A DNA stretch of 64,000 bases from an uncultured Bacteroidia bacterium. GTDB taxonomy: Bacteria > Bacteroidota > Bacteroidia > Bacteroidales > F082. The stretch lies in NCBI GenBank assembly GCA_902774295.1, contig CACYHP010000002.1, forward strand, positions 62,001 to 126,000, written 5' to 3'. Of this stretch, positions 1 to 64,000 are shown piece by piece. Under the pieces are notes generated by a model. It was not told the DNA's origin. It searched no databases and saw only the letters and a list, made by a program, of their open reading frames with translations. Each line of letters opens with the position of its first letter. The stretch's first letter is position 1. The translations under genes were made by a program, and so were the position numbers.

Positions 1-1107
1 CTGTTCTTTGGTATCCCAAAGGATGAGATGTTTGTAATAGGTGTCGTAGTTATCGGTGTCGATGCTCTTGCCTGTGCCCTCGCCTATTGCGCGGAACGCC
101 TCTTCACGGCGGCGTCCCATCTCGTGCATGACATGTGGGATATCCTCATAATCAGCGAGGTAGCATTCGAAATCGGCTGTGGTGAAGAGCAATGACTTCT
201 CGCGTATTGCCAAGAGCTCGCGTGCCAGCGACGATGCTCTGAAAGGAGCGTCGATAGGGTCGGAAACCCTTGTACGGAAGCGTTTTGTCTCGTTGACGAT
301 ATTAGCCTGCAATGCGTAGCTGCGGTTTTTCAGATATGCCGCGAGAGCTTCAGGTGTCTCATATTGAGCGACCTCAGCAGGAAGGATAGGCTTACCTATC
401 TTCATGACTATCTTCTTGTTACGCTTGTTGAGAAGCTCTTTCACGAGGCGCACTGTGGCGAACATCGAATATATCTTTGCCCAGAAATAGAATTTATGGG
501 AGTTGTTTCCGTCGAAATATACCGGAATCACTGGCACTTTCGTCTTCTGGATTATCTTGGCAATAGACGGTGACCAGTCGATGTCTTCAGGATAGCTGTG
601 GCCATGGTAGCGAGCCACCTCTCCGGCGGGGAACACTCCAAGTCCGTGGCCTTCATTGAGTTGCATCAGCGATGCCTTGATACCGCCAGTGCTGCCGCCG
701 AATTCAGGGTTATTCTCGAAAGGGTTGACCGAGAAGAAGACATCTTTAAGATTTGGGATGAAACCAAGGATGAAGTTAGCCATGATTTTGAAGTCGGGAC
801 GAATCTTCGCGATGGCGTCGTAGAGGATGATACCTTCGATAGCGCCAAACGGATGGTTGCACACGAGCATGAACGGACCTTCCTTAGGAATCGAATTCAA
901 CTCGTTTTCGTTGACATCATAAGTGGTGTTGTAACGACGCAGCATATCTTCTGTAAACTCCTTGTTTTTCAGGTCAGCAGAAGGAGAATACAGACGATTT
1001 ATCTTACGGAATCCAATGATATTCAACGCCAAAGCTACCAGGGGCTTGGTGAGCGGACTCCATTTGAAGTACCTAATCAGATCGTCACTTGTTATAAGCT
1101 TTTTCAT
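1..1107 (-). CDS. Lysophospholipid acyltransferase-GNAT fusion (GlsA/GlsB-like), 3' end outside window
   Basis: The frame is open from an ATG at 1107 to the window edge (369 codons seen, C-terminus missing). Residues about 70-230 form a PlsC-like O-acyltransferase domain with block-I motif NHPFGAIEG (His85) and the later FPAGE motif. Around residue 330 a GNAT/hemolysin-type N-acyltransferase domain begins (GRRREEAFRAIGEGTGKSID). This is the same pair of activities as the separate glsA and glsB genes at 11.8-13.7 kb, here in one polypeptide. Fused forms of this type are known in Bacteroidota and are linked to amino-acid-containing acyl lipids. The family call is secure. The amino-acid acceptor is unknown. 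A -7 element lies about 17 bases upstream. Confidence 0.85.
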   Translation of the reverse strand, partial: MKKLITSDDLIRYFKWSPLTKPLVALALNIIGFRKINRLYSPSADLKNKEFTEDMLRRYNTTYDVNENELNSIPKEGPFMLVCNHPFGAIEGIILYDAIAKIRPDFKIMANFILGFIPNLKDVFFSVNPFENNPEFGGSTGGIKASLMQLNEGHGLGVFPAGEVARYHGHSYPEDIDWSPSIAKIIQKTKVPVIPVYFDGNNSHKFYFWAKIYSMFATVRLVKELLNKRNKKIVMKIGKPILPAEVAQYETPEALAAYLKNRSYALQANIVNETKRFRTRVSDPIDAPFRASSLARELLAIREKSLLFTTADFECYLADYEDIPHVMHEMGRRREEAFRAIGEGTGKSIDTDNYDTYYKHLILWDTKEQ

Positions 1108-1124
1108 CACTTAGTTTGAAATTG

Positions 1125-1132
1125 CAAATATA
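1125..1132 (-). promoter_or_regulatory. Bacteroidota -7 promoter element (TATATTTG) of the acyltransferase fusion
   Basis: Reverse-strand TATATTTG followed by C matches the TAnnTTTG consensus of the Bacteroidota primary sigma factor. It lies 17 bases upstream of the ATG at 1107. The -33 element was not clear. Confidence 0.55.
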
Positions 1133-1212
1133 TACATTTTTTTAATACAACATTCAAATTTAAATTTATTTAATTTTGTTGAAAAATGCATTGCCATCTC
1201 AAAAAATTTTCA

Positions 1213-1220
1213 TAAATTTG
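1213..1220 (+). promoter_or_regulatory. Bacteroidota -7 promoter element (TAAATTTG) of iorAB
   Basis: TAAATTTG matches TAnnTTTG and lies 46 bases upstream of the iorA ATG, within the 159-bp divergent gap shared with the acyltransferase gene. A TTTTG near 1175 is a possible but loosely spaced -33 partner. Confidence 0.45.
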
Positions 1221-1266
1221 CCGATTATAAAAATAGGAATCAGCAATAATTTAAAATATATTTCAA

Positions 1267-2847
1267 ATGAAGAAAATCTTATTACTTGGTGATGAGGCGA
1301 TTGCACAGGGCTTTATCGATGCCGGAGGCAGTGCCATCAACAGTTATCCGGGCACTCCTTCTACACAGATTACGGAGTATGTCATTAACTCTAAACAGGC
1401 CAAGGAACTCGGTGTCAAGGCCAATTGGTGTGCCAATGAGAAGACGGCACTTGAGGCTTCCTTAGGTGTGGCCTATGCCGGCAAACGAGCTATGACATGT
1501 ATGAAGCATGTCGGACTTAACGTGTGTGGCGACCCGTTTATGAATGCCGCCATCATTGGAACAAAGGGCGTTCTGATAGTTGTTGCCGACGATCCGAGCA
1601 TGTTCTCATCACAAGATGAACAAGACAGCCGTTTCTACGGTCACTGGGCCATGATACCAATGTTGGAGCCATCAAACCAGCAAGAGGCTTACGACATGGT
1701 ACATTATGGATTTGATTTGAGCGAGCAGCTTGGCACTCCGGTGCTTTACCGTATCCCTACACGTCTGGCACACAGCCGCGCAGGTGTTGAGTTGAAACCT
1801 GTCCGCAAACAGAACGAACTCACCGAACCAGCCGACGCAAAGTCATTCGTGCTTCTTCCTGCCAACGCAAAACGTCTTTACCGCGACCTCATCGACAAGC
1901 AGCCTAAGTTCACCGAAGCCTCGGAGAAATCAGGATACAACAAATACATCGACGGTCCGAAGAAAAACCTCGGCATCATCACCACAGGTATCGCATACAA
2001 CTACCTTATGGAGAACTTCCCTGACGGGAAATGCCCATATCCGGTGGTAAAGGTAACACAATATCCGTTGCCATACGACATGATTAATAAGTTGTACGAC
2101 GAATGCGACGAGATTCTCGTTCTCGAAGACGGACAGCCATTTGTTGAGGAGCAGATTAAAGGTTTCCTCGGCAAGGGAAAGAAAGTGAGAGGCCGTCTTG
2201 ACGAGACCATCCGTCGTGACGGAGAACTCAACGCTGAGAAAGTGGCCAAGGCATTGGGAATTAAGACAGAATCAACATTAGTAGTACCGGAAGTCGTGAC
2301 CAACCGTCCTCCAGCGCTCTGCCAGGGCTGTCCTCACGTCGACAGCTACACTGCCTTGAATGAGGTTATGGCAAAGCATAAGAGTGGCAAGGTGTTTGGC
2401 GACATCGGCTGCTACACTTTAGGTTTCAACATGGGCGCCATCAACACCACGGTGTGCATGGGAGCATCCATCACCATGGCCAAGGGCGCGAGCGAAGTGG
2501 GTATCTTCCCGAGCGTGGCGGTCATCGGCGACGGTACCTTCGGCCACAGCGGCTTGACAGGTCTCATGGACTGCGTCAACGAGAAGGCTAACGTCGTCGT
2601 CATGATTCTTGACAACGACATCACAGCTATGACAGGTGGTCAGCCTTCGTCGGCACACAACAAGATACGCCGCATCTGCGAAGGCCTCGGAGTGGAGCCG
2701 GAGCATATCCGCGACATCATCCCGTTGCCAAAGAACCACGAGGAGAATGTAAGAATTATCGAGGAAGAGGTCAACTATAACGGTGTGTCGGTCATCATAC
2801 CTCACCGCACCTGCATCGTCGAGCTCAAGAAACATTTGAAGAAATAA
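1267..2847 (+). CDS. iorA: Indolepyruvate ferredoxin oxidoreductase, alpha subunit
   Basis: 526 aa. Catalyses ferredoxin-dependent oxidative decarboxylation of aryl-pyruvates (from Trp, Phe, Tyr) to aryl-acetyl-CoA in anaerobes. The N-terminal pyrimidine-binding half has the SYPGTPSTQI motif (about residues 26-35). A CQGCPH motif sits near 352. The thiamine-diphosphate motif GDGTFGHSG is near 421, followed by DNDITAMTGGQ. The archaeal form carries a C-terminal two-[4Fe-4S] ferredoxin domain. This protein ends soon after the TPP domain and shows no CxxCxxC cluster motifs there, so electrons probably pass through another carrier. iorB starts 20 bases downstream, so the two are cotranscribed. 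No phenylacetate-CoA ligase gene follows. Confidence 0.95.
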   Translation: MKKILLLGDEAIAQGFIDAGGSAINSYPGTPSTQITEYVINSKQAKELGVKANWCANEKTALEASLGVAYAGKRAMTCMKHVGLNVCGDPFMNAAIIGTKGVLIVVADDPSMFSSQDEQDSRFYGHWAMIPMLEPSNQQEAYDMVHYGFDLSEQLGTPVLYRIPTRLAHSRAGVELKPVRKQNELTEPADAKSFVLLPANAKRLYRDLIDKQPKFTEASEKSGYNKYIDGPKKNLGIITTGIAYNYLMENFPDGKCPYPVVKVTQYPLPYDMINKLYDECDEILVLEDGQPFVEEQIKGFLGKGKKVRGRLDETIRRDGELNAEKVAKALGIKTESTLVVPEVVTNRPPALCQGCPHVDSYTALNEVMAKHKSGKVFGDIGCYTLGFNMGAINTTVCMGASITMAKGASEVGIFPSVAVIGDGTFGHSGLTGLMDCVNEKANVVVMILDNDITAMTGGQPSSAHNKIRRICEGLGVEPEHIRDIIPLPKNHEENVRIIEEEVNYNGVSVIIPHRTCIVELKKHLKK

Positions 2848-2867
2848 CCATTAAAAAAGAAGTCAAT

Positions 2868-3437
2868 ATGAAAAAAGATATCGTTTTGTGTGGTGTTGGT
2901 GGTGACGGCATCGTGTCAGTTGCCAAAATCATCTCAGATGCTGCCCTCAACATGGGTATGAATCTGAAACAATCGGAAATCCACGGCATGTCGCAGCGCG
3001 GCGGCTCAGTGTTCTCGCATCTGCGCTTGTCAGACGAGCCTATCTTCGCCGATGTCATTCCTGAAGGCAAGGCCGATATTATCTTGTCGAGCGAGCCTAT
3101 GGAGGCTTTGCGTTATCTGCCATGGCTCAGCAAGGAAGGCTGGGTGGTAACCAACTCCGACCCGTTCATCAACATTAGCAACTACCCTGACATAGAGAAG
3201 GTGTATGCCGAGTTGAAGAAACTCCCACATGTGGTTTCATTCGATGCCAGCGAGATTGCCAAACAGCTCAAGGCACGTTCGAACATGGTGCTTCTTGGAG
3301 CCACCATCCCATATCTCGGCATTGAACTCGCCAAGGTGGAAGAGGCCATAACACATATCTTCGGCAAGAAAGGCCAGGATGTGGTCGACCTGAATATCCA
3401 GGCTGTGAGAGCAGGATACGAAGTAGCGAAGAGATAA
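2868..3437 (+). CDS. iorB: Indolepyruvate ferredoxin oxidoreductase, beta subunit
   Basis: 189 aa, the gamma-domain (POR_N/2-oxoacid:acceptor oxidoreductase) partner of IorA. The N-terminus DIVLCGVGGDGIVSVAKII is the glycine-rich nucleotide/CoA-binding start of the family, and QSEIHGMSQRGGSV is its conserved second block. Length is normal for the family. It begins 20 bases after iorA and probably forms the heterotetramer with it. The stop at 3435-3437 is followed at once by irregular GATAAGAAGG-type direct repeats and then a palindrome. Confidence 0.95.
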   Translation: MKKDIVLCGVGGDGIVSVAKIISDAALNMGMNLKQSEIHGMSQRGGSVFSHLRLSDEPIFADVIPEGKADIILSSEPMEALRYLPWLSKEGWVVTNSDPFINISNYPDIEKVYAELKKLPHVVSFDASEIAKQLKARSNMVLLGATIPYLGIELAKVEEAITHIFGKKGQDVVDLNIQAVRAGYEVAKR

Positions 3438-3466
3438 GAAGGATAAGAAGGGATAAGATGGATAAA
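3432..3466 (+). repeat. Degenerate short tandem repeat (GATAAGAAGG-like) after iorB
   Basis: Four imperfect copies of GGATAAGA(A/T)G run from the iorB stop codon, with a period of about 9-11 bases. It is less regular than the heptamer arrays elsewhere in the window. Confidence 0.5.
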
Positions 3467-3468
3467 TG

Positions 3469-3493
3469 TAGGGACGCACAGCGTGCGTCCCTA
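3469..3493 (+). repeat. Perfect 11-bp-stem palindrome TAGGGACGCAC-AGC-GTGCGTCCCTA
   Basis: Perfect inverted repeat with a 3-base loop between iorB and the M23 gene. No U-tract follows, so it is not a typical terminator. Its TAGGGAC arm is shared with the 46-bp palindrome inside the methyltransferase gene at 24856-24901. Confidence 0.85.
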
Positions 3494-3509
3494 TTTAAAA
3501 TAATACATT

Positions 3510-4724
3510 ATGAAAAAATTCACACCGTTTTTGATTTTATTGTTGTTTTTGATTTCATGCGGAAGCGACAATAACAACAGCAGCAAGGAAGAAGCGAAGA
3601 AACAAGCTGAGCCACAGTATCTTTATGGCATCTGCATCGATTCTTTGGATATTTCGGAAGGAAAAGTCCAGAAAAACGAGTTTTTGGCGAACATTTTGCA
3701 AAAAGAAGGTGTGAGTTACAACACCGTCAATTACATCGACAGAAATTGCCGTAAGGTTTTTGACGTGAGGAAGATCAAGGTCGGGAACAAATACGTGTTT
3801 TTGAAGACGCGCGACAGTATTCCGACAGCCAAATACTGGATTTATGAAATCGACAGGACCAGCTATGCCGTTTTCCAGCTTACCGACTCAATAGCAGCAT
3901 GGAAGGGCGAGAAAGAGGTCATCACCAAGGTTGAGCATGTCGGTGTGGAGATAAAATCGAGTCTGTGGAACGCTATGGCTGAAGCCGGCTGCGACTACAG
4001 TCTGATCCTCGAGTTATCCGACATCTACGCCTGGACCATTGACTTTTTCGGCATACAGCCTGGCGACTCGTGCAAGGTCATCTTCGAAGAGAAGTATATC
4101 GCAGGCGACACCGTACCGTTCGGCATAGGCAACGTGATGGCATCATATTTCAAGAACAAAGGCGAGGGAAAATACGCTTTCAGCTTTGAGCAAGGTGGCA
4201 AGAAGGAGTATTTCGACGAGAACGGTGACAATTTGCGCAAGGCGTTTTTGAAGGCTCCGTTGAACTACCGGCGTATCAGCTCCACTTTCTCGGAGGCGAG
4301 GCTGCATCCGGTACATAAGATAGTTCGTCCGCATCATGGGGTTGATTATGCGGCTCCGAGCGGGACGCCGGTGCAATCTATAGGTGACGGCACTGTCGTT
4401 GACAAAGGCTGGGATAAAAAAGGCGGCGGTAATTATCTTAAAATCAAGCATAACAGCACATATACCACCACTTACATGCACCTGAAGGGCTTTGCCAAAG
4501 GCATCTCGAAAGGCAGCAAGGTGAAACAAGGCCAGACGATAGGCTACGTAGGAATGACGGGCACTGCCACAGGGCCGCACCTCGATTTCCGTCTGCAGAA
4601 AAACGGCACCTATATCGACCCGCTGAAGTTCAAATCACCGAGTGCGGAGCCGGTGGCGAAAGAGAACATGGAGGCTTTCAGGCATAGTGTTGACACACTG
4701 ATTAGGGTGCTGAAGAGCCATTAG
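3510..4724 (+). CDS. M23 family peptidoglycan endopeptidase lipoprotein
   Basis: 404 aa. The N-terminus is a lipoprotein signal (LFLISC lipobox, Cys17), so the protein is probably anchored in the envelope. Residues about 55-240 form a putative regulatory or prodomain. The C-terminal LytM/M23 domain spans about 255-375. Zinc-ligand motif HxxxD is HHGVD (about residue 274) and the second block is GTATGPHLDF (about 355). In the canonical HxH motif the last His is a zinc ligand. Here it is Asp (HLD), which may still bind metal. Family role: cleavage of peptide cross-links in peptidoglycan. The stop codon lies inside a heptanucleotide repeat shared with the convergent gene. Confidence 0.9.
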   Translation: MKKFTPFLILLLFLISCGSDNNNSSKEEAKKQAEPQYLYGICIDSLDISEGKVQKNEFLANILQKEGVSYNTVNYIDRNCRKVFDVRKIKVGNKYVFLKTRDSIPTAKYWIYEIDRTSYAVFQLTDSIAAWKGEKEVITKVEHVGVEIKSSLWNAMAEAGCDYSLILELSDIYAWTIDFFGIQPGDSCKVIFEEKYIAGDTVPFGIGNVMASYFKNKGEGKYAFSFEQGGKKEYFDENGDNLRKAFLKAPLNYRRISSTFSEARLHPVHKIVRPHHGVDYAAPSGTPVQSIGDGTVVDKGWDKKGGGNYLKIKHNSTYTTTYMHLKGFAKGISKGSKVKQGQTIGYVGMTGTATGPHLDFRLQKNGTYIDPLKFKSPSAEPVAKENMEAFRHSVDTLIRVLKSH

Positions 4725-4745
4725 CTATTAGCCATTAGCCATTAG
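4718..4745 (+). repeat. Heptanucleotide tandem repeat (TTAGCCA)n at a convergent gene junction
   Basis: CCATTAGC TATTAGC CATTAGC CATTAG, with a 7-base period. It contains the stop codon of the M23 gene (TAG, 4722-4724) and, on the other strand, the stop (TAA, 4728-4730) and last codons of the convergent lipoprotein. Confidence 0.8.
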
Positions 4746-5360
4746 AATTGAGTCGATATAGGGTTGTTTGTTTTCGAAGGAAATGTCGTGGAAGCAATAA
4801 ACGTCGTTCCAGAGGTAGGTGCGATGGCCGGCGCGGTATAGGGTGAAGTCTTCGGCATTCACCATGAAGTCGGCTTGTCCCATTGCCCAATCTGATTCGA
4901 AACGGAAAAACGGAGTGTTGCCGTCGATGTCTTTTTTACACGACGTGAGTTGCCTCAGATAGGGCTTGGTGTCGATAAACGGGATGGGATGGAAATAGAA
5001 CCATGCCATGCTGAGACAATCCCAGTGGAGACTTTTGATTTCGGGATTCTCTTTTGTGACGACATAATGGTTGAAGTTGTCGCTGAAGAATACCAGGGAG
5101 TTCTCCCCGTCGTATTTGATGATTACATCGTACGACGGACCGTCTTGGAGCATTTCGGATTCCTCCATACGGAGCACGCTGAGGGTGAACGATACCCACT
5201 GGTGCTCACAGGCGAACGCCAGCGACTGGCTCACGAAGGCGGAGTCGGCCTTGATGTGGGGCTCTTTTTTTGCCGCCTGCTGCGATTCGTTGGTGTTGGT
5301 GCAACAAAACGCAGCAAGCAGCAAAAAAGCAGATGATATTATGAATTTTGTGATTTTCAT
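4728..5360 (-). CDS. Hypothetical lipoprotein
   Basis: 210 aa, family not recognised. The N-terminus MKITKFIISSAFLLLAAFCC is a lipoprotein-type signal with Cys19/Cys20 as possible acylation sites. The rest is predicted soluble, rich in aromatic residues and without a recognisable catalytic motif. Its ATG overlaps the stop of the T9SS gene 5357-6826 by ATGA, so the two are translationally coupled and likely coexpressed. The last residues (LMANG) and the stop are encoded by the heptanucleotide repeat at the junction, so the C-terminus is probably repeat-derived. Confidence 0.75.
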   Translation of the reverse strand: MKITKFIISSAFLLLAAFCCTNTNESQQAAKKEPHIKADSAFVSQSLAFACEHQWVSFTLSVLRMEESEMLQDGPSYDVIIKYDGENSLVFFSDNFNHYVVTKENPEIKSLHWDCLSMAWFYFHPIPFIDTKPYLRQLTSCKKDIDGNTPFFRFESDWAMGQADFMVNAEDFTLYRAGHRTYLWNDVYCFHDISFENKQPYIDSILMANG

Positions 5361-6826
5361 TGTTTCACGATTCTCTCCGAAAACTCCTTGCCATCCGCCA
5401 TTCTGATTTTCAAGATATAGACTCCGGCGTTGAGGTTTTCAACGTTGATGGTTGTTTGCTGAGACGCGCCATGGCACGTCTCTACAAGGCGTCCGTCCAG
5501 CGAATAGATGTTTACCTCCTGGCAGGTTGAATTCTCAGCAAAGCTGATGTTGACAATGTCTTTGGCGGGGTTGGGATAGCAGAGGAATGGCTTTTCTGAA
5601 AATGACAATTCATCGATTGACAGATAGTTGTCGAAAACAACGGCATAGATATCCTTCGACTCATACCATGATAGTTCGTCAGAAAGCCAGCCAGCTATGG
5701 CAACTCCTCCGTTTGAGAGGGGGGTTAAACCATAGTTTCCGAACATCCCGAGATCCAATATGTGCATACATGGTTTTGACCAAACAGGATCAAGATTCAT
5801 GTCCAAACATGATACAAACAGTGTCTGCACTGACAGTTTTTCTTGTCTGTCTTTCTTTTCCTCATATACAAGAAAGATGTTATTATCAGTCACACAAAGA
5901 TTCCTGTTCTGATAGTCATACTGCGGATAACTGTCATATGTGTATTCCCCTATGTTATATGCCTTTTCAATTTCATAATCCGAATTGATTTTTAGCACCA
6001 GCAAAGCAATGACACCTTGAGAACCCTGCCATTTTCTTACTTCAGTCGTAATGATAAAACCGCCATCACCCGTACCGCAAGCATTTGTATATACAGACGT
6101 GCCAAGAGTCCATCCATCATAATTCTTGATTGTTTTTCTCTCCAGTTTGTTGAACCATTCATCATATATATCAATGGTTATATCATTGTTTCTGAACAAA
6201 ACATATCCGTATTTCAAAGGCTCCGATGAAATCTGAAAAACGGGGTTTTCCAGCACTATGCCCGATTCAGATCCTGCCGTTGATATGGAATCAGACTGAA
6301 ATTTCAGGGTGCCGTCGAGCCCTATCCTCATGAGAAAGAAATTGTTGTTGTCTATTTTTGCCCGGCATATCATGTCATTGTTGCTGTCAACGAAAAACTT
6401 TGTCGGTATAAGGCATCCTTCCGGAAGCATTGTCTCAACTTCATCTGTTATCTCAAGGTTGTCATTGATATACGTGGCTTTATAATAATTTATATCATCC
6501 AACGTGTAAAACGACGTCATGATTGTACTATTGGCATTCACCGGGTCGCGCAACATGGGGTTGAGGCTATAGATATTATGATCCTCTATGAATAGTGAAT
6601 CGAGCAAAGCGCCATCTGGGGTGATTTTGTAGAGATTATAGCCGATATCTTCCTGGTTTTCATCAAAAACACTTTCCCTCACAATTAAATTCCCATCGCT
6701 CATCTCAAGGATGTTATCACATTGGCTGAGTGGATAGTTGCCGTGATGAAGCCAGGTGTTGTAGTTCTGCGCTGATGATAATAATGTGATGATCATCAAT
6801 GCTAAGGTTACTGAAAATTTTTTCAT
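5357..6826 (-). CDS. Secreted protein with type IX secretion C-terminal sorting domain
   Basis: 489 aa from the MKKFSV start at 6826. An upstream ATG at 6868 would put 14 residues ahead of the signal peptide. The signal ends near SSAQ. The middle (about 25-400) looks like a beta-propeller-type repeat with many Asp/Asn/Trp/Tyr residues and no recognised enzyme motif. The C-terminal about 80 residues form a type A T9SS sorting domain: YPNPAKDIVNI, then LDGRLVET, then LNAGVYILKI and a terminal IVKQ. The protein is therefore predicted to cross the outer membrane and be anchored or released. A GAGACG palindrome lies in frame inside the sorting domain (5461-5482). The function is unknown. Confidence 0.85.
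   Translation of the reverse strand: MKKFSVTLALMIITLLSSAQNYNTWLHHGNYPLSQCDNILEMSDGNLIVRESVFDENQEDIGYNLYKITPDGALLDSLFIEDHNIYSLNPMLRDPVNANSTIMTSFYTLDDINYYKATYINDNLEITDEVETMLPEGCLIPTKFFVDSNNDMICRAKIDNNNFFLMRIGLDGTLKFQSDSISTAGSESGIVLENPVFQISSEPLKYGYVLFRNNDITIDIYDEWFNKLERKTIKNYDGWTLGTSVYTNACGTGDGGFIITTEVRKWQGSQGVIALLVLKINSDYEIEKAYNIGEYTYDSYPQYDYQNRNLCVTDNNIFLVYEEKKDRQEKLSVQTLFVSCLDMNLDPVWSKPCMHILDLGMFGNYGLTPLSNGGVAIAGWLSDELSWYESKDIYAVVFDNYLSIDELSFSEKPFLCYPNPAKDIVNISFAENSTCQEVNIYSLDGRLVETCHGASQQTTINVENLNAGVYILKIRMADGKEFSERIVKQ
5461..5482 (-). repeat. 22-bp palindrome GAGACG...CGTCTC inside a T9SS sorting domain
   Basis: GAGACGCGCCATGGCACGTCTC is self-complementary except for one symmetric base pair. 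It is translated as part of VETCHGASQ in the sorting domain. The same GAGACG/CGTCTC arms occur in intergenic palindromes at 11767-11795 and 45940-45968. Confidence 0.75.
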
Positions 6827-6882
6827 ATTACGAAGATTTGAATACATGGTGTGCATGAATTCATGCACACCATCAATAATGT

Positions 6883-7872
6883 TTATAATCGTGTTTCAAA
6901 GGCCGTACACACTACATCTGCATAATCAACATCTAACATATGGTGAATGGGGAACGGTGCTGCATCATTTTTACTCACATAACCTTTCACTCCTCTAACA
7001 TTATAATGCAATACACAAGATATATGATAATATACAAGGGCTATCTCACGATAGTTCCAATAATATTGGCACATTTCTTCTTGAGATATATGTGCGTTAT
7101 ATGAACAATTCAAACAATAGAACAATCGTGGCACTTGTGGATGAATGGTAAAATAATTATCCATAAAATAAAACGTATGCGACCTGAAATTTGTTAAATA
7201 GCATCTGCCTGTTTCATCTGACGTACAAGGCGTTCTGAACATGTTCAAATATCTTGTCAATGTGTCAGCGGCATCTTCCCATTGATAAGATGGTTCTGTA
7301 AAATACTCACATGGGTCAACACTTCTATCCCTTAACAATTGACCACTTGTCAATGTTGTGTTTACAGTTACGGTTGTTGTAGTGGCACTTGCGTCAAACT
7401 CGGCAATCTCTGGCACTATGCAATAAAAGTTTTTGTTGTCGAGGTTGAGGCTGTGATAGTAATCGTAAACATGTGCTGAAATCTGCGAATAAAGATTTGC
7501 GAACTCGCTAAGACTAATCATGCCGTCCGACACATTCAAAGTGTAGGTAGATGTCTCATAAGTCTTATCCGGACCGTCGCCATTGATATTGCAAAAGTCG
7601 AAGTTAAGAATGTCGAACATAAACGCATTGGCGTTTTCAGCAGTTAAAGCCTCGTCGCTTTTAGCACCAGCTTGAAGTTTTTTCTCAAATTCAAGGATAT
7701 ATGCCTCCCTGTCTGGTACTTCGTTTTGATAGACGATGCCTTTGTTCTGCGCCATCTGCGGTGCGTTGTTAACGACTTCGTTTTTCTTGTTGCAGGCCTC
7801 AAATGTGATTACTCCTGCTGCTGCGATGAGCAATGTTGCCACTATGGCAACAGTTTTTGATTTTTTAACCAT
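6883..7872 (-). CDS. Hypothetical exported protein
   Basis: 329 aa from MVKKSK at 7872. The frame extends 25 codons further upstream, but those would precede the signal sequence and overlap the next gene. N-terminal hydrophobic segment AIVATLLIAAAGVITF is followed by EACNKK. A Cys is present, but FEAC is a poor lipobox, so lipidation is uncertain. The mature part has scattered cysteines (for example SYNAHISQEEMCQYYW) and no recognised domain. It lies between the small DUF3244-like gene and the T9SS gene, 56 bases before the latter's start, and may be coexpressed with them. Confidence 0.7.
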   Translation of the reverse strand: MVKKSKTVAIVATLLIAAAGVITFEACNKKNEVVNNAPQMAQNKGIVYQNEVPDREAYILEFEKKLQAGAKSDEALTAENANAFMFDILNFDFCNINGDGPDKTYETSTYTLNVSDGMISLSEFANLYSQISAHVYDYYHSLNLDNKNFYCIVPEIAEFDASATTTTVTVNTTLTSGQLLRDRSVDPCEYFTEPSYQWEDAADTLTRYLNMFRTPCTSDETGRCYLTNFRSHTFYFMDNYFTIHPQVPRLFYCLNCSYNAHISQEEMCQYYWNYREIALVYYHISCVLHYNVRGVKGYVSKNDAAPFPIHHMLDVDYADVVCTAFETRL

Positions 7873-7921
7873 AATTTTGAAATTTAATTTGTTAATAAAA
7901 TGTTGTTGATTAAAGGGATTA

Positions 7922-8326
7922 TTATCTTGCGAACTCCCCTTCAGCATAGCCGTTGGCGTTGTCTAATATTAAGGTGTAGTTGCCGCTCGACGTGCCGGAA
8001 AGAGGGATGTAAAACGTTTGCTGGACAGCAGTGTTTACGGTGTTGTTGTAAACCGCGCTGCCTGTTTCGTTCAGTAATGTAATGTTTACATATCCGAAGT
8101 TTTGGTGGAAATATACCTGAACAGAGTTTTTACTATGACATGCCTCTATGGAATTCGGGCCAGCATTGTAGTTTAAGTCACCACGTAAAACAATAACAGA
8201 ATTATCTGATGGTGGATCTGTAGGAGTTCCAATTTGATTTGGATGATTTTGGTCGCAATATGGTACAGCTGCAATGGCACCTGCACTCAGTAGGCCTGCT
8301 AAAATTAATGTCAGTAGTTTTTTCAT
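7922..8326 (-). CDS. Small secreted DUF3244-like protein
   Basis: 134 aa. It has a classical signal peptide (MKKLLTLILAGLLSAGAIA, cleavage near Ala19-Ala20). The mature region ends in a single immunoglobulin-like beta domain. The pattern SVQVYF..FGYVNITLLNE.G..VY, then TFYIPLSG..SGNYTLILDN, resembles the secreted DUF3244 family of Bacteroidales, whose function is unknown. It is the first gene of a run of exported-protein genes on this strand, downstream of the TPR sensor gene. Assignment to DUF3244 is by sequence feel only. Confidence 0.7.
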   Translation of the reverse strand: MKKLLTLILAGLLSAGAIAAVPYCDQNHPNQIGTPTDPPSDNSVIVLRGDLNYNAGPNSIEACHSKNSVQVYFHQNFGYVNITLLNETGSAVYNNTVNTAVQQTFYIPLSGTSSGNYTLILDNANGYAEGEFAR

Positions 8327-8525
8327 GTTGTGATACTTTTAATTGTTCTAAATCCTTTTTGCGGAATTCCGATTGCAAAAGTATCGCAACAATGCCCCAT
8401 ACAAACTGCCATCCAAAAAATCAGCCGCTTGCAGATGGTGCAAACGGCTGATTTTTAATGAGATATGATTTTAGCTATCCAAACTTTTTGGGGAGAAATA
8501 CAAAGGAAATTGAAGAGGATTGGAG

Positions 8526-8563
8526 GAGATTTCTCCACTCCGCTTCGCTTCGGTCGAAATGAC
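8526..8563 (-). repeat. Dispersed GTCATTTCGACC repeat, copy A
   Basis: Reverse strand GTCATTTCGACCGAAGCG, continuing to GGAGAAATCTC. It is one of several copies in the window (29073-29110, 40570-40605, 50511-50597). A shorter partial copy at 8579-8596 lies in the end of the next gene. Confidence 0.8.
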
Positions 8564-8574
8564 AATGAAGAGAG

Positions 8575-10212
8575 TTAGGCTTCGGTCGAAATGACGGAGT
8601 CTTGTTCGAGGATCTTTTTCACTTTGCCACGGGCTTTGTCGAGAACGCTGGTGCTGACATCAAGAAGCAAAGCCTCGTCGATGCGCGAGAGTCTGAAATC
8701 GTTCAGCATATAAACCCTGCGCTCAAGCTCACTCATATCGGGATATTTTTCTTTTAATGTATCATAAAGGCCGGGGTATATCGTATTGAACAAATCGGTC
8801 ATCACTTCCCAGTGGTTTTTGTTGCCAAACATTTCTTTCTCAAGATTAGCAAGCAGATACTTGTCTTTCTGATCTTTTGTCAAAATCTCAAGACGCTGCA
8901 TCGACCTCAGTTTTTCCGCAAGGTTATCCGACTTGTCTTGGATGAGACTCTCATTGTCTTTCATAACCTTCAAAAGAGTGGCTTTCACCTCAGCCTCTTT
9001 CTTGTTATTTTGAATAATCCGGTAATACAAAACAAGGGCTACCGCTAAAACAATGATTATCACCACAGCCAGCATTATCTCAATCCGATAATTTAAAATT
9101 ATACGGCGGTTCATGTCGTTTTGCAAGGTCTCGTAATCGTATTGACGTTGAATATGATACAAGTTATCTTTTCGCAGTGAATCTTGGAGTTGATATTCAA
9201 ACAATCTAAATATTTTCATATATTCCAATGATTGCTGATAATCCTTTTTCATTTCAGCAAAATTTGATAAAGCAGCATATGTCGACACTGTTGTCTCAAA
9301 TTTGATATCAGATAGAGGTAAAAGATCAAGGACATTTTGATAATATATACCAGCAGAGTCATATTCATAAAATTTTGTAAATGTTTTCGCTAGATTTAAA
9401 TATTGCAAGATCTTGGTCGTAGTATCACATGTTTTTATTTGTCTTAAACAAGCTATTGCCTCATCAAATTTTCCTTGTTCGCGGTAACAGACTGAATAGT
9501 TGTTCATGATTTTACGCCAAGCGTAGTTTGAATTGCTTTCATTAGCATAAACCAAGCCTTGTTCCAGACATTTTTCAGCGCCGATGAAATCCTGCTGATC
9601 AAAATAAGACAATGACATTAAATTTTGAGCCAATGCACGTTCATCATATTTGGTGCCGAAATATGCGTCAGCTGTTATTATAGCAGGCCATGCTTCATCA
9701 TCAAGAAATTTCTGATATAGCAATCTCGCCACATTATAATTGGCTCTTGCATAAGTCAGAGAATCACCAGTAAACTCTGCATATTTTGCGGCGTCTTTAA
9801 AGCACACTATAGCCGCGTCGTCGCGAAGTTCTCTTAAAACGTATCCGCTGTAGAGTGCGCCATAGGAGGCCTTGCAATAGTCATCCTTTCCGGCGAAATA
9901 ATCGGCGGAGTGTTCCAGTTCGGGCATGGTGTAGATTTTTTTCGCCTTTATGCGGTGTGATAGTTCACGGCGCTCGCCGTCGGGATGAGTGAAAAGCGCC
10001 TCTGCCTGCATCAGCGACATGTTCATTCGGATGTCGTCGTCGAGAAACACTCTGATGTTGAGCACACTGTCGATGAGGATGAGCGCACTGTCAGGGTCAG
10101 AGTCCGCAACTTCCTGCGCCTGGCGATAATAGCGTTTCGCGCGACGCAAATCGGAGTCGCACGACGAGAGCGCAAAGAGTAGCGCGAGAATTATGACGAG
10201 ATGTTTTTTCAT
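8575..10212 (-). CDS. TPR-domain membrane sensor with cytoplasmic helical C-terminus
   Basis: 545 aa. The start has a lipoprotein-like signal (LLFALSSC, Cys18). Residues about 30-350 are tetratricopeptide-like helical repeats, predicted periplasmic. A transmembrane helix lies at about 376-397 (MLAVVIIIVLAVALVLYY), then a coiled coil about 400-470. The C-terminal segment (SELERRVYMLNDFRLSRIDEALLLDVS.STVLDKARGKVKKIL) resembles the LuxR-like helix-turn-helix of the Bacteroidales family of TPR one-component regulators. It probably links an envelope signal to transcription of nearby exported-protein genes (inference). The last codons (VISTEA) come from a GTCATTTCGACC repeat. The -7 element sits only 4 bases before the ATG. 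Confidence 0.8.
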   Translation of the reverse strand: MKKHLVIILALLFALSSCDSDLRRAKRYYRQAQEVADSDPDSALILIDSVLNIRVFLDDDIRMNMSLMQAEALFTHPDGERRELSHRIKAKKIYTMPELEHSADYFAGKDDYCKASYGALYSGYVLRELRDDAAIVCFKDAAKYAEFTGDSLTYARANYNVARLLYQKFLDDEAWPAIITADAYFGTKYDERALAQNLMSLSYFDQQDFIGAEKCLEQGLVYANESNSNYAWRKIMNNYSVCYREQGKFDEAIACLRQIKTCDTTTKILQYLNLAKTFTKFYEYDSAGIYYQNVLDLLPLSDIKFETTVSTYAALSNFAEMKKDYQQSLEYMKIFRLFEYQLQDSLRKDNLYHIQRQYDYETLQNDMNRRIILNYRIEIMLAVVIIIVLAVALVLYYRIIQNNKKEAEVKATLLKVMKDNESLIQDKSDNLAEKLRSMQRLEILTKDQKDKYLLANLEKEMFGNKNHWEVMTDLFNTIYPGLYDTLKEKYPDMSELERRVYMLNDFRLSRIDEALLLDVSTSVLDKARGKVKKILEQDSVISTEA

Positions 10213-10216
10213 GGCG

Positions 10217-10224
10217 CAAAGATA
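10217..10224 (-). promoter_or_regulatory. -7 promoter element (TATCTTTG) almost touching the start codon of the TPR sensor
   Basis: Reverse-strand TATCTTTG, then CGCC, then the ATG at 10212. If used, transcription would start at or within a base or two of the ATG, giving a leaderless mRNA. Confidence 0.5.
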
Positions 10225-10230
10225 ATAAAA

Positions 10231-10304
10231 AGTCGTTAGTCTTTAGTCTCTAGTTTTTAGTTTTTTATTACTACTAACGACTAAAGACTAGCAACTAAAG
10301 ACTA
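10231..10304 (+). repeat. Heptanucleotide repeats in inverted arrangement between regulator and sensor genes
   Basis: AGTCGTT AGTCTTT AGTCTCT AGTTTTT AG is followed by its inverted counterpart CTAACGA CTAAAGA CTAGCAA CTAAAGA CTA. Both arms have a 7-base period and can pair into a long hairpin. The LuxR-type gene's stop codon (10302-10304) is the last unit. Confidence 0.75.
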
Positions 10305-10904
10305 TTTGTAAATCTCACTTTCGTCAACCAGATTGTTCAGCAAGGCATATACCGTGAGGCCGGAGACCGATTTGATGCCGGTTTTTCTAATGATATTCTT
10401 TCTGTGCGTGATGACGGTGTGCACGGAGATGAACAGCTGGTCGCTTATCTCTTTGTTGGTGAGGCCTTTGGCAAGAGCGACGAGGACGTCGATTTCGCGG
10501 TTGGAGAGCTCCACACTTTCAGGTTTGTCCTGATATGACTTACTGTCGCTCAACAAGTTGAAGATTTTGGTAACGACCTTCTGTTTGCTGTCGGTCATCT
10601 CGATAACTTCTTTAAACTGCTTGAGGATGTTTTTGTCGATAAAGGAGCTCACAAGTGCCACTGGCACCATATTTGGAAAGTCGCGAAGGAGCCTCTGGAA
10701 CGTCTCGTTAGCATCGAAAGCTACCAGCAACGGATTGATTACCAATATATCAGGGTTATACGAAGCGAGTTTTTCCTCCAGTCGGTCGAGGCTGTCGAGC
10801 TGCGAGACGATGGCAATCTGCTTGCAGTCGTCGAAATACTGTGCAAGGCCAGCACTGAGCATAGGCGAAGGCTCAACTATGATGATTTTGTTGTCAGATT
10901 TCAT
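10302..10904 (-). CDS. LuxR-family regulator with degenerate receiver domain
   Basis: 200 aa. The N-terminal receiver-like fold (about 5-120) has lost the phosphorylation site. The expected Asp after strand 3 is Asn57 (DILVINPL), and the acidic pair after strand 1 is only Glu11 (IIVEPS). It is therefore unlikely to be phosphorylated in the usual way. The C-terminal HTH is complete: LSNREIDVLVALAKGLTNKEI then SVHTVITHRKNIIRK (about 133-178). Its start lies 3 bases after the stop of the hemerythrin gene, so the two are one transcription unit. Such hemerythrin-LuxR pairs recur in Bacteroidales. A redox or nitrosative/oxidative signal is plausible but not shown. Confidence 0.9.
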   Translation of the reverse strand: MKSDNKIIIVEPSPMLSAGLAQYFDDCKQIAIVSQLDSLDRLEEKLASYNPDILVINPLLVAFDANETFQRLLRDFPNMVPVALVSSFIDKNILKQFKEVIEMTDSKQKVVTKIFNLLSDSKSYQDKPESVELSNREIDVLVALAKGLTNKEISDQLFISVHTVITHRKNIIRKTGIKSVSGLTVYALLNNLVDESEIYK

Positions 10905-10907
10905 GAT

Positions 10908-11588
10908 TTAAGCCTCCAAAGTTTTGACAAAAGGAATGAGAACGCGTTCCTCGATGAGGGCGTGACTCATCAAGTCAGCTGATAACTCATTGATATCCAA
11001 TGCTATCTCGATACGTTCCTTAGGAAACACATCGGCAGGAAGGTATTTTATCAGGATATTCATCAGGTCGAGGAGCTTATCTTCGATATTGGTGTGGTTT
11101 TCGTGAAAAACATTGATTTTATAATCGGATTTGACGTTGTTGTCAACTATCTGCTGAAGGTACGGGAACACGTTTTTCTCTTCGTAGATGAAATGGTCGA
11201 CGACCTCGTTTTTATATTCGTCGAAGAAACGGCGCAGGGTGTTGCCGTATTTCGGGATGCATGCCTCAATGATATGGTTGAGGTGCTCCTCGATGTGCGG
11301 GATGCGCTCATGAAGATAGTATTTGTGCGACTCGAGCAGGTAGCTCACCAGCGCTTTCAGGTCGACGGATTTGATATCCTCAGCTGACGGAGTGTAGTCG
11401 TCGTTGCAATAGACGTTGCAAATCATGAGGAAGAACGGCGCTGAGACGTTGTTCATGGCGCACACCTCGGCTATGCTATGGTCGCCGAAACCGAGATTCA
11501 TGCCGAAACGCGGGAGCATCAGCAGGATCTTGGAGTTGCCGAGGATGAGGTCGGCCATTTTCATATTCTCGGAAAAGATGTTTTTCAT
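10908..11588 (-). CDS. Hemerythrin-domain protein (RIC/YtfE-like)
   Basis: 226 aa. The first about 70 residues resemble the ScdA/DUF542 N-terminal domain (ADLILGNSKILLMLPRFGMNLGFG) but without its Cys pair. The hemerythrin four-helix bundle follows, with metal-ligand type motifs: SHKYYLHERIPHIEEHL, DHFIYEEKNVFPYL, FHENHTNIE and HALIEERVLIPF. Family members hold a di-iron site that binds O2 or NO or donates iron for Fe-S repair. It is cotranscribed with the downstream LuxR-type regulator, suggesting that the regulator responds to the hemerythrin's state (inference). A good promoter lies 20 bases upstream. Confidence 0.88.
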   Translation of the reverse strand: MKNIFSENMKMADLILGNSKILLMLPRFGMNLGFGDHSIAEVCAMNNVSAPFFLMICNVYCNDDYTPSAEDIKSVDLKALVSYLLESHKYYLHERIPHIEEHLNHIIEACIPKYGNTLRRFFDEYKNEVVDHFIYEEKNVFPYLQQIVDNNVKSDYKINVFHENHTNIEDKLLDLMNILIKYLPADVFPKERIEIALDINELSADLMSHALIEERVLIPFVKTLEA

Positions 11589-11607
11589 CGCAATTATTAT
11601 TTTTCTG

Positions 11608-11615
11608 CAAAAATA
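11608..11615 (-). promoter_or_regulatory. -7 promoter element (TATTTTTG) of the hemerythrin-LuxR unit
   Basis: Reverse-strand TATTTTTG followed by C lies 20 bases upstream of the ATG at 11588. A TTTG in ATTATTTGTTTT about 20 bases further upstream is a fair -33 match. Confidence 0.6.
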
Positions 11616-11766
11616 ATAAAAAAAACAAATAATGTCAAATAACCATTAGTAGGTATTAAAATTTTATAAAATCACCGATTATGGGGAGATGCCACGTCGA
11701 TTATTCACGATATTTTTGCAATCAGAATGAATGACAAAAACAGGCCATATTTTTAGTTTAGAAACA

Positions 11767-11795
11767 TTAGAGACGCCACACTGTGACGTCTCTAA
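11767..11795 (+). repeat. 29-bp GAGACG-type palindrome downstream of glsB
   Basis: TTAGAGACG-C-CACACTGTG-A-CGTCTCTAA, with one symmetric mismatch. It lies just beyond the glsB stop (11802) and has no U-tract. It matches the element at 45940-45968. Confidence 0.8.
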
Positions 11796-11801
11796 ATGTA
11801 T

Positions 11802-12839
11802 TTATGAATTCTTATTATTTTCGTTTTTTAGAAGGATACCGCGACGTTTGGCGACCTTACGGTTGATTTTGAACAGTTTGCGCCTCATAAACAGCGGGTT
11901 GCGTATGATATATGATTTGAGATGGCGCTCGCTCTTCTCCGGATAGATGTCGTCGACAGCGACGAGGATACCTGTCTCGTCGGTTTCGCCGAAAGCGTGA
12001 TTATATGCGGTGCCGAACGAGCGCATGGTCGACGAGAGGTTCATATAGGCGTTGACGAGCGGTGGCACATAGGAGCCGAGCTCGCGCACCGAGCGTTGCA
12101 GAATCTGGTAGTCTTCCTTATAGTTTCTGCCTACAAAGAGGTCATGCAGCTTGTTGTAGTCGGTCTCGATACGCAGAGGTTCGTTAGGCCACACCAGACC
12201 GTCTTTATCAGGAAAATGTTTCTGGTAGAAATAAAGAATCATGTCCTTCGCCTGACGGTTCATGTGAGGATACATGGTGATCTTGCCGAAATAATATTTC
12301 GTGTTACGTATCTCGAGTGCCAGTGTCGCGAGGCCATCCCAGAGGTTGTCGAGCGAATACATCCCTTTGCGGATGTCGGCACTCGGCTGGTATGCCGGCT
12401 GCACGAAAGAGCGTCCGAGTTCAAGGGTATAAGGCAGGTATTTCTCGATAAAAGTGTCTGTAAAATGGAACAGTTCGGATGTCGGGGTGTAGATAGAGCC
12501 GTCGACAGAGCGGAACATGTTGCTGCCGTGGATGAAACGGTAGCCGCCCACTATCTCCTCCTCCACCGGGTCCCACACGATGAGCTGTTTGAAGCAATAT
12601 GGTTCCGGCAGAAGGTCGAATTCGTCGATGTCGATAGGTTTTCCGGTGCCTCCGCCTTCTGTGGCGAACGAGAGCTCACGCAGACGGCCAATCTCCTGCA
12701 TAATGTTCGGCGAGAGTGCCGCCGTGGTGATGTATATCTCCTTGTCGCCATGGTTGGTCTTACGCAAGAAATGCTTTCTTTTCAGCTCTTTTTTGATAAG
12801 CTCGCGGGATACCGGAGGGATGATATAGGATAAGTCCAT
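11802..12839 (-). CDS. glsB: GlsB-like N-acyltransferase (GNAT/hemolysin family), glycine lipid synthesis
   Basis: 345 aa from MDLSYIIPP at 12839. An in-frame ATG 22 codons upstream would overlap glsA and is less likely. It is a GNAT-fold OlsB/hemolysin-type N-acyltransferase: IGRLRELSFATEGGGTGKPIDIDEFD starts the acyl-carrier/amino-acid-binding core, followed by EEIVGGYRF and LGRSFVQPAYQ. In Bacteroides, GlsB attaches a 3-hydroxyacyl chain to glycine, and GlsA then adds a second acyl chain to give the N-acyloxyacyl glycine lipids needed for stress tolerance and colonisation. Here glsB follows glsA by 19 bases, downstream of nrdD-nrdG. Confidence 0.87.
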   Translation of the reverse strand: MDLSYIIPPVSRELIKKELKRKHFLRKTNHGDKEIYITTAALSPNIMQEIGRLRELSFATEGGGTGKPIDIDEFDLLPEPYCFKQLIVWDPVEEEIVGGYRFIHGSNMFRSVDGSIYTPTSELFHFTDTFIEKYLPYTLELGRSFVQPAYQPSADIRKGMYSLDNLWDGLATLALEIRNTKYYFGKITMYPHMNRQAKDMILYFYQKHFPDKDGLVWPNEPLRIETDYNKLHDLFVGRNYKEDYQILQRSVRELGSYVPPLVNAYMNLSSTMRSFGTAYNHAFGETDETGILVAVDDIYPEKSERHLKSYIIRNPLFMRRKLFKINRKVAKRRGILLKNENNKNS

Positions 12840-12858
12840 GGTTGTCGTTTTTTTATAT

Positions 12859-13662
12859 TTATTTGATGGTATATATTTTGTCGTGAAGACGTTGTGCCCA
12901 TTCATAGGCGATGGTGCCGTCGTCGAAGGTCTGCCACGGGATAGGCTCGCCCACCGTCATGCGGAAGGTCTTGCCGCGTTGTGCGAACATCTCGCCCGGA
13001 AGCAGCGCCATCTCGAAGTTGAACTTGATGCCCAGACGTTTTCGCCAGTTGGCGATGGTGTAGAAACGGCGTCGGTTGCGTGCCTCGATATGCACCGGGA
13101 TAATGTCGCGATGATGCTGTAAGGCTTTCTTTATCACCGTAGGCTTCCATTCGAGGTCGACGATCTTGCCTTTGATACGACGTGAGCAGAGTCCTGCCGG
13201 GAAATACAGCAGCACATTCTGTCCGGCGAAAGCCTCGTTGATGCCGCTGGCGGTGTTACGGTTGCCGTGAACCTTATCTATCGGCACGAAGACGGGCTTC
13301 AGCTGCTCGACATACATCAGGAAGTCGTTGACCGGGAACAGTATGTCGTCGCGCACCGCGCCCACGGCAGCGATGAGAGCCATGCCATCGGGACCGCCTA
13401 AAGGATGGTTGGCGACGATGATAGGGTTGCCTTCCTTGGGTATACGCTCGGAGTTAATCAGCTCGACAGTGATGTTGAGATGATTCATCACAGCCTTGGC
13501 GAACTCCACCCCTTCCTTGTCGCCGCAAATGTCGAGGGTGTCGTTGATATCCTTGACGTGCAGCAGACGGTTGAGCAGGCGCACCATCCAACGTCGTGGC
13601 TTTATGCCCTTTGATGCCAGAACCTTGGCGAGGTCGATATGGTTTACCGCTTTGCCTTCCAT
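12859..13662 (-). CDS. glsA: GlsA-like O-acyltransferase (PlsC superfamily), glycine lipid synthesis
   Basis: 267 aa, a lysophospholipid-acyltransferase fold. Block I reads NHPLGGPDG (His86, Asp92). Later motifs are FPAGLCSRR and the VPVHIEA.N strand. In the Bacteroides glycine-lipid pathway GlsA adds the second fatty acyl group onto the hydroxyl of the N-acylglycine made by GlsB. The ATG is 2 bases after the nrdG stop, and glsB follows 19 bases on, so all four genes nrdD-nrdG-glsA-glsB are probably one transcript. The pairing with glsB makes the call firmer than for a lone PlsC homologue. Confidence 0.87.
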   Translation of the reverse strand: MEGKAVNHIDLAKVLASKGIKPRRWMVRLLNRLLHVKDINDTLDICGDKEGVEFAKAVMNHLNITVELINSERIPKEGNPIIVANHPLGGPDGMALIAAVGAVRDDILFPVNDFLMYVEQLKPVFVPIDKVHGNRNTASGINEAFAGQNVLLYFPAGLCSRRIKGKIVDLEWKPTVIKKALQHHRDIIPVHIEARNRRRFYTIANWRKRLGIKFNFEMALLPGEMFAQRGKTFRMTVGEPIPWQTFDDGTIAYEWAQRLHDKIYTIK

Positions 13663-13664
13663 TG

Positions 13665-14120
13665 TTAATGTCTCTGGAATCTGTGGGTCTGATCCACCAG
13701 CTCACCGTCAACGACCTTATAAAAACGCTGATTGGTGTCGGGTGATTTCAGTCCTCCCTTGTCGGTGAGATAAGGGCCTAATTTGATATAATCAAAGTCG
13801 TTGATATTTGCCGGTTTGTCGTATCTACCGGAATACCAAGCGACTTTAAGGTTTAAGATATTCTTTATGTAATGAGCCAGTTGTTCCACCTCGTATTTCG
13901 AGGCGTCACCACCCATGATGCACACACAGGTGATGTCGCCTTGATAGATATCTACGAGTCTGCTCAGTTCGTTTTCTGTCAGTTCTTCGCCTATGTTTTC
14001 CCAGAGATGCGGGCTATGGCAGTCGGGACAGTGATTCGGGCAGTTGGTGAGGTTTATTGCCAGACTCACTTCGTCAGGGACTTCCTGAAAGACGACGTCA
14101 TAGTTATAGTATTTCAGCAT
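13665..14120 (-). CDS. nrdG: Anaerobic ribonucleoside-triphosphate reductase activating protein
   Basis: 151 aa. This radical SAM activase generates the glycyl radical on NrdD. The CxxxCxxC cluster motif is CPNHCPDC (about residues 27-34), preceded by the family NLTNCP context. MGGDASKYEVE is the glycine-rich SAM-binding segment. Size is typical for the short class III activases. It starts 8 bases after the nrdD stop and ends 2 bases before glsA. Confidence 0.96.
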   Translation of the reverse strand: MLKYYNYDVVFQEVPDEVSLAINLTNCPNHCPDCHSPHLWENIGEELTENELSRLVDIYQGDITCVCIMGGDASKYEVEQLAHYIKNILNLKVAWYSGRYDKPANINDFDYIKLGPYLTDKGGLKSPDTNQRFYKVVDGELVDQTHRFQRH

Positions 14121-14128
14121 CTTTTATG

Positions 14129-16219
14129 TTAAAATTTGGCGTAGAAACGTTTGCCTGCCTCCACCTGACGTGCGGCTGAGAAGTTGCTGATACGTTTCAT
14201 GTAACCGATAACACGTGTGAGGTAGTCGAGATGTTCGCTGCCGCACTTCGGGCATTTCTTAAGATAACGTTTGTCGATATGACCGCAGTCGTTGCACACT
14301 GTGTTAGGGATGTTGAATGTAAAGTAGTTGCAGCCTTCTTTTGAAGCCACTTTGAGGAGCTGGCGGTACTGATCCTGTGTGAGGTGTTCCTCGAGGTTGC
14401 AGTGCAGTGCCGAGCCGCCTGTGAGGTGCTTGATGTAGCGTTCGCCGTGGAGTTTGAATTTATCGAGAACGTTGGTGTTCTGGTTCTCAACGACGTAGAA
14501 GTAGCTGTTGTAGCAGTCACGAGGCACTTTGTATCCGTCTTCCTTGTCCCACTTGGCGTGTTTCACGCCGACGTTTTCGGCTGGAATCATTTCGCAGTTG
14601 AACATCAGGCCTGGCTGTTTGTACTGTTTGTTGTATTTCTCGATGAGGCTGAGGATTTCTTCCACGAAGTGCTGGTATTCAGGGTTATCGCTGATTTCGA
14701 TGCCTTTAAACTCGGCAGCTTCTACGATACCGTTGACGCCTATTGTGAGGTACTGGCGGTCGATTGCGATGTAGCCAGCGTCGAACAATGGGAGCATGCC
14801 TTTGTCGCGGAGGTAGCGGAGGTTGGTGTCGTAAGCCATCTGCACTTTATGCATGAGGTCGATGACTTCCTCAACGAAGCTGAGGAATGGCAAGCGGTTC
14901 TGCTCTTCGTACTGGATGCAGCGGTTCATGTTGATGGTGAGCACGCTCTTTGAGCCTGTCGACACGCCGCCGGCGCCGAGGGTGTAGCTAAACTCGTTGT
15001 CCTGGATCTCGTTGCGGAGACGGCAGCAAGAGCTCAATGAGTCGGCATTGTCGCTGACGTAGGTGAAGAATGAATGGCCTTCAGCGTACATCTCAGCGGT
15101 GAAGTCGGCATATTCCTTGTCGGCGATATCGCCGTTTTCCGAGAGGAGAGCCATAGTCTCGACAGGGAATGTCAAGACGGTCTTGAGACGTTCAGCGTTG
15201 AACCATTTCATGAAGCGTTTCTGGAGCCAGTTGAGTGAATCCCAGTCAGGCTGGCTGCCATCCGGGAAGTAGAAGTTACCGAAGAGGCTCTTGAAATAGA
15301 ATTTGTCGTAGTATGAGATGTTCCAGAACACCGACTGGTAGTTACGTGCGCCGGTCGGTTGGTTGATGGAGTACACTATCTGTTCGAAGCAGTCGGTGAT
15401 GACCTTGTCGAGGGTGCGTTTGCGTGTCGAGAGGTCGACGACTTCGTTAGCGCGAGTGTAGTAGTCTTTTCCGTATTCCATCCCGATGAAGTAGTTGAGA
15501 TACATCAGGAACTCCGGAGTTGCGCAGGCGCCGCTCAGCATTGACGACACCATGAACACCATGTTGATGAATCCGCCGCAGAACGACTTGAGGTTGGTCG
15601 GGCGTGTGGCGTTGCCGCCTATCGACTTGGTGCCTTCGAGCAGCCAAGGGTACATGGTGATACTTGCGCAGTAGTTAGCGATGCTTGTCTCATCATTCTT
15701 GTAGATGAAGTGATGGTTAAGCAACTCGATATATCTGTCGGCTACCTCTTTGCCATACATGTCTTTGATGCGGTCGCAGAGCATACGGCGGTTGAGGCGT
15801 ATGAAGTTTGACTTGGGAAGCTCGCCGATGAGTGTGGCGATATTTTTCTTCTCCACGTTGGCGTTAGCGTCGTATTTGCTGCCTGACGCCGCATTCTGTG
15901 CGTTGCAGTAATTGATGAGGAAGTCGAGTTTGTCCTTCACCTCACGGTCTTCGTAATGACGCTGACGGTAAAGGATATACGATTTCGCGACGTTGTAATA
16001 ACGTTCAGCCATGAGAGCGTTCTCCACCTGGTTCTGAATCTCTTCAACAGAAATTCCGTCGTGGATGCTGACACGGCTCATGATGTTGGTGAGAACCTCC
16101 TGCGGAGCGAAGCTACCGACGCTGAGGAAGGCTTTCTGAATTGCATTTTTAATCTTATCGACTGAGAAAGGCTCGCGCTTACCATTTCTCTTGATAATAA
16201 AGGCCTGGTTAAACTCCAT
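14129..16219 (-). CDS. nrdD: Class III anaerobic ribonucleoside-triphosphate reductase
   Basis: 696 aa. Makes deoxyribonucleotides without oxygen. An ATP-cone allosteric domain covers about residues 1-95 (IIKRNGKREPFSVDKIKNAI). The glycyl-radical catalytic barrel follows. The C-terminal zinc site has Cys642, Cys645, Cys656 and Cys659 (CNDCGH, CPKCGS). The radical glycine is Gly672 in TRVIGYMKRIS. It is first of the nrdD-nrdG-glsA-glsB unit. The 172-bp leader contains one promoter-like element (16330-16337); no NrdR box was recognised. Dependence on this enzyme supports an anaerobic lifestyle. Confidence 0.97.
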   Translation of the reverse strand: MEFNQAFIIKRNGKREPFSVDKIKNAIQKAFLSVGSFAPQEVLTNIMSRVSIHDGISVEEIQNQVENALMAERYYNVAKSYILYRQRHYEDREVKDKLDFLINYCNAQNAASGSKYDANANVEKKNIATLIGELPKSNFIRLNRRMLCDRIKDMYGKEVADRYIELLNHHFIYKNDETSIANYCASITMYPWLLEGTKSIGGNATRPTNLKSFCGGFINMVFMVSSMLSGACATPEFLMYLNYFIGMEYGKDYYTRANEVVDLSTRKRTLDKVITDCFEQIVYSINQPTGARNYQSVFWNISYYDKFYFKSLFGNFYFPDGSQPDWDSLNWLQKRFMKWFNAERLKTVLTFPVETMALLSENGDIADKEYADFTAEMYAEGHSFFTYVSDNADSLSSCCRLRNEIQDNEFSYTLGAGGVSTGSKSVLTINMNRCIQYEEQNRLPFLSFVEEVIDLMHKVQMAYDTNLRYLRDKGMLPLFDAGYIAIDRQYLTIGVNGIVEAAEFKGIEISDNPEYQHFVEEILSLIEKYNKQYKQPGLMFNCEMIPAENVGVKHAKWDKEDGYKVPRDCYNSYFYVVENQNTNVLDKFKLHGERYIKHLTGGSALHCNLEEHLTQDQYRQLLKVASKEGCNYFTFNIPNTVCNDCGHIDKRYLKKCPKCGSEHLDYLTRVIGYMKRISNFSAARQVEAGKRFYAKF

Positions 16220-16329
16220 ACTACTTTGTTGTTTTATATATTATTGCTCGTTATAATTAGTAAAAACTATGATACTCAACAATGGCTAATGTTGAAATTT
16301 TCATCACAATCTCACTGTTATTGTCATTG

Positions 16330-16337
16330 CAAATTTA
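16330..16337 (-). promoter_or_regulatory. Candidate -7 element (TAAATTTG) upstream of nrdD
   Basis: Reverse-strand TAAATTTG followed by C, 110 bases upstream of the nrdD ATG. No convincing -33 element was found at normal spacing, so this is tentative. Confidence 0.35.
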
Positions 16338-16391
16338 TACAAAACTTTTTGGTTTGGAGCGCAATTTTTTATCTTTTTATCAACAAAAATA

Positions 16392-17129
16392 TCAACATTT
16401 CACAATGTCAACAGCTACAAGGCTTTTGCCATTTTCGAGTGCTTTTTTCACCTTCGCGGCACCCTTTTCGACGAAGAATTGGCCGTCTTTTTTGTTGATA
16501 ACGACTTCTTCGTCGGCATCGTTTCCGGCATCACCTTTTATTATTAATGACTTTGGAGAAAGCCATATCCTGGTGTATTCTTTCCCCTCATCGAAAGCCT
16601 TGAAGCTATTGAAAACCAATTCATTAACCTCTTCTCTTGTGGCGTGGCTGGTATCGACGATAAGGTCGTAGTTGCTGTAGTCGTCGAGGTTGCAGTGGTA
16701 GAAATTCTGGTATCTGAGCAGCTCGCTCTTGCGGCGGTCGATGATTTCCTGGCGTGCTGTCGACTTGTCGGCATACGACTCGCTCACACGGCCCACATCA
16801 TTGAAGATTCTTTCGGTTGCGGTGTCCACATCGACATAAAGGTAGATCTTGAACGAAGAAGGCACGAAATGCCATGCCATGCGCGAATCGAAGATGATTT
16901 TCTCGTCGGTGCGGCCCAGCTCTGCCATGGTGTCGTCGACGTAGTGGTCGTACTTCGGGTCACTCTCGATAAACTCGTTGAACTCCTTCGCCGACATGCC
17001 GTGTTTGGCGGCTAATTGTCTGAACAGCAAGCCCGCTGAAACGATTTTGAAAGGCATTTTACTAATCAGATAATTGGCGACGGTGCTCTTCCCGCTACCG
17101 AGCTCGCCCGACAATGTGATGTGGTTCAT
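16392..17129 (-). CDS. Cytidylate kinase-like P-loop protein
   Basis: 245 aa. The Walker A motif GELGSGKST is at residues 8-16 of a short archaeal-type cytidylate kinase fold (cytidylate_kin2). FDSRMAWHFVP and GRVSESYADKSTARQEI (lid) fit that family. About 80 extra residues follow the kinase core, ending in a segment rich in Asp, Glu and Lys (DAGNDADEE, then KVKKALENGK). The substrate cannot be assigned with confidence. The ATG overlaps the stop of the preceding membrane-protein gene by 4 bases (17126-17129), so it is the last gene of the hisS-hutH-membrane-membrane-kinase series. Confidence 0.8.
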   Translation of the reverse strand: MNHITLSGELGSGKSTVANYLISKMPFKIVSAGLLFRQLAAKHGMSAKEFNEFIESDPKYDHYVDDTMAELGRTDEKIIFDSRMAWHFVPSSFKIYLYVDVDTATERIFNDVGRVSESYADKSTARQEIIDRRKSELLRYQNFYHCNLDDYSNYDLIVDTSHATREEVNELVFNSFKAFDEGKEYTRIWLSPKSLIIKGDAGNDADEEVVINKKDGQFFVEKGAAKVKKALENGKSLVAVDIVKC

Positions 17130-17614
17130 TTTTCTTCTTTAAAAGGGTTGATTTTTTTTGTTTCGATCTGAATCTTTTCGGTAAACTTCGAGATGACCCT
17201 CAACGGCGCGATAATCAGCACAATGAGAAGCTCGAGGATGTACACCTCATACACCGGAGGATATGTCGTATAGAATTGACACACAACGAGTAAGATGGTG
17301 AAAATCATGAAGAGGAACTTGCCGAGACGTTTTTTGAAAAACACCATGAAAAGACTGACGATTATCGAGGCGAGCAGCACCCATTTTACTACAAAAAGGG
17401 TGTAATGGTTCGATGCCACCACCTCGTTGAGGTTCTTGTCGATATAGCCTTCTTCGAAAACGGTGTTGTATCTTATCCAGACATAGGTCGTAAAGGCGAA
17501 AAACAGTATATAATAGGTAACGGCGAAGGTACACACCAGCTTTATTCCAAGCGTGATATGCTTTCGCTCCTTAAAGATGCTCTGTCTCTCCTTTACGACC
17601 TGTTCTTCTGTCAT
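17126..17614 (-). CDS. Hypothetical inner-membrane protein
   Basis: 162 aa with about four predicted membrane segments: GIKLVCTFAVTYYILFFAF, LFVVKWVLLASIIVSLFMVFF, FLFMIFTILLVVCQFY and VYILELLIVLIIAPL. No family recognised. Its ATG overlaps the stop of the upstream membrane gene (TAATG at 17612-17616), and its stop overlaps the start of the kinase-like gene, so all three are translationally coupled. Confidence 0.7.
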   Translation of the reverse strand: MTEEQVVKERQSIFKERKHITLGIKLVCTFAVTYYILFFAFTTYVWIRYNTVFEEGYIDKNLNEVVASNHYTLFVVKWVLLASIIVSLFMVFFKKRLGKFLFMIFTILLVVCQFYTTYPPVYEVYILELLIVLIIAPLRVISKFTEKIQIETKKINPFKEEK

Positions 17615-18108
17615 TATTGCAAGGTTTTTCTATAATAAATGAAATAAATTCCAATCCAGATAGCTGTCAGGATAACCGGCGATACTAACGATGCGCCTGT
17701 GACGCTGGTGACAAACACCGCTGTGGCTATGAGGATGAGAATCTGTGCGATGGCGTAGATATGGAAGCCTTTTTTCTGCAGTTTCCACATGTAAGCAACG
17801 CCGATGAATGATGCTGCAAACAGCAGAGCCTGAATGAGATAGCTCACACGGCTCACGGCGAGTTGCGCCGACATGATGTTCTCAAACTCGTCGATGTCGG
17901 GCACAAATTTCTCCATCATCTCGAGGTAGTCTTCATCCTGTCCGAGGCCTTGCATCACATTATATGCGAGGAATGAGAAAATGTTTCCGATAAACTGCCA
18001 TCCTGCATTAATAAACGACAGCACGCAAGCGATAGTGAGACCTGTAGGGCGCTGTGGCTCCGGGTTCTCAAAGTCGTTAAACTGCTGATTTTCAGTGTAT
18101 TCTTCCAT
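17614..18108 (-). CDS. Hypothetical inner-membrane protein
   Basis: 164 aa. The N-terminal 20 residues are polar, then come four hydrophobic segments: LTIACVLSFINAGWQFIGNIF, VSYLIQALLFAASFIGVAYMW, IYAIAQILILIATAVFV and LTAIWIGIYFIYY. An acidic loop of about 30 residues separates the first two. No family recognised. It starts 14 bases after hutH and overlaps the next gene by one base. Confidence 0.7.
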   Translation of the reverse strand: MEEYTENQQFNDFENPEPQRPTGLTIACVLSFINAGWQFIGNIFSFLAYNVMQGLGQDEDYLEMMEKFVPDIDEFENIMSAQLAVSRVSYLIQALLFAASFIGVAYMWKLQKKGFHIYAIAQILILIATAVFVTSVTGASLVSPVILTAIWIGIYFIYYRKTLQ

Positions 18109-18122
18109 ATCTAATTGTGTTT

Positions 18123-19631
18123 TTATTTCTCAAAAATCTTTTCGCCAAGATTGTAGTTCTGCAAGAACTCGACTGATTTAGCGATTTCAGTGTACATCAC
18201 CTTGTCGACTTTCACGAATTCGACTTTCTTGCGGTATTCAGCAACGAAATTCTCAATGAATGCTGACGATTTGATAGGTTTGCGGAAGTCGAGGGCCTGT
18301 GCTGCGTTGAAGAGCTCGATGGCGAGGATGCGCTCGAGGTTGTTGGCGACGCGCAATGCCTTTGTTGCTGCGTTGGCACCCATACTCACGTGGTCTTCCT
18401 GACCCTGCGACGACTCGATGCTGTCGACAGATGCAGGCGTGCAGAGCTGCTTGTTCTGGCTCACGATGGCTGCTGCGGCATACTGAGGAATCATGAAGCC
18501 TGAGTTGAGACCTGGCTCAGCGACGAGGAACGACGGCAGACCGCGTTTTCCGGCGATGAGCTGATATGTTCTGCGCTCTGAGATGTTGCCGAGCTCTGCC
18601 ATTGCGATGGCGAGGAAGTCGAGGCTCAATGCCAGAGGCTGTCCGTGGAAGTTACCTGCCGAGATGACCATGTCCTCGTCAGGGAACACTGTCGGGTTGT
18701 CGGTCACGGCGTTGATTTCCTCACCGAGGATCTGCGACACGTAGGCGATGGCGTCTTTCGAAGCGCCGTGCACCTGCGGGATGCAACGGAATGAATAAGG
18801 GTCCTGCACATGCTGTTTCTCGCGGGCTATCATCTCGCTGCCTTTCAGGAAGTTACGGAAACGCTCAGCGGTGACAATCTGTCCGCGGTGATGACGGATC
18901 TGATGAATCTGGTCGTAGAACGGCTCGATGCGGCCGTCGAAAGCGTCCAACGAGACGGCACCAATCATATCGGCGAGGTACTGCAGACGGAATGCCTTGA
19001 GCAACACGTAGGTACCGTATGAGCACATGAACTGTGTTCCGTTGAGCAGCGCCAGACCTTCCTTCGACTGAAGGGTGATAGGCTCCCAACCGAAAATCTT
19101 GCTGACTTCAGCAGCCGGACGGATCTCGCCTTTGTAATGAACCTCACCGAGACCGAGCAATGGCAGCATGAGGTTGGCGAGAGGTGCGAGGTCGCCTGAA
19201 GCGCCGAGTGAACCTTCATCGTAAACGACAGGCAGAACGTCGTTGTTGAAGAAGTCGATAAGTCGCTGAACTGTAACGAGTTGCACACCCGAGTTGCCGT
19301 ACGACATGTTTTGAATCTTCAGCAGGAGCATGATACGGATGATTTCTTCCGGGACAAGGTCGCCAGTGCCGCAGGCATGCGACATCACCAGGTTTTTCTG
19401 GAGAGTGCTGAGGTCTTCCTTCGAGATGTTGACATTGCAGAGTGAGCCGAAGCCTGTTGTGACGCCGTAAATCGGGGTCTTCTGCGTCTCCATCTTCTTG
19501 TCGAGATAGTCGCGGCACTTCTGGATGCGCTGTTTTGCTTCGTCTGACAATGCGAGTTGATAATGCTCGCTGATGATTCGGTTTACTTCCTCAAATGTGA
19601 GGGTTTCTGTTGAGATATAATGTGTCTTCAT
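18123..19631 (-). CDS. hutH: Histidine ammonia-lyase
   Basis: 502 aa. Converts L-histidine to urocanate and ammonia. The self-forming MIO cofactor triad is Ala144-Ser145-Gly146 in GSLGASGDLAPLAN. The residues that discriminate substrate in this superfamily read Ser84-His85 (LVMSHACG), the histidine-type pair, not the Phe/Leu or His/Leu pairs of phenylalanine or tyrosine lyases. No hutU, hutI or ftcD lies in the window. The gene follows hisS by only 6 bases, an unusual link between histidine charging and histidine breakdown. Two membrane-protein genes follow. Confidence 0.93.
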   Translation of the reverse strand: MKTHYISTETLTFEEVNRIISEHYQLALSDEAKQRIQKCRDYLDKKMETQKTPIYGVTTGFGSLCNVNISKEDLSTLQKNLVMSHACGTGDLVPEEIIRIMLLLKIQNMSYGNSGVQLVTVQRLIDFFNNDVLPVVYDEGSLGASGDLAPLANLMLPLLGLGEVHYKGEIRPAAEVSKIFGWEPITLQSKEGLALLNGTQFMCSYGTYVLLKAFRLQYLADMIGAVSLDAFDGRIEPFYDQIHQIRHHRGQIVTAERFRNFLKGSEMIAREKQHVQDPYSFRCIPQVHGASKDAIAYVSQILGEEINAVTDNPTVFPDEDMVISAGNFHGQPLALSLDFLAIAMAELGNISERRTYQLIAGKRGLPSFLVAEPGLNSGFMIPQYAAAAIVSQNKQLCTPASVDSIESSQGQEDHVSMGANAATKALRVANNLERILAIELFNAAQALDFRKPIKSSAFIENFVAEYRKKVEFVKVDKVMYTEIAKSVEFLQNYNLGEKIFEK

Positions 19632-19637
19632 TGTATG

Positions 19638-20999
19638 TTATTTTTTGATTATTTCCAATAAATTAGCGGCTTTCACACTTTCCTGACGGCCTTCTTTCAT
19701 CCATTTCACGGTGAAAGTCTTTTCGTTGACCTCAGTCTCGCCTGCCATCACCACCACCGGGATATTGCGCTGGTCGGCATATTTCATCTGCTTCTGGATC
19801 TTGCTCGCATCGGGATAGATCTCAGCGTTAATGCCTTGACGACGAAGCTGTTGCAGATATGGGAGGCAGTAAAGTTCCTCGTTTTTGCCGAAGTTCAGGA
19901 AGATGACCTCGGTGTTCTCGGCGTTCTTCTCCGGGAAGAGGTTCAGCTCGTTCAACACGTCGTAGATACGGTCGGCGCCGAAGCTGATGCCCACGCCTGA
20001 GACGTTAGGCAGACCGAAGATTCCGGTGAGGTTGTCGTAACGTCCGCCGCCTGAGATGCTGCCCATCGCCACGTCTTTCGCCTTGACCTCGAAGATGGCT
20101 CCGGTGTAGTAGTTGAGGCCGCGAGCAAGGGTAAGGTCGAGTTCGTATTCGATGCGCAAACCCATGGCGTCCAAGTAATTAAACAAAGTCTCGAGCTCTT
20201 CGATGCCTTTGGTACCGATTTCGATGCCACTCATCAGAGATTTCAGCTGCGCCATCTTCTCGCGGGCGGTGCCTTGCATGAAGAGGATAGGCTGAAGCTT
20301 CGCGATGGCTTCACTGTCAAGACCTTTCTCGGCGAGTTCGGCGTTCACCGCGTCGATTCCGATCTTATCGAGCTTGTCGATTGCCACGGTGATGTCGACG
20401 AGAGCGTCAGGTTTTCCGATATATTCGGCTATTCCGGCAAGCACCTTGCGGTTGTTAATCTTCAGCACCACGTTGATTTTCAGGTTGTTAAACACCTCAT
20501 CGACGATCTGCACCAACTCAGCCTCGTTGAGCAGTGAGTCGCTGCCGATGATGTCGACGTCGCACTGGTAGAACTCGCGGTAACGGCCTTTCTGAGGGCG
20601 GTCGGCGCGCCATACCGGCTGCATCTGGTAGCGTTTGAACGGGAATGCGATCTGGTCGCGGTACTGCACCACGAAACGTGCGAACGGCACTGTGAGGTCG
20701 TAGCGAAGGCCTTTTTCGCAGATCTTGCTTGAAAGCTTCTGAGAGTCAAGCGGCAGGCCGTTCTGCTCCACGCCCGACATGAAGTCGCCGGAGTTGAGGA
20801 TGCGGAACAGCAGTTTGTCGCCTTCGTCGCCGTATTTGCCCATCAGGGTGGAGAGGTTCTCCATCGAAGGGGTCTCAATCGGCTGAAAGCCAAAGCGTTT
20901 GAACACGGTCTTAATGGTGTCGAATATATAATTTCGGCGCATCATGACATCCGGAAGGAAGTCGCGAGTGCCCTTAGGAATTGACGGTTTCTGTGCCAT
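19638..20999 (-). CDS. hisS: Histidyl-tRNA synthetase
   Basis: 453 aa class II synthetase. Motif 1 region is near residue 40 ([11 protein letters not shown]). Motif 2 is [21 protein letters not shown]. Histidine-specific signatures are [16 protein letters not shown] and [12 protein letters not shown]. The C-terminal anticodon-binding domain starts near 360. It heads the unit that continues into hutH. A good promoter element lies 22 bases upstream. Confidence 0.97.
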
Positions 21000-21021
21000 T
21001 TTTTGAAATATTTACAAACTG

Positions 21022-21029
21022 CAAAGATA
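21022..21029 (-). promoter_or_regulatory. -7 promoter element (TATCTTTG) of hisS-hutH
   Basis: Reverse-strand TATCTTTG followed by C, 22 bases before the hisS ATG at 20999. Confidence 0.6.
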
Positions 21030-21045
21030 CAAAATTTTAGAATAC

Positions 21046-21070
21046 AGAAGCAAGAAGTAAGAAGCAAGAA
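21046..21070 (+). repeat. Heptanucleotide tandem repeat (AGAAGCA/AGAAGTA) upstream of hisS
   Basis: AGAAGCA AGAAGTA AGAAGCA AGAA, a 7-base period with alternating variant. It lies just upstream of the hisS -7 element. Confidence 0.7.
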
Positions 21071-21189
21071 TTTTTTATTTTATACAATATATCACAAAAC
21101 ATCTCGTTACATCTAAAAAATCACAAACTATGGCATTTTTACGTTAATAAATTTCAAATCCACTAATTATTAACTTTAAAATCGAAAAA

Positions 21190-22554
21190 ATGATCGACAA
21201 CGATTTCAATGCCAATGGTGAAGGTCGTCCAGCTTCACCTGTAAAAAAAGATGCCCCAAAGTTTCAAAAACCACTCACAAAACTGATTTTTATCGGTATT
21301 TTAGTGCTGTTACTGCTCATCCCTATGGGAATGATAAAAAATCTCATTAACGAGCGAATGGATATTGCCGATGATGCGACAAAAGAGGTTTACCAGAGCT
21401 GGAGCGGCCCGCAAACTGTGACCGGACCGGTGCTTTCGCTCACACTGAAAACTCAGACCACCGATGCTGATGGCAAGCCGAAATTTGAGCAAAACACCTA
21501 CAATATTTTACCTAACAAATTGAATATCAATGGAAATATCACCACACAAGAGTTAAAGCGCGGCATTTATGAGATTGTTGTTTACAATGCGCCCATTGAC
21601 ATAACAGGAAATTTCGTTTATACCGACGAGCTGAAAAGCATTATGAACAGCTATAACAATGTCGAGATAATTAATGCATCCATCTATATGGGTATCAGCG
21701 ATTTACGTGGCATCAGCGAAGAAGTTATGATTCAATTTGGCGACCAACAGCTGAACATGAATTCAGGATTGCCGATCTATTCTTTGAGCTGTTCAGGGCT
21801 GTCTAGTGCAGTAAATATCGAACAATTCCTTGAAGGTAGCCCGATAGATTTCTCGACTACATTAACGCTAAAAGGCTCTAAATCAATCGATTTCCTGCCT
21901 TTAGGAAAGACCACATCGGTAGAACTCGGTTCAAACTGCACCACCCCGAGTTTCTCCGGGAACTTCCTTCCATCAAACCGCAACGTGACCAACAATGGCT
22001 TCACCTGCGACTGGAAAGTGGTTCAGGTCAACCGCAATTATCCTCAGGTGATGCATGGCTACTTATACAGCAAAGAGATAAACGACTCAGCATTTGGAGT
22101 CAACGTGCTGATTCCGCTGCAGCATTACCAGAAGTCGATGCGCACCGTCAAATACGCAATTTTGATTATCCTGCTGACCTTTGTGGTGAATTTCTTTGTT
22201 GAGATGATTCAGAAAAAAGACATCCATCCGGTGCAGTATCTGCTCATCGGATTGGCGCTCTGCCTGTTCTATTCACTGCTGGTCTCATTGTCCGAACACA
22301 CTTCATTTACAATAGCTTACATCATCGCAGCACTGATGACCGACGGACTTATCACCTGCTATCTGGCGGGAGTTTTGAAAATCAAAAAGACCGCATTGGC
22401 AATTGGCGGACTGCTGTTGTTGCTTTACGCTTTCATCTTCGTGCTGATGCAGCTTGAGTCGTATGCCCTTCTCGCCGGCAGCATCGGATTGTTCATACTC
22501 CTTGCTGTGCTGATGCACTTCTCACAGAAGATCGAGTGGTATAAGCAGAGTTAA
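21190..22554 (+). CDS. creD: CreD-family inner-membrane protein
   Basis: 454 aa. The first membrane helix (about 30-50, LIFIGILVLLLLIPMGMI) is followed by a large periplasmic domain whose start, RMDIADDATKEVYQSWSGPQTVTGPVLSL, is the CreD hallmark. Four to five further membrane helices lie between about 315 and 450. In Enterobacteriaceae CreD is controlled by CreBC, and its biochemical role is not settled. In Bacteroidota it occurs without creBC, as here. The gene stands alone and ends in a clear terminator. Confidence 0.93.
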   Translation: MIDNDFNANGEGRPASPVKKDAPKFQKPLTKLIFIGILVLLLLIPMGMIKNLINERMDIADDATKEVYQSWSGPQTVTGPVLSLTLKTQTTDADGKPKFEQNTYNILPNKLNINGNITTQELKRGIYEIVVYNAPIDITGNFVYTDELKSIMNSYNNVEIINASIYMGISDLRGISEEVMIQFGDQQLNMNSGLPIYSLSCSGLSSAVNIEQFLEGSPIDFSTTLTLKGSKSIDFLPLGKTTSVELGSNCTTPSFSGNFLPSNRNVTNNGFTCDWKVVQVNRNYPQVMHGYLYSKEINDSAFGVNVLIPLQHYQKSMRTVKYAILIILLTFVVNFFVEMIQKKDIHPVQYLLIGLALCLFYSLLVSLSEHTSFTIAYIIAALMTDGLITCYLAGVLKIKKTALAIGGLLLLLYAFIFVLMQLESYALLAGSIGLFILLAVLMHFSQKIEWYKQS

Positions 22555-22576
22555 ATAACAATTATCTAAAAAATTC

Positions 22577-22608
22577 AAGTCCTTTTGCATTGCAGAAGGA
22601 CTTTTTTA
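22577..22608 (+). terminator. Rho-independent terminator after creD
   Basis: The stem AAGTCCTT-T-TGCA/TGCA-G-AAGGACTT is followed by TTTTT, 22 bases after the creD stop. Confidence 0.85.
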
Positions 22609-22652
22609 TTTCAAAAAGTTTTCAAACGGGCTGCGTGAAAAGATTTTTTCAT

Positions 22653-22660
22653 TATTTTTG
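22653..22660 (+). promoter_or_regulatory. -7 promoter element (TATTTTTG) of hicBA
   Basis: TATTTTTG followed by C, 18 bases upstream of the chosen hicB ATG at 22679. This supports that start over the ATG at 22658, which lies inside the element. Confidence 0.55.
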
Positions 22661-22678
22661 CAAAACAAAAAATTATTT

Positions 22679-22900
22679 ATGGAATACAGTATTATCATAG
22701 AAAAAAATCCAGAAACAGGGTGGTATTGCGGACAATGCAAACAACTTCCTGAAGCATTAAGCCAAGGGAAAACTCTCGATGAGCTTATGGCAAACATGAA
22801 GGAAGCAATAGAGCTTGCCATCGAATGCCGAGAAGAAGAATTGCGAGAGCAATACCGAAATCGAAAAGTGTTTCACCGAAAATTAACAATCCCAGCATGA
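22679..22900 (+). CDS. hicB: HicB-like antitoxin
   Basis: 73 aa from MEYSIIIEKN. Single-domain HicB fold: Y.IIIEKNPETGWYCGQCKQLPEALSQG then TLDELMANMKEAIELAIE. It lacks the C-terminal DNA-binding helix-turn-helix found in longer HicB proteins, so autoregulation would need another route. It overlaps hicA by ATGA (22897-22900). The antitoxin-first order suits a toxin-antitoxin operon. Confidence 0.88.
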   Translation: MEYSIIIEKNPETGWYCGQCKQLPEALSQGKTLDELMANMKEAIELAIECREEELREQYRNRKVFHRKLTIPA

Positions 22901-23094
22901 AAAAAGCCAAATTTATCAGATACCTTAACGAACATCAATGTTACGCCACTGGACGACAGAAAGGCAGCCATGCTCAGTTCAGAAATACCGAAACGATGAA
23001 ATCGACCATTGTTCCAATGCATAATGAGATTGATGACATGTTGTGCAGAAAGATTTGTAAGCAGTTGGGAATTCCTGTGGTTGGAAGTAATTGA
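22897..23094 (+). CDS. hicA: HicA-like mRNA interferase toxin
   Basis: 65 aa from MKKAKFIRYLNEHQCY. A longer in-frame start at 22825 would overlap hicB extensively and is rejected. HicA adopts a double-stranded-RNA-binding-like fold. The catalytic His is in RQKGSHAQFRN, followed by IVPMHNEIDDMLCRKICKQLGI. Degrades mRNA when released from HicB. It sits immediately before a duplicated gene end and a decayed insertion, typical accessory-DNA company. Confidence 0.88.
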   Translation: MKKAKFIRYLNEHQCYATGRQKGSHAQFRNTETMKSTIVPMHNEIDDMLCRKICKQLGIPVVGSN

Positions 23095-23107
23095 GAAAAT
23101 TTTATTT

Positions 23108-23175
23108 TTTCAAAATTTCATCAATCACCTCATAAATCTCCTCTTCCCTCTCGTAAGGATGAATCTGGAAATACG
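23108..23175 (+). repeat. 68-bp direct repeat, left copy (duplicate of the DNPH1-like gene 3' end)
   Basis: Matches 24021-24088 at 67 of 68 positions (one T/C difference). On the reverse strand it encodes the YFQIHPYEREEEIYEVIDEIL tail of the gene at 24018-24431, detached from the rest of that gene. The two copies bracket about 850 bp containing a pseudogene. Confidence 0.9.
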
Positions 23176-23187
23176 AGGGGCGGTATT

Positions 23188-23961
23188 TTACTTATTTATA
23201 AACTTTACGATACAATCAATGCAAATCGGTTGTTCCGAAATGGTATCAATGAAAACGTTGGCAGGATGCATGTCTTCAAGGTAAAGACGGTCACCAATGT
23301 AATTTATACCATTTCCGTTGTAGTTGTCACGAAAACCTTTAGCAGCAACCATTTTGTCAATTTCTTCTTTTGTGGCTAATCGTTTGCAACCGATGTATGG
23401 TTGTGTGAGAATGATTCGAAACAATTCATCGGAATCACGTGTAAAACCAATTACACTCATCGGGGTTTCAGGAAAGAGCGCATTATGCAAAACAATAGCT
23501 TCATAAGCTTTGCTGAGTGTGGAATAAATCGAAGTGCGTTCCTTAACGACAGATGTGTCGCCCGTTTTGTAATATACTTAGGCTTCTGCGCCCTGAGCAA
23601 TCATTGGTCCATAAACAGATGTCAGCAGTTTTTCCGGATTGGAGAACCAGAGACCTTTTGCTTTAGCCTATTGTTGCACCAATTCTTCCTGTTTGGCATC
23701 TATTTCCCAGTTTGCTGAGCTTCCTTTGCTTTCTGCAACATCGCCACCTGACTCAATGCTTCTTCGCGCGTAGTCGCATACGACATACGCCCCAATGAGC
23801 GGCGCACCTGCAGTGCAGAGTCCCGCATGCTCTTGTTGATTAAATCGAGTAAGATTTGTTCTTCCATTGAGTATTGCGTTTGTATATTCGTCAATTAACT
23901 TGAGTGTATGCTCAGAGAATCCATCATCTTTTATAGATATGTTTATTTGGTCTTTAAGCAT
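23188..23961 (-). pseudogene. Decayed polyvalent-protein kinase-like gene with two in-frame stops
   Basis: One reading frame runs from MLKDQINISIKDDG at 23961 to the TAA at 23188, interrupted by TAG after EELVQQ (about 23670) and by TAA after MIAQGAEA (about 23580). No frameshift separates the three pieces. The conserved C-terminal stretch (KERTSIYSTLSKAYEAI, LHNALFPETPM, LEDMHPANVFID, PICIDCIVKF) resembles the kinase-like domain of polyvalent proteins carried by phages and conjugative elements. The family name is from memory and tentative; the disruption itself is plain. A promoter-like element (23985-23992) remains upstream. It lies between 68-bp direct repeats. Confidence 0.75.
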
Positions 23962-23984
23962 AAGTCAACTATTATTTTCATCTG

Positions 23985-23992
23985 CAAAAATA
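23985..23992 (-). promoter_or_regulatory. -7 promoter-like element (TATTTTTG) upstream of the pseudogene
   Basis: Reverse-strand TATTTTTG followed by C, 24 bases before the ATG at 23961. Confidence 0.45.
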
Positions 23993-24017
23993 CATAAAAT
24001 ATTTTTTACAGACAACA

Positions 24018-24431
24018 CTATTTCAAAATCTCATCAATCACCTCATAAATCTCCTCTTCCCTCTCGTAAGGATGAATCTGGAAATACGGGTTACCCGTGA
24101 GCATGGCGGAGAGATGGGTTTTGGATTTGTTATAAAAAACATGGCACGGAATGCCGAAGCGTTCGGCGTAGGCGAGCTCATAGCCGACACCAAGCGACGG
24201 ACAGGTGCACTCACCGATGAGGAGGTCGCTCTCACGAAGCCAAGCGGTGTCCTGGTTGTAAATCTTCGAATCGCGCGCAAAACCTTGCTCTTCGAGGCAT
24301 AAGTTGCTGCCGCCGACATGCTCGGTAAGCACGATATCAGTGCGCTGTATGTAAGAAATGATGCGGTTGTAAAGGTCGGCATCAACACGACCGCCACGGA
24401 TGGAACCGGCGAAGTAGATTTTCTTTTTCAT
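24018..24431 (-). CDS. DNPH1-like 2'-deoxynucleoside 5'-phosphate N-hydrolase
   Basis: 137 aa from MKKKIYFAGSIRGGR. It belongs to the nucleoside 2-deoxyribosyltransferase fold and closely resembles animal DNPH1 (Rcl). Shared blocks are IYFAGSIRGGR, VLTEHVGG, WLRESDLLIGE and PSLGVGYELAYAE, where the Glu is the expected nucleophile. DNPH1 hydrolyses deoxynucleoside monophosphates, notably modified ones, clearing them from the pool. The ATG lies 2 bases after the methyltransferase stop, so it ends the prfB-cstA-methyltransferase unit. Its 3' end is duplicated at 23108-23175. Confidence 0.85.
   Translation of the reverse strand: MKKKIYFAGSIRGGRVDADLYNRIISYIQRTDIVLTEHVGGSNLCLEEQGFARDSKIYNQDTAWLRESDLLIGECTCPSLGVGYELAYAERFGIPCHVFYNKSKTHLSAMLTGNPYFQIHPYEREEEIYEVIDEILK
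24021..24088 (+). repeat. 68-bp direct repeat, right copy (within the DNPH1-like gene 3' end)
   Basis: The intact parent copy of the sequence duplicated at 23108-23175. Duplication of a gene 3' end flanking foreign-looking DNA is what site-specific integration leaves behind, though no integrase remains. Confidence 0.9.
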
Positions 24432-24433
24432 CT

Positions 24434-25687
24434 TTATATCTTTTTGCATAAAATCACCACCTTCTTCTCCCCTATCAAAGTCGTGCCGAAAACGTAGTTT
24501 TTATCGCTTTCCTTGAGATTGAGACTTTTTCGCAACTCGTTGGCACTCAACGGGAAATTACGTGTTGCCACAGACGCCTCGGTGATGTCACTTAACAATT
24601 CTTTTTTGACTTTTTTGTTGAACGGCGCGAAACCGACGACCTCGAAAATACGGCCCGGGAAATCGGAAATCAGGTTGTCGGAGGTGTAGAGATGGCTGTT
24701 TACATGCAATTTTTCGATGGCGAAACGCTGGGAAATCAGCTTGAATGCGCCGGATTTCATCAATGATGAATTCGGTTCATACAAATATTTTTTGATATTT
24801 GATGAAAATGTCGGAATTGCCGATTTTTCTCCTGATTCAACGAATTGAAAATTCGTTTCATCCCGTAGGGACAAGGCATGCCTTGTCCCTACGGGATGAA
24901 AATCAACACAAAAATATTTTATCTCCCCATAAAATCCCAGTTCAATCTTTACCAAAACCTCCTTGCATTCGTTTTTCACCGACACGATATGGATTTCCGA
25001 GATATTTTGCAATTCATTGGTAATCATGGAAATATCCAACATCGGGGATAATTTAATCAACATGGTGCCACCATGTTGAGACGCACGGCCGCGGGTCTCT
25101 ACGATTGAAACCACGTCGGGCGAACAATCGTGCAACGAGACCATTTTGCGGTTGTAGATATCCCTTCTGGCAGGGTCCAAATAAAGGACAACGCATGCGT
25201 TGTCCCAACGGGTTGTCTGGTTATCATATCCAGTCGGGATAAGGCATGCCTTATCCCTTAAAAAAGATTCCGCATCGGAATTAACAACCGTGATCTTTCG
25301 TCCTAAAACCGCAAAATTATGTTCCGCCAAGTCACACAGTTCCTTCTGATTTTCAACGTAATAGGATGTTTTGAATCTCTCCGATAGGAAATATGAATCG
25401 ACACCCAGACCGCCTGTCAGGTCGACAAAGACATCACCACCATTGATGATCGAGGCCTTGTATTTCGCGGTAAGTTCGGAAGAACACTGCTCTATCGAAA
25501 GATGTTTTGGGAACAGCAAATCAGGATTCGACGCCCACGACGGCACCTTTTTCGAAAGAAGCTGCCGAGCCTCTATCTGGTTAAGTACAAATGTTTTATC
25601 TACATCATCAGGAAACTTATGCAACGCCAGCTGGCGCACGTCATCCTTCAGATGCGACTCAATGAAATCCCGGGTAGCTGTATTCAT
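24434..25687 (-). CDS. Class I SAM methyltransferase with THUMP-like domain, carrying in-frame palindromic inserts
   Basis: 417 aa. The N-terminal about 85 residues are helical. The SAM-binding core begins at FVDLTGGLGVDSYFL (about 98), with YVENQKELCDLAEHNF and later LYLDPARRD. The C-terminal part resembles the THUMP-like domain of a Bacteroidota family of predicted RNA methyltransferases; the substrate is unknown. At least four near-perfect palindromes (24856-24901, 25058-25099, 25186-25205, 25236-25257) are read through in frame, adding residues such as VGTRHALSLRDE and RDKACLIP. The frame stays open, so the gene is probably functional. It starts on the last base of the cstA stop region (TGATG). 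Confidence 0.85.
   Translation of the reverse strand: MNTATRDFIESHLKDDVRQLALHKFPDDVDKTFVLNQIEARQLLSKKVPSWASNPDLLFPKHLSIEQCSSELTAKYKASIINGGDVFVDLTGGLGVDSYFLSERFKTSYYVENQKELCDLAEHNFAVLGRKITVVNSDAESFLRDKACLIPTGYDNQTTRWDNACVVLYLDPARRDIYNRKMVSLHDCSPDVVSIVETRGRASQHGGTMLIKLSPMLDISMITNELQNISEIHIVSVKNECKEVLVKIELGFYGEIKYFCVDFHPVGTRHALSLRDETNFQFVESGEKSAIPTFSSNIKKYLYEPNSSLMKSGAFKLISQRFAIEKLHVNSHLYTSDNLISDFPGRIFEVVGFAPFNKKVKKELLSDITEASVATRNFPLSANELRKSLNLKESDKNYVFGTTLIGEKKVVILCKKI
24856..24901 (+). repeat. 46-bp perfect palindrome inside the methyltransferase gene
   Basis: TTTCATCCCGTAGGGACAAG with centre GGCATGCC and its exact complement. On the coding strand it reads FHPVGTRHALSLRDE. Its TAGGGAC arm matches the intergenic palindrome at 3469-3493. 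Confidence 0.95.
25058..25099 (+). repeat. Two abutting palindromes inside the methyltransferase gene
   Basis: CAACATGGTG-C-CACCATGTTG (25058-25078, perfect) overlaps by one base a weaker GAGAC...GTCTC palindrome (25078-25099). The coding strand reads ETRGRASQHGGTML through both. Confidence 0.85.
25186..25205 (+). repeat. 20-bp perfect palindrome inside the methyltransferase gene
   Basis: GGACAACGCATGCGTTGTCC. Same centre (GCATGC) and GGACAA arm as the 46-bp element. Confidence 0.95.
25236..25257 (+). repeat. 22-bp perfect palindrome inside the methyltransferase gene
   Basis: GGGATAAGGCATGCCTTATC ending CC; centre GGCATGCC as in the 46-bp element. It lies only 30 bases from the previous palindrome. 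Confidence 0.95.
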
Positions 25688-27141
25688 CAGCTTTTCAAAG
25701 CGTTATTGTATTTCCTACGGAAATTGAAGAACAAAGCCGTGAACAATACCGTGATGCAGCCTGCTATTATCAGGGCGACAACATGCGAGAAGCCTACACC
25801 TTCGACGTATTTCCCGGCAGGGAATTCGATAATATATGTCATTGTGACCATCGTCATGAACATCGCCGGAATGATGCTGAAGATATAGTTTTTCTTTTCC
25901 TTAGCGAGATAAACCGTTATAGCCCAAAGAGTTACCATCGCCAAAACCTGATTCACCCAAGCGAAATAACGCCAAATCATATCGAAACCTTTCGCGTCGG
26001 CGAGACTGTAAACCAATATGGCGGCTGTGACAGCGAACATAGGAATGGCGATGATGAGGCGGTTCTTTATGGATTTCTGGTCGAAACGCATGAAATCAGC
26101 AATAATGAGACGAGCAGAACGCAAAGCTGTATCGCCCGATGTGACTGCTGCCGAGATGACGCCGAGGATGGTAATCACCGCAATAACCGGGGTAAACCAA
26201 GTGTTGGCAATAATTCCCACGATGGCGGCTCCGCTCTTGCCTGTGACGTCAACGACGCTGTCGGGACTGAAGAAATATGCCGCAGCTGCTGCCCAAATCA
26301 AAGCAACGATGCCTTCTGTTATCATCGCACCGTAAAAAATCGTACGGCCTTGTTTCTCGTTGACCATACAACGTGCCATAAGCGGCGACTGAGTGGCATG
26401 GAAACCGGAAATCGCGCCGCAGGCTATGCTGATGAACATCATCGGGAAGATTGGGGTATGCGCCGCTCCAGGATGACGATTCTGCAATCCGCTCCAAATC
26501 TCAGGAATCTCAGGCTGATACATGATAAACGCCACAAAGATAGCGACAGCCATACCCAACAGAAGCAAACCGAAAACAGGGTAAATCTTGCCGATGAGCT
26601 TGTCGATTGGCAACAAAGTCGCTATCAGATAATAAACCAAGATGATGACGACCCAAATGTAAGTGTTCCAGCTCGGAGTGAAGTTGCTGACCAACAATGT
26701 CGCCGGAGTGTTGACGAACACCACACCGACCAAAATCATCAGCAAGACTGTGAAGCCGCGCATGAACTGTTTCACGCCGTGGCCAAGGAACATGCCGTGA
26801 ATCTCGGGCAGACTGGCTCCTTTGTTTCTCAAAGAAATCATTCCCGAGAGGTAATCGTGGACAGCACCTGCGAAGATTGTGCCGAGCACGATCCACAGGA
26901 ACGACGCCGTTCCGAACTGAGCTCCCATGATGGCACCGATGATAGGACCGACGCCGGCAATATTCAAAAACTGAATCAAGAATATACGCCAAGGTTGCAT
27001 AGGCACATAGTCGACACCGTCGGCCATGGTGACAGCCGGTGTCTCGCGTTTCGGGTCAGCGCCGAAGAGTTTCTCGATAAACTTTCCGTAAATGAGATAG
27101 CCGACAATCAAGACGGCAAGAGCTATAAAAAAAGTTATCAT
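25687..27141 (-). CDS. cstA: CstA/BtsT-family pyruvate or peptide transporter (carbon starvation protein A)
   Basis: 484 aa, about 13 membrane helices. Family signatures are PWRIFLIQFLNIAGVGPIIGAIMGA near 50-75, GAVHDYLSGMISLRNKG and GFHATQSPLMARC. Characterised members transport pyruvate or assist peptide use during carbon limitation. Length is that of the short Bacteroidota form, without the long E. coli C-terminus. It begins 6 bases after prfB and overlaps the start of the methyltransferase gene, so it is inside one transcription unit. Confidence 0.93.
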   Translation of the reverse strand: MITFFIALAVLIVGYLIYGKFIEKLFGADPKRETPAVTMADGVDYVPMQPWRIFLIQFLNIAGVGPIIGAIMGAQFGTASFLWIVLGTIFAGAVHDYLSGMISLRNKGASLPEIHGMFLGHGVKQFMRGFTVLLMILVGVVFVNTPATLLVSNFTPSWNTYIWVVIILVYYLIATLLPIDKLIGKIYPVFGLLLLGMAVAIFVAFIMYQPEIPEIWSGLQNRHPGAAHTPIFPMMFISIACGAISGFHATQSPLMARCMVNEKQGRTIFYGAMITEGIVALIWAAAAAYFFSPDSVVDVTGKSGAAIVGIIANTWFTPVIAVITILGVISAAVTSGDTALRSARLIIADFMRFDQKSIKNRLIIAIPMFAVTAAILVYSLADAKGFDMIWRYFAWVNQVLAMVTLWAITVYLAKEKKNYIFSIIPAMFMTMVTMTYIIEFPAGKYVEGVGFSHVVALIIAGCITVLFTALFFNFRRKYNNALKS

Positions 27142-27147
27142 ATTCTG

Positions 27148-28258
27148 TTATTTTTGTCCGAATTCCATCAAATAAGCTTTGATAAACTCATCGATTTTAC
27201 CGTCCATCACGGCCTGCACGTTGCTGGTCTGGTAGTTGGTGCGATGGTCTTTCACGCGGCGGTCGTCAAAAACGTATGAGCGGATCTGCGAGCCCCACTC
27301 AATTTTTTTCTTCGATGCCTCGATTTTGTTTTTCTCCTCCATGCGGTGCTGCAGCTCCTTGTCGTACAGCTGTGACTTCAGCAATCGCATAGCGTTTTCC
27401 TTGTTTTTCGGCTGGTCGCGAGTCTCAGTGTTTTCAATCAGAATCTCCTCTTCGTGACCGTCGTAAGGATCTTTGTACTGATATCTCAGACGCACTCCCG
27501 ACTCCACTTTGTTCACGTTCTGACCGCCAGCACCGCCGCTGCGGAATGTGTCCCATGTCAAGCGTGACGGGTCGATGACTATCTCGATGGTGTCGTCGAT
27601 CAAAGGTGTCACGAACACCGAGCTGAACGATGTCATACGCTTGCCTTGGGCGTTGAATGGCGACACGCGCACGAGGCGGTGCACTCCGTTCTCGCCTTTG
27701 AGGTAACCATAAGCATAGTCGCCGTCGATTTCCATTGTGCATGACTTGATTCCGGCGTCGTCGCCTTCAAGAATGTTACTTATTCTCACCTTATAGTTAT
27801 GAGCCTCGGCATAGCGCATATACATACGCATGAGCATGTCGGCCCAGTCCTGCGACTCTGTTCCGCCAGCGCCTGCGTTGATTTTCAGCACGCAGCTCAT
27901 TGAGTCGGCTTCGTCGTGAAGCATGTTGCGGAACTCGAGGTCTTCGACGAGCTTTATCACGTCGGCATATTGCTTGTCGACCTCCTCTTCTGTCGCCTCG
28001 CCTTCCTTGGCAAAATCGTACAAAACGCCGAGGTCGTCGTTGGCTTTCACGATCTCGTCGTAAGCTGTCACCCAGCTCTTCACGTCGCGGATCTGGCGCA
28101 TGATAACCTTGCCGTTTTTCGGGTCATCCCAGAAGCCGTCGGCCTTCGTTTTCTCTTCTAATTCAGCTATTTTCGACAGTTTGGTGTCGATGTCAAAGAT
28201 ACCTCCTCAAGGCATCAATCCTCTTACTTAACTCTTTTATGCTGTCTAAAGTGACCAT
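27148..28258 (-). CDS. prfB: Peptide chain release factor 2 with programmed +1 frameshift
   Basis: About 369 aa. Translation starts at the ATG at 28258, reads 21 codons to CTT (28196-28198), meets an in-frame TGA (28193-28195) and must shift +1 to GAC to continue. The local sequence AGGAGG-TAT-CTT-TGA-C has the internal Shine-Dalgarno-like stimulator and slippery CTT-UGA-C of classical prfB autoregulation. After the shift the frame is open to 27148. The tripeptide anticodon SPF (about 199-201) and catalytic GGQ (about 244-246) are present. RF2 reads UGA and UAA, so low RF2 favours the shift. It is first of the unit with cstA. Confidence 0.96.
28193..28209 (-). promoter_or_regulatory. prfB programmed +1 frameshift site
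   Basis: Coding strand AGGAGGTATCTTTGAC-type element: SD-like AGGAGG, 3-base spacer, CTT in the P site and UGA in the A site. The zero frame ends at UGA. The +1 frame continues through the rest of RF2. Confidence 0.95.
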
Positions 28259-28283
28259 ATTAATATAAGGTGTAAAACTTCTG

Positions 28284-28291
28284 CAAAAATA
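28284..28291 (-). promoter_or_regulatory. -7 promoter element (TATTTTTG) of prfB-cstA
   Basis: Reverse-strand TATTTTTG followed by C, 26 bases upstream of the prfB ATG at 28258. Its position supports that start over the internal ATG at 28101. Confidence 0.6.
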
Positions 28292-28308
28292 ATAAAAGTT
28301 TTAAACTA

Positions 28309-29049
28309 TTATTTATTCTTGACTAATTTTTTGAACTCTTTTTGTGCCTTTGCCATCTGTTTTTGGAATTCAGGACTCGTCTGAAGACGGGCGTATCCTA
28401 TGCTTGCGCCGGAACGTGTGGCGTCGATGTCGCTTTGCCAATGTGCTCCGGTGATGACGCGGTTTTCGCAATACAGCCAGGCACGGCTGAAGATGGATCC
28501 TGATGCCTCCGGGTTGATTTCCGAGAGCAGCAATGCCGATGTCCAGCAACGTATTGTATGTCCCGACGGGTAGCTGCCCTCGCCGCTGAACTCCTTGTCG
28601 CTCTCCATGAAAGGCTCCTCATGGAAATACACGAACGGGCGTGTGCGGTGGTAATATGCCTTTGGTGCCACGCGCATCTGATCGACGGTGGCGAGGCTGT
28701 TGGTGATGAGTTTCCAAATCTCAGGGGTGCCTTTCTCAGAAATCTCGAGTCCGAACGGCACGCTCAGCTCAGCCAAAAGAGCCTCGTAACTCCACACGGC
28801 GTCGCGTTTTGCCATTTCGGCACGCTCGGTGTCGTAACGCTGCATCTTGCCCCACATATAACGTAGGACGTCATAACTGAAGGCCTCCGACGTGCTGTCG
28901 GGCGGTGCCGGCAGACATTGTATCAAATCAGGCATCTCCTCGGTGGTAAAATACGTCGTCGGCTGATAGCCTTGAGCAATGACATTACACAAGCAGCTGA
29001 TGAGAAAGACAAACGTTAAAATCAGTTTTGATAAATTTTTCATTTTCAT
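28309..29049 (-). CDS. Secreted PAP2 / class A acid phosphatase
   Basis: 246 aa with a signal peptide (ILTFVFLISCLCNVIAQ, cleavage after Ala-Gln region). Start is MKMKNL; a second ATG two codons later is equally possible. The three-part phosphatase signature is complete: KAYYHRTRPF (Kx6RP), YPSGHT (PSGH) and SRAWLYCENRVITGAHWQSD (SRx5HxxxD-like). Such enzymes hydrolyse phosphate monoesters in the periplasm. It has no close operon partner. Confidence 0.9.
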   Translation of the reverse strand: MKMKNLSKLILTFVFLISCLCNVIAQGYQPTTYFTTEEMPDLIQCLPAPPDSTSEAFSYDVLRYMWGKMQRYDTERAEMAKRDAVWSYEALLAELSVPFGLEISEKGTPEIWKLITNSLATVDQMRVAPKAYYHRTRPFVYFHEEPFMESDKEFSGEGSYPSGHTIRCWTSALLLSEINPEASGSIFSRAWLYCENRVITGAHWQSDIDATRSGASIGYARLQTSPEFQKQMAKAQKEFKKLVKNK

Positions 29050-29072
29050 ACTATTTATTAACTATTATACAG

Positions 29073-29110
29073 GAAATTTCTCCACTACGCTTCGATTCGG
29101 TCGAAATGAC
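29073..29110 (-). repeat. Dispersed GTCATTTCGACC repeat, copy B, overlapping the recX stop
   Basis: Reverse strand GTCATTTCGACCGAATCGAA continues to GTGGAGAAATTTC. The recX reading frame enters the repeat and ends in it (RHFDRIEA, stop). Confidence 0.85.
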
Positions 29111-29549
29111 GAAGGGCATCCCAAACCAGACTTGGTTCATACCCTTTCTGAATCGCATATTGCGCCAGTTTTGCCTTCTTTTTATATGGGTCGGTATCGT
29201 TGATTTTCTTGGCTTTCAAGACTTTTATCAATTCGTCTTTATAAATTTCAGGGTCGATTTCCGACAGGGCATTGCCGATAATCTCATCGCTGATGCCTTT
29301 CATTTTCAGCGACATTTTTATCTTGTTAACGCCCCATTTTTTAAGGTAAATCTTGCTTCTCACGAAAGTGGATGCATAACGCTCATCGTCGAGATAGCCT
29401 TCATCTACAAGGAGTTTCACAATTTTCTCCTTCTCGGCATCGGGCATGTCGAAGGTGGAGAGCTTAGTCCTCACCTCCTGAGTGCACCTGTCCTGATAAG
29501 CGCAGTAGTGCAACACCTTTTTTAATATAACGTCGTTCGACAATTCCAT
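29085..29549 (-). CDS. recX: Regulatory protein RecX
   Basis: 154 aa, three-helix-repeat RecX fold that restrains RecA filaments. Family features are VLHYCAYQDRCTQEVRTKL, LVDEGYLDDERYASTFVRSKI, WGVNKIKMSLKMKGIS and the C-terminal AQYAIQKGYEPSLVWDAL. The final residues RHFDRIEA and the stop are translated from a dispersed repeat. The -7 element TAATTTTG (29554-29561) lies 4 bases before the ATG, suggesting a leaderless message. No recA is nearby. Confidence 0.93.
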   Translation of the reverse strand: MELSNDVILKKVLHYCAYQDRCTQEVRTKLSTFDMPDAEKEKIVKLLVDEGYLDDERYASTFVRSKIYLKKWGVNKIKMSLKMKGISDEIIGNALSEIDPEIYKDELIKVLKAKKINDTDPYKKKAKLAQYAIQKGYEPSLVWDALRHFDRIEA

Positions 29550-29553
29550 TCCA

Positions 29554-29561
29554 CAAAATTA
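29554..29561 (-). promoter_or_regulatory. -7 promoter element (TAATTTTG) almost touching the recX start
   Basis: Reverse-strand TAATTTTG, then four bases, then the ATG at 29549. Confidence 0.45.
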
Positions 29562-29593
29562 CTGATTTTTTATTCATCAAACACCAAATTTTG

Positions 29594-29601
29594 TATTTTT
29601 G
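29594..29601 (+). promoter_or_regulatory. -7 promoter element (TATTTTTG) of the ydcF-like gene
   Basis: TATTTTTG followed by C, 12 bases upstream of the ATG at 29614. It is divergent to the recX promoter. Confidence 0.55.
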
Positions 29602-29613
29602 CGTTGTAAAATT

Positions 29614-30306
29614 ATGATTAAAAAGGTTTTAAATAGGTTTTTCTTGGTTTTGGGCGCTCTTTTTGCCCTATTCCTGATTTTGGGTGCGACATCGGCTCCA
29701 TTTTATATGCATTATAATTTAGGCATTGACCCTAATCATGATAACGACACAGTACAACCATTTGAGCCTCAGCATGTTATAATGATGGGCGGCGCAGGCA
29801 TGCCTTCAGCGAGCAACCTCATGCGACTTTATTACACCGCAGGTCTCTCCAAAAATTACGACTGTCCTGTAACCATCGTCCATCCGCAAGACTCCATTTG
29901 TCATGTCGAGATGTTTAATTATCTTGTAAATCAAGGGGTTACAAGAGAGATTTTCCACGATACCATTGGCACCAACACCCGTTCGCAGGTACTCGGTCTC
30001 GCCGAAAACTTTCCCGAATTGCTGACCACCAACATCATCGTTGTGACCTCGCCCGAACATCTGAAAAGGACGATAAAATGCTTTAACAAGGCTGGTTTTC
30101 AATATGTTAGAGGCATGGCGGCATACGAAGGCACTGTCGATTTCAATCTTTCTTTGAAAGGACAAAAAGTTGATGGCATAGAAGAGGTTCCAAGCGTCGA
30201 AAGTACCCGGCTGCGCTACACTTTCTGGAATTATCTGAAGCTCGAAATAGACACTTATCGCGAATATCTCGCACTGTTTTATTACAGAATAAAAGGTTGG
30301 ATTTAG
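29614..30306 (+). CDS. YdcF/SanA-family (DUF218) membrane-anchored protein
   Basis: 230 aa from MIKKVLNRFF; the five extra upstream codons lie over the promoter. A single N-terminal membrane helix (about 8-30) precedes the DUF218 domain: HVIMMGGAGMPSASNLMRLYY, then DTIGTNTRSQVLGLAE and IIVVTSPEHLKRT. DUF218 proteins such as SanA/YdcF affect envelope permeability, and their enzymatic activity is unproven. The stop codon overlaps the stop of the convergent YgiQ gene (30303-30306). Confidence 0.85.
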   Translation: MIKKVLNRFFLVLGALFALFLILGATSAPFYMHYNLGIDPNHDNDTVQPFEPQHVIMMGGAGMPSASNLMRLYYTAGLSKNYDCPVTIVHPQDSICHVEMFNYLVNQGVTREIFHDTIGTNTRSQVLGLAENFPELLTTNIIVVTSPEHLKRTIKCFNKAGFQYVRGMAAYEGTVDFNLSLKGQKVDGIEEVPSVESTRLRYTFWNYLKLEIDTYREYLALFYYRIKGWI

Positions 30307-32117
30307 TTGCGGCCGTAGAGGCGGTTTATCCACTCGGCTTTGCCCATTTTTCTTAGAGTTTGTTTCACCCACTGGCGGTTTTCTGGTTTATACCAGAAGA
30401 AAAAGCGTTGCTGTGCCAGCTTCTCCTCTTTGTTTTTCGCCACAAAAACAGGCTTCAAAGTATACGGGTCGTAGCCCGAATAATAGATTTCTGTCGCCAA
30501 AGTCATCGGCGTCGGCGTGAAGTCCTGCACCTGCTCGAGATGATAGCCTAAGTCCTTGGTTTTCACCGCAAGTTCGGCCATATCCATCAAGGTGCACGCC
30601 GGATGGCTCGATATAAAATAAGGTATCAGCTGTTGGTTGAGATGATATTTCTCGTTGACCTGATCGAAGCGTTTTTTCAATTTATTGAACAGAGAGAACG
30701 GCGGTTTACGCATGAGCCTCAACACGTTATCGCTCACCTGCTCGGGTGCCACCTTCAGACGCCCGCTCACATGACGACGCATCAGCTGCTCGAAATATTC
30801 ATCGTAACCCAGCTTGCCATCGGGGTCTTCGTTGGTAAGGAAAAGGTCATAACGGATGCCCGAGCCTATGGTCACCTTTTTGATATTAGGGTTCTTGTCG
30901 ACCTCCTTGTAAAGCTCAATCAAAGGATGATGGTCGGTATTCAAATTCTTGCAGATATTCGGCTGGATACAGGTCGGACGCACGCATTTCTCGCACAGCG
31001 ACTCGTCTTTTCCGCGCATGCGATACATGTTCGCCGACGGGCCTCCCAAATCGCTGATATAGCCTTTAAAATCAGGCATCTGCGTCACCTGTTCCACTTC
31101 ACGTAAAATCGATTCTTTGCTTCTCGAAGCCACGAATTTCCCTTGATGTGCCGAGATGGTGCAGAAGGCGCAGCCGCCGAAGCATCCCCTATGGATGTTC
31201 ACCGAATGGCGTATCATCTCGTAAGCCGGAATCGGGCCGCGTTTGGCATATTTCGGGTGCGGCATGCGGGTGTATGGCAGGTCGAAGGCTGCGTCGATCT
31301 GCGCCGTGGTGTAAGTCGGATACGGCGGATTGATATAAAGTGTCTGATTACCAACATCTTGCAACAGTCTGGCAGCGTGTTTTTTGTTAGACTCCTCCTC
31401 CACATGCTTGAAATTCGAGGCGTAGAGCTTCTTGTCTTTCAAACATATTTCATGCGACACAAGTCTTATATCTTGCCATTCCGACTCGACGGGCTGCGAT
31501 TTCTTTTTCAGGAAAAACGTCTGCGGGATATCGGTTATCTCGTCGATTTTCTTGCCTTCAGAAAGGGCTTTTGCAATCTCAGTATTGGCTATCTCGCCCA
31601 TGCCGTAAACGCCCATATCTGCATGAGAATCAACGAGGATGCTTGGTTTTAAAGAATCAGACCAGTAGTCATAATGCGTCACTCTCCGCAACGATGCCTC
31701 GATGCCTCCGAGGACGACCGGCACATCGGGATAGATCTGTTTCAGGATGTTGCAATAAACCACCGATGCATAGTCGGGACGAAATCCCGCCTCGCCGCCA
31801 GGGGTGTAGGCGTCGTTGGAGCGCAGGCGTTTGTTGGCGGTGTAGTGGTTCACCATCGAGTCCATACAGCCTGCCGAGACGCCGAAAAACAACCGCGGCT
31901 TGCCGAATTTGCGGAAGTCGCGGAGGTCGTCACGCCAGTTAGGCTGCGGGATGATGCCAACTTTGTAGCCTTCTTTCTCAAGTGTGCGTCCGATGACAGC
32001 AGCCCCGAACGAGGGATGGTCGACGTATGCGTCGCCGCTGACGAGCACGATGTCGAGCTCGTCCCAACCGCGCAGGTCGGATTCCTTCTTCGTTATCGGG
32101 AGCCACTTGAGGTCCAT
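30303..32117 (-). CDS. YgiQ-family radical SAM protein
   Basis: 604 aa. A B12-binding-like N-terminal region (about 20-200) is followed by a radical SAM core with CFGGCAFC (about Cys310, Cys314, Cys317) in HRGCFGGCAFCTISAHQG. A further Cys cluster, CEKCVRPTCIQPNIC, lies near 370-385. The C-terminal domain carries the DFTPTPMTLATEIYYSGYDP motif typical of the YgiQ/UPF0313 family. The reaction is unknown. It starts 3 bases after the nucleosidase gene, as third gene of the M20-nucleosidase-YgiQ unit. Confidence 0.93.
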   Translation of the reverse strand: MDLKWLPITKKESDLRGWDELDIVLVSGDAYVDHPSFGAAVIGRTLEKEGYKVGIIPQPNWRDDLRDFRKFGKPRLFFGVSAGCMDSMVNHYTANKRLRSNDAYTPGGEAGFRPDYASVVYCNILKQIYPDVPVVLGGIEASLRRVTHYDYWSDSLKPSILVDSHADMGVYGMGEIANTEIAKALSEGKKIDEITDIPQTFFLKKKSQPVESEWQDIRLVSHEICLKDKKLYASNFKHVEEESNKKHAARLLQDVGNQTLYINPPYPTYTTAQIDAAFDLPYTRMPHPKYAKRGPIPAYEMIRHSVNIHRGCFGGCAFCTISAHQGKFVASRSKESILREVEQVTQMPDFKGYISDLGGPSANMYRMRGKDESLCEKCVRPTCIQPNICKNLNTDHHPLIELYKEVDKNPNIKKVTIGSGIRYDLFLTNEDPDGKLGYDEYFEQLMRRHVSGRLKVAPEQVSDNVLRLMRKPPFSLFNKLKKRFDQVNEKYHLNQQLIPYFISSHPACTLMDMAELAVKTKDLGYHLEQVQDFTPTPMTLATEIYYSGYDPYTLKPVFVAKNKEEKLAQQRFFFWYKPENRQWVKQTLRKMGKAEWINRLYGRN

Positions 32118-32120
32118 GTT

Positions 32121-32693
32121 TTATTTAATGGAGTCAACAAAAAACTTTGACAACCCCTCTCTTGCATCCTGCAGCTTGGCGTACCATTCCTGGCTTGAAT
32201 TCTGTCCGACCACGTCGGTGACGTATTTCACTGAAATGAACGGGATTTTCATCTCACGGCATACATCAGCCACAGCGTATGATTCCATATCGATGACATC
32301 GCCTTCAATATCGGCGCCTTCAGTGATGAAGCTGTCGCCAGTGTTGCAGGTGCCTATCAATTTAGCATGTTCCATCAAGTGCCACGATGGGATGGCATGC
32401 TTGATCACATCTACATCAAACTCCATCTCCGAAATCACACCGTTAAGGTATACCTTACGTAAATCCCTGTCAACGAAACGGTTACAGACGATGATATCGC
32501 CGACTTTATGATTTAATGTGCCTGCCGAGCCGATGTTTATCACTATGTCGGGATGATGCTCGCAGATGGCGTTCATAGTATGCATGGCAGCTCTCACCTT
32601 GCCTATACCTGTTTCAACGTAAATCACCTCCGCGTTAGGGATGTTAACCTCAATTTTTTCCTCAGGAATTGCGTAAACTAATAAAATCTTCAT
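32121..32693 (-). CDS. MTA/SAH-nucleosidase-like phosphorylase-superfamily protein
   Basis: 190 aa from MKILLVYAIPEEK, matching the family N-terminus. An ATG at 32711 overlaps the upstream stop (ATGA) and could also be used. PNP/UDP-phosphorylase fold: VETGIGKVRAAM, INIGSAGTL and the active-site segment DVIDMESYAVADVC. These fit 5'-methylthioadenosine/S-adenosylhomocysteine nucleosidase-like enzymes, but the protein is short (usual about 230) and the substrate may differ. It lies between the M20 amidohydrolase and YgiQ genes. Confidence 0.78.
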   Translation of the reverse strand: MKILLVYAIPEEKIEVNIPNAEVIYVETGIGKVRAAMHTMNAICEHHPDIVINIGSAGTLNHKVGDIIVCNRFVDRDLRKVYLNGVISEMEFDVDVIKHAIPSWHLMEHAKLIGTCNTGDSFITEGADIEGDVIDMESYAVADVCREMKIPFISVKYVTDVVGQNSSQEWYAKLQDAREGLSKFFVDSIK

Positions 32694-32707
32694 AATCAAA
32701 AGTAATT

Positions 32708-33868
32708 TCATAGCAAATTTATTGTTAAATATGTAATAATTCCCATTCCGATTTTCATTGCATTTTCATCAATGTTAAAATCTGACGTATGTTGTTTGGC
32801 TTTAATGCCTATTTCAGGATTTGAAGTGCCTAAACGATAGAAACATGCCGGCACTTTCTGCGAATACCAGGCGAAATCCTCGGCGGTCATCAGCTGAGGC
32901 AATTCTTTTACCTTATCTTTACCTAAAATCTCTTTCGCGAAAGCGGCACATTTCTCAGTCAGTTTCACGTCGTTTTTCAATGAAGGATAGCCTTGTTCGA
33001 TGAAGGCCTCCGCCTCACAGCCATATTCCGATGCGATTGCTTTTGAAACCTTCAAAATATTGTTTTTCAATGCCTTACGTTTCTCTTCATCGAAAGTACG
33101 CATCGTGCCTTTCAGATTCACCTCGGATGGGATGACGTTGTATGTGCCGTCGGCAATGAAACTTCCGAATGCCAACACAACATCTCCACCTTTTTCAGGA
33201 TATAATTCAGATAATTTTGACACTATTTTCGCGGCAGCGAGCAATGCGTTGTCACGTTCGGCAGGCTTTGCGGCATGGCCTCCCCTGCCCTTCACGGTGA
33301 TGTTGACCTCGTCTGACGATGCCATGTAAGGACCGGCATGGAAACCGACTTCGCCACACGGCAAATCAGGATAGACATGCTGTCCGATGATTAAATCGAC
33401 GTCATCAAGGACACCTTCTTTTATCATTAATGAGGCTCCGCCAGGCAGTTTCTCCTCGCCTGGCTGGAAAATCAGTTTTATCGTGCCCGAGAATTTATCT
33501 CTTAAATCATTGAGGATGAAGGCAGTACCAAGAAGCATTGCAGTGTGCGCATCATGACCGCAGGCATGCATCACGCCCTCGTTGACGGAGCGGTATGGGA
33601 GGTCGGTGGTCTCGTGGATAGGGAGAGCGTCCATATCGGCACGAAGGGCGATAGTCGGTCGAACTGACACCCCTTTTATCGTCGCCACGACACCTGTTCC
33701 GGCGATATCTGATTGAAACTCAATGTTCTTTGATGCGAGACATTTCTTTATGAGTTCAGCGGTTTCTTTCTCACAGAAGCTCAATTCAGGGTGCTGATGA
33801 AGCTGTCGACGAATCGCCACGACCTCATCGAAATACGCGTCACACTTGGATTTTATCAGCTGCCTCAT
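32708..33868 (-). CDS. M20-family amidohydrolase (N-acyl amino acid / IAA-amino acid hydrolase type)
   Basis: 386 aa from MRQLIKSKCDAYFDE. The upstream ATG at 33970 lies beyond the promoter and adds 34 unlikely residues. Di-metal M20D signatures are HACGHDAHTAMLLG, QPGEEKLPGGASLMIKEG and the late TAEDFAWYSQKVP. Such enzymes remove acyl groups from amino acids. A -7 element lies 19 bases upstream. First gene of a three-gene unit. Confidence 0.92.
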   Translation of the reverse strand: MRQLIKSKCDAYFDEVVAIRRQLHQHPELSFCEKETAELIKKCLASKNIEFQSDIAGTGVVATIKGVSVRPTIALRADMDALPIHETTDLPYRSVNEGVMHACGHDAHTAMLLGTAFILNDLRDKFSGTIKLIFQPGEEKLPGGASLMIKEGVLDDVDLIIGQHVYPDLPCGEVGFHAGPYMASSDEVNITVKGRGGHAAKPAERDNALLAAAKIVSKLSELYPEKGGDVVLAFGSFIADGTYNVIPSEVNLKGTMRTFDEEKRKALKNNILKVSKAIASEYGCEAEAFIEQGYPSLKNDVKLTEKCAAFAKEILGKDKVKELPQLMTAEDFAWYSQKVPACFYRLGTSNPEIGIKAKQHTSDFNIDENAMKIGMGIITYLTINLL

Positions 33869-33886
33869 TTTTAATTTTATTTTTTG

Positions 33887-33894
33887 CAAAAATA
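33887..33894 (-). promoter_or_regulatory. -7 promoter element (TATTTTTG) of the M20-nucleosidase-ygiQ unit
   Basis: Reverse-strand TATTTTTG followed by C, 19 bases upstream of the ATG at 33868. Confidence 0.6.
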
Positions 33895-33907
33895 AAAAAA
33901 ATATTAG

Positions 33908-33915
33908 TACCTTTG
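33908..33915 (+). promoter_or_regulatory. -7 promoter element (TACCTTTG) of the carboxyltransferase gene
   Basis: TACCTTTG followed by C. A TTTG at about 33884-33887, 20 bases upstream, fits the -33 consensus. The leader is about 50 bases. Confidence 0.65.
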
Positions 33916-33968
33916 CGCTCCAATTATAAGAGTCGAAAAAAAAAATTAAAATATAAAAATAAACGAAC

Positions 33969-35735
33969 ATGAAAAAGGAAGTAAAATTTAGTCTTGTCTA
34001 CCGCGACATGTGGCAGAGCTCAGGCAAATACGTGCCTCGCAAGGACCAGCTGGAAAAGATTGCGCCGCTCATCATCGAGATGGGTTGCTTCGATCGTGTG
34101 GAGACCAACGGCGGTGCTGCCGAACAGGTCAACCTGCTTTATGGCGAGAACCCGAACCCTTCGGTACGCGCATTCACAGCAGCATTGCATAAAGGCGGCA
34201 TCGAGTGCCACATGCTCGACCGCGCTCTCAACGCATTGAGAATGAACCCTGTGCCAGCCGACGTGCGTCAGCTGATGTATAAGGTAAAGAAAGCTCAGGG
34301 CGTCGACATCACTCGTATCTTCTGCGGCTTGAACGACGTGCGCAACATCATCCCGTCGATTCAGTGGGCTAACGAAGCAGGCATGATCTCACAGGCTGCC
34401 ATGAGTATCACCTATTCACAGGTGCATACCGCCGAGTATTACATGCACATGGCCGATGAGCTCATCGCCGCCGGTGCTAAGGAAATCGCTTTGAAAGACA
34501 TGGCAGGCGTCGGTCGTCCTGTCACATTGGGCAAGATAGTGAACCATATCAAGACACAGCACCCTGAGATCAAGGTGCAGTACCACGGTCACACCACCCC
34601 AGGCCTCTCTATGGCATCAATGCTCGAGGTCTGCAAGGCCGGCTGCGACTACGTCGACGTGGCAATGGAACCTCTCTCATGGGGCACCGTCCATCCTGAC
34701 GTCATCAGCGTGCAGGCTATGTTGAAAGACGCCGGTTTCCTCGTGAAAGACATCGACATGAAGACCTACATGGCTGCCCGCAGCATGACACAGAGCTTCA
34801 TCGACGACTTCCTCGGCTACTGGATCGACCCACGCAACCGTTACATCAACTCATTGCTGTTGGGTTGCGGTCTTCCAGGCGGCATGATGGGCTCACTGAT
34901 GGCCGACCTCAAGCCGGTACACGCCGCTATCAACATGAACCGCAAGAATCAAGGTCTTCCAGAACTCTCAGAAGACGAGATGCTCGTCGAGCTGTTCGAT
35001 GAGGTTCAGAATATCTGGCCTAAACTCGGCAACCCGCCATTAGTGACGCCTTTCAGCCAGTACACCAAGAACATCGCCTTGATGAACCTCTTCGCGATGA
35101 GCAAGGGCGAGCCTCGTTACGAGACATCCATCGACCCTGCCGCATGGGACATGATTCTCGGCAAAGCCGGAAAACTCCCGGGCACTCTGGCACCTGAGAT
35201 CGTGGAACTCGCCAAGAAGAAAGGCTTCGAGTTCTTCACAGGCAACCCGCAGGACAACTACCCTGATGCACTTCCTCATTTCATCGAAGAGATGAAGAAA
35301 GAGGGCTGGGATCGCGGTCAGGACGACGAAGAGCTGTTCGAGTTTGCAATGCACGAGAAACAGTATCGTGAATACAAGTCTGGCGAGGCAAAACGCCGTT
35401 TCAACCAGGAACTCGAGGCTAAGATGCAGGCTAAGGCCGAGCAAGGCGGCAACAAAGTCAGCCTTGACGACCTCCGCAAGATGCGTCATCCGAACGCCGA
35501 GACAGTGACAGCGCCTACAAGCGGACAGGTCATCTGGGAACTCGACGCCTATGAGAAGTCGATGGCACCAGCCACAGGCACCAAATACAACGAAGGCGAC
35601 ACCTTCTGTTATATCCAGACACCTTACGCACCTGAGGAGGTGAAAACCAACTGGAGCGGCAAACTCGTGGAAGTCGTCGCCGAACAAGGCAAAAACGTGA
35701 AAAAAGGCGATATTTTAGCTTTCATCGAGAAATAA
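33969..35735 (+). CDS. Oxaloacetate decarboxylase/PycB-type carboxyltransferase with a lysine-less biotinyl-like domain
   Basis: 588 aa. The N-terminal HMGL-like carboxyltransferase barrel has VYRDMWQS (about 10-17), the active-site ALKDMAG (Lys176) and metal ligands in YHGHTTPG (His206, His208). The PYC_OADA conserved domain follows. The C-terminal about 75 residues keep the biotinyl fold (TAPTSGQV, then GDTFCYI, then SGKLVEVVAEQGKNVKKGD). But the EAMK biotin motif is replaced by Gln550-Thr-Pro-Tyr553, so no lysine is available. The enzyme may use a separate biotin carrier, or the domain may be only structural. No partner subunit lies in the window. A terminator follows. Confidence 0.88.
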   Translation: MKKEVKFSLVYRDMWQSSGKYVPRKDQLEKIAPLIIEMGCFDRVETNGGAAEQVNLLYGENPNPSVRAFTAALHKGGIECHMLDRALNALRMNPVPADVRQLMYKVKKAQGVDITRIFCGLNDVRNIIPSIQWANEAGMISQAAMSITYSQVHTAEYYMHMADELIAAGAKEIALKDMAGVGRPVTLGKIVNHIKTQHPEIKVQYHGHTTPGLSMASMLEVCKAGCDYVDVAMEPLSWGTVHPDVISVQAMLKDAGFLVKDIDMKTYMAARSMTQSFIDDFLGYWIDPRNRYINSLLLGCGLPGGMMGSLMADLKPVHAAINMNRKNQGLPELSEDEMLVELFDEVQNIWPKLGNPPLVTPFSQYTKNIALMNLFAMSKGEPRYETSIDPAAWDMILGKAGKLPGTLAPEIVELAKKKGFEFFTGNPQDNYPDALPHFIEEMKKEGWDRGQDDEELFEFAMHEKQYREYKSGEAKRRFNQELEAKMQAKAEQGGNKVSLDDLRKMRHPNAETVTAPTSGQVIWELDAYEKSMAPATGTKYNEGDTFCYIQTPYAPEEVKTNWSGKLVEVVAEQGKNVKKGDILAFIEK

Positions 35736-35744
35736 AAATTGAAA

Positions 35745-35780
35745 AAAAGGGCGGATGTATGGTTCGCCCTTTTGTTTTTT
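35745..35780 (+). terminator. Rho-independent terminator after the carboxyltransferase gene
   Basis: The stem AAAAGGGCG/CGCCCTTTT with an 11-base loop is followed by a T-rich tract. Confidence 0.85.
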
Positions 35781-35785
35781 TTTCG

Positions 35786-35793
35786 TATATTTG
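35786..35793 (+). promoter_or_regulatory. -7 promoter element (TATATTTG) of the Omp28-like T9SS gene
   Basis: TATATTTG followed by C, 43 bases upstream of the ATG at 35837. Confidence 0.55.
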
Positions 35794-35836
35794 CATGTTG
35801 AAAAATTTCAAATTACAAACTTAAATATTATTTCAT

Positions 35837-37861
35837 ATGAAGAAAACTCTACTATTCATTGCAGCATTTCTGATGTCAGTATCAGTATTTGCACAGACAA
35901 GAGCCACATTCTTAAATGAGCATTTCAACGGCTCATCAGCACCTGATGGCTGGCACGTTGAAGGACTTGGCACAAGCAACTGGGGTATTTCAGCCACACA
36001 AAACGCCGGCGGCCAGGCTAACGAACTCGTCCTCGTTTGGAGTCCACAGTTCAACGGCACCTCACGCATGGTGATGCCGGCTGTAGACCTCACAGGAGTT
36101 TCAAACGTTGTCGTAAGCTTCAAACACGCTCTCGACAATTACCAGGGCTCTCACACCATCGGTATCGCAACATCATCAGACGGTGGCACCACTTGGAATG
36201 AAGGCTGGTCACAGGCCTACAATACAAGCAACGTTTGGACTGTAACACAGAACATCACAACAGCCGACATGGGCAACAGCGATGTCTTGTTCTGCCTCTT
36301 CTACACAGGCAACAGCTACAACATCAACAACTGGTATTTCGATGATATCGAGATCTTCTCACAGGAAAACCTCGACCTTTCATTGAACAGCATTGATATG
36401 AACAGCGCAATAAATGCAGGCGACACTGATATCACCTTCACAGTTCAAAACAAAGGTATTGAAACCATCAGCCAATTCAAGATGGGTTATCAGATCAATG
36501 AAGAAGAACCAGTTGAAGAAGTGTTTGATATGACATTGGCGTCTTTACAATCACAGCAGCTCACATTTGCAGCACCCGTTAATTTACTTCCTGGCTCATA
36601 CGACATCACAGTCGCAGTCTTGGAAGTGAACGGTGGCAATGACGATGACCCTACAAACGACGTGTTGACAAAGCGTATCAACGTTGCTCTCGGCGACACC
36701 CAGAGAATCCCTATGATTGAGCACTTCTCAAGTTCAACATGCGGACCATGCGTCAGCGTTAACAATCAGATGGGCACCCTCACAAACAACAACCCTGGCA
36801 AATTCACCTACACCAAATATCAGATGAACTGGCCTGGCAACGGTGACCCATATTACACAGAAGAAGGCGGCGTGAGAAGAATCTTCTACGGCATTAACGC
36901 AGTGCCAAACGTAATCCTCGAAGGAACGAATCTCGGTGCAGCATCTGTGAGTCAGAGCCAGCTGGACACACATTACAACACACCTTCATTCGCTGATGTG
37001 AGAGGCTCATTCAACGTCGATGGCAACAACATCACCGTTAAGGTTGATTTCATGTCATTCTACGAAATGACTGACGAAAAAGCTTTCGTGACAGTTAACG
37101 AGAAAGTCACCACTGGCAATGTCGGAACAAACGGTGAGACCTCATTCCACCATGTCTTCATGAAATTCTTGACCTCACCTTCAGGCGACGCTCTCAACAT
37201 CCCTGCAGGCGAATGCCAGCATATCGAATGGACACAAGACTTGTCAGGCACTCACGTTGAGGAAATGACAGACCTCGAGGTGTCAGCATGGATTCAGAAT
37301 ACGGCATCACAGGATGTCCTCAACAGCCACTTCATGTATGAATACACCGACATCCACCCATATCCAGTGCAGAACCTCGCTATTGAAGAAGGCGAAAACG
37401 GCGTCACACTAACATGGGAAGCTCCAGAAGGCGGCAACGCTCTGGCTTACAGAGTTTACCTCGACGGCAATGTCATCGCTGAAAGCACCACCGACACACA
37501 GTTAGCTTACAATTGCGAATATGGCTACTATGTCTTCGCCGTCGAAGCACTCTATGAAAATGAAATGACTTCAGTGAAGATGGCAAAAGGTGTCGACTAC
37601 AAAGACCACACCACAGTCGCTGAAAACCAGGAAAATGCTTACAACATCTATCCTAACCCAACCAACGGCAACATCACCGTTAGCGGCGAAAACATCAACT
37701 TAGTCGAAGTTTACAACATCTGCGGTCAGAAAGTTATCTCTCTCGAGACAAAGACCAGCAGTGTGAACGTCAACATGAGCGAGCTCACAGCAGGCGTTTA
37801 CATGGTGAAGATCGTTGACAACAACGGCAACGCCACCGTTAACAAAATCGTTAAAAGATAG
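35837..37861 (+). CDS. Secreted Omp28-like protein with T9SS sorting domain
   Basis: 674 aa. Signal peptide MKKTLLFIAAFLMSVSVFAQ. Domains in order: a MAM/choice-of-anchor-J-like beta sandwich (about 25-175, NEHFNGSSAPDGW to NNWYFDDIEIF); a CARDB-like Ig domain (about 180-275); an Omp28-type thioredoxin-like domain (about 285-500) with a possible redox pair in STCGPCVSV; a fibronectin-III-like domain (about 510-590); and a type A T9SS sorting domain (IYPNPTNGNITV, VYNICGQKV, LTAGVYMVKI, terminal IVKR). It is predicted to be exported across the outer membrane and surface-bound. The biological role is unknown. A strong 32-bp palindromic terminator lies beyond the stop. Confidence 0.88.
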   Translation: MKKTLLFIAAFLMSVSVFAQTRATFLNEHFNGSSAPDGWHVEGLGTSNWGISATQNAGGQANELVLVWSPQFNGTSRMVMPAVDLTGVSNVVVSFKHALDNYQGSHTIGIATSSDGGTTWNEGWSQAYNTSNVWTVTQNITTADMGNSDVLFCLFYTGNSYNINNWYFDDIEIFSQENLDLSLNSIDMNSAINAGDTDITFTVQNKGIETISQFKMGYQINEEEPVEEVFDMTLASLQSQQLTFAAPVNLLPGSYDITVAVLEVNGGNDDDPTNDVLTKRINVALGDTQRIPMIEHFSSSTCGPCVSVNNQMGTLTNNNPGKFTYTKYQMNWPGNGDPYYTEEGGVRRIFYGINAVPNVILEGTNLGAASVSQSQLDTHYNTPSFADVRGSFNVDGNNITVKVDFMSFYEMTDEKAFVTVNEKVTTGNVGTNGETSFHHVFMKFLTSPSGDALNIPAGECQHIEWTQDLSGTHVEEMTDLEVSAWIQNTASQDVLNSHFMYEYTDIHPYPVQNLAIEEGENGVTLTWEAPEGGNALAYRVYLDGNVIAESTTDTQLAYNCEYGYYVFAVEALYENEMTSVKMAKGVDYKDHTTVAENQENAYNIYPNPTNGNITVSGENINLVEVYNICGQKVISLETKTSSVNVNMSELTAGVYMVKIVDNNGNATVNKIVKR

Positions 37862-37952
37862 TTAGAAGTTAGTAGTTAAAAAAAAGGTCTCTTGGATATC
37901 CAAGAGACCTTTTCTATTCCATACAAACAACTTCTAACTCCTAACTTCTAAC
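37862..37952 (+). repeat. Inverted heptanucleotide repeats flanking a shared terminator
   Basis: TTAGAAG TTAGTAG TTAA (37862-37879) and its inverse CTTCTAA CTCCTAA CTTCTAA C (37931-37952) surround the hairpin at 37882-37913. The right array encodes the last residues (LEVRS) and stop of the convergent PLP-enzyme gene. Confidence 0.8.
37882..37913 (+). terminator. Bidirectional terminator, perfect 32-bp palindrome
   Basis: AAAAGGTCTCTTGGAT joined to its exact complement, with A and T tracts at both ends, between convergent genes. Confidence 0.85.
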
Positions 37953-39235
37953 TGAACGAAGTTCTTGATTTCTTCTTTTGTCGCGTTGACACTAAAGACG
38001 TGGTCAGGTTTCAGATACCAGACATCATTATGTTCTTTGAACAATGCCTCGCCGCCACCGGTGATATTGAGCATGATGACGTCGTCGGCTTTGACTTGTT
38101 TGTTTTCAACAGCTTGGATGAGCGATGCTGTCGCTGCGCCTGCTGCGTGATAGATGTCGACGCCTTCAAGCTCCTTGAACAGGTCGCAAGCCTTCTGGGT
38201 CTCATCGTTAGTCACAGCAAAGAAGTCGCCATCGGTATCTACCATAGCGTCGAACAAGCCTCCTGCCAACGAATAAGGCGGTTTGCGGTTTGAGAGCACC
38301 TTAGCCACAATCTCCGATGCGTCTTTACGAGCCTGTTCTGCGTCGTACGGCAACATTGCGCGTGAATGAGCCTTCCATGCGTCATACATCGGGGTGAACG
38401 GCTTATTCTGTGACACATAAAGCTTAGCTTTGTTTGTGCCGTAGCGACCGTCTTCGATGAAACGGAGGTTTGCCTCCCATGCCGCGATGGCACCTGTGCC
38501 GCTACCCACAGCCTGGAAGTAATAATCAGGGATGCGGCCGATTGTGGTCACCGCCGACATCATGGTGGTGCTCATGCCGTCACGACGAGCTATGTTCTTG
38601 GCACCGCCCTCAGCAAAGAAGCCGTCCATCTCACAGATGATATTACCTAAATTTATAGCATCGAAATAGTCGCTGCCGCTCTCTGTACAGAGCAGTTTCA
38701 CGCACGGATTGAGAGGTTTCTCAAACCACAAAGCGTTGATATTGTCTTCCGGGACCGTCAGCAAAAGCTTGATATTGTTGTCTGAGCACACCTGAGCGAA
38801 GGCTCTTGCGGTGTTACCTGCCGACGACACCACCATCACCTGTTCGCGAAGCTTGCCGTCGAGACGTGCGCACACCGAATATGCCTCGGTCTCCTTGAAT
38901 GAGCAGGTACGCATTTTAGCGCCAATCTGAGGAAAATATCCATTAAAAGTGATGTATAAATTATTGAGTCCCAGCTTCTTGGCGAGTTTCTCGCTCTTAT
39001 ATGTCACTGGGCAGGAAGCGCCTTTCAAAAGGTTCTTCAGAGGCATCCAGTCGGCAAAACGGTAAAGACCCTCGTTCTCCTCTTTCACCTCGAGTTGTTT
39101 CTTCTCATAAATTGCTCGGATAAGACTCGGTTTCTCACTGTTCGGGAAGTCGAGCATCCAGCCAGAATCTTCGCAAACGCGACCATCAGCCACGCATTGC
39201 ACCTGATACTTCGTTGGTTTAAACGTCATATACAA
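37934..39235 (-). CDS. PLP-dependent cysteate synthase-like / threonine synthase-like enzyme
   Basis: 433 aa, fold type II PLP enzyme of the threonine synthase superfamily. The PLP lysine is in CSFKETEAYSVCARL. The phosphate-binding SSAGNTARAFA segment and GSGTGAIAAWEANL are clear. The N-terminus FKPTKYQVQCVADGRVCEDSGW is that of the Bacteroidota subgroup that, to my recollection, is named cysteate synthase (O-phosphoserine plus sulfite to L-cysteate), a possible first step towards sulfonolipids. Ordinary threonine synthase cannot be excluded, since no thrA/thrB is adjacent to settle it. A second ATG two codons in is an alternative start. Confidence 0.75.
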   Translation of the reverse strand: MYMTFKPTKYQVQCVADGRVCEDSGWMLDFPNSEKPSLIRAIYEKKQLEVKEENEGLYRFADWMPLKNLLKGASCPVTYKSEKLAKKLGLNNLYITFNGYFPQIGAKMRTCSFKETEAYSVCARLDGKLREQVMVVSSAGNTARAFAQVCSDNNIKLLLTVPEDNINALWFEKPLNPCVKLLCTESGSDYFDAINLGNIICEMDGFFAEGGAKNIARRDGMSTTMMSAVTTIGRIPDYYFQAVGSGTGAIAAWEANLRFIEDGRYGTNKAKLYVSQNKPFTPMYDAWKAHSRAMLPYDAEQARKDASEIVAKVLSNRKPPYSLAGGLFDAMVDTDGDFFAVTNDETQKACDLFKELEGVDIYHAAGAATASLIQAVENKQVKADDVIMLNITGGGEALFKEHNDVWYLKPDHVFSVNATKEEIKNFVQLEVRS

Positions 39236-39255
39236 AAAACATTATTTCAAAGTCG

Positions 39256-39263
39256 CAAAGATA
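39256..39263 (-). promoter_or_regulatory. -7 promoter element (TATCTTTG) of the PLP-enzyme gene
   Basis: Reverse-strand TATCTTTG followed by C, 20 bases upstream of the ATG at 39235. Confidence 0.6.
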
Positions 39264-39337
39264 GTAAAATATATTACTATTTTGAAAAAAAGATAAAATT
39301 TTTCTTTTTTTTCCTAGATTTATTAATAATAATTACT

Positions 39338-39345
39338 TATTTTTG
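39338..39345 (+). promoter_or_regulatory. -7 promoter element (TATTTTTG) of the first C1B peptidase gene
   Basis: TATTTTTG, 28 bases upstream of the ATG at 39374. This rules out the far-upstream in-frame ATG at 39095. Confidence 0.6.
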
Positions 39346-39373
39346 TGCATCGAAAATGAGTAATTATAACACC

Positions 39374-40567
39374 ATGAAAGACTTGAAACATTTAATTTTA
39401 GTAGCTGCGGCGATGTTTTTTGCCATTTCGGCGCAGGCTCAGAAAGAAGAAAAACCAGTTTATCAAATCACCGACGATGTCGAGGTGCCTCACACCATTG
39501 TGCAGAACCAGGCAAGATCTGGAACGTGTTGGTGCTTTGCGGGTACAGGCTTCGTTGAAGCTGAGATTTTAAGAAAATACGATGTAAAACTCAACCTTTC
39601 GGAGATGTATTCAGTGCGTTGGGCTTACACCAAGAAATTCGACCGTTTTGTGCAGTTGCACGGTGCCACCAACCTCAGCTGCGGCGGTGAGGTCATTGAC
39701 GTGCTCTACGCCATCAACGATGCCGGCATGATTACGGATGAGGCATACAGCGGCCTTGTCATAGGCGATGAAAACCACAATCACAGCGAGATTCAGAAAG
39801 CCGTCGAAGGTTATGCCAAGTTAGTGACACAAAAAAGCAACGGACGCATACTTTACGAAACATATCCTAAGGTTTTGAAGGGCATCCTTGATGGCTATCT
39901 CGGTGAGGCTCCTGAAGAATTCGAGTACGAAGGTGTGAAATACACTCCTAAGTCATTTGCCGAGAAATACGCTCTCGACATCAACGATTACGTGCAGTTC
40001 TCATCGTTCATGGATCAGGAGATGTACAAGCCGTTCCTCCTTCTCATCCCTGACAACTGGACCTACACCATGACGTACAACATGGGCTTCGACGAGATGA
40101 TGGCCGAAGTCGACAACGCCTTGAACAACGGCTATACCGTGGGCTGGGCACAGGATGTCAGTGACAAAGGCTTCTCACGCAAGGCTGGTGTCGCCATCGT
40201 CCCGACTGACGATGTAAACGCTATCCGCGAAAGCAATCCTAAGGCATTTAAGAAGATGACCGACGCAGAAGTGCTTGAAAAACAATACTCTTTCGAGTAT
40301 GTGATGCCCGAAAAGGAAGTCACCGAAGAGATGCATCAGCGCGCCTACAACGACTGGAGCACAGGTGACGACCACAGCATGTTGCTTGTCGGCATCGCCC
40401 ACGACCAGAACGGGAACAAATATTATAAGGTGAAAAACTCATGGGGCGAGAGCGGTCCATACAAGGGCTACTGGTACTGCTCAGAAGAGTTCGTGAAGCT
40501 CCACACAGTGTTCTTCACAGTAAACAAAGCCGCTTTCAGCGACGGAATGAAAAATAAACTCTTCTAA
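39374..40567 (+). CDS. Exported C1B cysteine peptidase (bleomycin hydrolase/PepC-like), paralogue 1
   Basis: 397 aa from MKDLKHLILVAAAMFF. Signal peptide ends near AQAQ. C1B papain-fold peptidase: oxyanion Gln and nucleophile in QNQARSGTCWCFAG (Cys52), catalytic His in TGDDHSMLLVGIAHD and Asn in YKVKNSWGESGP. Cytosolic family members are aminopeptidases; here the signal peptide puts it in the envelope. It is followed 76 bases later by a paralogue of the same architecture, so the two arose by tandem duplication. A dispersed repeat (copy C) lies between them. Confidence 0.9.
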   Translation: MKDLKHLILVAAAMFFAISAQAQKEEKPVYQITDDVEVPHTIVQNQARSGTCWCFAGTGFVEAEILRKYDVKLNLSEMYSVRWAYTKKFDRFVQLHGATNLSCGGEVIDVLYAINDAGMITDEAYSGLVIGDENHNHSEIQKAVEGYAKLVTQKSNGRILYETYPKVLKGILDGYLGEAPEEFEYEGVKYTPKSFAEKYALDINDYVQFSSFMDQEMYKPFLLLIPDNWTYTMTYNMGFDEMMAEVDNALNNGYTVGWAQDVSDKGFSRKAGVAIVPTDDVNAIRESNPKAFKKMTDAEVLEKQYSFEYVMPEKEVTEEMHQRAYNDWSTGDDHSMLLVGIAHDQNGNKYYKVKNSWGESGPYKGYWYCSEEFVKLHTVFFTVNKAAFSDGMKNKLF

Positions 40568-40569
40568 TC

Positions 40570-40605
40570 GTCATTTCGACCGACCGAAGGGAGTAGAGAA
40601 ATCTC
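40570..40605 (+). repeat. Dispersed GTCATTTCGACC repeat, copy C
   Basis: GTCATTTCGACCGACCGAAG then GGAGTAGAGAAATCTC, three bases after the stop of the first C1B peptidase gene. Confidence 0.85.
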
Positions 40606-40643
40606 ATATACAGAAATTATTAACAAATCAAAATAATAAACAA

Positions 40644-41879
40644 ATGAAATTCAGACATTTTTTAATGGCAGCCGCTATGTTGATTAGCGTGCCAACATTC
40701 GCACAAGCTCCTGAAAAGGACGCAAAATCAGAAGAAGAAGGTTACAAATTTGAAGTCATCAAGGAATTACCTGTGACATCAGTGAAAGACCAGAACAGAG
40801 CCGGTACATGCTGGTGCTATTCAACACTCGGTTTCTTCGAGGCAGAATTGCTTCGTATGGGCAAGCCAGAGTACGATTTCTCAGAGATGTACATCGTTTA
40901 CAAGACATATCAGGATCGTGCTGACCGTCACGTCCGCACACACGGCGATGTCTCTTATGCAGAAGGCGGCTCATTCGGCGATGTCATCTATGCCATCAAA
41001 CACTACGGTCTCGTTCCGGATGTGGAGATGAGCGCAGGTCAGATGCACGGCGACAGCCTCACCGACTTCTCAGAGTTTTCTAACGTCAGCGGCAGATTCC
41101 TCGAAGGCGTTGTCAAGACCAAGAAGCTTCAGCTCGGCACCGACGAGAACCACACCCCACTTTGGAAGACAGCTTTCGACGGCATCCTCGACGCCTACAT
41201 CGGCAAATGCCCAGAGAAGTTTACCTACAACGGCAAAGAATACACTCCAATGGAGTTTGCAAAATCAACAGGTTTGAACATGGACGACTATGTCAACATC
41301 GCTTCATTTGCACATCAGCCATGGTATGAGCCATTCGTCATCGAGGTTCAGGACAACTGGCGCTGGGGCAAGGCATACAACCTCCCAGTCGATGAGTTCA
41401 TGGAGGTGATGAACTACGCTATCGACAACGGTTACCCGATCGCATGGGGTGCTGACGTCAGCGAGAGCGGCTGGCTCAGAGGCAAGATGGCTGGCGTTTG
41501 CGTCCTCCCAGACCTCAAGAACCAGGCAGCAGACAAATCAGGAACAGACTTCGCACACTGGAACGGCCTCAGCGCAGCTGACCGTCAGAGAGAAGCTATG
41601 AGCAAGCCTACACCACAGCGCTGGGTCACCGACCAAGACCGTCTCGACGCTTACAACAACTACGAGACAACCGACGACCACGGCATGGTGATCTACGGAA
41701 AGGCAAAAGACCAGATGGGCAACATCTACTTCATGGTGAAGAACTCATGGGGCGATGCAGGCAACTACCACGGCAACTGGTATGCATCAGAGGCTTTCGT
41801 GCGTTACAAAACTTTGAACTACGTCGTTCATAAAGACGCTCTTCCAAAGGCAATCAGAAAGAAACTCGGAATTAAATAA
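40644..41879 (+). CDS. Exported C1B cysteine peptidase, paralogue 2
   Basis: 411 aa. Signal peptide MKFRHFLMAAAMLISVPTFA. Same fold as the preceding gene: Gln50 and Cys56 in DQNRAGTCWCYSTLGF, His in TTDDHGMVIYGKAKD and Asn in FMVKNSWGDAGNY. It carries an extra loop near residues 300-325 (KNQAADKSGTDFAHWNGLSA) absent from paralogue 1. Both keep all catalytic residues, so both are probably active. Likely a periplasmic or surface peptide-trimming peptidase pair. Confidence 0.9.
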   Translation: MKFRHFLMAAAMLISVPTFAQAPEKDAKSEEEGYKFEVIKELPVTSVKDQNRAGTCWCYSTLGFFEAELLRMGKPEYDFSEMYIVYKTYQDRADRHVRTHGDVSYAEGGSFGDVIYAIKHYGLVPDVEMSAGQMHGDSLTDFSEFSNVSGRFLEGVVKTKKLQLGTDENHTPLWKTAFDGILDAYIGKCPEKFTYNGKEYTPMEFAKSTGLNMDDYVNIASFAHQPWYEPFVIEVQDNWRWGKAYNLPVDEFMEVMNYAIDNGYPIAWGADVSESGWLRGKMAGVCVLPDLKNQAADKSGTDFAHWNGLSAADRQREAMSKPTPQRWVTDQDRLDAYNNYETTDDHGMVIYGKAKDQMGNIYFMVKNSWGDAGNYHGNWYASEAFVRYKTLNYVVHKDALPKAIRKKLGIK

Positions 41880-41917
41880 ATTTTTTAAAACCTAACTTAA
41901 CCTAAAAAAATTCAACT

Positions 41918-43315
41918 ATGAAAAAGCTTTCATTTATGATTCTTGCATTGTTCTGGGGAACAATTGCTTTTGCACAAGCTGATCAAGTCTCAAGTGAAAA
42001 GAAGGCTGTTGACCAGTACGGCAACAAAGTCGAAGTACAAGACGTGTTTGCCTCCGACCGTGACGGCATCCTCGTTTTCGAGTCGAAAAATAAAGACTAC
42101 AAATTCTGGTTTGACTCCAGAGTTCAGGTCGATTTCGCCAACTACTTCGGCGAACAGAAATGGGCTGACAACATCGGTGACGGCGCAAGTCTCCGCCGTG
42201 CCCGTTTTGCTGTCAAGGCTCAGATCACTCCACAATGGTATGGTGAGGTCGATATGGAACTGGCAAACGGTTCATTCGAACTCAAAGACGCTGTGGTACG
42301 TTACACAGGCCTCAAAAACTGGCAGTTCACTGTCGGTAACATGAAGCCTGACTTCTCTATCTCACGTAACACCTCGTCACGTTACCTTGAATTCATGGAA
42401 CGTCCTATGGTTGTCAACGCATTCGCACCAAGTCGTCACCTCGGTATCTTCGCCAAATATGCTGGCAAGTACTTCTTCGCAGGAGCAAGCATCTTGTTCC
42501 AGGAGATCGAAGGACAGGAGACACGCGACTTCGTTGAGAAAAACAACAAGGACTACGGCATGGATGAAGGCGTATCATACGTCGGAAAACTCGTTGTCCG
42601 TCCTATCAACGAACTTGACTACGGTATCCACATCGGTGGTGCTTTGATGTTTGACACTCCTAAGACATCTGATGAGACTGGTGTTTACAGCACCACACGC
42701 TTCAGCACTCGTAACTCAACAAACATCAACCGTAAAAAGTATGTTGACACCGACGATATCAAGAACATCGACCACGACCTCATCGGAACAGTGGAACTCG
42801 CAGGTCACTACAATGGTCTGCGTGTCGAGACCGCTTGGATTTCTGATTGGACATACATGAAGAAAATCACCAACATCACCAAGCCATATCATTTCTATGG
42901 TTGGTATATTGAAGGCGGTTATCTCCTCTTCGGTGGAAAACAGACCTACGACAATGGCGGCGCCAAGTTCAACCGCGCACGCAATGGCCGTAAATGGGGT
43001 GATGTGGAACTCTCACTCAAGTACGAATTCATCGACTTAAACGACTATGAAGGACGTGGCGTTGATGCCATCTACGGTGGTGCAGCCGACCTCTTCGGTG
43101 CAGCACTTAACTTCTACCTCGGAAAGAACGTGAAAATCGCTCTTAACTACCAGTACGTTAACAACGACCGTTATGCTAACGGAAAAGGCAAACTCTATGT
43201 GGGTCTTGACGCCAACGGCCTCCCGACTAAGGACTACACCCAGGTCGTGGCAGGCGCAGGCGATGCCGGCGTGAACTACCACATGCTTTCTGGCCGTTTC
43301 CAGATAGCTTTCTAA
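41918..43315 (+). CDS. OprO/OprP-family (phosphate-selective type) porin
   Basis: 465 aa. Signal peptide MKKLSFMILALFWGTIAFAQ. Outer-membrane beta-barrel of the phosphate-selective porin O and P family: FWFDSRVQVDFANYF, GASLRRARFAVKAQI, WYGEVDMELANGSFEL, VTVGNMKPDFSISRN-like strand and FMERPMVVNAF. The C-terminus ends in a barrel strand with terminal Phe (FQIAF). Family members pass phosphate, polyphosphate or other anions. Ion selectivity cannot be read from the sequence. A CYTH/DASS anion-transport cluster begins two genes downstream. Confidence 0.88.
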   Translation: MKKLSFMILALFWGTIAFAQADQVSSEKKAVDQYGNKVEVQDVFASDRDGILVFESKNKDYKFWFDSRVQVDFANYFGEQKWADNIGDGASLRRARFAVKAQITPQWYGEVDMELANGSFELKDAVVRYTGLKNWQFTVGNMKPDFSISRNTSSRYLEFMERPMVVNAFAPSRHLGIFAKYAGKYFFAGASILFQEIEGQETRDFVEKNNKDYGMDEGVSYVGKLVVRPINELDYGIHIGGALMFDTPKTSDETGVYSTTRFSTRNSTNINRKKYVDTDDIKNIDHDLIGTVELAGHYNGLRVETAWISDWTYMKKITNITKPYHFYGWYIEGGYLLFGGKQTYDNGGAKFNRARNGRKWGDVELSLKYEFIDLNDYEGRGVDAIYGGAADLFGAALNFYLGKNVKIALNYQYVNNDRYANGKGKLYVGLDANGLPTKDYTQVVAGAGDAGVNYHMLSGRFQIAF

Positions 43316-43349
43316 CAAATGATAATGTTTTACTTTAAAGATTAAAAAT

Positions 43350-44672
43350 ATGAAAAAGATATTATTTGTGGCATTAGCCCTCGTTTTCGGACTGGTTTCT
43401 TGCGTGAAAGACAAACCATACCCAGGTATCACCATCACTAACGTCAGCTACAGCCCGACAGCTGTTACCGAGTTCTCAAACGTGACGGTGTCAGCAACAA
43501 TCACAAGTTTCAACGACTTCACAGCCAAGTTGGTTTATACAGTCAATAATGGCAATAATGAACTCGTTATGACAGCGGCAGGAGACGTCTTTACCGCAGT
43601 CATCCCTGCACAGCCTAACAACACCACTGTGAGCTTCTATGTCGAGGCAAGCAACAAAGATGTCACCACGACATCAGCAACGATGAGCTATACAGTAGGT
43701 GCAGTGCCTGTCAACTACAACGCACTCCGTCTCAACGAGCTCAACGGCAACGATAAATTCATTGAGATCTACAACACAGGCAATGAAGCCATCAACCTCA
43801 ACGGTGTGTATATCGTGAAAGACGGTACCACCACCAACTGGACTGGCGACAACAGCATCAACCTCAACGCCGGTGAATACCTGCTGCTTTACAGCGTCGA
43901 CGTTCAGCAAGATCATCCGGAGCACCCTGCTAACCTCATCTTCAGCACCGGTCTCTCCGCAAAGAAGAACGTGCGTATCCAGCTCTTCACACCTGCTGGT
44001 GAAAGCATCGACGACTTCAACCTCGTTGACATCGACCAAAACGGCGCAGCTTATAACTATCCTGGCAACCAAGCTCCTGCATCATACAGCCGTAACGCCG
44101 ATGGTGACTGGTACTATTCAGATGCCACACCAGGCGCAGCCAACGTTGATGGCGAAAACATAGTGTTGGGTCTCGAAGGTGGTACACCTCCTACCCCTCC
44201 AACACCTGACTATACCAACATCGTGCTCAACGAGTTGAACGGCGACACCAAGTTCATCGAGATCTATAACAAAGGTGAGCTCGACCTCGCAATCGAAGGC
44301 TGGTATATTACAAAAGACGGCAATGAGACTGACATCAAGTGGACTGCTGACGCAACAGTTGTTGTCCCTGCTCACGGCTATGTCCTCCTTTACAGCGTCG
44401 ATGTCCAGGTTGACCATCCGGAGCATCCTGAAAACCTCTTCTTCAACAGCGGTCTCTCAGCAAAGAAGACGGTGCGCATTGCCCTCTACATGGCTGACGG
44501 CACCGAGAGAGACGTCTTCACAAGAGGCACAACAGGCGAATGGGGACAGACCATCAGCAACGTCTCTCCTCAGTCATACGCACGTACTCCTGACGGCGGC
44601 GACTGGAAACTCGCTGACCCGACACCAAATGCAGCTAACCCTGCAACTGGCGACGACATCCCACAGGAATAA
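43350..44672 (+). CDS. Lipoprotein with two tandem lamin-tail domains
   Basis: 440 aa. Lipobox LVSC (Cys18) after a short signal. An Ig-like region (about 25-120) precedes two lamin-tail domains (about 123-265 and 290-430). Each repeats LNELNG..KFIEIYN.G, then LLYSVDVQ.DHPEHP.NL, then SGLSAKK.VRI.L, and ends in QSYAR.PDG.W-type blocks separated by a proline linker (GGTPPTPPTP). DNA identity between the halves is still high, so the duplication looks recent. Probably surface-exposed; function unknown. It lies 34 bases after the porin gene. Confidence 0.85.
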   Translation: MKKILFVALALVFGLVSCVKDKPYPGITITNVSYSPTAVTEFSNVTVSATITSFNDFTAKLVYTVNNGNNELVMTAAGDVFTAVIPAQPNNTTVSFYVEASNKDVTTTSATMSYTVGAVPVNYNALRLNELNGNDKFIEIYNTGNEAINLNGVYIVKDGTTTNWTGDNSINLNAGEYLLLYSVDVQQDHPEHPANLIFSTGLSAKKNVRIQLFTPAGESIDDFNLVDIDQNGAAYNYPGNQAPASYSRNADGDWYYSDATPGAANVDGENIVLGLEGGTPPTPPTPDYTNIVLNELNGDTKFIEIYNKGELDLAIEGWYITKDGNETDIKWTADATVVVPAHGYVLLYSVDVQVDHPEHPENLFFNSGLSAKKTVRIALYMADGTERDVFTRGTTGEWGQTISNVSPQSYARTPDGGDWKLADPTPNAANPATGDDIPQE

Positions 44673-44698
44673 TTCGGTTTAACACCTAATAAATCGGC

Positions 44699-44761
44699 CC
44701 TTCGACAGGCTCAGGAACCTTGGCTTTCAAAGCTAAGGCACCCCTGAGCCAGTCGGAAGGT
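44699..44761 (+). repeat. REP-like hairpin CCTTCGACAGGCTCAGG
   Basis: CCTTCGACAGGCTCAGG...CCTGAGCC-AG-TCGGAAGG form outer arms around an inner hairpin CTTGGCTTTCAAAGCTAAG. It sits between the lamin-tail and CYTH-like genes, which separates the porin part from the CYTH part of the neighbourhood. Confidence 0.8.
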
Positions 44762-44806
44762 CCTGTTGAGGTATTTATTTTTGAATTTTAAATCTTTAAT
44801 CAAGAT

Positions 44807-45451
44807 ATGGCAAAAGAAGAAATGAAAATCGGCGAAGTGTCAAAGCCGAGATTTGAGTTCCGTTCATTCGGACAATGCTTCTGTGAAGCACACAAACGCA
44901 TGGCACGCCTCTCAGCACCGGTCCCGGAGAAAGTCTGGGAACGCCTGAGCGATGAAATCTATATCATCTCACGTAAGAACGACATCAACAACACCAAGAT
45001 CCGTGATGGCAAGATGGATATCAAGACTTACGTACAGACTGTCGACGGCCTCGAGCAGTGGAATCCTCTCATGAAGGGCGAGTTCCCTATCGCTAAGGAA
45101 GTCCTCGAAAAAGAAGTGTTCCCGGCTTTCATGGTCGAGATGCCTAAGCTCACCAAGGACACATACACATACGAAGAGTTCATCGCCATGGTGAAGGCCA
45201 ACCCTGACCTCGCTGCAGTGCGCGTTCACAAACGCCGTTTCGGTTACATGGTCAACGACACCATCTGCGAGTTCGGCGAGGTGCTCATCAACGGAGCTAA
45301 GATCGTCACCATCAACTCGGAGTCAACAGAGATCGAAGACATCAAGAAGACCATAAAAGACTGCGGTCTCGAAGGTGTCGAGAATATCAATTATTTACAG
45401 GCTATCAAGCGCGTCATCGGCATGTCCGACAAACCGCTCGCAAACGAATAA
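44807..45451 (+). CDS. CYTH-like (triphosphate-tunnel-type) protein, tentative
   Basis: 214 aa, soluble, no signal peptide. I do not recognise it with certainty. PRFEFRSFG resembles the ExE start of CYTH domains, and the strands NNTKIRDGKMDIKTYVQ, GLEQWNPLMKGEFP, RVHKRRFGYMVND and EFGEVLINGAKIVTI alternate Lys/Arg and Glu, as in a triphosphate tunnel. The gene ends 5 bases before a clear CYTH gene and is probably cotranscribed with it. A role on tri- or polyphosphate substrates is inferred from this resemblance and from the neighbours. Confidence 0.6.
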   Translation: MAKEEMKIGEVSKPRFEFRSFGQCFCEAHKRMARLSAPVPEKVWERLSDEIYIISRKNDINNTKIRDGKMDIKTYVQTVDGLEQWNPLMKGEFPIAKEVLEKEVFPAFMVEMPKLTKDTYTYEEFIAMVKANPDLAAVRVHKRRFGYMVNDTICEFGEVLINGAKIVTINSESTEIEDIKKTIKDCGLEGVENINYLQAIKRVIGMSDKPLANE

Positions 45452-45456
45452 TAACT

Positions 45457-45933
45457 ATGGCACAGGAAATAGAAAAGAAGTTTTTGGTAAAGGGTGACTT
45501 CAAAGCTGAAGCATTCAAAGCCACACGTATCACCCAAGGTTATCTCAGCAGCGTGCCGGAGCGCACCGTCCGCGTGAGAGTGAAGGGCGACAAGGGTTAC
45601 ATCACCATTAAAGGCATCGGCAACGCATCAGGCGCAGCACGTTTTGAGTGGGAAAAGGAAATCCCTGTCGACGAGGTACAGCAGCTCCTCGAGATCTGTG
45701 AGCCGGGCGTCATCGACAAGACACGCTATCTTGTTAAGAACACCGACGGCAAACACACCTGGGAAGTCGACGAGTTCTACGGCGACAACGACGGCCTCAC
45801 AGTGGCTGAAGTCGAGCTCACCGACGAGAACGAGCCTTTCGACAAACCGGCATGGCTTGGCGAAGAGGTCACCGGCGACCCTAAATATTTCAATTCAATG
45901 CTGATGAAGAATCCATATAAAAATTGGAAATAA
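45457..45933 (+). CDS. CYTH-domain (triphosphate tunnel metalloenzyme) protein
   Basis: 158 aa, single CYTH domain. Signature ExExK is EIEKK (residues 4-8). Further tunnel residues lie in RVRVKGDKGYITIKG, ARFEWEKEIP, DKTRYLVK and AEVELTDENEPF. Small bacterial CYTH proteins of this type are usually tripolyphosphatases or thiamine-triphosphatases, not adenylate cyclases. It follows the CYTH-like gene by 5 bases and precedes a DASS transporter by 63 bases that contain a palindrome and a heptamer array. Confidence 0.92.
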   Translation: MAQEIEKKFLVKGDFKAEAFKATRITQGYLSSVPERTVRVRVKGDKGYITIKGIGNASGAARFEWEKEIPVDEVQQLLEICEPGVIDKTRYLVKNTDGKHTWEVDEFYGDNDGLTVAEVELTDENEPFDKPAWLGEEVTGDPKYFNSMLMKNPYKNWK

Positions 45934-45939
45934 ATCATT

Positions 45940-45968
45940 GTAGAGACGTCATAATATGGCGTCTCTAC
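45940..45968 (+). repeat. 29-bp GAGACG-type palindrome between CYTH and transporter genes
   Basis: GTAGAGACG-T-CATAATATG-G-CGTCTCTAC, one symmetric mismatch. Same family as 11767-11795 and 5461-5482. Confidence 0.85.
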
Positions 45969-45971
45969 TCA

Positions 45972-45994
45972 ATAACCTATAACCTATAACCTAA
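45972..45994 (+). repeat. Heptanucleotide tandem repeat (ATAACCT)3 directly before the transporter start
   Basis: Three perfect ATAACCT units and a partial fourth end two bases before the ATG at 45997, so the repeat occupies the ribosome-binding region. Confidence 0.85.
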
Positions 45995-45996
45995 CA

Positions 45997-47577
45997 ATGG
46001 CATTCGACCCTTTGGATATGAACAACTACAAGGTGGAAAAGCTGCCGAAGATGCAGAAATCCTCCTTTGAGCAATGGATGGCACGCCTCGGCGGACCAAT
46101 AGCCATCATTGCCTTCATCCTTCTCTATTGGTTCGTCCCGATAGGGTTCATAGACAACCTGAATCCCGACATGCTGACAGCGAAGGCTCTGAAACGATAT
46201 AACGACATCGGCGGAGAGGCGTTCCTGCGCTCCAACTACGCCATGTTAGCCATCTTCATCGCGGGTCTTATCCTTTGGATGACAGAGGCCATTCCAAACT
46301 ATCTCACCTCCTTATTGATAATATTGGGCATAGTGATATGCAACGTCACGACGCAGAAGGAAGCCCTCGCACAGCTGGGACATCCTGTCATGTGGCTTAA
46401 TATCTTGTCATTTGTCTTGGCCAGCATGCTCGTCAAGACGCAATTTGCCAAAAGGCTCGCGCTCGCCTTCGTGATAAAATTCGGCAAGAGCGCCAAGGGA
46501 GTTCTCTGGAGCTTCCTCATCATCAACCTGGTGCTGTCGGCGTTCATCTCCGCCACCACGGTGAAAGCCACCATCATGCTGCCTATCTTCATGACGGTGT
46601 GCGCCATCTACGGAGCATCAAACGGCAACCGAAACAACTTCGGTCGTAACCTCGTGATACAGAACCTGTTCCAGGTGAATGTCGGTGCCAACGCCTTCTA
46701 CACAGGCAGCGGCGCTCACCTGTTAGCTATATCGCTCATCGCAGGATTCGCAGGCAGCTGCGACTTCGGCTATTCCGACTGGCTCGTGGCATGCGGCCCT
46801 ATGAGCGTCATCACCCTCGCAGTAGGCTTGATGCTCGGCATCTATGTCTTCTTCCCGATGAAGAAAGAAGAACAGAAACCTCAGATTGAAGGCGGCTTGG
46901 AACGTCTGAAACAGGAACTCGATGCCATGGGTAAGATGAAAGCTGAAGAATACAAGGCAGTGGGTATCTTCTTCCTCGTGCTTATTCTCTGGATCACCAA
47001 AGGCACCTTCCATAATATCGACGAGACCATCGTGGCATTGCTTGGCGCTATCTTGGCATTGCTCCCAGGCATCGGCGTGGTGAAATGGAACGACGTCGAC
47101 ATCCCGTGGCACCTCATGCTCTTCTCAGCCGGCGCCTACACCCTCGGCTCAGGTCTCAACGCCACCGACCTCCCGAACACCATGGTCAACGCAGGCTTCG
47201 ACAGCCTCGGCATCACAGCCAACACCCCATTCTGGGTGCTTTACGTCATCCTCACCTTCCTGATGCTCTATTCAGGACTGGTGTTCCAAAGCAAAACCAT
47301 CAGAACGATGGTGTTTGTCCCTATCGCTCTCGGCGTCGAGGCACGCTTCGGATTCCCGCTCATGAGCCTCTCTCTGCCAGTGGCAATGTTAATCGAACAC
47401 GTCTACGTGCTGCCGTTCAACAGCAAACCGGCGGCGCTGCTATATAACACGAACATGTACAGCATGACCGACTCCTTCAAATACGGCATCACCATGATGA
47501 CATTCGCCTGGGTCTTGATACTCCTCTGGGGCGAGACAGTCCTAAAATGGATGGGCATCACACCAGGTCTGTTCTAA
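45997..47577 (+). CDS. DASS/SLC13-family sodium-coupled anion transporter
   Basis: 526 aa, about 12 membrane helices. DASS features: LAIFIAGLILWMTEAIPNYLTSLLI, FVLASMLVKTQFAKRLAL, the NATT-like ISATTVKATIMLPI, and a second repeat with LFSAGAYTLGSGLNATDLP. Relatives carry dicarboxylates, sulfate or phosphate, and the substrate cannot be told from sequence. The immediate upstream genes encode CYTH domain proteins and, further up, an OprO/P porin, so a phosphate-type substrate is a reasonable guess. The next gene starts 15 bases downstream. Confidence 0.88.
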   Translation: MAFDPLDMNNYKVEKLPKMQKSSFEQWMARLGGPIAIIAFILLYWFVPIGFIDNLNPDMLTAKALKRYNDIGGEAFLRSNYAMLAIFIAGLILWMTEAIPNYLTSLLIILGIVICNVTTQKEALAQLGHPVMWLNILSFVLASMLVKTQFAKRLALAFVIKFGKSAKGVLWSFLIINLVLSAFISATTVKATIMLPIFMTVCAIYGASNGNRNNFGRNLVIQNLFQVNVGANAFYTGSGAHLLAISLIAGFAGSCDFGYSDWLVACGPMSVITLAVGLMLGIYVFFPMKKEEQKPQIEGGLERLKQELDAMGKMKAEEYKAVGIFFLVLILWITKGTFHNIDETIVALLGAILALLPGIGVVKWNDVDIPWHLMLFSAGAYTLGSGLNATDLPNTMVNAGFDSLGITANTPFWVLYVILTFLMLYSGLVFQSKTIRTMVFVPIALGVEARFGFPLMSLSLPVAMLIEHVYVLPFNSKPAALLYNTNMYSMTDSFKYGITMMTFAWVLILLWGETVLKWMGITPGLF

Positions 47578-47592
47578 TAAAACCTTAAAAAT

Positions 47593-49005
47593 ATGATAGA
47601 GATCCAGACAAAAATACACGATAAGTTCTCCGTAGAGTTTAAAGTCGGCTTCAGCGGAAGAGAAGACGCCAAGATGGATTATTTTGACGTCAACTCTTGG
47701 ATTTTTATCCCTAACGGACTGTATATCAACAAAAACACATACAGTAAAGACCGTTTCTACACCGACATGAAGTCGAACATCCGACTGATAACACCGTCGT
47801 TTTCTTTACGTCAGATGGTGGAAGGCGACGATGCCCCGATCAAACATGTCATAAATTCATTGGACAATATCAACGAGTTCGAGTTCCAGATGAAGCTCTT
47901 CGGCTCAATTTTCAAAAGTTCCATCCGCGATGCCTCGTCCGATATCATCAATGAAAAAAATCAAGATAATCTAAGCCGGAAATGCTCCGATTATATCTAT
48001 GATTTACGACTCGTTCTTCAGTCATATCGAAGAATTCATAACATGATTGACCCGAAAAACGAGACGATGCTGGCAAAATTCAGGTTCACAGACGAGTTTA
48101 TCAGCCATCAGCTGCAAATCCAAACGATGAAGGTCATAAAGGCTTTACAAAGTCTTGAAGGCTTACACGACGCCATAAATGCTCTGATTGACACCCTGAA
48201 AGAAGAGACTGAATACAAGATTTCGAAAGGTTATAGCCACGTCATCATCAACGACGACGCCAACAACCGCAAGCTTGTGAACCATCACAGCAAACTGAAA
48301 AAATACATCGAGAGCGCATTGTATCTCAACGTGAACACCACTCAGGACGGCCAGGCGGTGAAACAGATCTCGTTCAGCCTCGCCGCAGGTCTGGCAATGA
48401 TGGTATACCTGCTAATCACCATGCTGTTCCAGAAATATCTGGGCAACTACCCAAACCTGATTTTCTTTATACTCGTCATCTTTTATATCCTGAAGGACCG
48501 TATCAAGGAACTCACACGTTGGATGTTCGCCTATCAGCTGAAAGACAAGTATTACGACAACAAAACTGTCATTAGCATAAAAGACAACAAAGTCGGAATC
48601 CTCAAGGAAGGCATGGACTTCATCTCAGAGGACAAGGTGCCTGACGATGTGATGAGGCTGCGTCGGCGCACACGACTCGAAGTCGAAAACAAACTTCTTG
48701 ACGAGAAAATAATCCTTTACAGAAAACGTGTGGAGATTGACAACGTGACGCTGCACAACCAATATGACTATGAGTTTAAGGGCATCAACGACATCATCCG
48801 TTATCATGTCAACTACCTGACAAAGAAGATGGACAACCCCGAGACGCTCATCGACTGCCTCGACGAGCAAGGCAACGTGCAGACCGTCAAGGCGGAACGA
48901 ATCTACACTTTACATTTCGTTTTACAATTCAAATGGGAAGACCAGGTTGAATACCGCGATTTTCACGTCAACGTGAATCGTAACGGGATTGTTGATATAA
49001 GCTAA
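47593..49005 (+). CDS. Hypothetical protein with two membrane helices
   Basis: 470 aa, family not recognised. A soluble N-terminal half (about 1-270), partly helical (LVLQSYRRIHNMID, MKVIKALQSLEGLHDAINALI), is followed by two close membrane helices (about 275-315, FSLAAGLAMMVYLLITMLF and LIFFILVIFYIL). A charged C-terminal domain of about 150 residues, beta-rich at the end, follows. Hairpin topology would place both soluble domains in the cytoplasm. It is 15 bases after the DASS gene and is probably its partner. The downstream edge carries a long heptanucleotide array. Confidence 0.75.
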   Translation: MIEIQTKIHDKFSVEFKVGFSGREDAKMDYFDVNSWIFIPNGLYINKNTYSKDRFYTDMKSNIRLITPSFSLRQMVEGDDAPIKHVINSLDNINEFEFQMKLFGSIFKSSIRDASSDIINEKNQDNLSRKCSDYIYDLRLVLQSYRRIHNMIDPKNETMLAKFRFTDEFISHQLQIQTMKVIKALQSLEGLHDAINALIDTLKEETEYKISKGYSHVIINDDANNRKLVNHHSKLKKYIESALYLNVNTTQDGQAVKQISFSLAAGLAMMVYLLITMLFQKYLGNYPNLIFFILVIFYILKDRIKELTRWMFAYQLKDKYYDNKTVISIKDNKVGILKEGMDFISEDKVPDDVMRLRRRTRLEVENKLLDEKIILYRKRVEIDNVTLHNQYDYEFKGINDIIRYHVNYLTKKMDNPETLIDCLDEQGNVQTVKAERIYTLHFVLQFKWEDQVEYRDFHVNVNRNGIVDIS

Positions 49006-49007
49006 TT

Positions 49008-49059
49008 GTTTACGGTTTACCGTTTACAGTTTACCGTTTACAGTTTACCGTTTACAGTT
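49008..49059 (+). repeat. Heptanucleotide tandem repeat (TTTACCG/TTTACAG), about seven units
   Basis: GTTTACG GTTTACC GTTTACA GTTTACC GTTTACA GTTTACC GTTTACA GTT. The unit alternates between two variants. It lies between convergent genes, just after the stop at 49005. Confidence 0.9.
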
Positions 49060-49073
49060 ATTATCAACTTCAA

Positions 49074-49958
49074 CTATTTCTTCATTGCTTCAAAGCCTTT
49101 GCCATAGACTCCCATGACGGTGTTGACGGATACGAACGCCTTGGGGTCTTCGTGTTTCACGATGCGGATAACTGACTGGCATTCCGTCTTGCGGACCACA
49201 GCCATCAGAATGTCGTTATCCTGTTTCGTATACCAACCTGTTCCTCGGATCACTGTGACACCGCGACGAATCTCGTTTCCGATTCTGTCGGCTATAACTT
49301 CAGGTTTGGATGAGAAAATGAAAATCTGCACCGATTGTTTGCTTCCGGTGAAGGCGAGGTCCATGCAGTAGCTGCTCACGAAGTTTCCAACCAAACTGTA
49401 GATGATAAGCTCCACGCGCTCAAGGATTTGCAAGTCTTGAAACACGAAGAACGAACTTCCGATGATAACGAGGTTCATGGCCAGTGTGAAGCGGCCGAGT
49501 GAGATATTGCGGTATTTGTTTACCACCATGGTGATTATATCGACGCCGCCGGTGCTTCCGCCTGCCAGGAAGATGATACCGTTGGCAAAACCGCCGATGC
49601 CGCCACCGATGATGGCTGCGAGAAATTTGTCTGATATGACAGGCACGTCACCTATGATATTCTGCAGCAGTGAGAAGAAGAACGCCATCACCGCGATGCA
49701 ATAAATCGTCTTCACGCCAAATCTCCATCCTAAAATCTTGAAGGAGAATATGATAAGGATAGCGTTGAGTGTGAAGATGGTATAACCGGTGGAGAGGCCC
49801 GTCACCCAATATACGATTGTTGCGATACCGTTGACGCCGCCACCCAGCATGTTATTCGGGATGAGGAAGGCTGTCCAGCCGAGTGCTATGATGAACAAAC
49901 AGACGGTGATTACCGCATAGTTCTTCATTTCGACGAGGATGTTTGATGATTTTTTCAT
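49074..49958 (-). CDS. YitT-family membrane protein (DUF161/DUF2179)
   Basis: 294 aa. Five to six N-terminal membrane helices with the YitT block ALGWTAFLIPNNMLGGGVNGIATIVYW and GGSTGGVDIITMVVNKY. A cytoplasmic DUF2179 domain covers about 205-285 (RIGNEIRRGVTVIRGTGWYT, DNDILMAVVRKTE). Transport function is suspected for the family but unproven. The gene stands alone. Confidence 0.9.
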   Translation of the reverse strand: MKKSSNILVEMKNYAVITVCLFIIALGWTAFLIPNNMLGGGVNGIATIVYWVTGLSTGYTIFTLNAILIIFSFKILGWRFGVKTIYCIAVMAFFFSLLQNIIGDVPVISDKFLAAIIGGGIGGFANGIIFLAGGSTGGVDIITMVVNKYRNISLGRFTLAMNLVIIGSSFFVFQDLQILERVELIIYSLVGNFVSSYCMDLAFTGSKQSVQIFIFSSKPEVIADRIGNEIRRGVTVIRGTGWYTKQDNDILMAVVRKTECQSVIRIVKHEDPKAFVSVNTVMGVYGKGFEAMKK

Positions 49959-50038
49959 ATTGTTTTTGTTTTTTTAACATTCAACAAAAAAGACTTAAAA
50001 CATTGTTTGCCAACATCTTAAGTCTCTATCTCTTTTCG

Positions 50039-50123
50039 TACCTGAGGCCGGGGTCGAACCGGCACGTCCACAATGGACACAGGATTTTAAGTCCGGCGCG
50101 TCTACCGATTCCGCCACTCAGGC
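50039..50123 (-). tRNA. tRNA-Leu (UAA)
   Basis: 85 nt class II tRNA. The acceptor stem GCCTGAG pairs with CTCAGGT (first pair G-U). The anticodon loop ACTTAAAAT gives UAA. It has a long variable arm and the T-loop GGTTCGACCCC. CCA is not encoded. First of three clustered tRNAs on this strand. Confidence 0.95.
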
Positions 50124-50136
50124 ACTTATATCTTAG

Positions 50137-50209
<73 letters not shown>

Positions 50210-50334
50210 AAAAACTTCGTTTTTGCGGCTTTTCGTCGCGACTCGGAAAAACAAATCTTGATTTGTTTTTCGCTCGCTGCTCCGAAAAGTCCGCTTACGA
50301 TTTGCAAGATTCTTAATTATTTGAAAGAACCCAG
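50210..50334. other. Spacer between identical tRNA-Gly genes with nested hairpins
   Basis: Holds GCAAAAACTTCGTTTTTGC-type and AAAAACAAATC-TT-GATTTGTTTTT inverted repeats. No plausible gene. The apparent reading frames across the tRNAs are spurious. Confidence 0.6.
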
Positions 50335-50407
<73 letters not shown>

Positions 50408-50510
50408 TTAAAATTGCGGTGCAAAGGTACGACATTTTTTAATACTGTCAACGTTTTTTTGAAAAAATTTTATAATAATTATAACTTATTGATATTCAAT
50501 AAAAATCACC

Positions 50511-50597
50511 GTCATTTCGACTAAAGCGAAGCGGAATGGAGAAATCTAAAACCCAATTTATGAGATTTCTCCACTCCCTACGGTCGGTCGAAATGAC
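50511..50597. repeat. Inverted pair of GTCATTTCGACC repeats (copies D and D')
   Basis: GTCATTTCGACTAAAGCGAA...GGAGAAATC (50511-50546) faces its inverse GAGATTTCTCCACTCCCTAC...GTCGAAATGAC (50562-50597). The two can fold into a hairpin of about 35-bp arms downstream of mutS. Confidence 0.85.
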
Positions 50598-50606
50598 AAT
50601 AGAGGT

Positions 50607-53213
50607 CTAATAATTCTTCAACATCTTCTTGATTTCATTGAGCTTCATCAGTGCCTCAACAGGAGTCAAAGTGTCGATATTGATGTTAAGGATGTCGTCT
50701 TTGATTTGCAGCAGCAGTGGGTCATCGAGTTGGATGAAGCTGAGCTGCATATTGTCGATTTGCTTGCTTTCTTTGATGGCTTCGTCGAGGTTGTCGTGCG
50801 AATGCGACTTCTCGAGCATAGAGAGCAGTGCATCTGCTCTGTCGATGACTTTACGAGGCATTCCTGCCATTGCCGCCACATGGATACCGAAGCTGTGTGC
50901 GCTGCCGCCCCTCTTGAGTTTTCTCAAAAAGACGACTTTGTTGCCCACTTCTTTCACTGTGACGTGGTAGTTTTTAATCCTCTTGAACGATGCTTCCATC
51001 TCGTTAAGTTCGTGATAATGAGTGGCGAACATCACCTTGGCACGCATTGTCGGATGCTCATGGAGGTATTCCGTGATTGCCCATGCGATGCTGATGCCGT
51101 CGTAGGTACTGGTGCCTCGTCCGATCTCGTCGAGCAAAATCAGGCTTCGGTTAGAGACGTTGTTCAAAATAGAAGCTGTCTCGTTCATTTCGACCATGAA
51201 TGTCGACTCACCGGATGAGATGTTGTCGCTTGCTCCCACGCGTGTGAATATCTTGTCGACCAAGCCGATACGGGCTGCGGTGGCTGGCACAAACGAGCCA
51301 ATCTGCGCCAGCAGCACTATAAGTGCTGTCTGGCGCAGTAAGGCCGACTTACCAGACATATTCGGACCGGTAATAATTATGATCTGCTGTTTTTCTCTGT
51401 CAAGATAAACGTCGTTTGAGATATACTCCTCGCCCACCGGCATCATCTGCTCTATCACAGGATGTCTACCCTCCTTAATATCAATAACATACGAGTCATC
51501 GACAGTTGGCATGACATAGTTGTTGTTCAAAGCGATGTAGCCGAAATTGACAAGGCAGTCGATTTTTGCCACCAGCGCGGCGTCGAGCTGTATCGGAGCC
51601 ACAAACTCGGCCGTGGCAGTGATAAGTTCGTTATAAACTTTATCTTCAATAATCTGAATTCTCTCTTCAGCACCTAGGATTTTCTGTTCGTATTCCTTCA
51701 GCTCCTCGGTGATATAACGCTCAGCATTCGCCAGTGTCTGCTTGCGAATCCATTCAGCAGGCACCTTGTCTTTATGCGTGTTGGTAACCTCAAGATAATA
51801 GCCGAACACATTGTTAAATCCCACTTTCAGCGAAGAAATGCCAGTAGCTTCCATCTCGCGATGTTGTATATTAATAAGGTAATCCTTACCTGAGCGTGAG
51901 AGGTTTCTCAAATCATCGAGTTCCTCATTAACGCCATCCGCGATGAAATTGCCTTTAGACATTATCGCAGGAGCATCGGGACGAATCTCTTTGCTGATTC
52001 TGTTTTTTATTGATTCACAAGGGTTTAGCTGTTCAGCAAAAGCTTTTACCGAGGCATTGTCGCTTTCCTGACAGAGATTTCTAATCACCTTGATTTGTTC
52101 GAGGGCATGTGCGACTTGCAGGAGCTCGCGAGGGTTTACCCGAGCGAGCGACACTTTGGAGATAAGTCGTTCCAAATCACCGACTTGACGTATCGCATCC
52201 TGAAATTTTGCGATGACATCTCTGTTTTTATAGAAATAATCTACGACCTCATAGCGGGCCTGAATCTGCTCTTTGTTTTTCAAAGGCAGCGAGATCCAGC
52301 GGCGCAAAAGTCGCGAACCCATTGGCGACACCGTCTTGTCGACCACGTCGATGAGCGTTTTAGCGTTAGGATTCGGGGTGTTCAGAAGCTCGAGGTTACG
52401 GATTGTGAACTTGTCGAGCCACACAAACTGTCCCTGGTCGATTCGCGAAAGCGAGGTGATATAATCTATCTTATCGTGTTGAGTCTCATGTAGATAATGG
52501 ATGGCAGCACCAGCCGCGACTATGCCTTTCGGGAAGTCGTCGACGCCAAATCCTTTCAGCGAGGTGGTGTTGAAATGACGTGTCAGGATATCTTTGGCAT
52601 AATCGTCGGTAAACACCCAGTCGTCGAACACCGTCAGGAAATACTTATCGCCGAAAGTCTCAATAAAATCACGGCGTTTGTTGCGTTGGCAGAGCACCTC
52701 GGAAGGGTTAAAACTCTGCATCAGCTTGTCGATATATTCGTTATTGCCTTGTGTGAGGTAAAACTCGCCTGTCGAAACATCGAGAAAGGCAATGCCGCTC
52801 TCGTTTTTCTCGAGGTGCACCGATGCCAGGAAGTTATTCTCTTTCTGCACCAGGACGTTGTCGTTATATGTCACGCCGGGAGTCACCAGCTCGACCACGC
52901 CGCGTTTCACCAGACCTTTTGTCGCCTTCGGATCTTCAAGTTGTTCGCAAACAGCCACTTTCAGACCGGCACGCACCAGTTTCGGCAGATATGTGTCGAG
53001 GGCATGATGTGGAAAACCCGCCATCTCCGAGCCTTGAGCCGCACCATTGGAACGGCGTGTCAAAACGATACCCAAAATCCCTGAAGCCTTCACCGCATCC
53101 TCACCATATGTCTCATAAAAATCACCAACACGGAACAGCAGCATTGCCTCAGGATATTTTGCCTTGAAAGCATAATACTGCTTCATTAGTGGTGTATCGT
53201 TTGTATTTGCCAT
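50607..53213 (-). CDS. mutS: DNA mismatch repair protein MutS
   Basis: 868 aa. The mismatch-binding Phe-x-Glu is FYE at residues 32-34 (RVGDFYETYGED). The ATPase domain has Walker A GPNMSGKSALLRQ (about 613-625), then DEIGRGTSTYDGISIAWA and MFATHYHELNEME. Full length. Recognises mismatches and recruits MutL; no mutL is nearby. A -7 element lies 43 bases upstream, divergent from the SpoU methyltransferase gene. Confidence 0.98.
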   Translation of the reverse strand: MANTNDTPLMKQYYAFKAKYPEAMLLFRVGDFYETYGEDAVKASGILGIVLTRRSNGAAQGSEMAGFPHHALDTYLPKLVRAGLKVAVCEQLEDPKATKGLVKRGVVELVTPGVTYNDNVLVQKENNFLASVHLEKNESGIAFLDVSTGEFYLTQGNNEYIDKLMQSFNPSEVLCQRNKRRDFIETFGDKYFLTVFDDWVFTDDYAKDILTRHFNTTSLKGFGVDDFPKGIVAAGAAIHYLHETQHDKIDYITSLSRIDQGQFVWLDKFTIRNLELLNTPNPNAKTLIDVVDKTVSPMGSRLLRRWISLPLKNKEQIQARYEVVDYFYKNRDVIAKFQDAIRQVGDLERLISKVSLARVNPRELLQVAHALEQIKVIRNLCQESDNASVKAFAEQLNPCESIKNRISKEIRPDAPAIMSKGNFIADGVNEELDDLRNLSRSGKDYLINIQHREMEATGISSLKVGFNNVFGYYLEVTNTHKDKVPAEWIRKQTLANAERYITEELKEYEQKILGAEERIQIIEDKVYNELITATAEFVAPIQLDAALVAKIDCLVNFGYIALNNNYVMPTVDDSYVIDIKEGRHPVIEQMMPVGEEYISNDVYLDREKQQIIIITGPNMSGKSALLRQTALIVLLAQIGSFVPATAARIGLVDKIFTRVGASDNISSGESTFMVEMNETASILNNVSNRSLILLDEIGRGTSTYDGISIAWAITEYLHEHPTMRAKVMFATHYHELNEMEASFKRIKNYHVTVKEVGNKVVFLRKLKRGGSAHSFGIHVAAMAGMPRKVIDRADALLSMLEKSHSHDNLDEAIKESKQIDNMQLSFIQLDDPLLLQIKDDILNINIDTLTPVEALMKLNEIKKMLKNY

Positions 53214-53256
53214 TTTTATTGAAAATTAACTTGAAGTTATTGATGCTAATAATGCA

Positions 53257-53264
53257 CAAAAATA
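53257..53264 (-). promoter_or_regulatory. -7 promoter element (TATTTTTG) of mutS
   Basis: Reverse-strand TATTTTTG, 43 bases upstream of the ATG at 53213. Confidence 0.5.
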
Positions 53265-53299
53265 CAATTTTTTCTTGAAACTTCAGCCGAAAATTTCAC

Positions 53300-53307
53300 T
53301 ATTTTTG
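53300..53307 (+). promoter_or_regulatory. -7 promoter element (TATTTTTG) of the SpoU methyltransferase gene
   Basis: TATTTTTG followed by C, 16 bases upstream of the ATG at 53324. A TTG at about 53273-53275 is a possible -33 partner. Confidence 0.55.
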
Positions 53308-53323
53308 CAAAAATTTTTCAACT

Positions 53324-53866
53324 ATGCGCAAGCTGACGATGCCAGAGTTAAATCGCATGAATTTAACTGATTATCATAACGTTACAAAGATACCTGTTAT
53401 CATTGTGCTTGATAACGTGCGTTCGATGGAGAATGTCGGATCGTTTTTCCGTACTGCCGACGCTTTCCGTATCGAGTCGATTTACCTTTGCGGAATAACA
53501 GCCCGTCCGCCGCATCGCGAGATTCACAAAACGGCTTTAGGCGCTGACGAAAGCGTCGATTGGAAGTATTTCGAGACCACAGCAGAGGCGTGCGAGCATC
53601 TGAAGGCGTCTGGCTACAGGATTTTCGCCGTTGAGCAGGTCGTAGGCAGCATCATGCTGAACGATTTTCAAGCTCCGGAGAAATCGGCATATATCTTTGG
53701 CAATGAGGTGGAGGGCGTCGACGACGAAGCACTCAAATATTGCGAACAGGCGATAGAAATACCTCAAGAAGGAACCAAACATTCGCTAAATGTGTCAGTA
53801 TCAGGGGGTATCGTGATGTACCATCTTTTCGAAAATTTGAAAAGATCCCACGCTTGTGGTCTATAA
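53324..53866 (+). CDS. SpoU/TrmH-family RNA 2'-O-methyltransferase
   Basis: 180 aa, SPOUT knot fold without an N-terminal substrate-binding extension. Motif 1 is LDNVRSMENVGSFFRTADAF, motif 2 is IFGNEVEGVDDEAL, and motif 3 is IPQEGTKHSLNVSVSGGIVMY. The target, tRNA or rRNA, is not deducible. The gene is divergent from mutS, and its stop overlaps a terminator hairpin. Confidence 0.93.
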   Translation: MRKLTMPELNRMNLTDYHNVTKIPVIIVLDNVRSMENVGSFFRTADAFRIESIYLCGITARPPHREIHKTALGADESVDWKYFETTAEACEHLKASGYRIFAVEQVVGSIMLNDFQAPEKSAYIFGNEVEGVDDEALKYCEQAIEIPQEGTKHSLNVSVSGGIVMYHLFENLKRSHACGL

Positions 53867-53912
53867 TATATTGATTATCAATAGCTTATAGACTGTAGAA
53901 CTTTTTTTTCTT
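53859..53912 (+). terminator. Rho-independent terminator overlapping the SpoU gene stop
   Basis: Outer stem GTCTATAA/TTATAGAC encloses TATTGAT/ATCAATA, followed by an eight-T tract. Confidence 0.8.
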
Positions 53913-53941
53913 GATTTATATTTTCCTATTAAAAATTTACC

Positions 53942-53949
53942 TAATTTTG
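53942..53949 (+). promoter_or_regulatory. -7 promoter element (TAATTTTG) of the OmpA-family gene
   Basis: TAATTTTG, 47 bases upstream of the ATG at 53997. Confidence 0.5.
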
Positions 53950-53996
53950 TAGCGTGAAATACAAGGATAAAATTAGGTTTTAAAAAATTTATAATT

Positions 53997-55343
53997 ATGA
54001 GTAAAATTACTATCAAATCGTTGCTATTAGCAGTTTTAGCAATCATCCCTATGGCTTTCTACGCTCAGAACGCAGAAGAGAGTCAGGCAAAACCAAACAA
54101 CAACCACTACTGGTATGTCGGCTTTGATGAGGGTGCCACACTCCTCTTCGGTGATAACAAACCGGGTGATTACATCAAGAACGTGAGACCAGAAATCGGC
54201 ATCCACGGCGGTTACACATTTGCTAAGCATTTCTCAGCCTATGGTAGAGTTTCAGCAGGAACTTTGAAGGGCAGTTTGGCAAATACTTTCACAGTTGAAA
54301 ATGCAAGTTTCTTAGCTTATGACTTGAACTTATCAGCAGACCTCATCAGCCTTATTTGGGGTTACAATCCTGACAGAGTTTTCGGTCTCAAACCACACGT
54401 CGGTTTTGGACAGATGATGTATCAGGCAAGAATCAACAGCAAGGGCCAAACCATTAAAGTCGGTTACGACGATTCACCAAAAGACTTGAAGGGCAACGGC
54501 ATCGGTGGCAGAAGAATCGTTTGGGAACTTCCTTTCGGTGTTGAATTTGAATTCAACCTCAACAGAAAATGCGCTCTCTATCTTGACATCGCCACAACCT
54601 ACACAGACACAGACCGTCTCGAGGCTTATGCAGGTGGCAAACACTATGACTGGTTCTCAACAGGTGCTGTCGGTTTCAGATACAAATTCAGAAAAGCTGA
54701 TCCAGCTCCAGTAGCAGTTCCAACAGAAGAGAAAGCTCCAGATTGCGAAGCATGCAAGGACGCTATCCAGCAGGCAGTGAAAGACGCTGTCGAGGAAGCT
54801 TTGAAAGACTATCAGCCAGCTCCAGCAGCAGTAGCTCCAGTACAGGAAGAAGCTGACGACGCAGAAGCTCTCGAGAAATACTATGAGGAAAAAGACATTC
54901 ACCTCACATTCAAAGTAGGCAAAGCAGTAGTCGAAGATACAAAGGCTAACAAAGACCAGGTGAAAGAAGTCAGCGACGAGATGGAAGCAGGTAGAGAGAT
55001 CCACACAATCAAGACTATCGGCTACGCTTCACCAGAGGGTAACGAGAAACAGAATCAGACACTCTCAGAGAACCGTGCAAAAGCTACAGCTGACTACATC
55101 CAGAAAGAACTCGGCGACAAAGCTGAAGGTATCCAATTCGATGCAAAAGGCATGGGTTCAGACTGGGACGGTTTCTTCAAAGCTCTCGATGAGTCAAACA
55201 TCGCAAAGAAAGCTGAAATCGCTGAGACAATCAAAAACGCTGACGACCAGACAGCTGCTTTGAACCAGATGAAAGCTAAATATCCTGAGCTCAACAACCT
55301 TCTGAACAGCCTCAGAAGAACTCAGGTTTACATCAACAAGTAA
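53997..55343 (+). CDS. OmpA-family outer-membrane protein
   Basis: 448 aa. Signal peptide ends near MAFYAQ. An N-terminal eight-strand-type beta-barrel (about 35-235) is followed by a linker rich in Pro/Ala/Glu (PAPVAVPTEEKAPDCEACKD, with two Cys) and then a C-terminal OmpA peptidoglycan-binding domain (about 300-448): IHLTFKVGKAVVED, then IKTIGYASPEGNEKQNQTLSENRAKAT. It anchors the outer membrane to peptidoglycan. Codon choice is strongly biased towards a few codons, suggesting high expression. A strong bidirectional terminator follows. Confidence 0.93.
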   Translation: MSKITIKSLLLAVLAIIPMAFYAQNAEESQAKPNNNHYWYVGFDEGATLLFGDNKPGDYIKNVRPEIGIHGGYTFAKHFSAYGRVSAGTLKGSLANTFTVENASFLAYDLNLSADLISLIWGYNPDRVFGLKPHVGFGQMMYQARINSKGQTIKVGYDDSPKDLKGNGIGGRRIVWELPFGVEFEFNLNRKCALYLDIATTYTDTDRLEAYAGGKHYDWFSTGAVGFRYKFRKADPAPVAVPTEEKAPDCEACKDAIQQAVKDAVEEALKDYQPAPAAVAPVQEEADDAEALEKYYEEKDIHLTFKVGKAVVEDTKANKDQVKEVSDEMEAGREIHTIKTIGYASPEGNEKQNQTLSENRAKATADYIQKELGDKAEGIQFDAKGMGSDWDGFFKALDESNIAKKAEIAETIKNADDQTAALNQMKAKYPELNNLLNSLRRTQVYINK

Positions 55344-55360
55344 TCTTAAGTTTCAGATAT

Positions 55361-55394
55361 AAAAAAAGCCTCCGAAATTCGGAGGCTTTTTTTT
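55361..55394. terminator. Bidirectional terminator between the OmpA and deoxynucleoside kinase genes
   Basis: AAAAAAAGCCTCCGAA/TTCGGAGGCTTTTTTT is a long perfect stem with A and T tracts on both sides. Confidence 0.95.
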
Positions 55395-56031
55395 ATAATA
55401 CAAGTCGATGGACTCCTATGTCGTAAGGCTGGTTGATAGCCTCCACCACCCTCTCGTAGTCCTTTCTGTTAGCGACAAAATCAATATTGTTGGTGTCCAA
55501 AATCAAAATGCGCATATCGTTCTGCTGCTTTATGAAATCAAAATAACCTTGCTGCAGATGCTCGAGATACGAGTCGTCGATTTTCTGCTCGTAATCTCTT
55601 CCACGCTTGCGGATATTATGCTGCAGATGCTCCACATCGAGATAAAGATACACCATCAGCTCAGGCTTGGGGACATTTGCAAAAATGATGTTGAAAAACC
55701 TTGAAAACAGGTCATATTCATCGGGCTGCAGGTTTTCGCGCGAGAAGATCAGCGACTTTGCAACGTAATAATCCGATATTATGAAATCGTGAAAAAGGTC
55801 AAGATTGCCGAGTTTATCTTTCAGCTGCTGAAAACGCAGTGCGAGGAATGTCATCTCCACCTGGAAGGCATATTTGTCGGGTTCCTCGTAAAACTTGGCA
55901 AGAAACGGGTTCTTGTCGGGCTCATACTCCTCAAGAATGAGCTTGCCGTTGAAATCGCGCGAAATCATTGTCGACAACGTCGTCTTGCCGGCACCCATCG
56001 TACCTTCAATAGCCACGTAATTATATCTCAT
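55393..56031 (-). CDS. Deoxynucleoside kinase family protein
   Basis: 212 aa. The P-loop EGTMGAGKTTL is at residues 9-19. The dNK signature follows: FHDFIISDYYVAKSL, then VYLYLDVEHLQHNIRKRGRDYEQ (the lid RxRG-type Arg cluster) and YLEHLQQGYFDF. Phosphorylates deoxynucleosides for salvage; base specificity unknown. Its ATG overlaps the folK stop (ATGA), so the pair is cotranscribed. Confidence 0.92.
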   Translation of the reverse strand: MRYNYVAIEGTMGAGKTTLSTMISRDFNGKLILEEYEPDKNPFLAKFYEEPDKYAFQVEMTFLALRFQQLKDKLGNLDLFHDFIISDYYVAKSLIFSRENLQPDEYDLFSRFFNIIFANVPKPELMVYLYLDVEHLQHNIRKRGRDYEQKIDDSYLEHLQQGYFDFIKQQNDMRILILDTNNIDFVANRKDYERVVEAINQPYDIGVHRLVL

Positions 56032-56528
56032 AACACATATTTATTAACAGTTCCTGAATCCTGACAATCGTCAAGAAGCTGCAGGCTTGTTTTTTTCAAG
56101 GTCGGATGCATGAAGTCTGGTGCGATATCACAGAGCGGCAGCAGGGTAAAACGACGCTGGTGAAGACGTGGGTGCGGTGCTGTGACCATCTGCGTATCAA
56201 TCACTTTATCACCATAATAAAGAATATCGAGGTCGATAGGACGCGACACATAACCATCGTAAGGCATGCTGCGGTCGCGACCAAGCTCCTTCTCAATGTC
56301 GAGCAGCGACTGCATCAGCTCGTCGGGCGATAACGATGTGACTATCTTCACCACCTGATTCAAAAACCAATGCTCCGCCTTAAAACCCCAAGGCTCAGAT
56401 TCGTATAGACCCGATTGGGCGACAATCTCGCCACATCTCTCTCCAATCATCACACATGCCTGATGTACAAGGAGTTCACGATCGCCAAGATTTGAGCCTA
56501 ACAAAACGAAAACCGATTCCGAAGCCAT
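56028..56528 (-). CDS. folK: 2-amino-4-hydroxy-6-hydroxymethyldihydropteridine diphosphokinase
   Basis: 166 aa from MASESVFVLLGSNLGDRE, the family N-terminus. An ATG at 56552 lies inside the promoter. HPPK transfers pyrophosphate from ATP to the pterin in folate synthesis. Motifs: LGSNLGDRE, YESEPWGF, LEIEKELGRDR-type (DIEKELGRDRSM), RPIDLDILYYGD and the final PHPRLHQRRFTLLPL. It overlaps the deoxynucleoside kinase gene. Confidence 0.95.
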   Translation of the reverse strand: MASESVFVLLGSNLGDRELLVHQACVMIGERCGEIVAQSGLYESEPWGFKAEHWFLNQVVKIVTSLSPDELMQSLLDIEKELGRDRSMPYDGYVSRPIDLDILYYGDKVIDTQMVTAPHPRLHQRRFTLLPLCDIAPDFMHPTLKKTSLQLLDDCQDSGTVNKYVL

Positions 56529-56553
56529 GAAAAAAAATTTGCCTAACAACATG

Positions 56554-56561
56554 CAAATATA
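56554..56561 (-). promoter_or_regulatory. -7 promoter element (TATATTTG) of folK
   Basis: Reverse-strand TATATTTG followed by C, 25 bases upstream of the chosen ATG at 56528. Confidence 0.6.
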
Positions 56562-56574
56562 ATGAAAGAAATCG

Positions 56575-56582
56575 TATCTTTG
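56575..56582 (+). promoter_or_regulatory. -7 promoter element (TATCTTTG) of sppA
   Basis: TATCTTTG, 16 bases upstream of the ATG at 56599, divergent from the folK promoter. Confidence 0.55.
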
Positions 56583-56598
56583 AAAAAAATTTTAAACA

Positions 56599-58362
56599 AT
56601 GAAACAGTTCTTTAAATTTATGTTCGCATCGTGCTTGGGATCAGCGCTAATGCTAATAATTACGCTGATTGTGTTGATTTGGACAGTCGGTTCAAGCACG
56701 AACAACAACGTAAGCCTGAAGCCGAAATCAGTGCTTTATATGAACTTGAATTATAGCATTCCGGAAAGAACGACACAGGACGACATCACTGCGACCTTGA
56801 TGAACTTACGTGATCTGGAAGGCGATTATTCAGGCTTAAACGACATTATTGCCAACATTGATTACGCTAAAAACGACCCTAACATCAGCGGTATATTCCT
56901 TGAGCTGTCGTCGGTAGGCACTACAACGGCCAATCTGGAAGAGCTGAGAAAACATATCGTGAGTTTCAGAGAATCAGGGAAATTTGTCATCACCTATGGA
57001 GAGACTATGGCTCAAAACGCCTATTATCTCGCAACAGCCGGCGATGAGATTTACCTCAACCCTGACGGCATGCTCGACATCCACGGAATGGCTTCACAGA
57101 TTATGTTTTACAAGCATCTGTTGGATAAACTCGACATCGAGATGCAGATTATCAGAGGTCCGAACAACAAGTTCAAGAGTGCCGTTGAGCCTTATTTCCT
57201 TGATAAGATGAGCCCTGCCAACCGCGAGCAGATGACCAAGTTGCTCAACACAATGTGGTCGAAGATTGTGAGCGACATCAGCGTTGCAAGAAATATAGAT
57301 ACAAAGAAAATCAACGAGTTAGCTGATAATTTATCTCTCACTTTCGATGCAAAGGTAGCTCTTGATGAAGGTTTTGTCGACGGGCTCGCATACAGAGACG
57401 AGATCATTGCGCGCATCAAAGACCTTGCAGACATAGAGAAAACTGGGAAAATCAACGTTATAAACAACGCCCAATATGTCAACGTACGCCCACAGCCTAA
57501 GGCTAAAGCCAATAAAATCGCTGTCATCTATGCCAATGGACAGATTTTCGACGGCGAAGGTGACGACGAGACCATCGGCTCTATCACATTGTCGAAAGCT
57601 ATCCGTGAGGCTCGCGAAAACAGAAAGGTGAAAGCCATTGTGATGCGCGTGAACTCACCAGGTGGCAGCGCTCTGGCATCTGAGGTTATACGTCGTGAGG
57701 TTGAGTTGGCAAAAGCCGAGAAACCGTTTATCATCTCAATGGGAGGCTACGCGGCATCAGGCGGTTACTGGATCTCGACAGAAGGCGACTACATCTTCGC
57801 CGACCCTACCACTTTAACTGGTTCTATCGGTGTTTTCGGCACGTTTCCTAACGCGAAAAAGTTCCTCAACGACAAGGTCGGTCTGACATTCGACGTTGTG
57901 AAAACCAACGATAACGCTGATTTCGGCAGCATCACCGAGCCTCTGACACCATATCAGAAGGCGATGTTACAGAAATATGTCGGCAACACTTACAACGACT
58001 TCACGGCATTGGTGGCTCGCACACGTGGACTGCGCCAGAGCTACGTCGACTCAATCGGACAAGGAAGAGTCTGGGCTGGAGCCGATGCTTTGCAGCTCGG
58101 CCTCGTCGATGAGTTAGGCGGCCTCGATAAAGCCATCGCATACGCTGCCCAGAAAGCCAATCTCACGGATTATTCAATAAAAGATTATCCGAAACAGATG
58201 GACTTGATGGATATGTTTATGAGCGGAAATATCCCGGAACCATACACCAAGTCTCTGATTAAACGTAAATTAGGAAAGAATTATATGTATCTTGAGACTG
58301 TCGAAAACATCTCAAGACTCGACGGAATTCAGGCTTTGATGCCATTTATGATTGTGGAATAG
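56599..58362 (+). CDS. sppA: Signal peptide peptidase SppA (67K type)
   Basis: 587 aa. An N-terminal membrane helix (about 8-30) is followed by two tandem S49 domains. The catalytic Lys sits in the first (NNKFKSAVEPYF, about 195-206) and the catalytic Ser in the second (SMGGYAASGGYWIS, about 380-393), as in E. coli SppA. VNSPGGSALASEVI is the conserved substrate-binding block. It degrades cleaved signal peptides. The acyltransferase gene follows after 6 bases. Confidence 0.96.
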   Translation: MKQFFKFMFASCLGSALMLIITLIVLIWTVGSSTNNNVSLKPKSVLYMNLNYSIPERTTQDDITATLMNLRDLEGDYSGLNDIIANIDYAKNDPNISGIFLELSSVGTTTANLEELRKHIVSFRESGKFVITYGETMAQNAYYLATAGDEIYLNPDGMLDIHGMASQIMFYKHLLDKLDIEMQIIRGPNNKFKSAVEPYFLDKMSPANREQMTKLLNTMWSKIVSDISVARNIDTKKINELADNLSLTFDAKVALDEGFVDGLAYRDEIIARIKDLADIEKTGKINVINNAQYVNVRPQPKAKANKIAVIYANGQIFDGEGDDETIGSITLSKAIREARENRKVKAIVMRVNSPGGSALASEVIRREVELAKAEKPFIISMGGYAASGGYWISTEGDYIFADPTTLTGSIGVFGTFPNAKKFLNDKVGLTFDVVKTNDNADFGSITEPLTPYQKAMLQKYVGNTYNDFTALVARTRGLRQSYVDSIGQGRVWAGADALQLGLVDELGGLDKAIAYAAQKANLTDYSIKDYPKQMDLMDMFMSGNIPEPYTKSLIKRKLGKNYMYLETVENISRLDGIQALMPFMIVE

Positions 58363-58368
58363 AATAAA

Positions 58369-59523
58369 ATGACACCAGAACAATTCGAAGATATTAGATC
58401 ATATACAGATGAAGAGATTCCAGCAGCAATGGAATACTTCGTCAACGATGAGACATCGATTTCTTTAGCCAGACTTGTACTTCCCGACAAATCGGACGAT
58501 GAAATCAAAGATCTGTTGAGAAGCATTAAGACCACTGATGAGTTTCAGCGCACCATGATGACACGTTTCGTCAGACTGATAACATCGACGACGATGAAAG
58601 GCGTTGACACTCAAGGCTTTAATTATCTTGAGAAAAACAAAGCATATCTTTTTACCGGCAACCATCGCGACATAACACTCGACGCGTTCATTCTGCAGAT
58701 GTATATGTACGAAAACGGGCTTGATACCTGTAACATCTCATTTGGCGACAACCTCATTTTGAACAAAACCATAGAGGTTTTCAGCAAGTCGAACAAGATG
58801 TTTAAAGTGCTCAGGTCGCAGAACGTCAGAGAGTTAGCTCAAAACTCACAGCATCTCTCAGATTACATCAGATATCTCATCAGAGAGAACAAATCGGTGT
58901 GGATTGCGCAGCGCAACGGAAGGACCAAGGACGGAAATGACAAGACCGATCACGGATTGATTAGTATGTTTATGATGTCAGGCGACAGGACAAACCTCGT
59001 TTCTAACCTTGTGGAGCTGAATATCACCCCTATCTCGACATCGTATGAATACGAGCCTTGCGCTATGATGAAAGCACGCGAGAGTTACCTCAAAGAACGT
59101 GACGGCGTTTACGTGAAAAAGCCGATGGAAGACATGGACAGCATTGTTTCAGGCATCAAAAAGAAGAAAGGCACGATGAACATAGCCATCTGTCCTACAA
59201 TCACTTACGATGAGCTGAAGCAGTATGAAGGCGCCGACAAGCACGAGATCATAAAAGCTGTCGCCGATATGATCGACGAGAGAATTTACGCCAACTATCG
59301 TTTGTATCCTAACAATTACATTGCATACGACTGGTTATCAGGCACTTCCACGTTTAAAAAGTATTACACTCAAGACGACAAAGACGTCTTCAAAGCATAT
59401 TGCGACAAGATTTTCTCGAAGCTTTATGAAGAGCTAGGAAGCGAAGCAGAGCCACGATTTACGGAGATTTTACTGGGGATTTATGCGATTCCGGTAAATA
59501 ATAAATTTTTTACAACCAAATAA
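58369..59523 (+). CDS. Glycerol-3-phosphate/lysophospholipid acyltransferase family protein
   Basis: 384 aa, no signal peptide. The acyltransferase block I is TGNHRDITLDAFIL (about 99-112). Further family features are IAQRNGRTKDGNDKTDHG (about 180-197) and ITPISTSYEYEPC. The long C-terminal part (about 240-384) is not recognised. Probably acts at the inner membrane in phospholipid or other acyl-lipid synthesis; the acceptor is unknown. It lies 6 bases after sppA in the same transcript. Confidence 0.85.
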   Translation: MTPEQFEDIRSYTDEEIPAAMEYFVNDETSISLARLVLPDKSDDEIKDLLRSIKTTDEFQRTMMTRFVRLITSTTMKGVDTQGFNYLEKNKAYLFTGNHRDITLDAFILQMYMYENGLDTCNISFGDNLILNKTIEVFSKSNKMFKVLRSQNVRELAQNSQHLSDYIRYLIRENKSVWIAQRNGRTKDGNDKTDHGLISMFMMSGDRTNLVSNLVELNITPISTSYEYEPCAMMKARESYLKERDGVYVKKPMEDMDSIVSGIKKKKGTMNIAICPTITYDELKQYEGADKHEIIKAVADMIDERIYANYRLYPNNYIAYDWLSGTSTFKKYYTQDDKDVFKAYCDKIFSKLYEELGSEAEPRFTEILLGIYAIPVNNKFFTTK

Positions 59524-59527
59524 TGGA

Positions 59528-59630
59528 TTGCCCTAAAGGGCAAGAAATCTTAAAAAAATCTAAAAAAATACTTGGAAGAAAATATTTAAGATTTTTTAAA
59601 TAGATTTTCTAAAGATTTTGAGCCGAAGGC
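59528..59630. terminator. Inverted-repeat region between convergent genes
   Basis: TTGCCC-TAAA-GGGCAA (59528-59543) is followed by AT-rich inverted sequence (AAATCTTAAAAAAATC...AAGATTTTTTAAATAG). It could serve as a bidirectional terminator for the acyltransferase and ABC-F genes. Confidence 0.5.
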
Positions 59631-59640
59631 GACCGAAAAA

Positions 59641-61557
59641 TTAGATAGCGAGTTCTCCCCATTTGTCGATTAAATACTGCAAATCTTCTTTCTTTTTGCC
59701 GTAATTCCAATAGAAGTTGTCATCGACAGTGACTTCGGGATGTGAGGCCGGATTTGCCATTATCTCGTCGAGAGTGGCGAGTTCCTTTTCGAGAGCGTCT
59801 ATCTGCTCCTCAAGCTTCTTGACTTCCTTTTCGACGCGGCGTTTCTCGCGGTCGTCGGCTTTCTTTGCCTCGTAATCGATTTTATTCTGGGAAACGGCTG
59901 GTGCCTGTTGCTGTTGTACCTTCTGCCGACGGTTCAAATCGTCGAGTTCCTTGAGGCGTTTCTCTTCGAGGAAATCGTAGATATCACCGATATATTCCTT
60001 GATATGAGGCTTCTTAAACTCATAAACCTTCGCCGTCAGACCTTGGAGGAAGTCACGGTCGTGGGAGACCACGATGAGAGTGCCGTCGAATTGCAGCAAT
60101 GCCGACTTCAGGATGTCTTTCGAGAGCATGTCGAGGTGGTTGGTAGGCTCGTCGAGCACCAGCAGATTCGTTGGGAAAAGCAGCATCTTTGCCAATGAAA
60201 GACGTGCTTTTTCGCCACCCGAGAGCACCTTCACCTTCTTGTCGATGGTCTCGCCGCTGAAAAGGAAAGCGCCGAGCAGCGACTTCACTTTCACGCGCAT
60301 GTCGCCAGTAGCCACATCGTCCAACGTCTCAAACACCGTCTTCTCCGGGTCGAGCATATCCTGTTGATTCTGAGCGTAATAGCCAATCTTCACCTCATGG
60401 CCGAGCTTCACCTCGCCGGTGTGGTCGAGCACACCGCAGATAATCTTCGCCAAGGTGGATTTTCCTTCGCCATTGCGGCCCACGAAAGCTATCTTCTCCC
60501 CTCTCGGGATAAGCAAATTGATATCGTTAAGAATGTTTTTCTCGCCATACGACTTCGACACATGGTTCAGCTCCAATGTCACCTTGCCGGAATGTGGCGC
60601 AGGCGGGAACTTAAAGTGCATCACCGACTTGTCGCGGTCGTCTATCTCCACCATGTCCATCTTCTCGAGCTGTTTCACACGCGACTGCACCTGTTTCGCC
60701 TTTGTTGCTTTATATCTGAAGCGCTCGATAAACGCCTCTATCTCCTTGATTTCGCGCTGCTGGTTGTCGAACGCCGCCTTCTGCATGTCGATACGTTCTT
60801 CACGACGCTCCACGAATTCAGTGTAGGCACATTTGTAGTCATAAATCTTACCACCCGAGATCTCTATTGTTCGAATCGTTATATGGTCGAGGAAGGCGCG
60901 GTCGTGCGACACCATGAAAATGGCGCCGTAATAGTTCTTCAGATAGCCTTCGAGCCATTGTATTGACTCGATGTCGAGGTGGTTGGTAGGCTCGTCGAGA
61001 AGCAGCAGTTTCGGCTTACGCAGCAATATCTTGGCAAGCTCCACACGCATCTGCCAGCCGTTGCTGAACTCGTTCATCTCACGCAGCATATCCTCATGGT
61101 CGAAGCCGAGTCCGACGAGGATTCGTTCAGCCTCACCTTCTGCCGAGTGACCTCCGATGAGGGTAAAGCGCTCGTTGAGAGCACTCATGCGCTCGCAGAG
61201 TTTCTGATAGCTATCGCTTTCATAATCAGTGCGTTGCGCAAGCTCATTCTGCAGCTGAGCCAGTTTCTTTTCTATCTGATGAAACTCCTCAAAAGCCGTC
61301 ATCGTCTCTTCGAGAACGGTCTTGGTGGAGTGTATATTCTTTTCCTGAGGCAGGTAGCCGATTGTGACGTCGTCTGACATCACCACGTTGCCGTGAGAAG
61401 GCTGTTCGAGACCTGCGATGATGCGTATCAGCGTGGTTTTTCCAGCTCCGTTCTTTCCCACGAGACCGATGCGGTCCTTCTCCCGAATCATGAAGTTGAT
61501 GTCGGTGAAGAGGTCCTGACCGGTGAAATGTATGCTAAGATTTTGTATTGAAATCAT
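59641..61557 (-). CDS. ABC-F family ATPase (Uup/YheS-like)
   Basis: 638 aa, two ABC domains with no membrane segment. First domain: Walker A GKNGAGKTTL, signature FSNGWQMRVELAKIL and LLLDEPTNHLD. The P-site tRNA interaction linker is about residues 240-320. Second domain: Walker A GRNGEGKSTL, signature LSGGEKARLSLAKML and LVLDEPTNHLD. The C-terminal coiled coil (about 560-625) is rich in Glu/Lys. ABC-F proteins act on stalled ribosomes, and some confer antibiotic resistance, but this one resembles the housekeeping type. Its ATG overlaps the endonuclease stop (ATGA). Confidence 0.93.
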   Translation of the reverse strand: MISIQNLSIHFTGQDLFTDINFMIREKDRIGLVGKNGAGKTTLIRIIAGLEQPSHGNVVMSDDVTIGYLPQEKNIHSTKTVLEETMTAFEEFHQIEKKLAQLQNELAQRTDYESDSYQKLCERMSALNERFTLIGGHSAEGEAERILVGLGFDHEDMLREMNEFSNGWQMRVELAKILLRKPKLLLLDEPTNHLDIESIQWLEGYLKNYYGAIFMVSHDRAFLDHITIRTIEISGGKIYDYKCAYTEFVERREERIDMQKAAFDNQQREIKEIEAFIERFRYKATKAKQVQSRVKQLEKMDMVEIDDRDKSVMHFKFPPAPHSGKVTLELNHVSKSYGEKNILNDINLLIPRGEKIAFVGRNGEGKSTLAKIICGVLDHTGEVKLGHEVKIGYYAQNQQDMLDPEKTVFETLDDVATGDMRVKVKSLLGAFLFSGETIDKKVKVLSGGEKARLSLAKMLLFPTNLLVLDEPTNHLDMLSKDILKSALLQFDGTLIVVSHDRDFLQGLTAKVYEFKKPHIKEYIGDIYDFLEEKRLKELDDLNRRQKVQQQQAPAVSQNKIDYEAKKADDREKRRVEKEVKKLEEQIDALEKELATLDEIMANPASHPEVTVDDNFYWNYGKKKEDLQYLIDKWGELAI

Positions 61558-62603
61558 TGCACCACTATTTTTTTAAGCACGGAATTACCGTTTCCGTTGA
61601 CGATATTCATGAAATACAAGCCGCTGGTGAACCCGCTGACGTCTATTGCCGGCTGTTCTTCATCTTGAACTGAAACTGTCAAAACCAGCTGTCCGACAGC
61701 GTTATACATATATACGACATCAAGATTCTCACCTTTTATGTTAACCGTCGTTGTGGCGGGGTTAGGATAAACATTGACCAAAACTGTATATTCGTTTTCA
61801 TCCACGCTCCAATGCGGATCCCATATTTTATTGGCGAATTCCGGATAATCGACGAATGGGTTTCTGTTGCGCTGGATGTTATAAACGGCGTTGTTTCTAT
61901 TGATTTCCTTAGCATCTACGGGGTCTTCCTCGTGCCAGCGCAGCAGCATCGTCATTGCCCAGTCTTTGATAACCGATTTCGTCGTCATCTCGGAGTTGTC
62001 CCAGCTGCCGTCTTCCTGATAGTAGCGTACGCTTACGTACATCATGGCGCGGGCGATGTCGCCTTTGTATTCGTCAATTGGTTCGAACACTGTGCCGTTG
62101 AATCCGCTCACTGCATTGGGGCCGAGTTTGCTGCCGTTTCGCGATGTCCACGAGGCGTTTCTAACCTCGCCGAAGGCATAATTGTCGCGTTTGTTATTGA
62201 CCCATCCGTCGGTAGGATACACATGGTGGAGGTCGGTTTTCTCGGTGCCGTCGTTGTTGGTCCACGACTGTGGCCACAGATGTTCACGGTTGTAGCAGTC
62301 GCCTTCGCCGTTGTAGCTGCCGCATTGGTCATTACCTAATACAAACTGATATGGAGGTGTTCCGTCAGGCACGTCGGAATAGATATCCCAGACATAGTTT
62401 GTGCCAGGTCTTTTATCTGTTTGATAATATGCGTTCCACAGTCCGCTATAGCCCACATGGTCGTCGTTCTTGATAATGCCATGCAGCTTGGCTTTCAGGG
62501 CGTTTCCGGTGAGGTTTTCGGTGCCATTGTAATACCCTTGCGGCTGGGCATGAAGCGTGGCAGCGGCGACTAAAAAAACTAAATATATATATAACTTCTT
62601 CAT
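61554..62603 (-). CDS. Secreted endonuclease I family nuclease with T9SS sorting domain
   Basis: 349 aa. Signal peptide MKKLYIYLVFLVAAATLHAQ. The endonuclease I (EndA/Vvn-like) domain is about 30-250, with YNREHLWPQSW, TDLHHVYPTDGWVNNKRDN and GDIARAMMYVSVRY, the beta-beta-alpha metal His site. The C-terminal 75 residues form a T9SS type A sorting domain (NVYPNPATTTVNI, MYNAVGQLV, GLYFMNIV, terminal IVVQ). It is predicted to be an extracellular DNase for nucleotide scavenging or biofilm DNA. Its translational coupling to the ABC-F gene seems incidental. Confidence 0.93.
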   Translation of the reverse strand: MKKLYIYLVFLVAAATLHAQPQGYYNGTENLTGNALKAKLHGIIKNDDHVGYSGLWNAYYQTDKRPGTNYVWDIYSDVPDGTPPYQFVLGNDQCGSYNGEGDCYNREHLWPQSWTNNDGTEKTDLHHVYPTDGWVNNKRDNYAFGEVRNASWTSRNGSKLGPNAVSGFNGTVFEPIDEYKGDIARAMMYVSVRYYQEDGSWDNSEMTTKSVIKDWAMTMLLRWHEEDPVDAKEINRNNAVYNIQRNRNPFVDYPEFANKIWDPHWSVDENEYTVLVNVYPNPATTTVNIKGENLDVVYMYNAVGQLVLTVSVQDEEQPAIDVSGFTSGLYFMNIVNGNGNSVLKKIVVQ

Positions 62604-62626
62604 AATTCAAGATTCAAAAACTAATA

Positions 62627-62878
62627 CTAAGACAACATTGTCTCGCAGCGGTCGATGATATTGTTTGCGAGGCGGAAACCCGTGTCGCACACGCCTTTTG
62701 CTTGATTTCCATCGTAATTCATATAAAGATGCATCACATCATAGCCGTCATTCATAAGAGCGAGCAGTTTCCTGTCGCGTTTCCCGACGGCTTCCTGATA
62801 GTCTTTGATATCAACTCGTGTCCGGCGGTCGTTCTCCACATAACGTCGCGCTTCTGCTATCGGATCTTTTTGTTTCAT
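62627..62878 (-). CDS. Small DUF5618-like protein, apparently internally shortened
   Basis: 83 aa. DPIAEARRYVEN at the N-terminus and LLALMNDGYDVMHLYMNYDG plus GFRLANNIIDRCETML at the C-terminus resemble the start and end of Bacteroidales DUF5618 proteins, usually about 120 aa as I remember them. The middle seems missing. It may be a natural short form or an internal deletion. Function unknown. A -7 element (TACCTTTG, 62921-62928) lies 42 bases upstream. Confidence 0.65.
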   Translation of the reverse strand: MKQKDPIAEARRYVENDRRTRVDIKDYQEAVGKRDRKLLALMNDGYDVMHLYMNYDGNQAKGVCDTGFRLANNIIDRCETMLS

Positions 62879-62920
62879 ATCTTTTACTTTTTAATTCCCA
62901 AACATAAAACATTTTCGTTG

Positions 62921-62928
62921 CAAAGGTA
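62921..62928 (-). promoter_or_regulatory. -7 promoter element (TACCTTTG) of the small DUF5618-like gene
   Basis: Reverse-strand TACCTTTG followed by C, 42 bases upstream of the ATG at 62878. Confidence 0.55.
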
Positions 62929-63071
62929 TAACTAAATATCGAAAGAGAGTCCATTATTTGGCAAAAAAATGCAGTTTTAATAATTTTTAACACAATTTGC
63001 AAAATTATGCAAAAAAACTTAAAAAATTTTAACAATTTAGAGGTGGTTATGCGATGGGAAAACAAAAAGGG

Positions 63072-64000
63072 CTAACGCACAAGGCGCACAGCATGCCCAC
63101 CGTTACGCATGTCTTTACAAACCACTATTGTAATCTCGTTTATGGGGCTTTTATCGAAGTCCATACCCCACGCATATATATCTTCTCCAGAGGTACTTGT
63201 CCAGTAGCATCCGAATTCACCAGTAGAGTTGACATCCCTAAGGAGGCGGGTGCCTACGGCAGGGAGGAATACAGAACCTGCAGCCTCCTCATCAGCCCAT
63301 GTTTCTTTTGTGTATGACGAAGCAACCGCCGTGTTGTTACCATCTGGGCGGAACACATACCCTTCCTGACCTGCGACTGTTGACCAACCATGGGTGTGGT
63401 TACTAATCAGATAGTTCCACTCTTCTTTTGAAAGAATAAACCAGTCATCGTGGCCATCAAGGTTGGCAGCGTTGGCTTTAATAGCCCAATCGTTACTGCC
63501 AAGTACGTTTCCTTCCCAATATATATTAGAGGTATTGTACGGTGCAATTCCATTCTCACCATTTGCGCCCCAGAGGAATAAGCTGACAACATCCTGATTG
63601 GCATAATCATCACCAACATTACCTTCTGTTTCAGCAATATCATACTGGTTTGTCATAAAGCTCCAAGTAGATGTTGATTTTGTGTACTGCAGGTTGCCAT
63701 GTGAAAAATGGACGGTCTTTCCACTGTCATTGACAGTAAATACATAGTCAATGTTGTCAACAGCTACCGCTGAACTGCCTGCGAGATAGGTGTTGGCGGT
63801 TATTGCGGGAACAGTGACATCGAAGTTGGTACCACCAATTGTAACAGTTGTAGCTGTTATATCAGCTGCTGGAAGAAGGATGGCCCATTTTGAGGTCTCG
63901 CTCTGCGAGTTCAATGTTATTACGCCTTTTGTGCCTATGGCTGCTATGGCGTTGTCAGGGTTCGCAAAACTGATGGTTGCCACTGTCGGCATATCAGTCA
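63072..64000 (-). CDS. Cell-surface protein C-terminal part (FISUMP/fibrobacter-succinogenes-type fold), 5' end outside window
   Basis: The frame is open through the window edge, so the true start lies beyond 64000; the ATG at 63992 is internal. An Ig-like repeat (about the first 90 visible residues, TISFANPDNAIAAIGTKGVI) precedes a C-terminal domain with VHFSHGNLQYT, WDFILSKEEWNYLI-type, GYVFRPDGN, SVFLPAVGTRL and a final NGGHAVRLVR. This pattern is common in large secreted repeat proteins of gut Bacteroidales, where the last domain resembles formylglycine-enzyme/C-lectin-like folds. No T9SS sorting domain follows. The role is unknown. Confidence 0.75.
   Translation of the reverse strand, partial: TDMPTVATISFANPDNAIAAIGTKGVITLNSQSETSKWAILLPAADITATTVTIGGTNFDVTVPAITANTYLAGSSAVAVDNIDYVFTVNDSGKTVHFSHGNLQYTKSTSTWSFMTNQYDIAETEGNVGDDYANQDVVSLFLWGANGENGIAPYNTSNIYWEGNVLGSNDWAIKANAANLDGHDDWFILSKEEWNYLISNHTHGWSTVAGQEGYVFRPDGNNTAVASSYTKETWADEEAAGSVFLPAVGTRLLRDVNSTGEFGCYWTSTSGEDIYAWGMDFDKSPINEITIVVCKDMRNGGHAVRLVR

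Follow-up and report, generated by a model that had tools for sequence, protein, structure and literature searches.

C-terminal module displacement by homology-facilitated illegitimate recombination (HFIR), proposed for Rhs loci and T6SS effector-immunity arrays, is a published parallel to the arrangement described here. In the passages of PMC5361080 that deal with it, a module enters the 3' end of a gene and shifts the old end together with the downstream gene, modules are stacked, and no integrase is known. The units here are alike in these points and, as in the HFIR type, the old gene end and the old neighbour are kept downstream of the new module. The new end in those passages is a different toxin domain with an immunity gene, whereas here it is the target's own conserved end with an unrelated single gene. 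CIMEs and tandemly accreted islands, such as those at ssrA in Dehalococcoides, also have copies of a gene 3' end as direct repeats on either side, and newcomers enter beside the gene and push older elements off, as outlined in the relevant parts of PMC5704250 and PMC3146451. Direct repeats likewise surround the units here at a gene 3' end. However, CIMEs are outlined there as remnants of an ICE or IME, while the unit here is one gene, of the same size in every carrier seen; none of the units holds an ICE or IME remnant, and the loci examined have no parent element at the site.

Integron cassettes are single-gene modules added beside a fixed point, with the older ones displaced, and are similar in this respect. 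They carry attC, however, whereas the cassettes here carry a gene end. An integron was rejected as an explanation: none of 99 genomes has an integron integrase over the TIGR02249 cut-off, and the tail folds no better than its shuffles (z-scores of -0.22 and 0.00 for the two strands), with no attC-like fold. The cargo gene encodes a Kinase-PolyVal domain. According to the sections of PMC5512222 on this family, the domain belongs to conflict systems found in phages and conjugative elements, and stand-alone proteins with it occur in Bacteroidetes. The proteins here have the family, the stand-alone form and the Bacteroidales in common with these; those sections describe stand-alone proteins, while the repeat-flanked unit is a feature of the present loci. 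Our searches of open-licence papers found no description of such units. We report here the unit and its boundaries, empty sites, copies in genomes with different neighbours, a second cargo, and kinase units at other gene ends. The interval is very probably a moved cassette at a gene end. The whole statement, that a compact single-gene cassette moves via tail homology with no dedicated recombinase, we consider evenly balanced, and it is the homology mechanism that lowers it to this level.

A kinase gene between two copies of a gene end

The window is a stretch of 64,000 nucleotides from an uncultured Bacteroidia bacterium (contig CACYHP010000002.1). The features of the locus are as follows.

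22679..22900, plus strand: hicB-like antitoxin gene, outside the unit; a resident next to the displaced tail
22897..23094, plus strand: hicA toxin gene (PF07927); resident neighbour, outside the unit
23108..23175, minus strand: distal tail copy, detached; putatively the older gene end, displaced by insertion
23176..24020, no strand: unique sequence of the unit (845 bp, within a repeat period of 913 bp), with GC 0.399; the window as a whole has 0.468
23188..23961, minus strand: broken stand-alone Kinase-PolyVal gene (PF18762); intact 257-aa homologues in genomes G103, G091, G080 and G035
23962..24017, minus strand: leader separating the end of the DNPH1-like gene from the start of the kinase; the same sequence in G103 and G091
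24018..24449, minus strand: DNPH1-like gene with duplicated 3' end; intact, 143 aa, PF05014 nucleoside 2-deoxyribosyltransferase domain
24021..24088, minus strand: proximal tail copy, forming the 3' end of the intact DNPH1-like gene; would have arrived with the unit

The original prediction described a 68-bp duplication, with the right copy serving as the 3' end of an intact gene and the left copy detached, and this is confirmed. Positions 23108-23175 and 24021-24088 are equal at 67 of 68 bases in direct orientation with a spacing of 913, and the 143-aa gene is intact. In a self-comparison of the window the repeat has an E value of about 9e-27 and outranks every other short direct repeat of this kind; three other direct repeats (40-250 bp, 250-3000 bp apart) have identities of 72-93%. 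It extends about 12 bases beyond the 68, with mismatches, and in G103 measures 80 bp at 86%. The name DNPH1 is a label taken from the original prediction, the domain assignment being PF05014. The hicB and hicA genes adjoin the left tail copy on its outer side, and the HicB match lies under its Pfam cut-off. The dead polyvalent-kinase gene predicted between the copies is likewise present: it is the sole gene there, matches PF18762 and contains two in-frame stops, one TAG and one TAA. The unit ends have no inverted repeats and the unit has no transposase. After the stop of the DNPH1-like gene the window unit starts with TGTTGTCTGTAA. A perfect 46-base palindrome (24856-24901) lies within the coding PG_1098/THUMP-like gene, with imperfect relatives in the same gene at 25177-25207 and 25228-25258; some relatives' matches to this gene break near the palindrome stretch.

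Against PF18762 (curated cut-off 27), the intact G103 kinase scores 113.2 bits and the window fragment 69.8 bits. Mean column identity across 19 kinase copies is 77%, which suggests a protein under constraint. An AlphaFold model of the kinase has a mean pLDDT of 71.8, with the C-terminal part largely below 50. A structure search with this moderate-confidence model gave no PDB match at E<=0.001, and weak partial kinase matches were mixed with H-NOX. Defence and phage family libraries, searched with three kinase proteins, returned nothing useful. The predicted kinase probably targets proteins of the host or of invaders during biological conflict. It had no match in viral contigs, using either a one-protein query or the 19-member alignment, and none in plasmids or phages, and a phage or plasmid source of the unit was rejected on these results. 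Viral contigs were also searched for a degenerate 38-base pattern of the tail, and none matched it exactly.

Empty and filled sites at the DNPH1 locus

The DNPH1-like protein or its tail is matched in 20 of 99 genus genomes, the window's own included. Most of those with enough sequence have the order hutH-hisS-variable zone-DNPH1-PG_1098/THUMP-like gene-cstA-prfB; in G065, creD is on the opposite side of DNPH1. The variable zone contains hicBA of two kinds, creD, a ParE-type toxin gene, HigB/HigA-like genes, a zeta-toxin-like gene, ATPases and a 233-aa-type protein with no Pfam match, together with two ORFs that we take to be HNH-like and radical-SAM-like. Short repeated units of type TGTTGTCTGTAACCAACATTTTTTA occur between zone modules (loci L036, L038, L041, L044, L048 and L049). 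Most relatives are draft metagenome assemblies, and the arrangement recurs in separate ones.

A second DNPH1 tail is found beside the first in 6 of the 20 (the window, G103, G091, G080, G035 and G005). Four of these other genomes have a unit of about 913 bp with an intact kinase at the same DNPH1 3' end, and their inserts are 98.1% (G103), 98.8% (G091), 94.4% (G080) and 94.4% (G035) identical to that of the window. G080 and G035 are 99.8% identical over the zone and are counted as one case. The genomes with the unit come from rumen bacteria. Beyond the distal tail lie hicBA in the window, the 233-aa-type gene in G103, radical SAM in G091, and creD in G080 and G035. Empty sites, which lack the duplication, are present in relatives with hicBA (G084), the 233-aa-type gene (G011, G015, G070 and G078) or radical SAM (G120 and G017) at the DNPH1 end, and the stretch compared after the gene end in G091 is common to the insert-free G120. 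Because insert-free relatives show those neighbours at the DNPH1 end, the unit was added between the DNPH1 gene and its older neighbours. The hicBA pair, initially thought to be possible earlier cargo, is a resident neighbour, as G084 has DNPH1-hicBA-hisS with no insert.

The original prediction that an element used this gene end holds in so far as a unit was added and the end was restored by a copy, the proximal copy differing from the displaced one in most carriers. The further claim that the element lost its integrase and cargo does not hold. The unit is of the same size and its kinase is intact in four other genomes, which identifies the kinase as the cargo; no integrase-bearing version of greater length was found. 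It is therefore highly unlikely that a larger integrative element decayed locally and shed its integrase and other cargo at the window site. The single broken gene between gene-end repeats and a GC content below that of the window would be consistent with such decay, but the unit of about 913 bp recurs with an intact kinase beside three other neighbours, and the kinase is unmatched in viral contigs, plasmids and phages. The window copy is a relic solely through its dead kinase; other family members are intact.

A second cargo occurs in G005, where a ParE-type gene (its match slightly below the Pfam cut-off) and a preceding short ORF lie between two DNPH1 tails in a unit of 610 bp, with the 233-aa-type gene beyond the distal tail. 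A 90% identical ParE-type module adjoins DNPH1 in G107, with different sequence directly after the stop and no second tail. Detached hicA 3' ends with no hicA body are present in 4 of 17 zones: the last 13-15 hicA codons stand beside other modules in G107, G078, G005 and G070 (L036, L038, L039 and L049). These show that gene ends are left behind more generally here.

The DNPH1 gene body is absent from the locus in G117 and G122, which retain one tail and have a DNPH1-like gene elsewhere. Deletion of the body with the tail kept is seen in L028 (G117), L029 (G122) and L026 (G091); in G117 and G122 the THUMP-like gene runs directly into the tail, followed in G122 by the ParE-type module. At another locus in G117 (L154:5820-5879), a 61-base remnant of the kinase (92%) is found immediately upstream of the DNPH1-like gene. 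Body deletions that spare the tail (G091, G117, G122) are one step of a further scenario, tandem duplication of a DNPH1-kinase segment and subsequent deletion of the second gene body. We give this almost no credence, since there are kinase-free empty sites, the neighbours past the distal tail are unrelated, the units are more similar between genomes than the gene bodies are, and no relative among 80 loci has two full gene copies around a kinase. Nor do the 80 DNPH1 loci, three of which (L103, L106 and L108) have fewer than 200 bases downstream, contain the duplication without an insert, the case that had been named as pointing to simple unequal duplication. A long second tail match in L100, also lacking an insert, was set aside as a second DNPH1-like gene, and the second match in L092 is a 17-base inverted one.

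Kinase units at other gene ends

The 700-base flanks of 30 kinase loci were compared for direct repeats; L130 and L138 have almost no upstream flank. Flanking direct repeats at E<=1e-8 were detected at 10 of the 30, representing four sites: five DNPH1 cases, L121 (G009), L135-L137 (G031, G118 and G002) and L140 (G022). The ten are non-independent, with five at the DNPH1 site and three at the end of a gene encoding 612 aa. None of 300 control ORFs (120-400 aa, from the window and loci L050-L113) has such repeats. With 900-base flanks, 2 of 30 ParE-type loci have repeats at E<=1e-8, namely the G005 DNPH1 unit and a 33-base simple repeat, and 0 of 23 HicB-type loci do, with one at 1.7e-7. These low counts indicate that the association belongs to the kinase family and not to any toxin-antitoxin gene, and repeats as a general trait of small cargo genes were rejected on them. 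The G009 repeat (111 bp at 86%) corresponds to the 3' end of a DUF454 gene (PF04304), whose detached piece may be longer, in decayed form. In G022 there is only a 38-bp repeat. The DNPH1, DUF454, 612-aa and G022 repeats have no common core longer than in shuffles in any of the six pairs.

The 612-aa gene was surveyed in 18 genomes and 20 loci, two genomes being represented twice. A kinase with two repeats is present in G031, G118 and G002, and a decayed kinase with two repeats in G021 and G028. One repeat and no kinase are found in G111, G012, G101, G082 and G094, and other cargo with the distal repeat only in G018, G092, G098 and G097. G099, G112 (where the locus ends) and G102 have no repeat, and G093 is cut by a contig end. 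The filled site exceeds the empty site by the unit plus a 60-bp repeat. Other single-gene cargo lies at the same point after the 612-aa gene with no proximal repeat (L211, L213, L214 and L215). One such cargo gene encodes a kinase from a different subfamily (30% identity). After the cargo the flank continues from the same base.

Probable exchange within gene tails

The proximal and distal tails of one genome differ at 1 of 68 sites in the window, 8 in G103, 5 in G091, 12 in G080 and 6 in G005. Compared with the proximal tail of the window, those of G091, G103 and G080 have 1, 4 and 8 differences. Since the two tails within G103, G091, G080 or G005 differ more than the proximal tails of the window and G091 do, the tail would appear to be carried by the unit and not freshly copied; on these comparisons, a carried tail fits better than fresh target duplication. 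The window's own pair, with its single difference, cannot tell the two apart and, taken alone, fits a fresh duplication or gene conversion equally well.

These differences also bear on transposition with an unusually long target-site duplication. The repeats do differ by gene, each matching its local target, and near-identical copies are found in the window and at the 612-aa gene. Yet the repeats measure 60 to more than 100 bp, the unit has neither terminal inverted repeats nor a transposase, and the G103 and G091 tails differ at 5-8 of 68 sites while their units are only 1-2% from that of the window. We regard transposition as very improbable.

When the window and G103 carriers are aligned, they mismatch along the whole gene body until immediately before the tail, then agree closely through the leader and kinase, and diverge once more within the distal tail. 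The region of close agreement begins and ends in or next to the tails. DNPH1 of G103 is 88.4% identical to that of the window, compared with 98.1% for the insert, and the sequence past the distal tail is unrelated. On the hisS tree, four kinase carriers require four changes. A single clade of carriers is rejected by hisS (AU p 1e-84) and cstA (p 3e-8) but not by hutH (p 0.26), which counts against our explanation. The three trees are mutually discordant; thus the region recombines, and none of them is the species tree.

We propose that the cassette would consist of the leader, one Kinase-PolyVal gene and the carried last 70-80 bp of the DNPH1-like gene, and would enter by recombination within the short DNPH1 tail. 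The product would be the gene body, carried tail, kinase, displaced old tail and old neighbour. A rare founding join may have placed a gene tail and cargo beside an old tail, after which the block could spread by homologous recombination via short tail homologies. We infer that the units move by means of tail homology, with no dedicated recombinase involved. No unit contains an integrase, and host recombination is consistent with integrase-free units and with repeats that have no common core; the detached hicA ends point in the same direction. On the other hand, placement of both unit ends in one 68-80 bp tail amounts to integration of a circle, for which a site-specific recombinase is simpler, and the duplicated tail begins at nearly the same position, to within about 12 bp, for the kinase and the ParE-type cargo alike. 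The cargo at the 612-aa gene with no proximal repeat (L211, L213-L215) also stands against our explanation.

It is possible, though we think it the less probable case, that the unit is a cis-mobilizable, CIME-like mini-element whose tails are attL and attR and which moves as a small circle when a recombinase is provided in trans. Insertion at a gene 3' end that is then restored, direct repeats on both sides, both boundaries within one tail and two cargoes at nearly the same point all agree with this, and direct repeats of 8-60 bp are usual for tyrosine recombinase recombination according to the part of PMC5704250 concerned. The repeats at different genes, however, have no common core. The window's own genome has three PF00589 proteins, one of them a 410-aa integrase, and none is on the window's contig. 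The other two resemble XerC and XerD. Five recombinases searched against the 80 DNPH1 loci matched seven, mostly as Xer-like proteins, and none of the four loci with two tail copies was matched. In L107 a related integrase lies 3.3 kb from a DNPH1-like gene, which has no tail duplicate. The integrase near the G122 DNPH1-like gene (L107, L155) was set aside, the region having no tail duplicate. More tentatively, the units could belong to an undescribed class of integrase-less single-gene circles of 0.6-1.0 kb that use the target 3' end as attachment site, insert at several gene ends unrelated to one another and are mobilized in trans, which would amount to a gene-cassette system lacking the integron; we hold this to be unlikely.

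Conflict kinases, toxin-antitoxin pairs and other small accessory genes differ between strains where no mobile element is apparent. At the loci described here, the shortness of the junctions and the frequency of empty and filled sites make it clear that the moving piece is one gene and a gene tail. If the tail alone suffices, as in the homology mechanism that we favour, this would explain how such genes can travel although they bring no enzyme with them. Should a recombinase act in trans, there is a cassette system still to be discovered.

Follow-up and report, generated by a model that had tools for sequence, protein, structure and literature searches.

Palindromic sequences in a methyltransferase gene of a Bacteroidales bacterium are very probably copies of a double-foot repeat of the GTAG REP type, which has spread in this lineage and is kept in frame in tolerant parts of enzymes. 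The gene lies in a stretch of 64,000 nucleotides (the window), part of contig 2 in a genome of 2.38 Mb. Related genomes come from rumen and gut and bear the names Bacteroidales bacterium or Candidatus Limimorpha. Read this way, the case shows how small mobile hairpins supply essential enzymes of an uncultured gut lineage with new peptide segments and leave the enzymes intact. With the presence/absence series in close relatives (three methyltransferase sites, and at least two in MurB and AroA), one can test in which order insertion, core exchange and recombination took place.

The host gene matches PDB 3ll7, a putative methyltransferase (E 1.7e-61), and falls in the PG_1098/3ll7 family. Outside the inserts, comparison with close sister species gives a dN/dS of 0.08-0.12, which points to a working gene under purifying selection. 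The earlier note described four perfect palindromes and an imperfect one (GAGACGCACGGCCGCGGGTCTC, 25078-25099) in this gene, all read through without a stop, and all are present in an open frame (Table 1). Four palindromes with arms of at least 10 compare with a mean of 0.009 in dinucleotide shuffles and 0.02 in synonymous-codon shuffles; none of 1000 shuffles held more than one, let alone four. A shared GCATGC centre, also as described, is found in the 46-, 20- and 22-bp palindromes. The remaining perfect palindrome had been placed at 25058-25078; it exists, with a one-base centre, and extends a base further on each side to 23 bp. It lacks GTAG feet and a genome search found no copies of it elsewhere, which makes it an unlikely member of the repeat family. 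The imperfect palindrome GTAGAGACCCGCGGCCGTGCGTCTCAAC does belong to that family. Elsewhere in the window, a pair of small overlapping genes at 22658-23094 looks by eye HicB-like and HicA-like.

Table 1. Positions of the host gene, its palindromes and related copies in the window.
Feature	Position	Strand	Remarks
Host gene, 417-aa class I SAM methyltransferase-like protein	24434-25687	minus	PG_1098 ferredoxin-like and THUMP-like domains (PF22013, PF18096)
Site C element, 46-bp perfect palindrome CCC-GTAGGGACAAGGCATGCCTTGTCCCTAC-GGG with extended arms	24856-24901	minus	encodes FHPVGTRHALSLRDE
Palindrome TCAACATGGTGGCACCATGTTGA, adjoins site B element	25057-25079	minus	not classed as double-foot repeat
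Site B element, imperfect double-foot repeat GTAGAGACCCGCGGCCGTGCGTCTCAAC	25075-25102	minus	encodes VETRGRASQ
Site A element, right unit GGACAACGCATGCGTTGTCC	25186-25205	minus	encodes DNACVV
Site A element, left unit GGGATAAGGCATGCCTTATCCC	25236-25257	minus	encodes DKACLIP
Intergenic copy TAGGGACGCACAGCGTGCGTCCCTA, with GTAGGGAC end	3469-3493		intergenic
Copy GAGACGCGCCATGGCACGTCTC in Por_Secre_tail sorting domain of secreted protein	5461-5482	minus	GRLVETCHGASQQ
Intergenic 29-bp relative, TTAGAGACGTCACAGTGTGGCGTCTCTAA on one strand	11767-11795		intergenic
Intergenic 29-bp relative GTAGAGACGTCATAATATGGCGTCTCTAC	45940-45968		intergenic

Are the palindromes insertions? The earlier note took them for a dispersed repeat inserted in frame, and looked to homologues and to the rest of the genome for a check. 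Both bear it out: the orthologues do not align without gaps, and many further copies are found in the genome. Alignment of two dozen methyltransferase orthologues puts the palindromes at three sites (A, B and C), whose added segments are missing or replaced in sister species. At site A, after NSDAESFL, left unit, spacer and right unit form a two-hairpin, REPIN-like composite with the peptide DKACLIPTGYDNQTTR, amounting to 16 extra codons relative to L011, L012 and L014. At site B, after SPDVV, the GTAGAGAC element stands where other species have a QNILLKNAK segment, and relatives carry several other cores there or are empty. The 46-bp palindrome occupies site C, after FCVD, and at both B and C the element-coded peptides sit where other orthologues have nothing. 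The distant orthologues L062 and L018 lack the methyltransferase inserts. Together with an AlphaFold model of low confidence (mean pLDDT 54), the gap positions suggest that sites A-C may be surface loops. Visual comparison of filled with empty sites showed no target duplication of the kind that marks a MITE and established no fixed target sequence, and no insertion event was observed in the genomes compared.

The sites differ among species in what they hold as well as in whether they are filled. At site C, L041 and L043 have flanks identical at 33/36 and 32/36 positions and ends identical at 16/16, with 5/12 in the core; L011 and L012 show the same pattern against L043, with unrelated cores, and flanks are 30-34/36 identical over all pairs compared. 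This pattern of conserved ends and flanks indicates that the whole core was exchanged in place, which copying from another element, excision and re-insertion or template switching may each have brought about. One insert also appears to have passed between species. The window and L010 share 112 identical bases over site A, reaching past the insert on both sides, while dS in the rest of the gene is 0.89; recombination between the two lineages is thus the likely reading, rather than two separate insertions. Element types are patchy on the methyltransferase gene tree, which was used only to show this, as many of its nodes are weakly supported. A second repeat family (GTCATTTCGACCGAAGCG...GAGAAATCTC) replaces the GTAG element at site C of L014, L047, L051 and L052, where it is read in frame, and occurs in frame in MurB of G000 (L141) as well, near PLPTVGRNDKRETVISSE.

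The methyltransferase is rich in repeats, as the earlier note saw in calling it a hotspot; it is not a unique one, being one of several decorated core enzymes. Copies are read in frame in MurB, AroA, TilS and NqrA, at the C-terminus of a ClpB-type protein and in sorting domains of secreted proteins; this count is a lower bound, taken from pattern searches and the stretches around copies. Identities of the surrounding genes come from Pfam and PDB matches, with codon-usage scoring, which performs poorly even for the methyltransferase, as a guide only. MurB carries a two-hairpin composite and further inserts, which fall in gaps relative to PDB 7orz, and in both MurB and AroA the corresponding place in sister species is empty or holds another core. 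The MurB composite is the site A composite again in an unrelated gene, with about 82% identity and turned the other way relative to the gene. C1:828722 holds a third copy, and only these three were seen in the genome. Element-coded segments in the sorting domains of secreted proteins occur at window positions 5461-5482 and in L155, L156, L159, L160 and L164. The domain is of the Por_Secre_tail type in L155 and L156, the two tested, and four of these segments have VETCHGASQQ or VKTCHGASQQ in common.

Beyond genes, the palindrome that the earlier note reported between genes at 3469-3493 is present, and the family is dispersed well outside the window. The pattern TAGRGRN10-20YCYCTA has 51 matches in the genome against 16 for the reversed control, and two core classes have 16 and 20 against 0. 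The form GTAGAGACG-N8-12-CGTCTCTAC was found in all 35 congeners searched, with 1-69 copies each, and in 97/295 Bacteroidales genomes from 69/183 genera; the reversed control gave 0 in both sets. These double-foot units have constant ends (GTAGRGAC...GTCYCTAC) and widely varying self-complementary cores. Among 16 variants of the GCATGC-centred class, 4/9 stem pairs are changed in both partners, with a covariation score above that of all 500 shuffles; the set consists of paralogous copies found by pattern, and so supports kept hairpins and gives no dates. A 29-bp relative (GTAGAGACGTCAYANTRTGGCGTCTCTAC) has about 33 copies; one stem position is T-G (or C-A), and the copies often have A-rich sequence on one side and T-rich sequence on the other. 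All of the roughly 33 are intergenic, with none in a gene, and the two classes may therefore differ in origin.

How such copies would come to be where they are can be sketched from related systems. Each unit folds into a hairpin as a single strand and would have been spread by an IS200-like single-strand transposase (RAYT), since lost or never kept by this genome. A unit landing in a gene could persist if read in one of the two frames of three that avoid the TAG of the foot, and if the protein tolerates the peptide. Cores would later be exchanged, either copied over from another element or excised and re-inserted. No intact IS200-like transposase or RAYT was found in the genome, which has only a truncated Y1 remnant of 108 aa without the catalytic Tyr motif. 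The sisters G005, G015, G017 and G032 gave no PF01797 match, and around the RAYT genes of the YIxNNP type, which occur in congeners further removed, no double-foot copies lie within about 2 kb. A YIENQ-type motif marks most of the congeners' IS200-like genes. Hairpins of CCCGTAGGG ring 9/30 IS200-like loci of congeners (36 in 98 kb, against 1 in 338 kb of background), forming arrays around the genes of L064, L065, L073, L082, L083 and L092, and the CCCGTAGGG motif is found at both ends of the site C element. This link is given little weight: it is only nine bases long, and those genes look like subclass 1.2, described as REP-less. A RAYT-like gene at L247 1581-2576 has many repeat-coded segments (SQVSVPA) in its own frame, recalling the description of subclass 2.4.

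A more ambitious reading, which we hold tentatively and think rather doubtful, is that the sites in core enzymes act as docking sites. Palindromes would be swapped there in place and in frame with ends and flanks kept, recombination would spread the result between species, and enzyme loops would be rewritten as an ongoing process across Bacteroidales.

Could the palindromes instead have arisen where they stand? Template switching at quasi-palindromes during replication could create them and keep them perfect, with similar cores as convergence and shared ends. The covariation among copies fits this, as do two-sided changes at orthologous sites, both in the outer stem (CATCCC/GGGATG against CAACCT/AGGTTG) and at site A (GAC/GTC against GAT/ATC). 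It leaves unexplained why a single 28-bp unit recurs with its characteristic C-A mismatch at many loci in many species, as well as the composite common to the methyltransferase and MurB and the replacement of whole cores between kept ends. Template switching is thus unlikely as the origin of the palindromes, and may act on copies already inserted.

It is also quite improbable that an RNA or DNA role in the gene, such as attenuation, mRNA stability or protein binding, is what keeps the hairpins there, with the peptide as a by-product. The pairing is kept, and the site C strand folds strongly as DNA (-24.9 kcal/mol, z -9.5), as such a role would have it; yet the sites in this gene are empty in sister species, no Rfam family comes near its gathering score, and the units also stand between genes and in unrelated genes. 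That the segments go untranslated deserves a hearing as well, since strong hairpins in coding sequence can trigger ribosome hopping in a few known systems. Bypassing of this kind would not need the reading frame to be open through the hairpin, whereas it is open through every listed in-gene copy, solely in the two frames without the foot TAG, and we give this account hardly any credence.

Searches by element DNA and peptide strings turned up no prior description of this repeat in the papers covered. The closest described kind is the double-foot REP of TnpA_REP subclass 2.4 (RAYT group 4), which has 5' GTAG and 3' CTAC feet around a hairpin, is reported from Bacteroidetes and Cyanobacteria and makes in-frame insertions (PMC6006769). 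Feet, hairpin and in-frame gene insertion are alike here. The feet, 5' GT[AG]G and 3' C[TC]AC, are found at site C (GTAGGGAC...GTCCCTAC) and by the family pattern, with the caveat that site A units have no clear feet (lost) and site B ends in CAAC. The repeat is likewise dispersed and multicopy. Unlike in that class, no RAYT of the kind is present in the genome or its nearest sisters, there are many core types per genome, and inserts in essential enzymes have cores that differ among sisters at one site. A cognate RAYT gene flanked by matching repeats was not found, so the likeness is one of repeat anatomy and not of full membership.

Intragenic GTAG REPs (GTAG families 1-24) are dispersed palindromes, also found as dimers, that make in-frame inserts of 20-30 aa in housekeeping genes, and different REPs occupy about the same recB site in two Xanthomonas species (PMC3733652). 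GTAG is an unpaired tag at one end in those elements, whereas both feet pair here. The earlier note likened the element to the Rickettsia palindromic elements, of which RPE-4 and RPE-6 are placed among the CGTC and not the GTAG repeats (PMC3733652). What holds of this likeness is in-frame palindromic insertion in working genes, in which the element works like an RPE. The lineage is another, and with the comparison made by the description in PMC3733652, the element is not identified as a Rickettsia palindromic element; the double-foot GTAG REP is nearer. Site A and MurB resemble REPINs in having paired hairpin units, separated by about 30 bases; they differ in that only three composite copies were seen in the genome, with no replicating population shown. 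The units are near-symmetric, which makes their orientation hard to call. Intragenic GTAG REPs and double-foot REPs were thus known already; what is new is that they have spread through essential enzymes and that their cores are exchanged at fixed sites.
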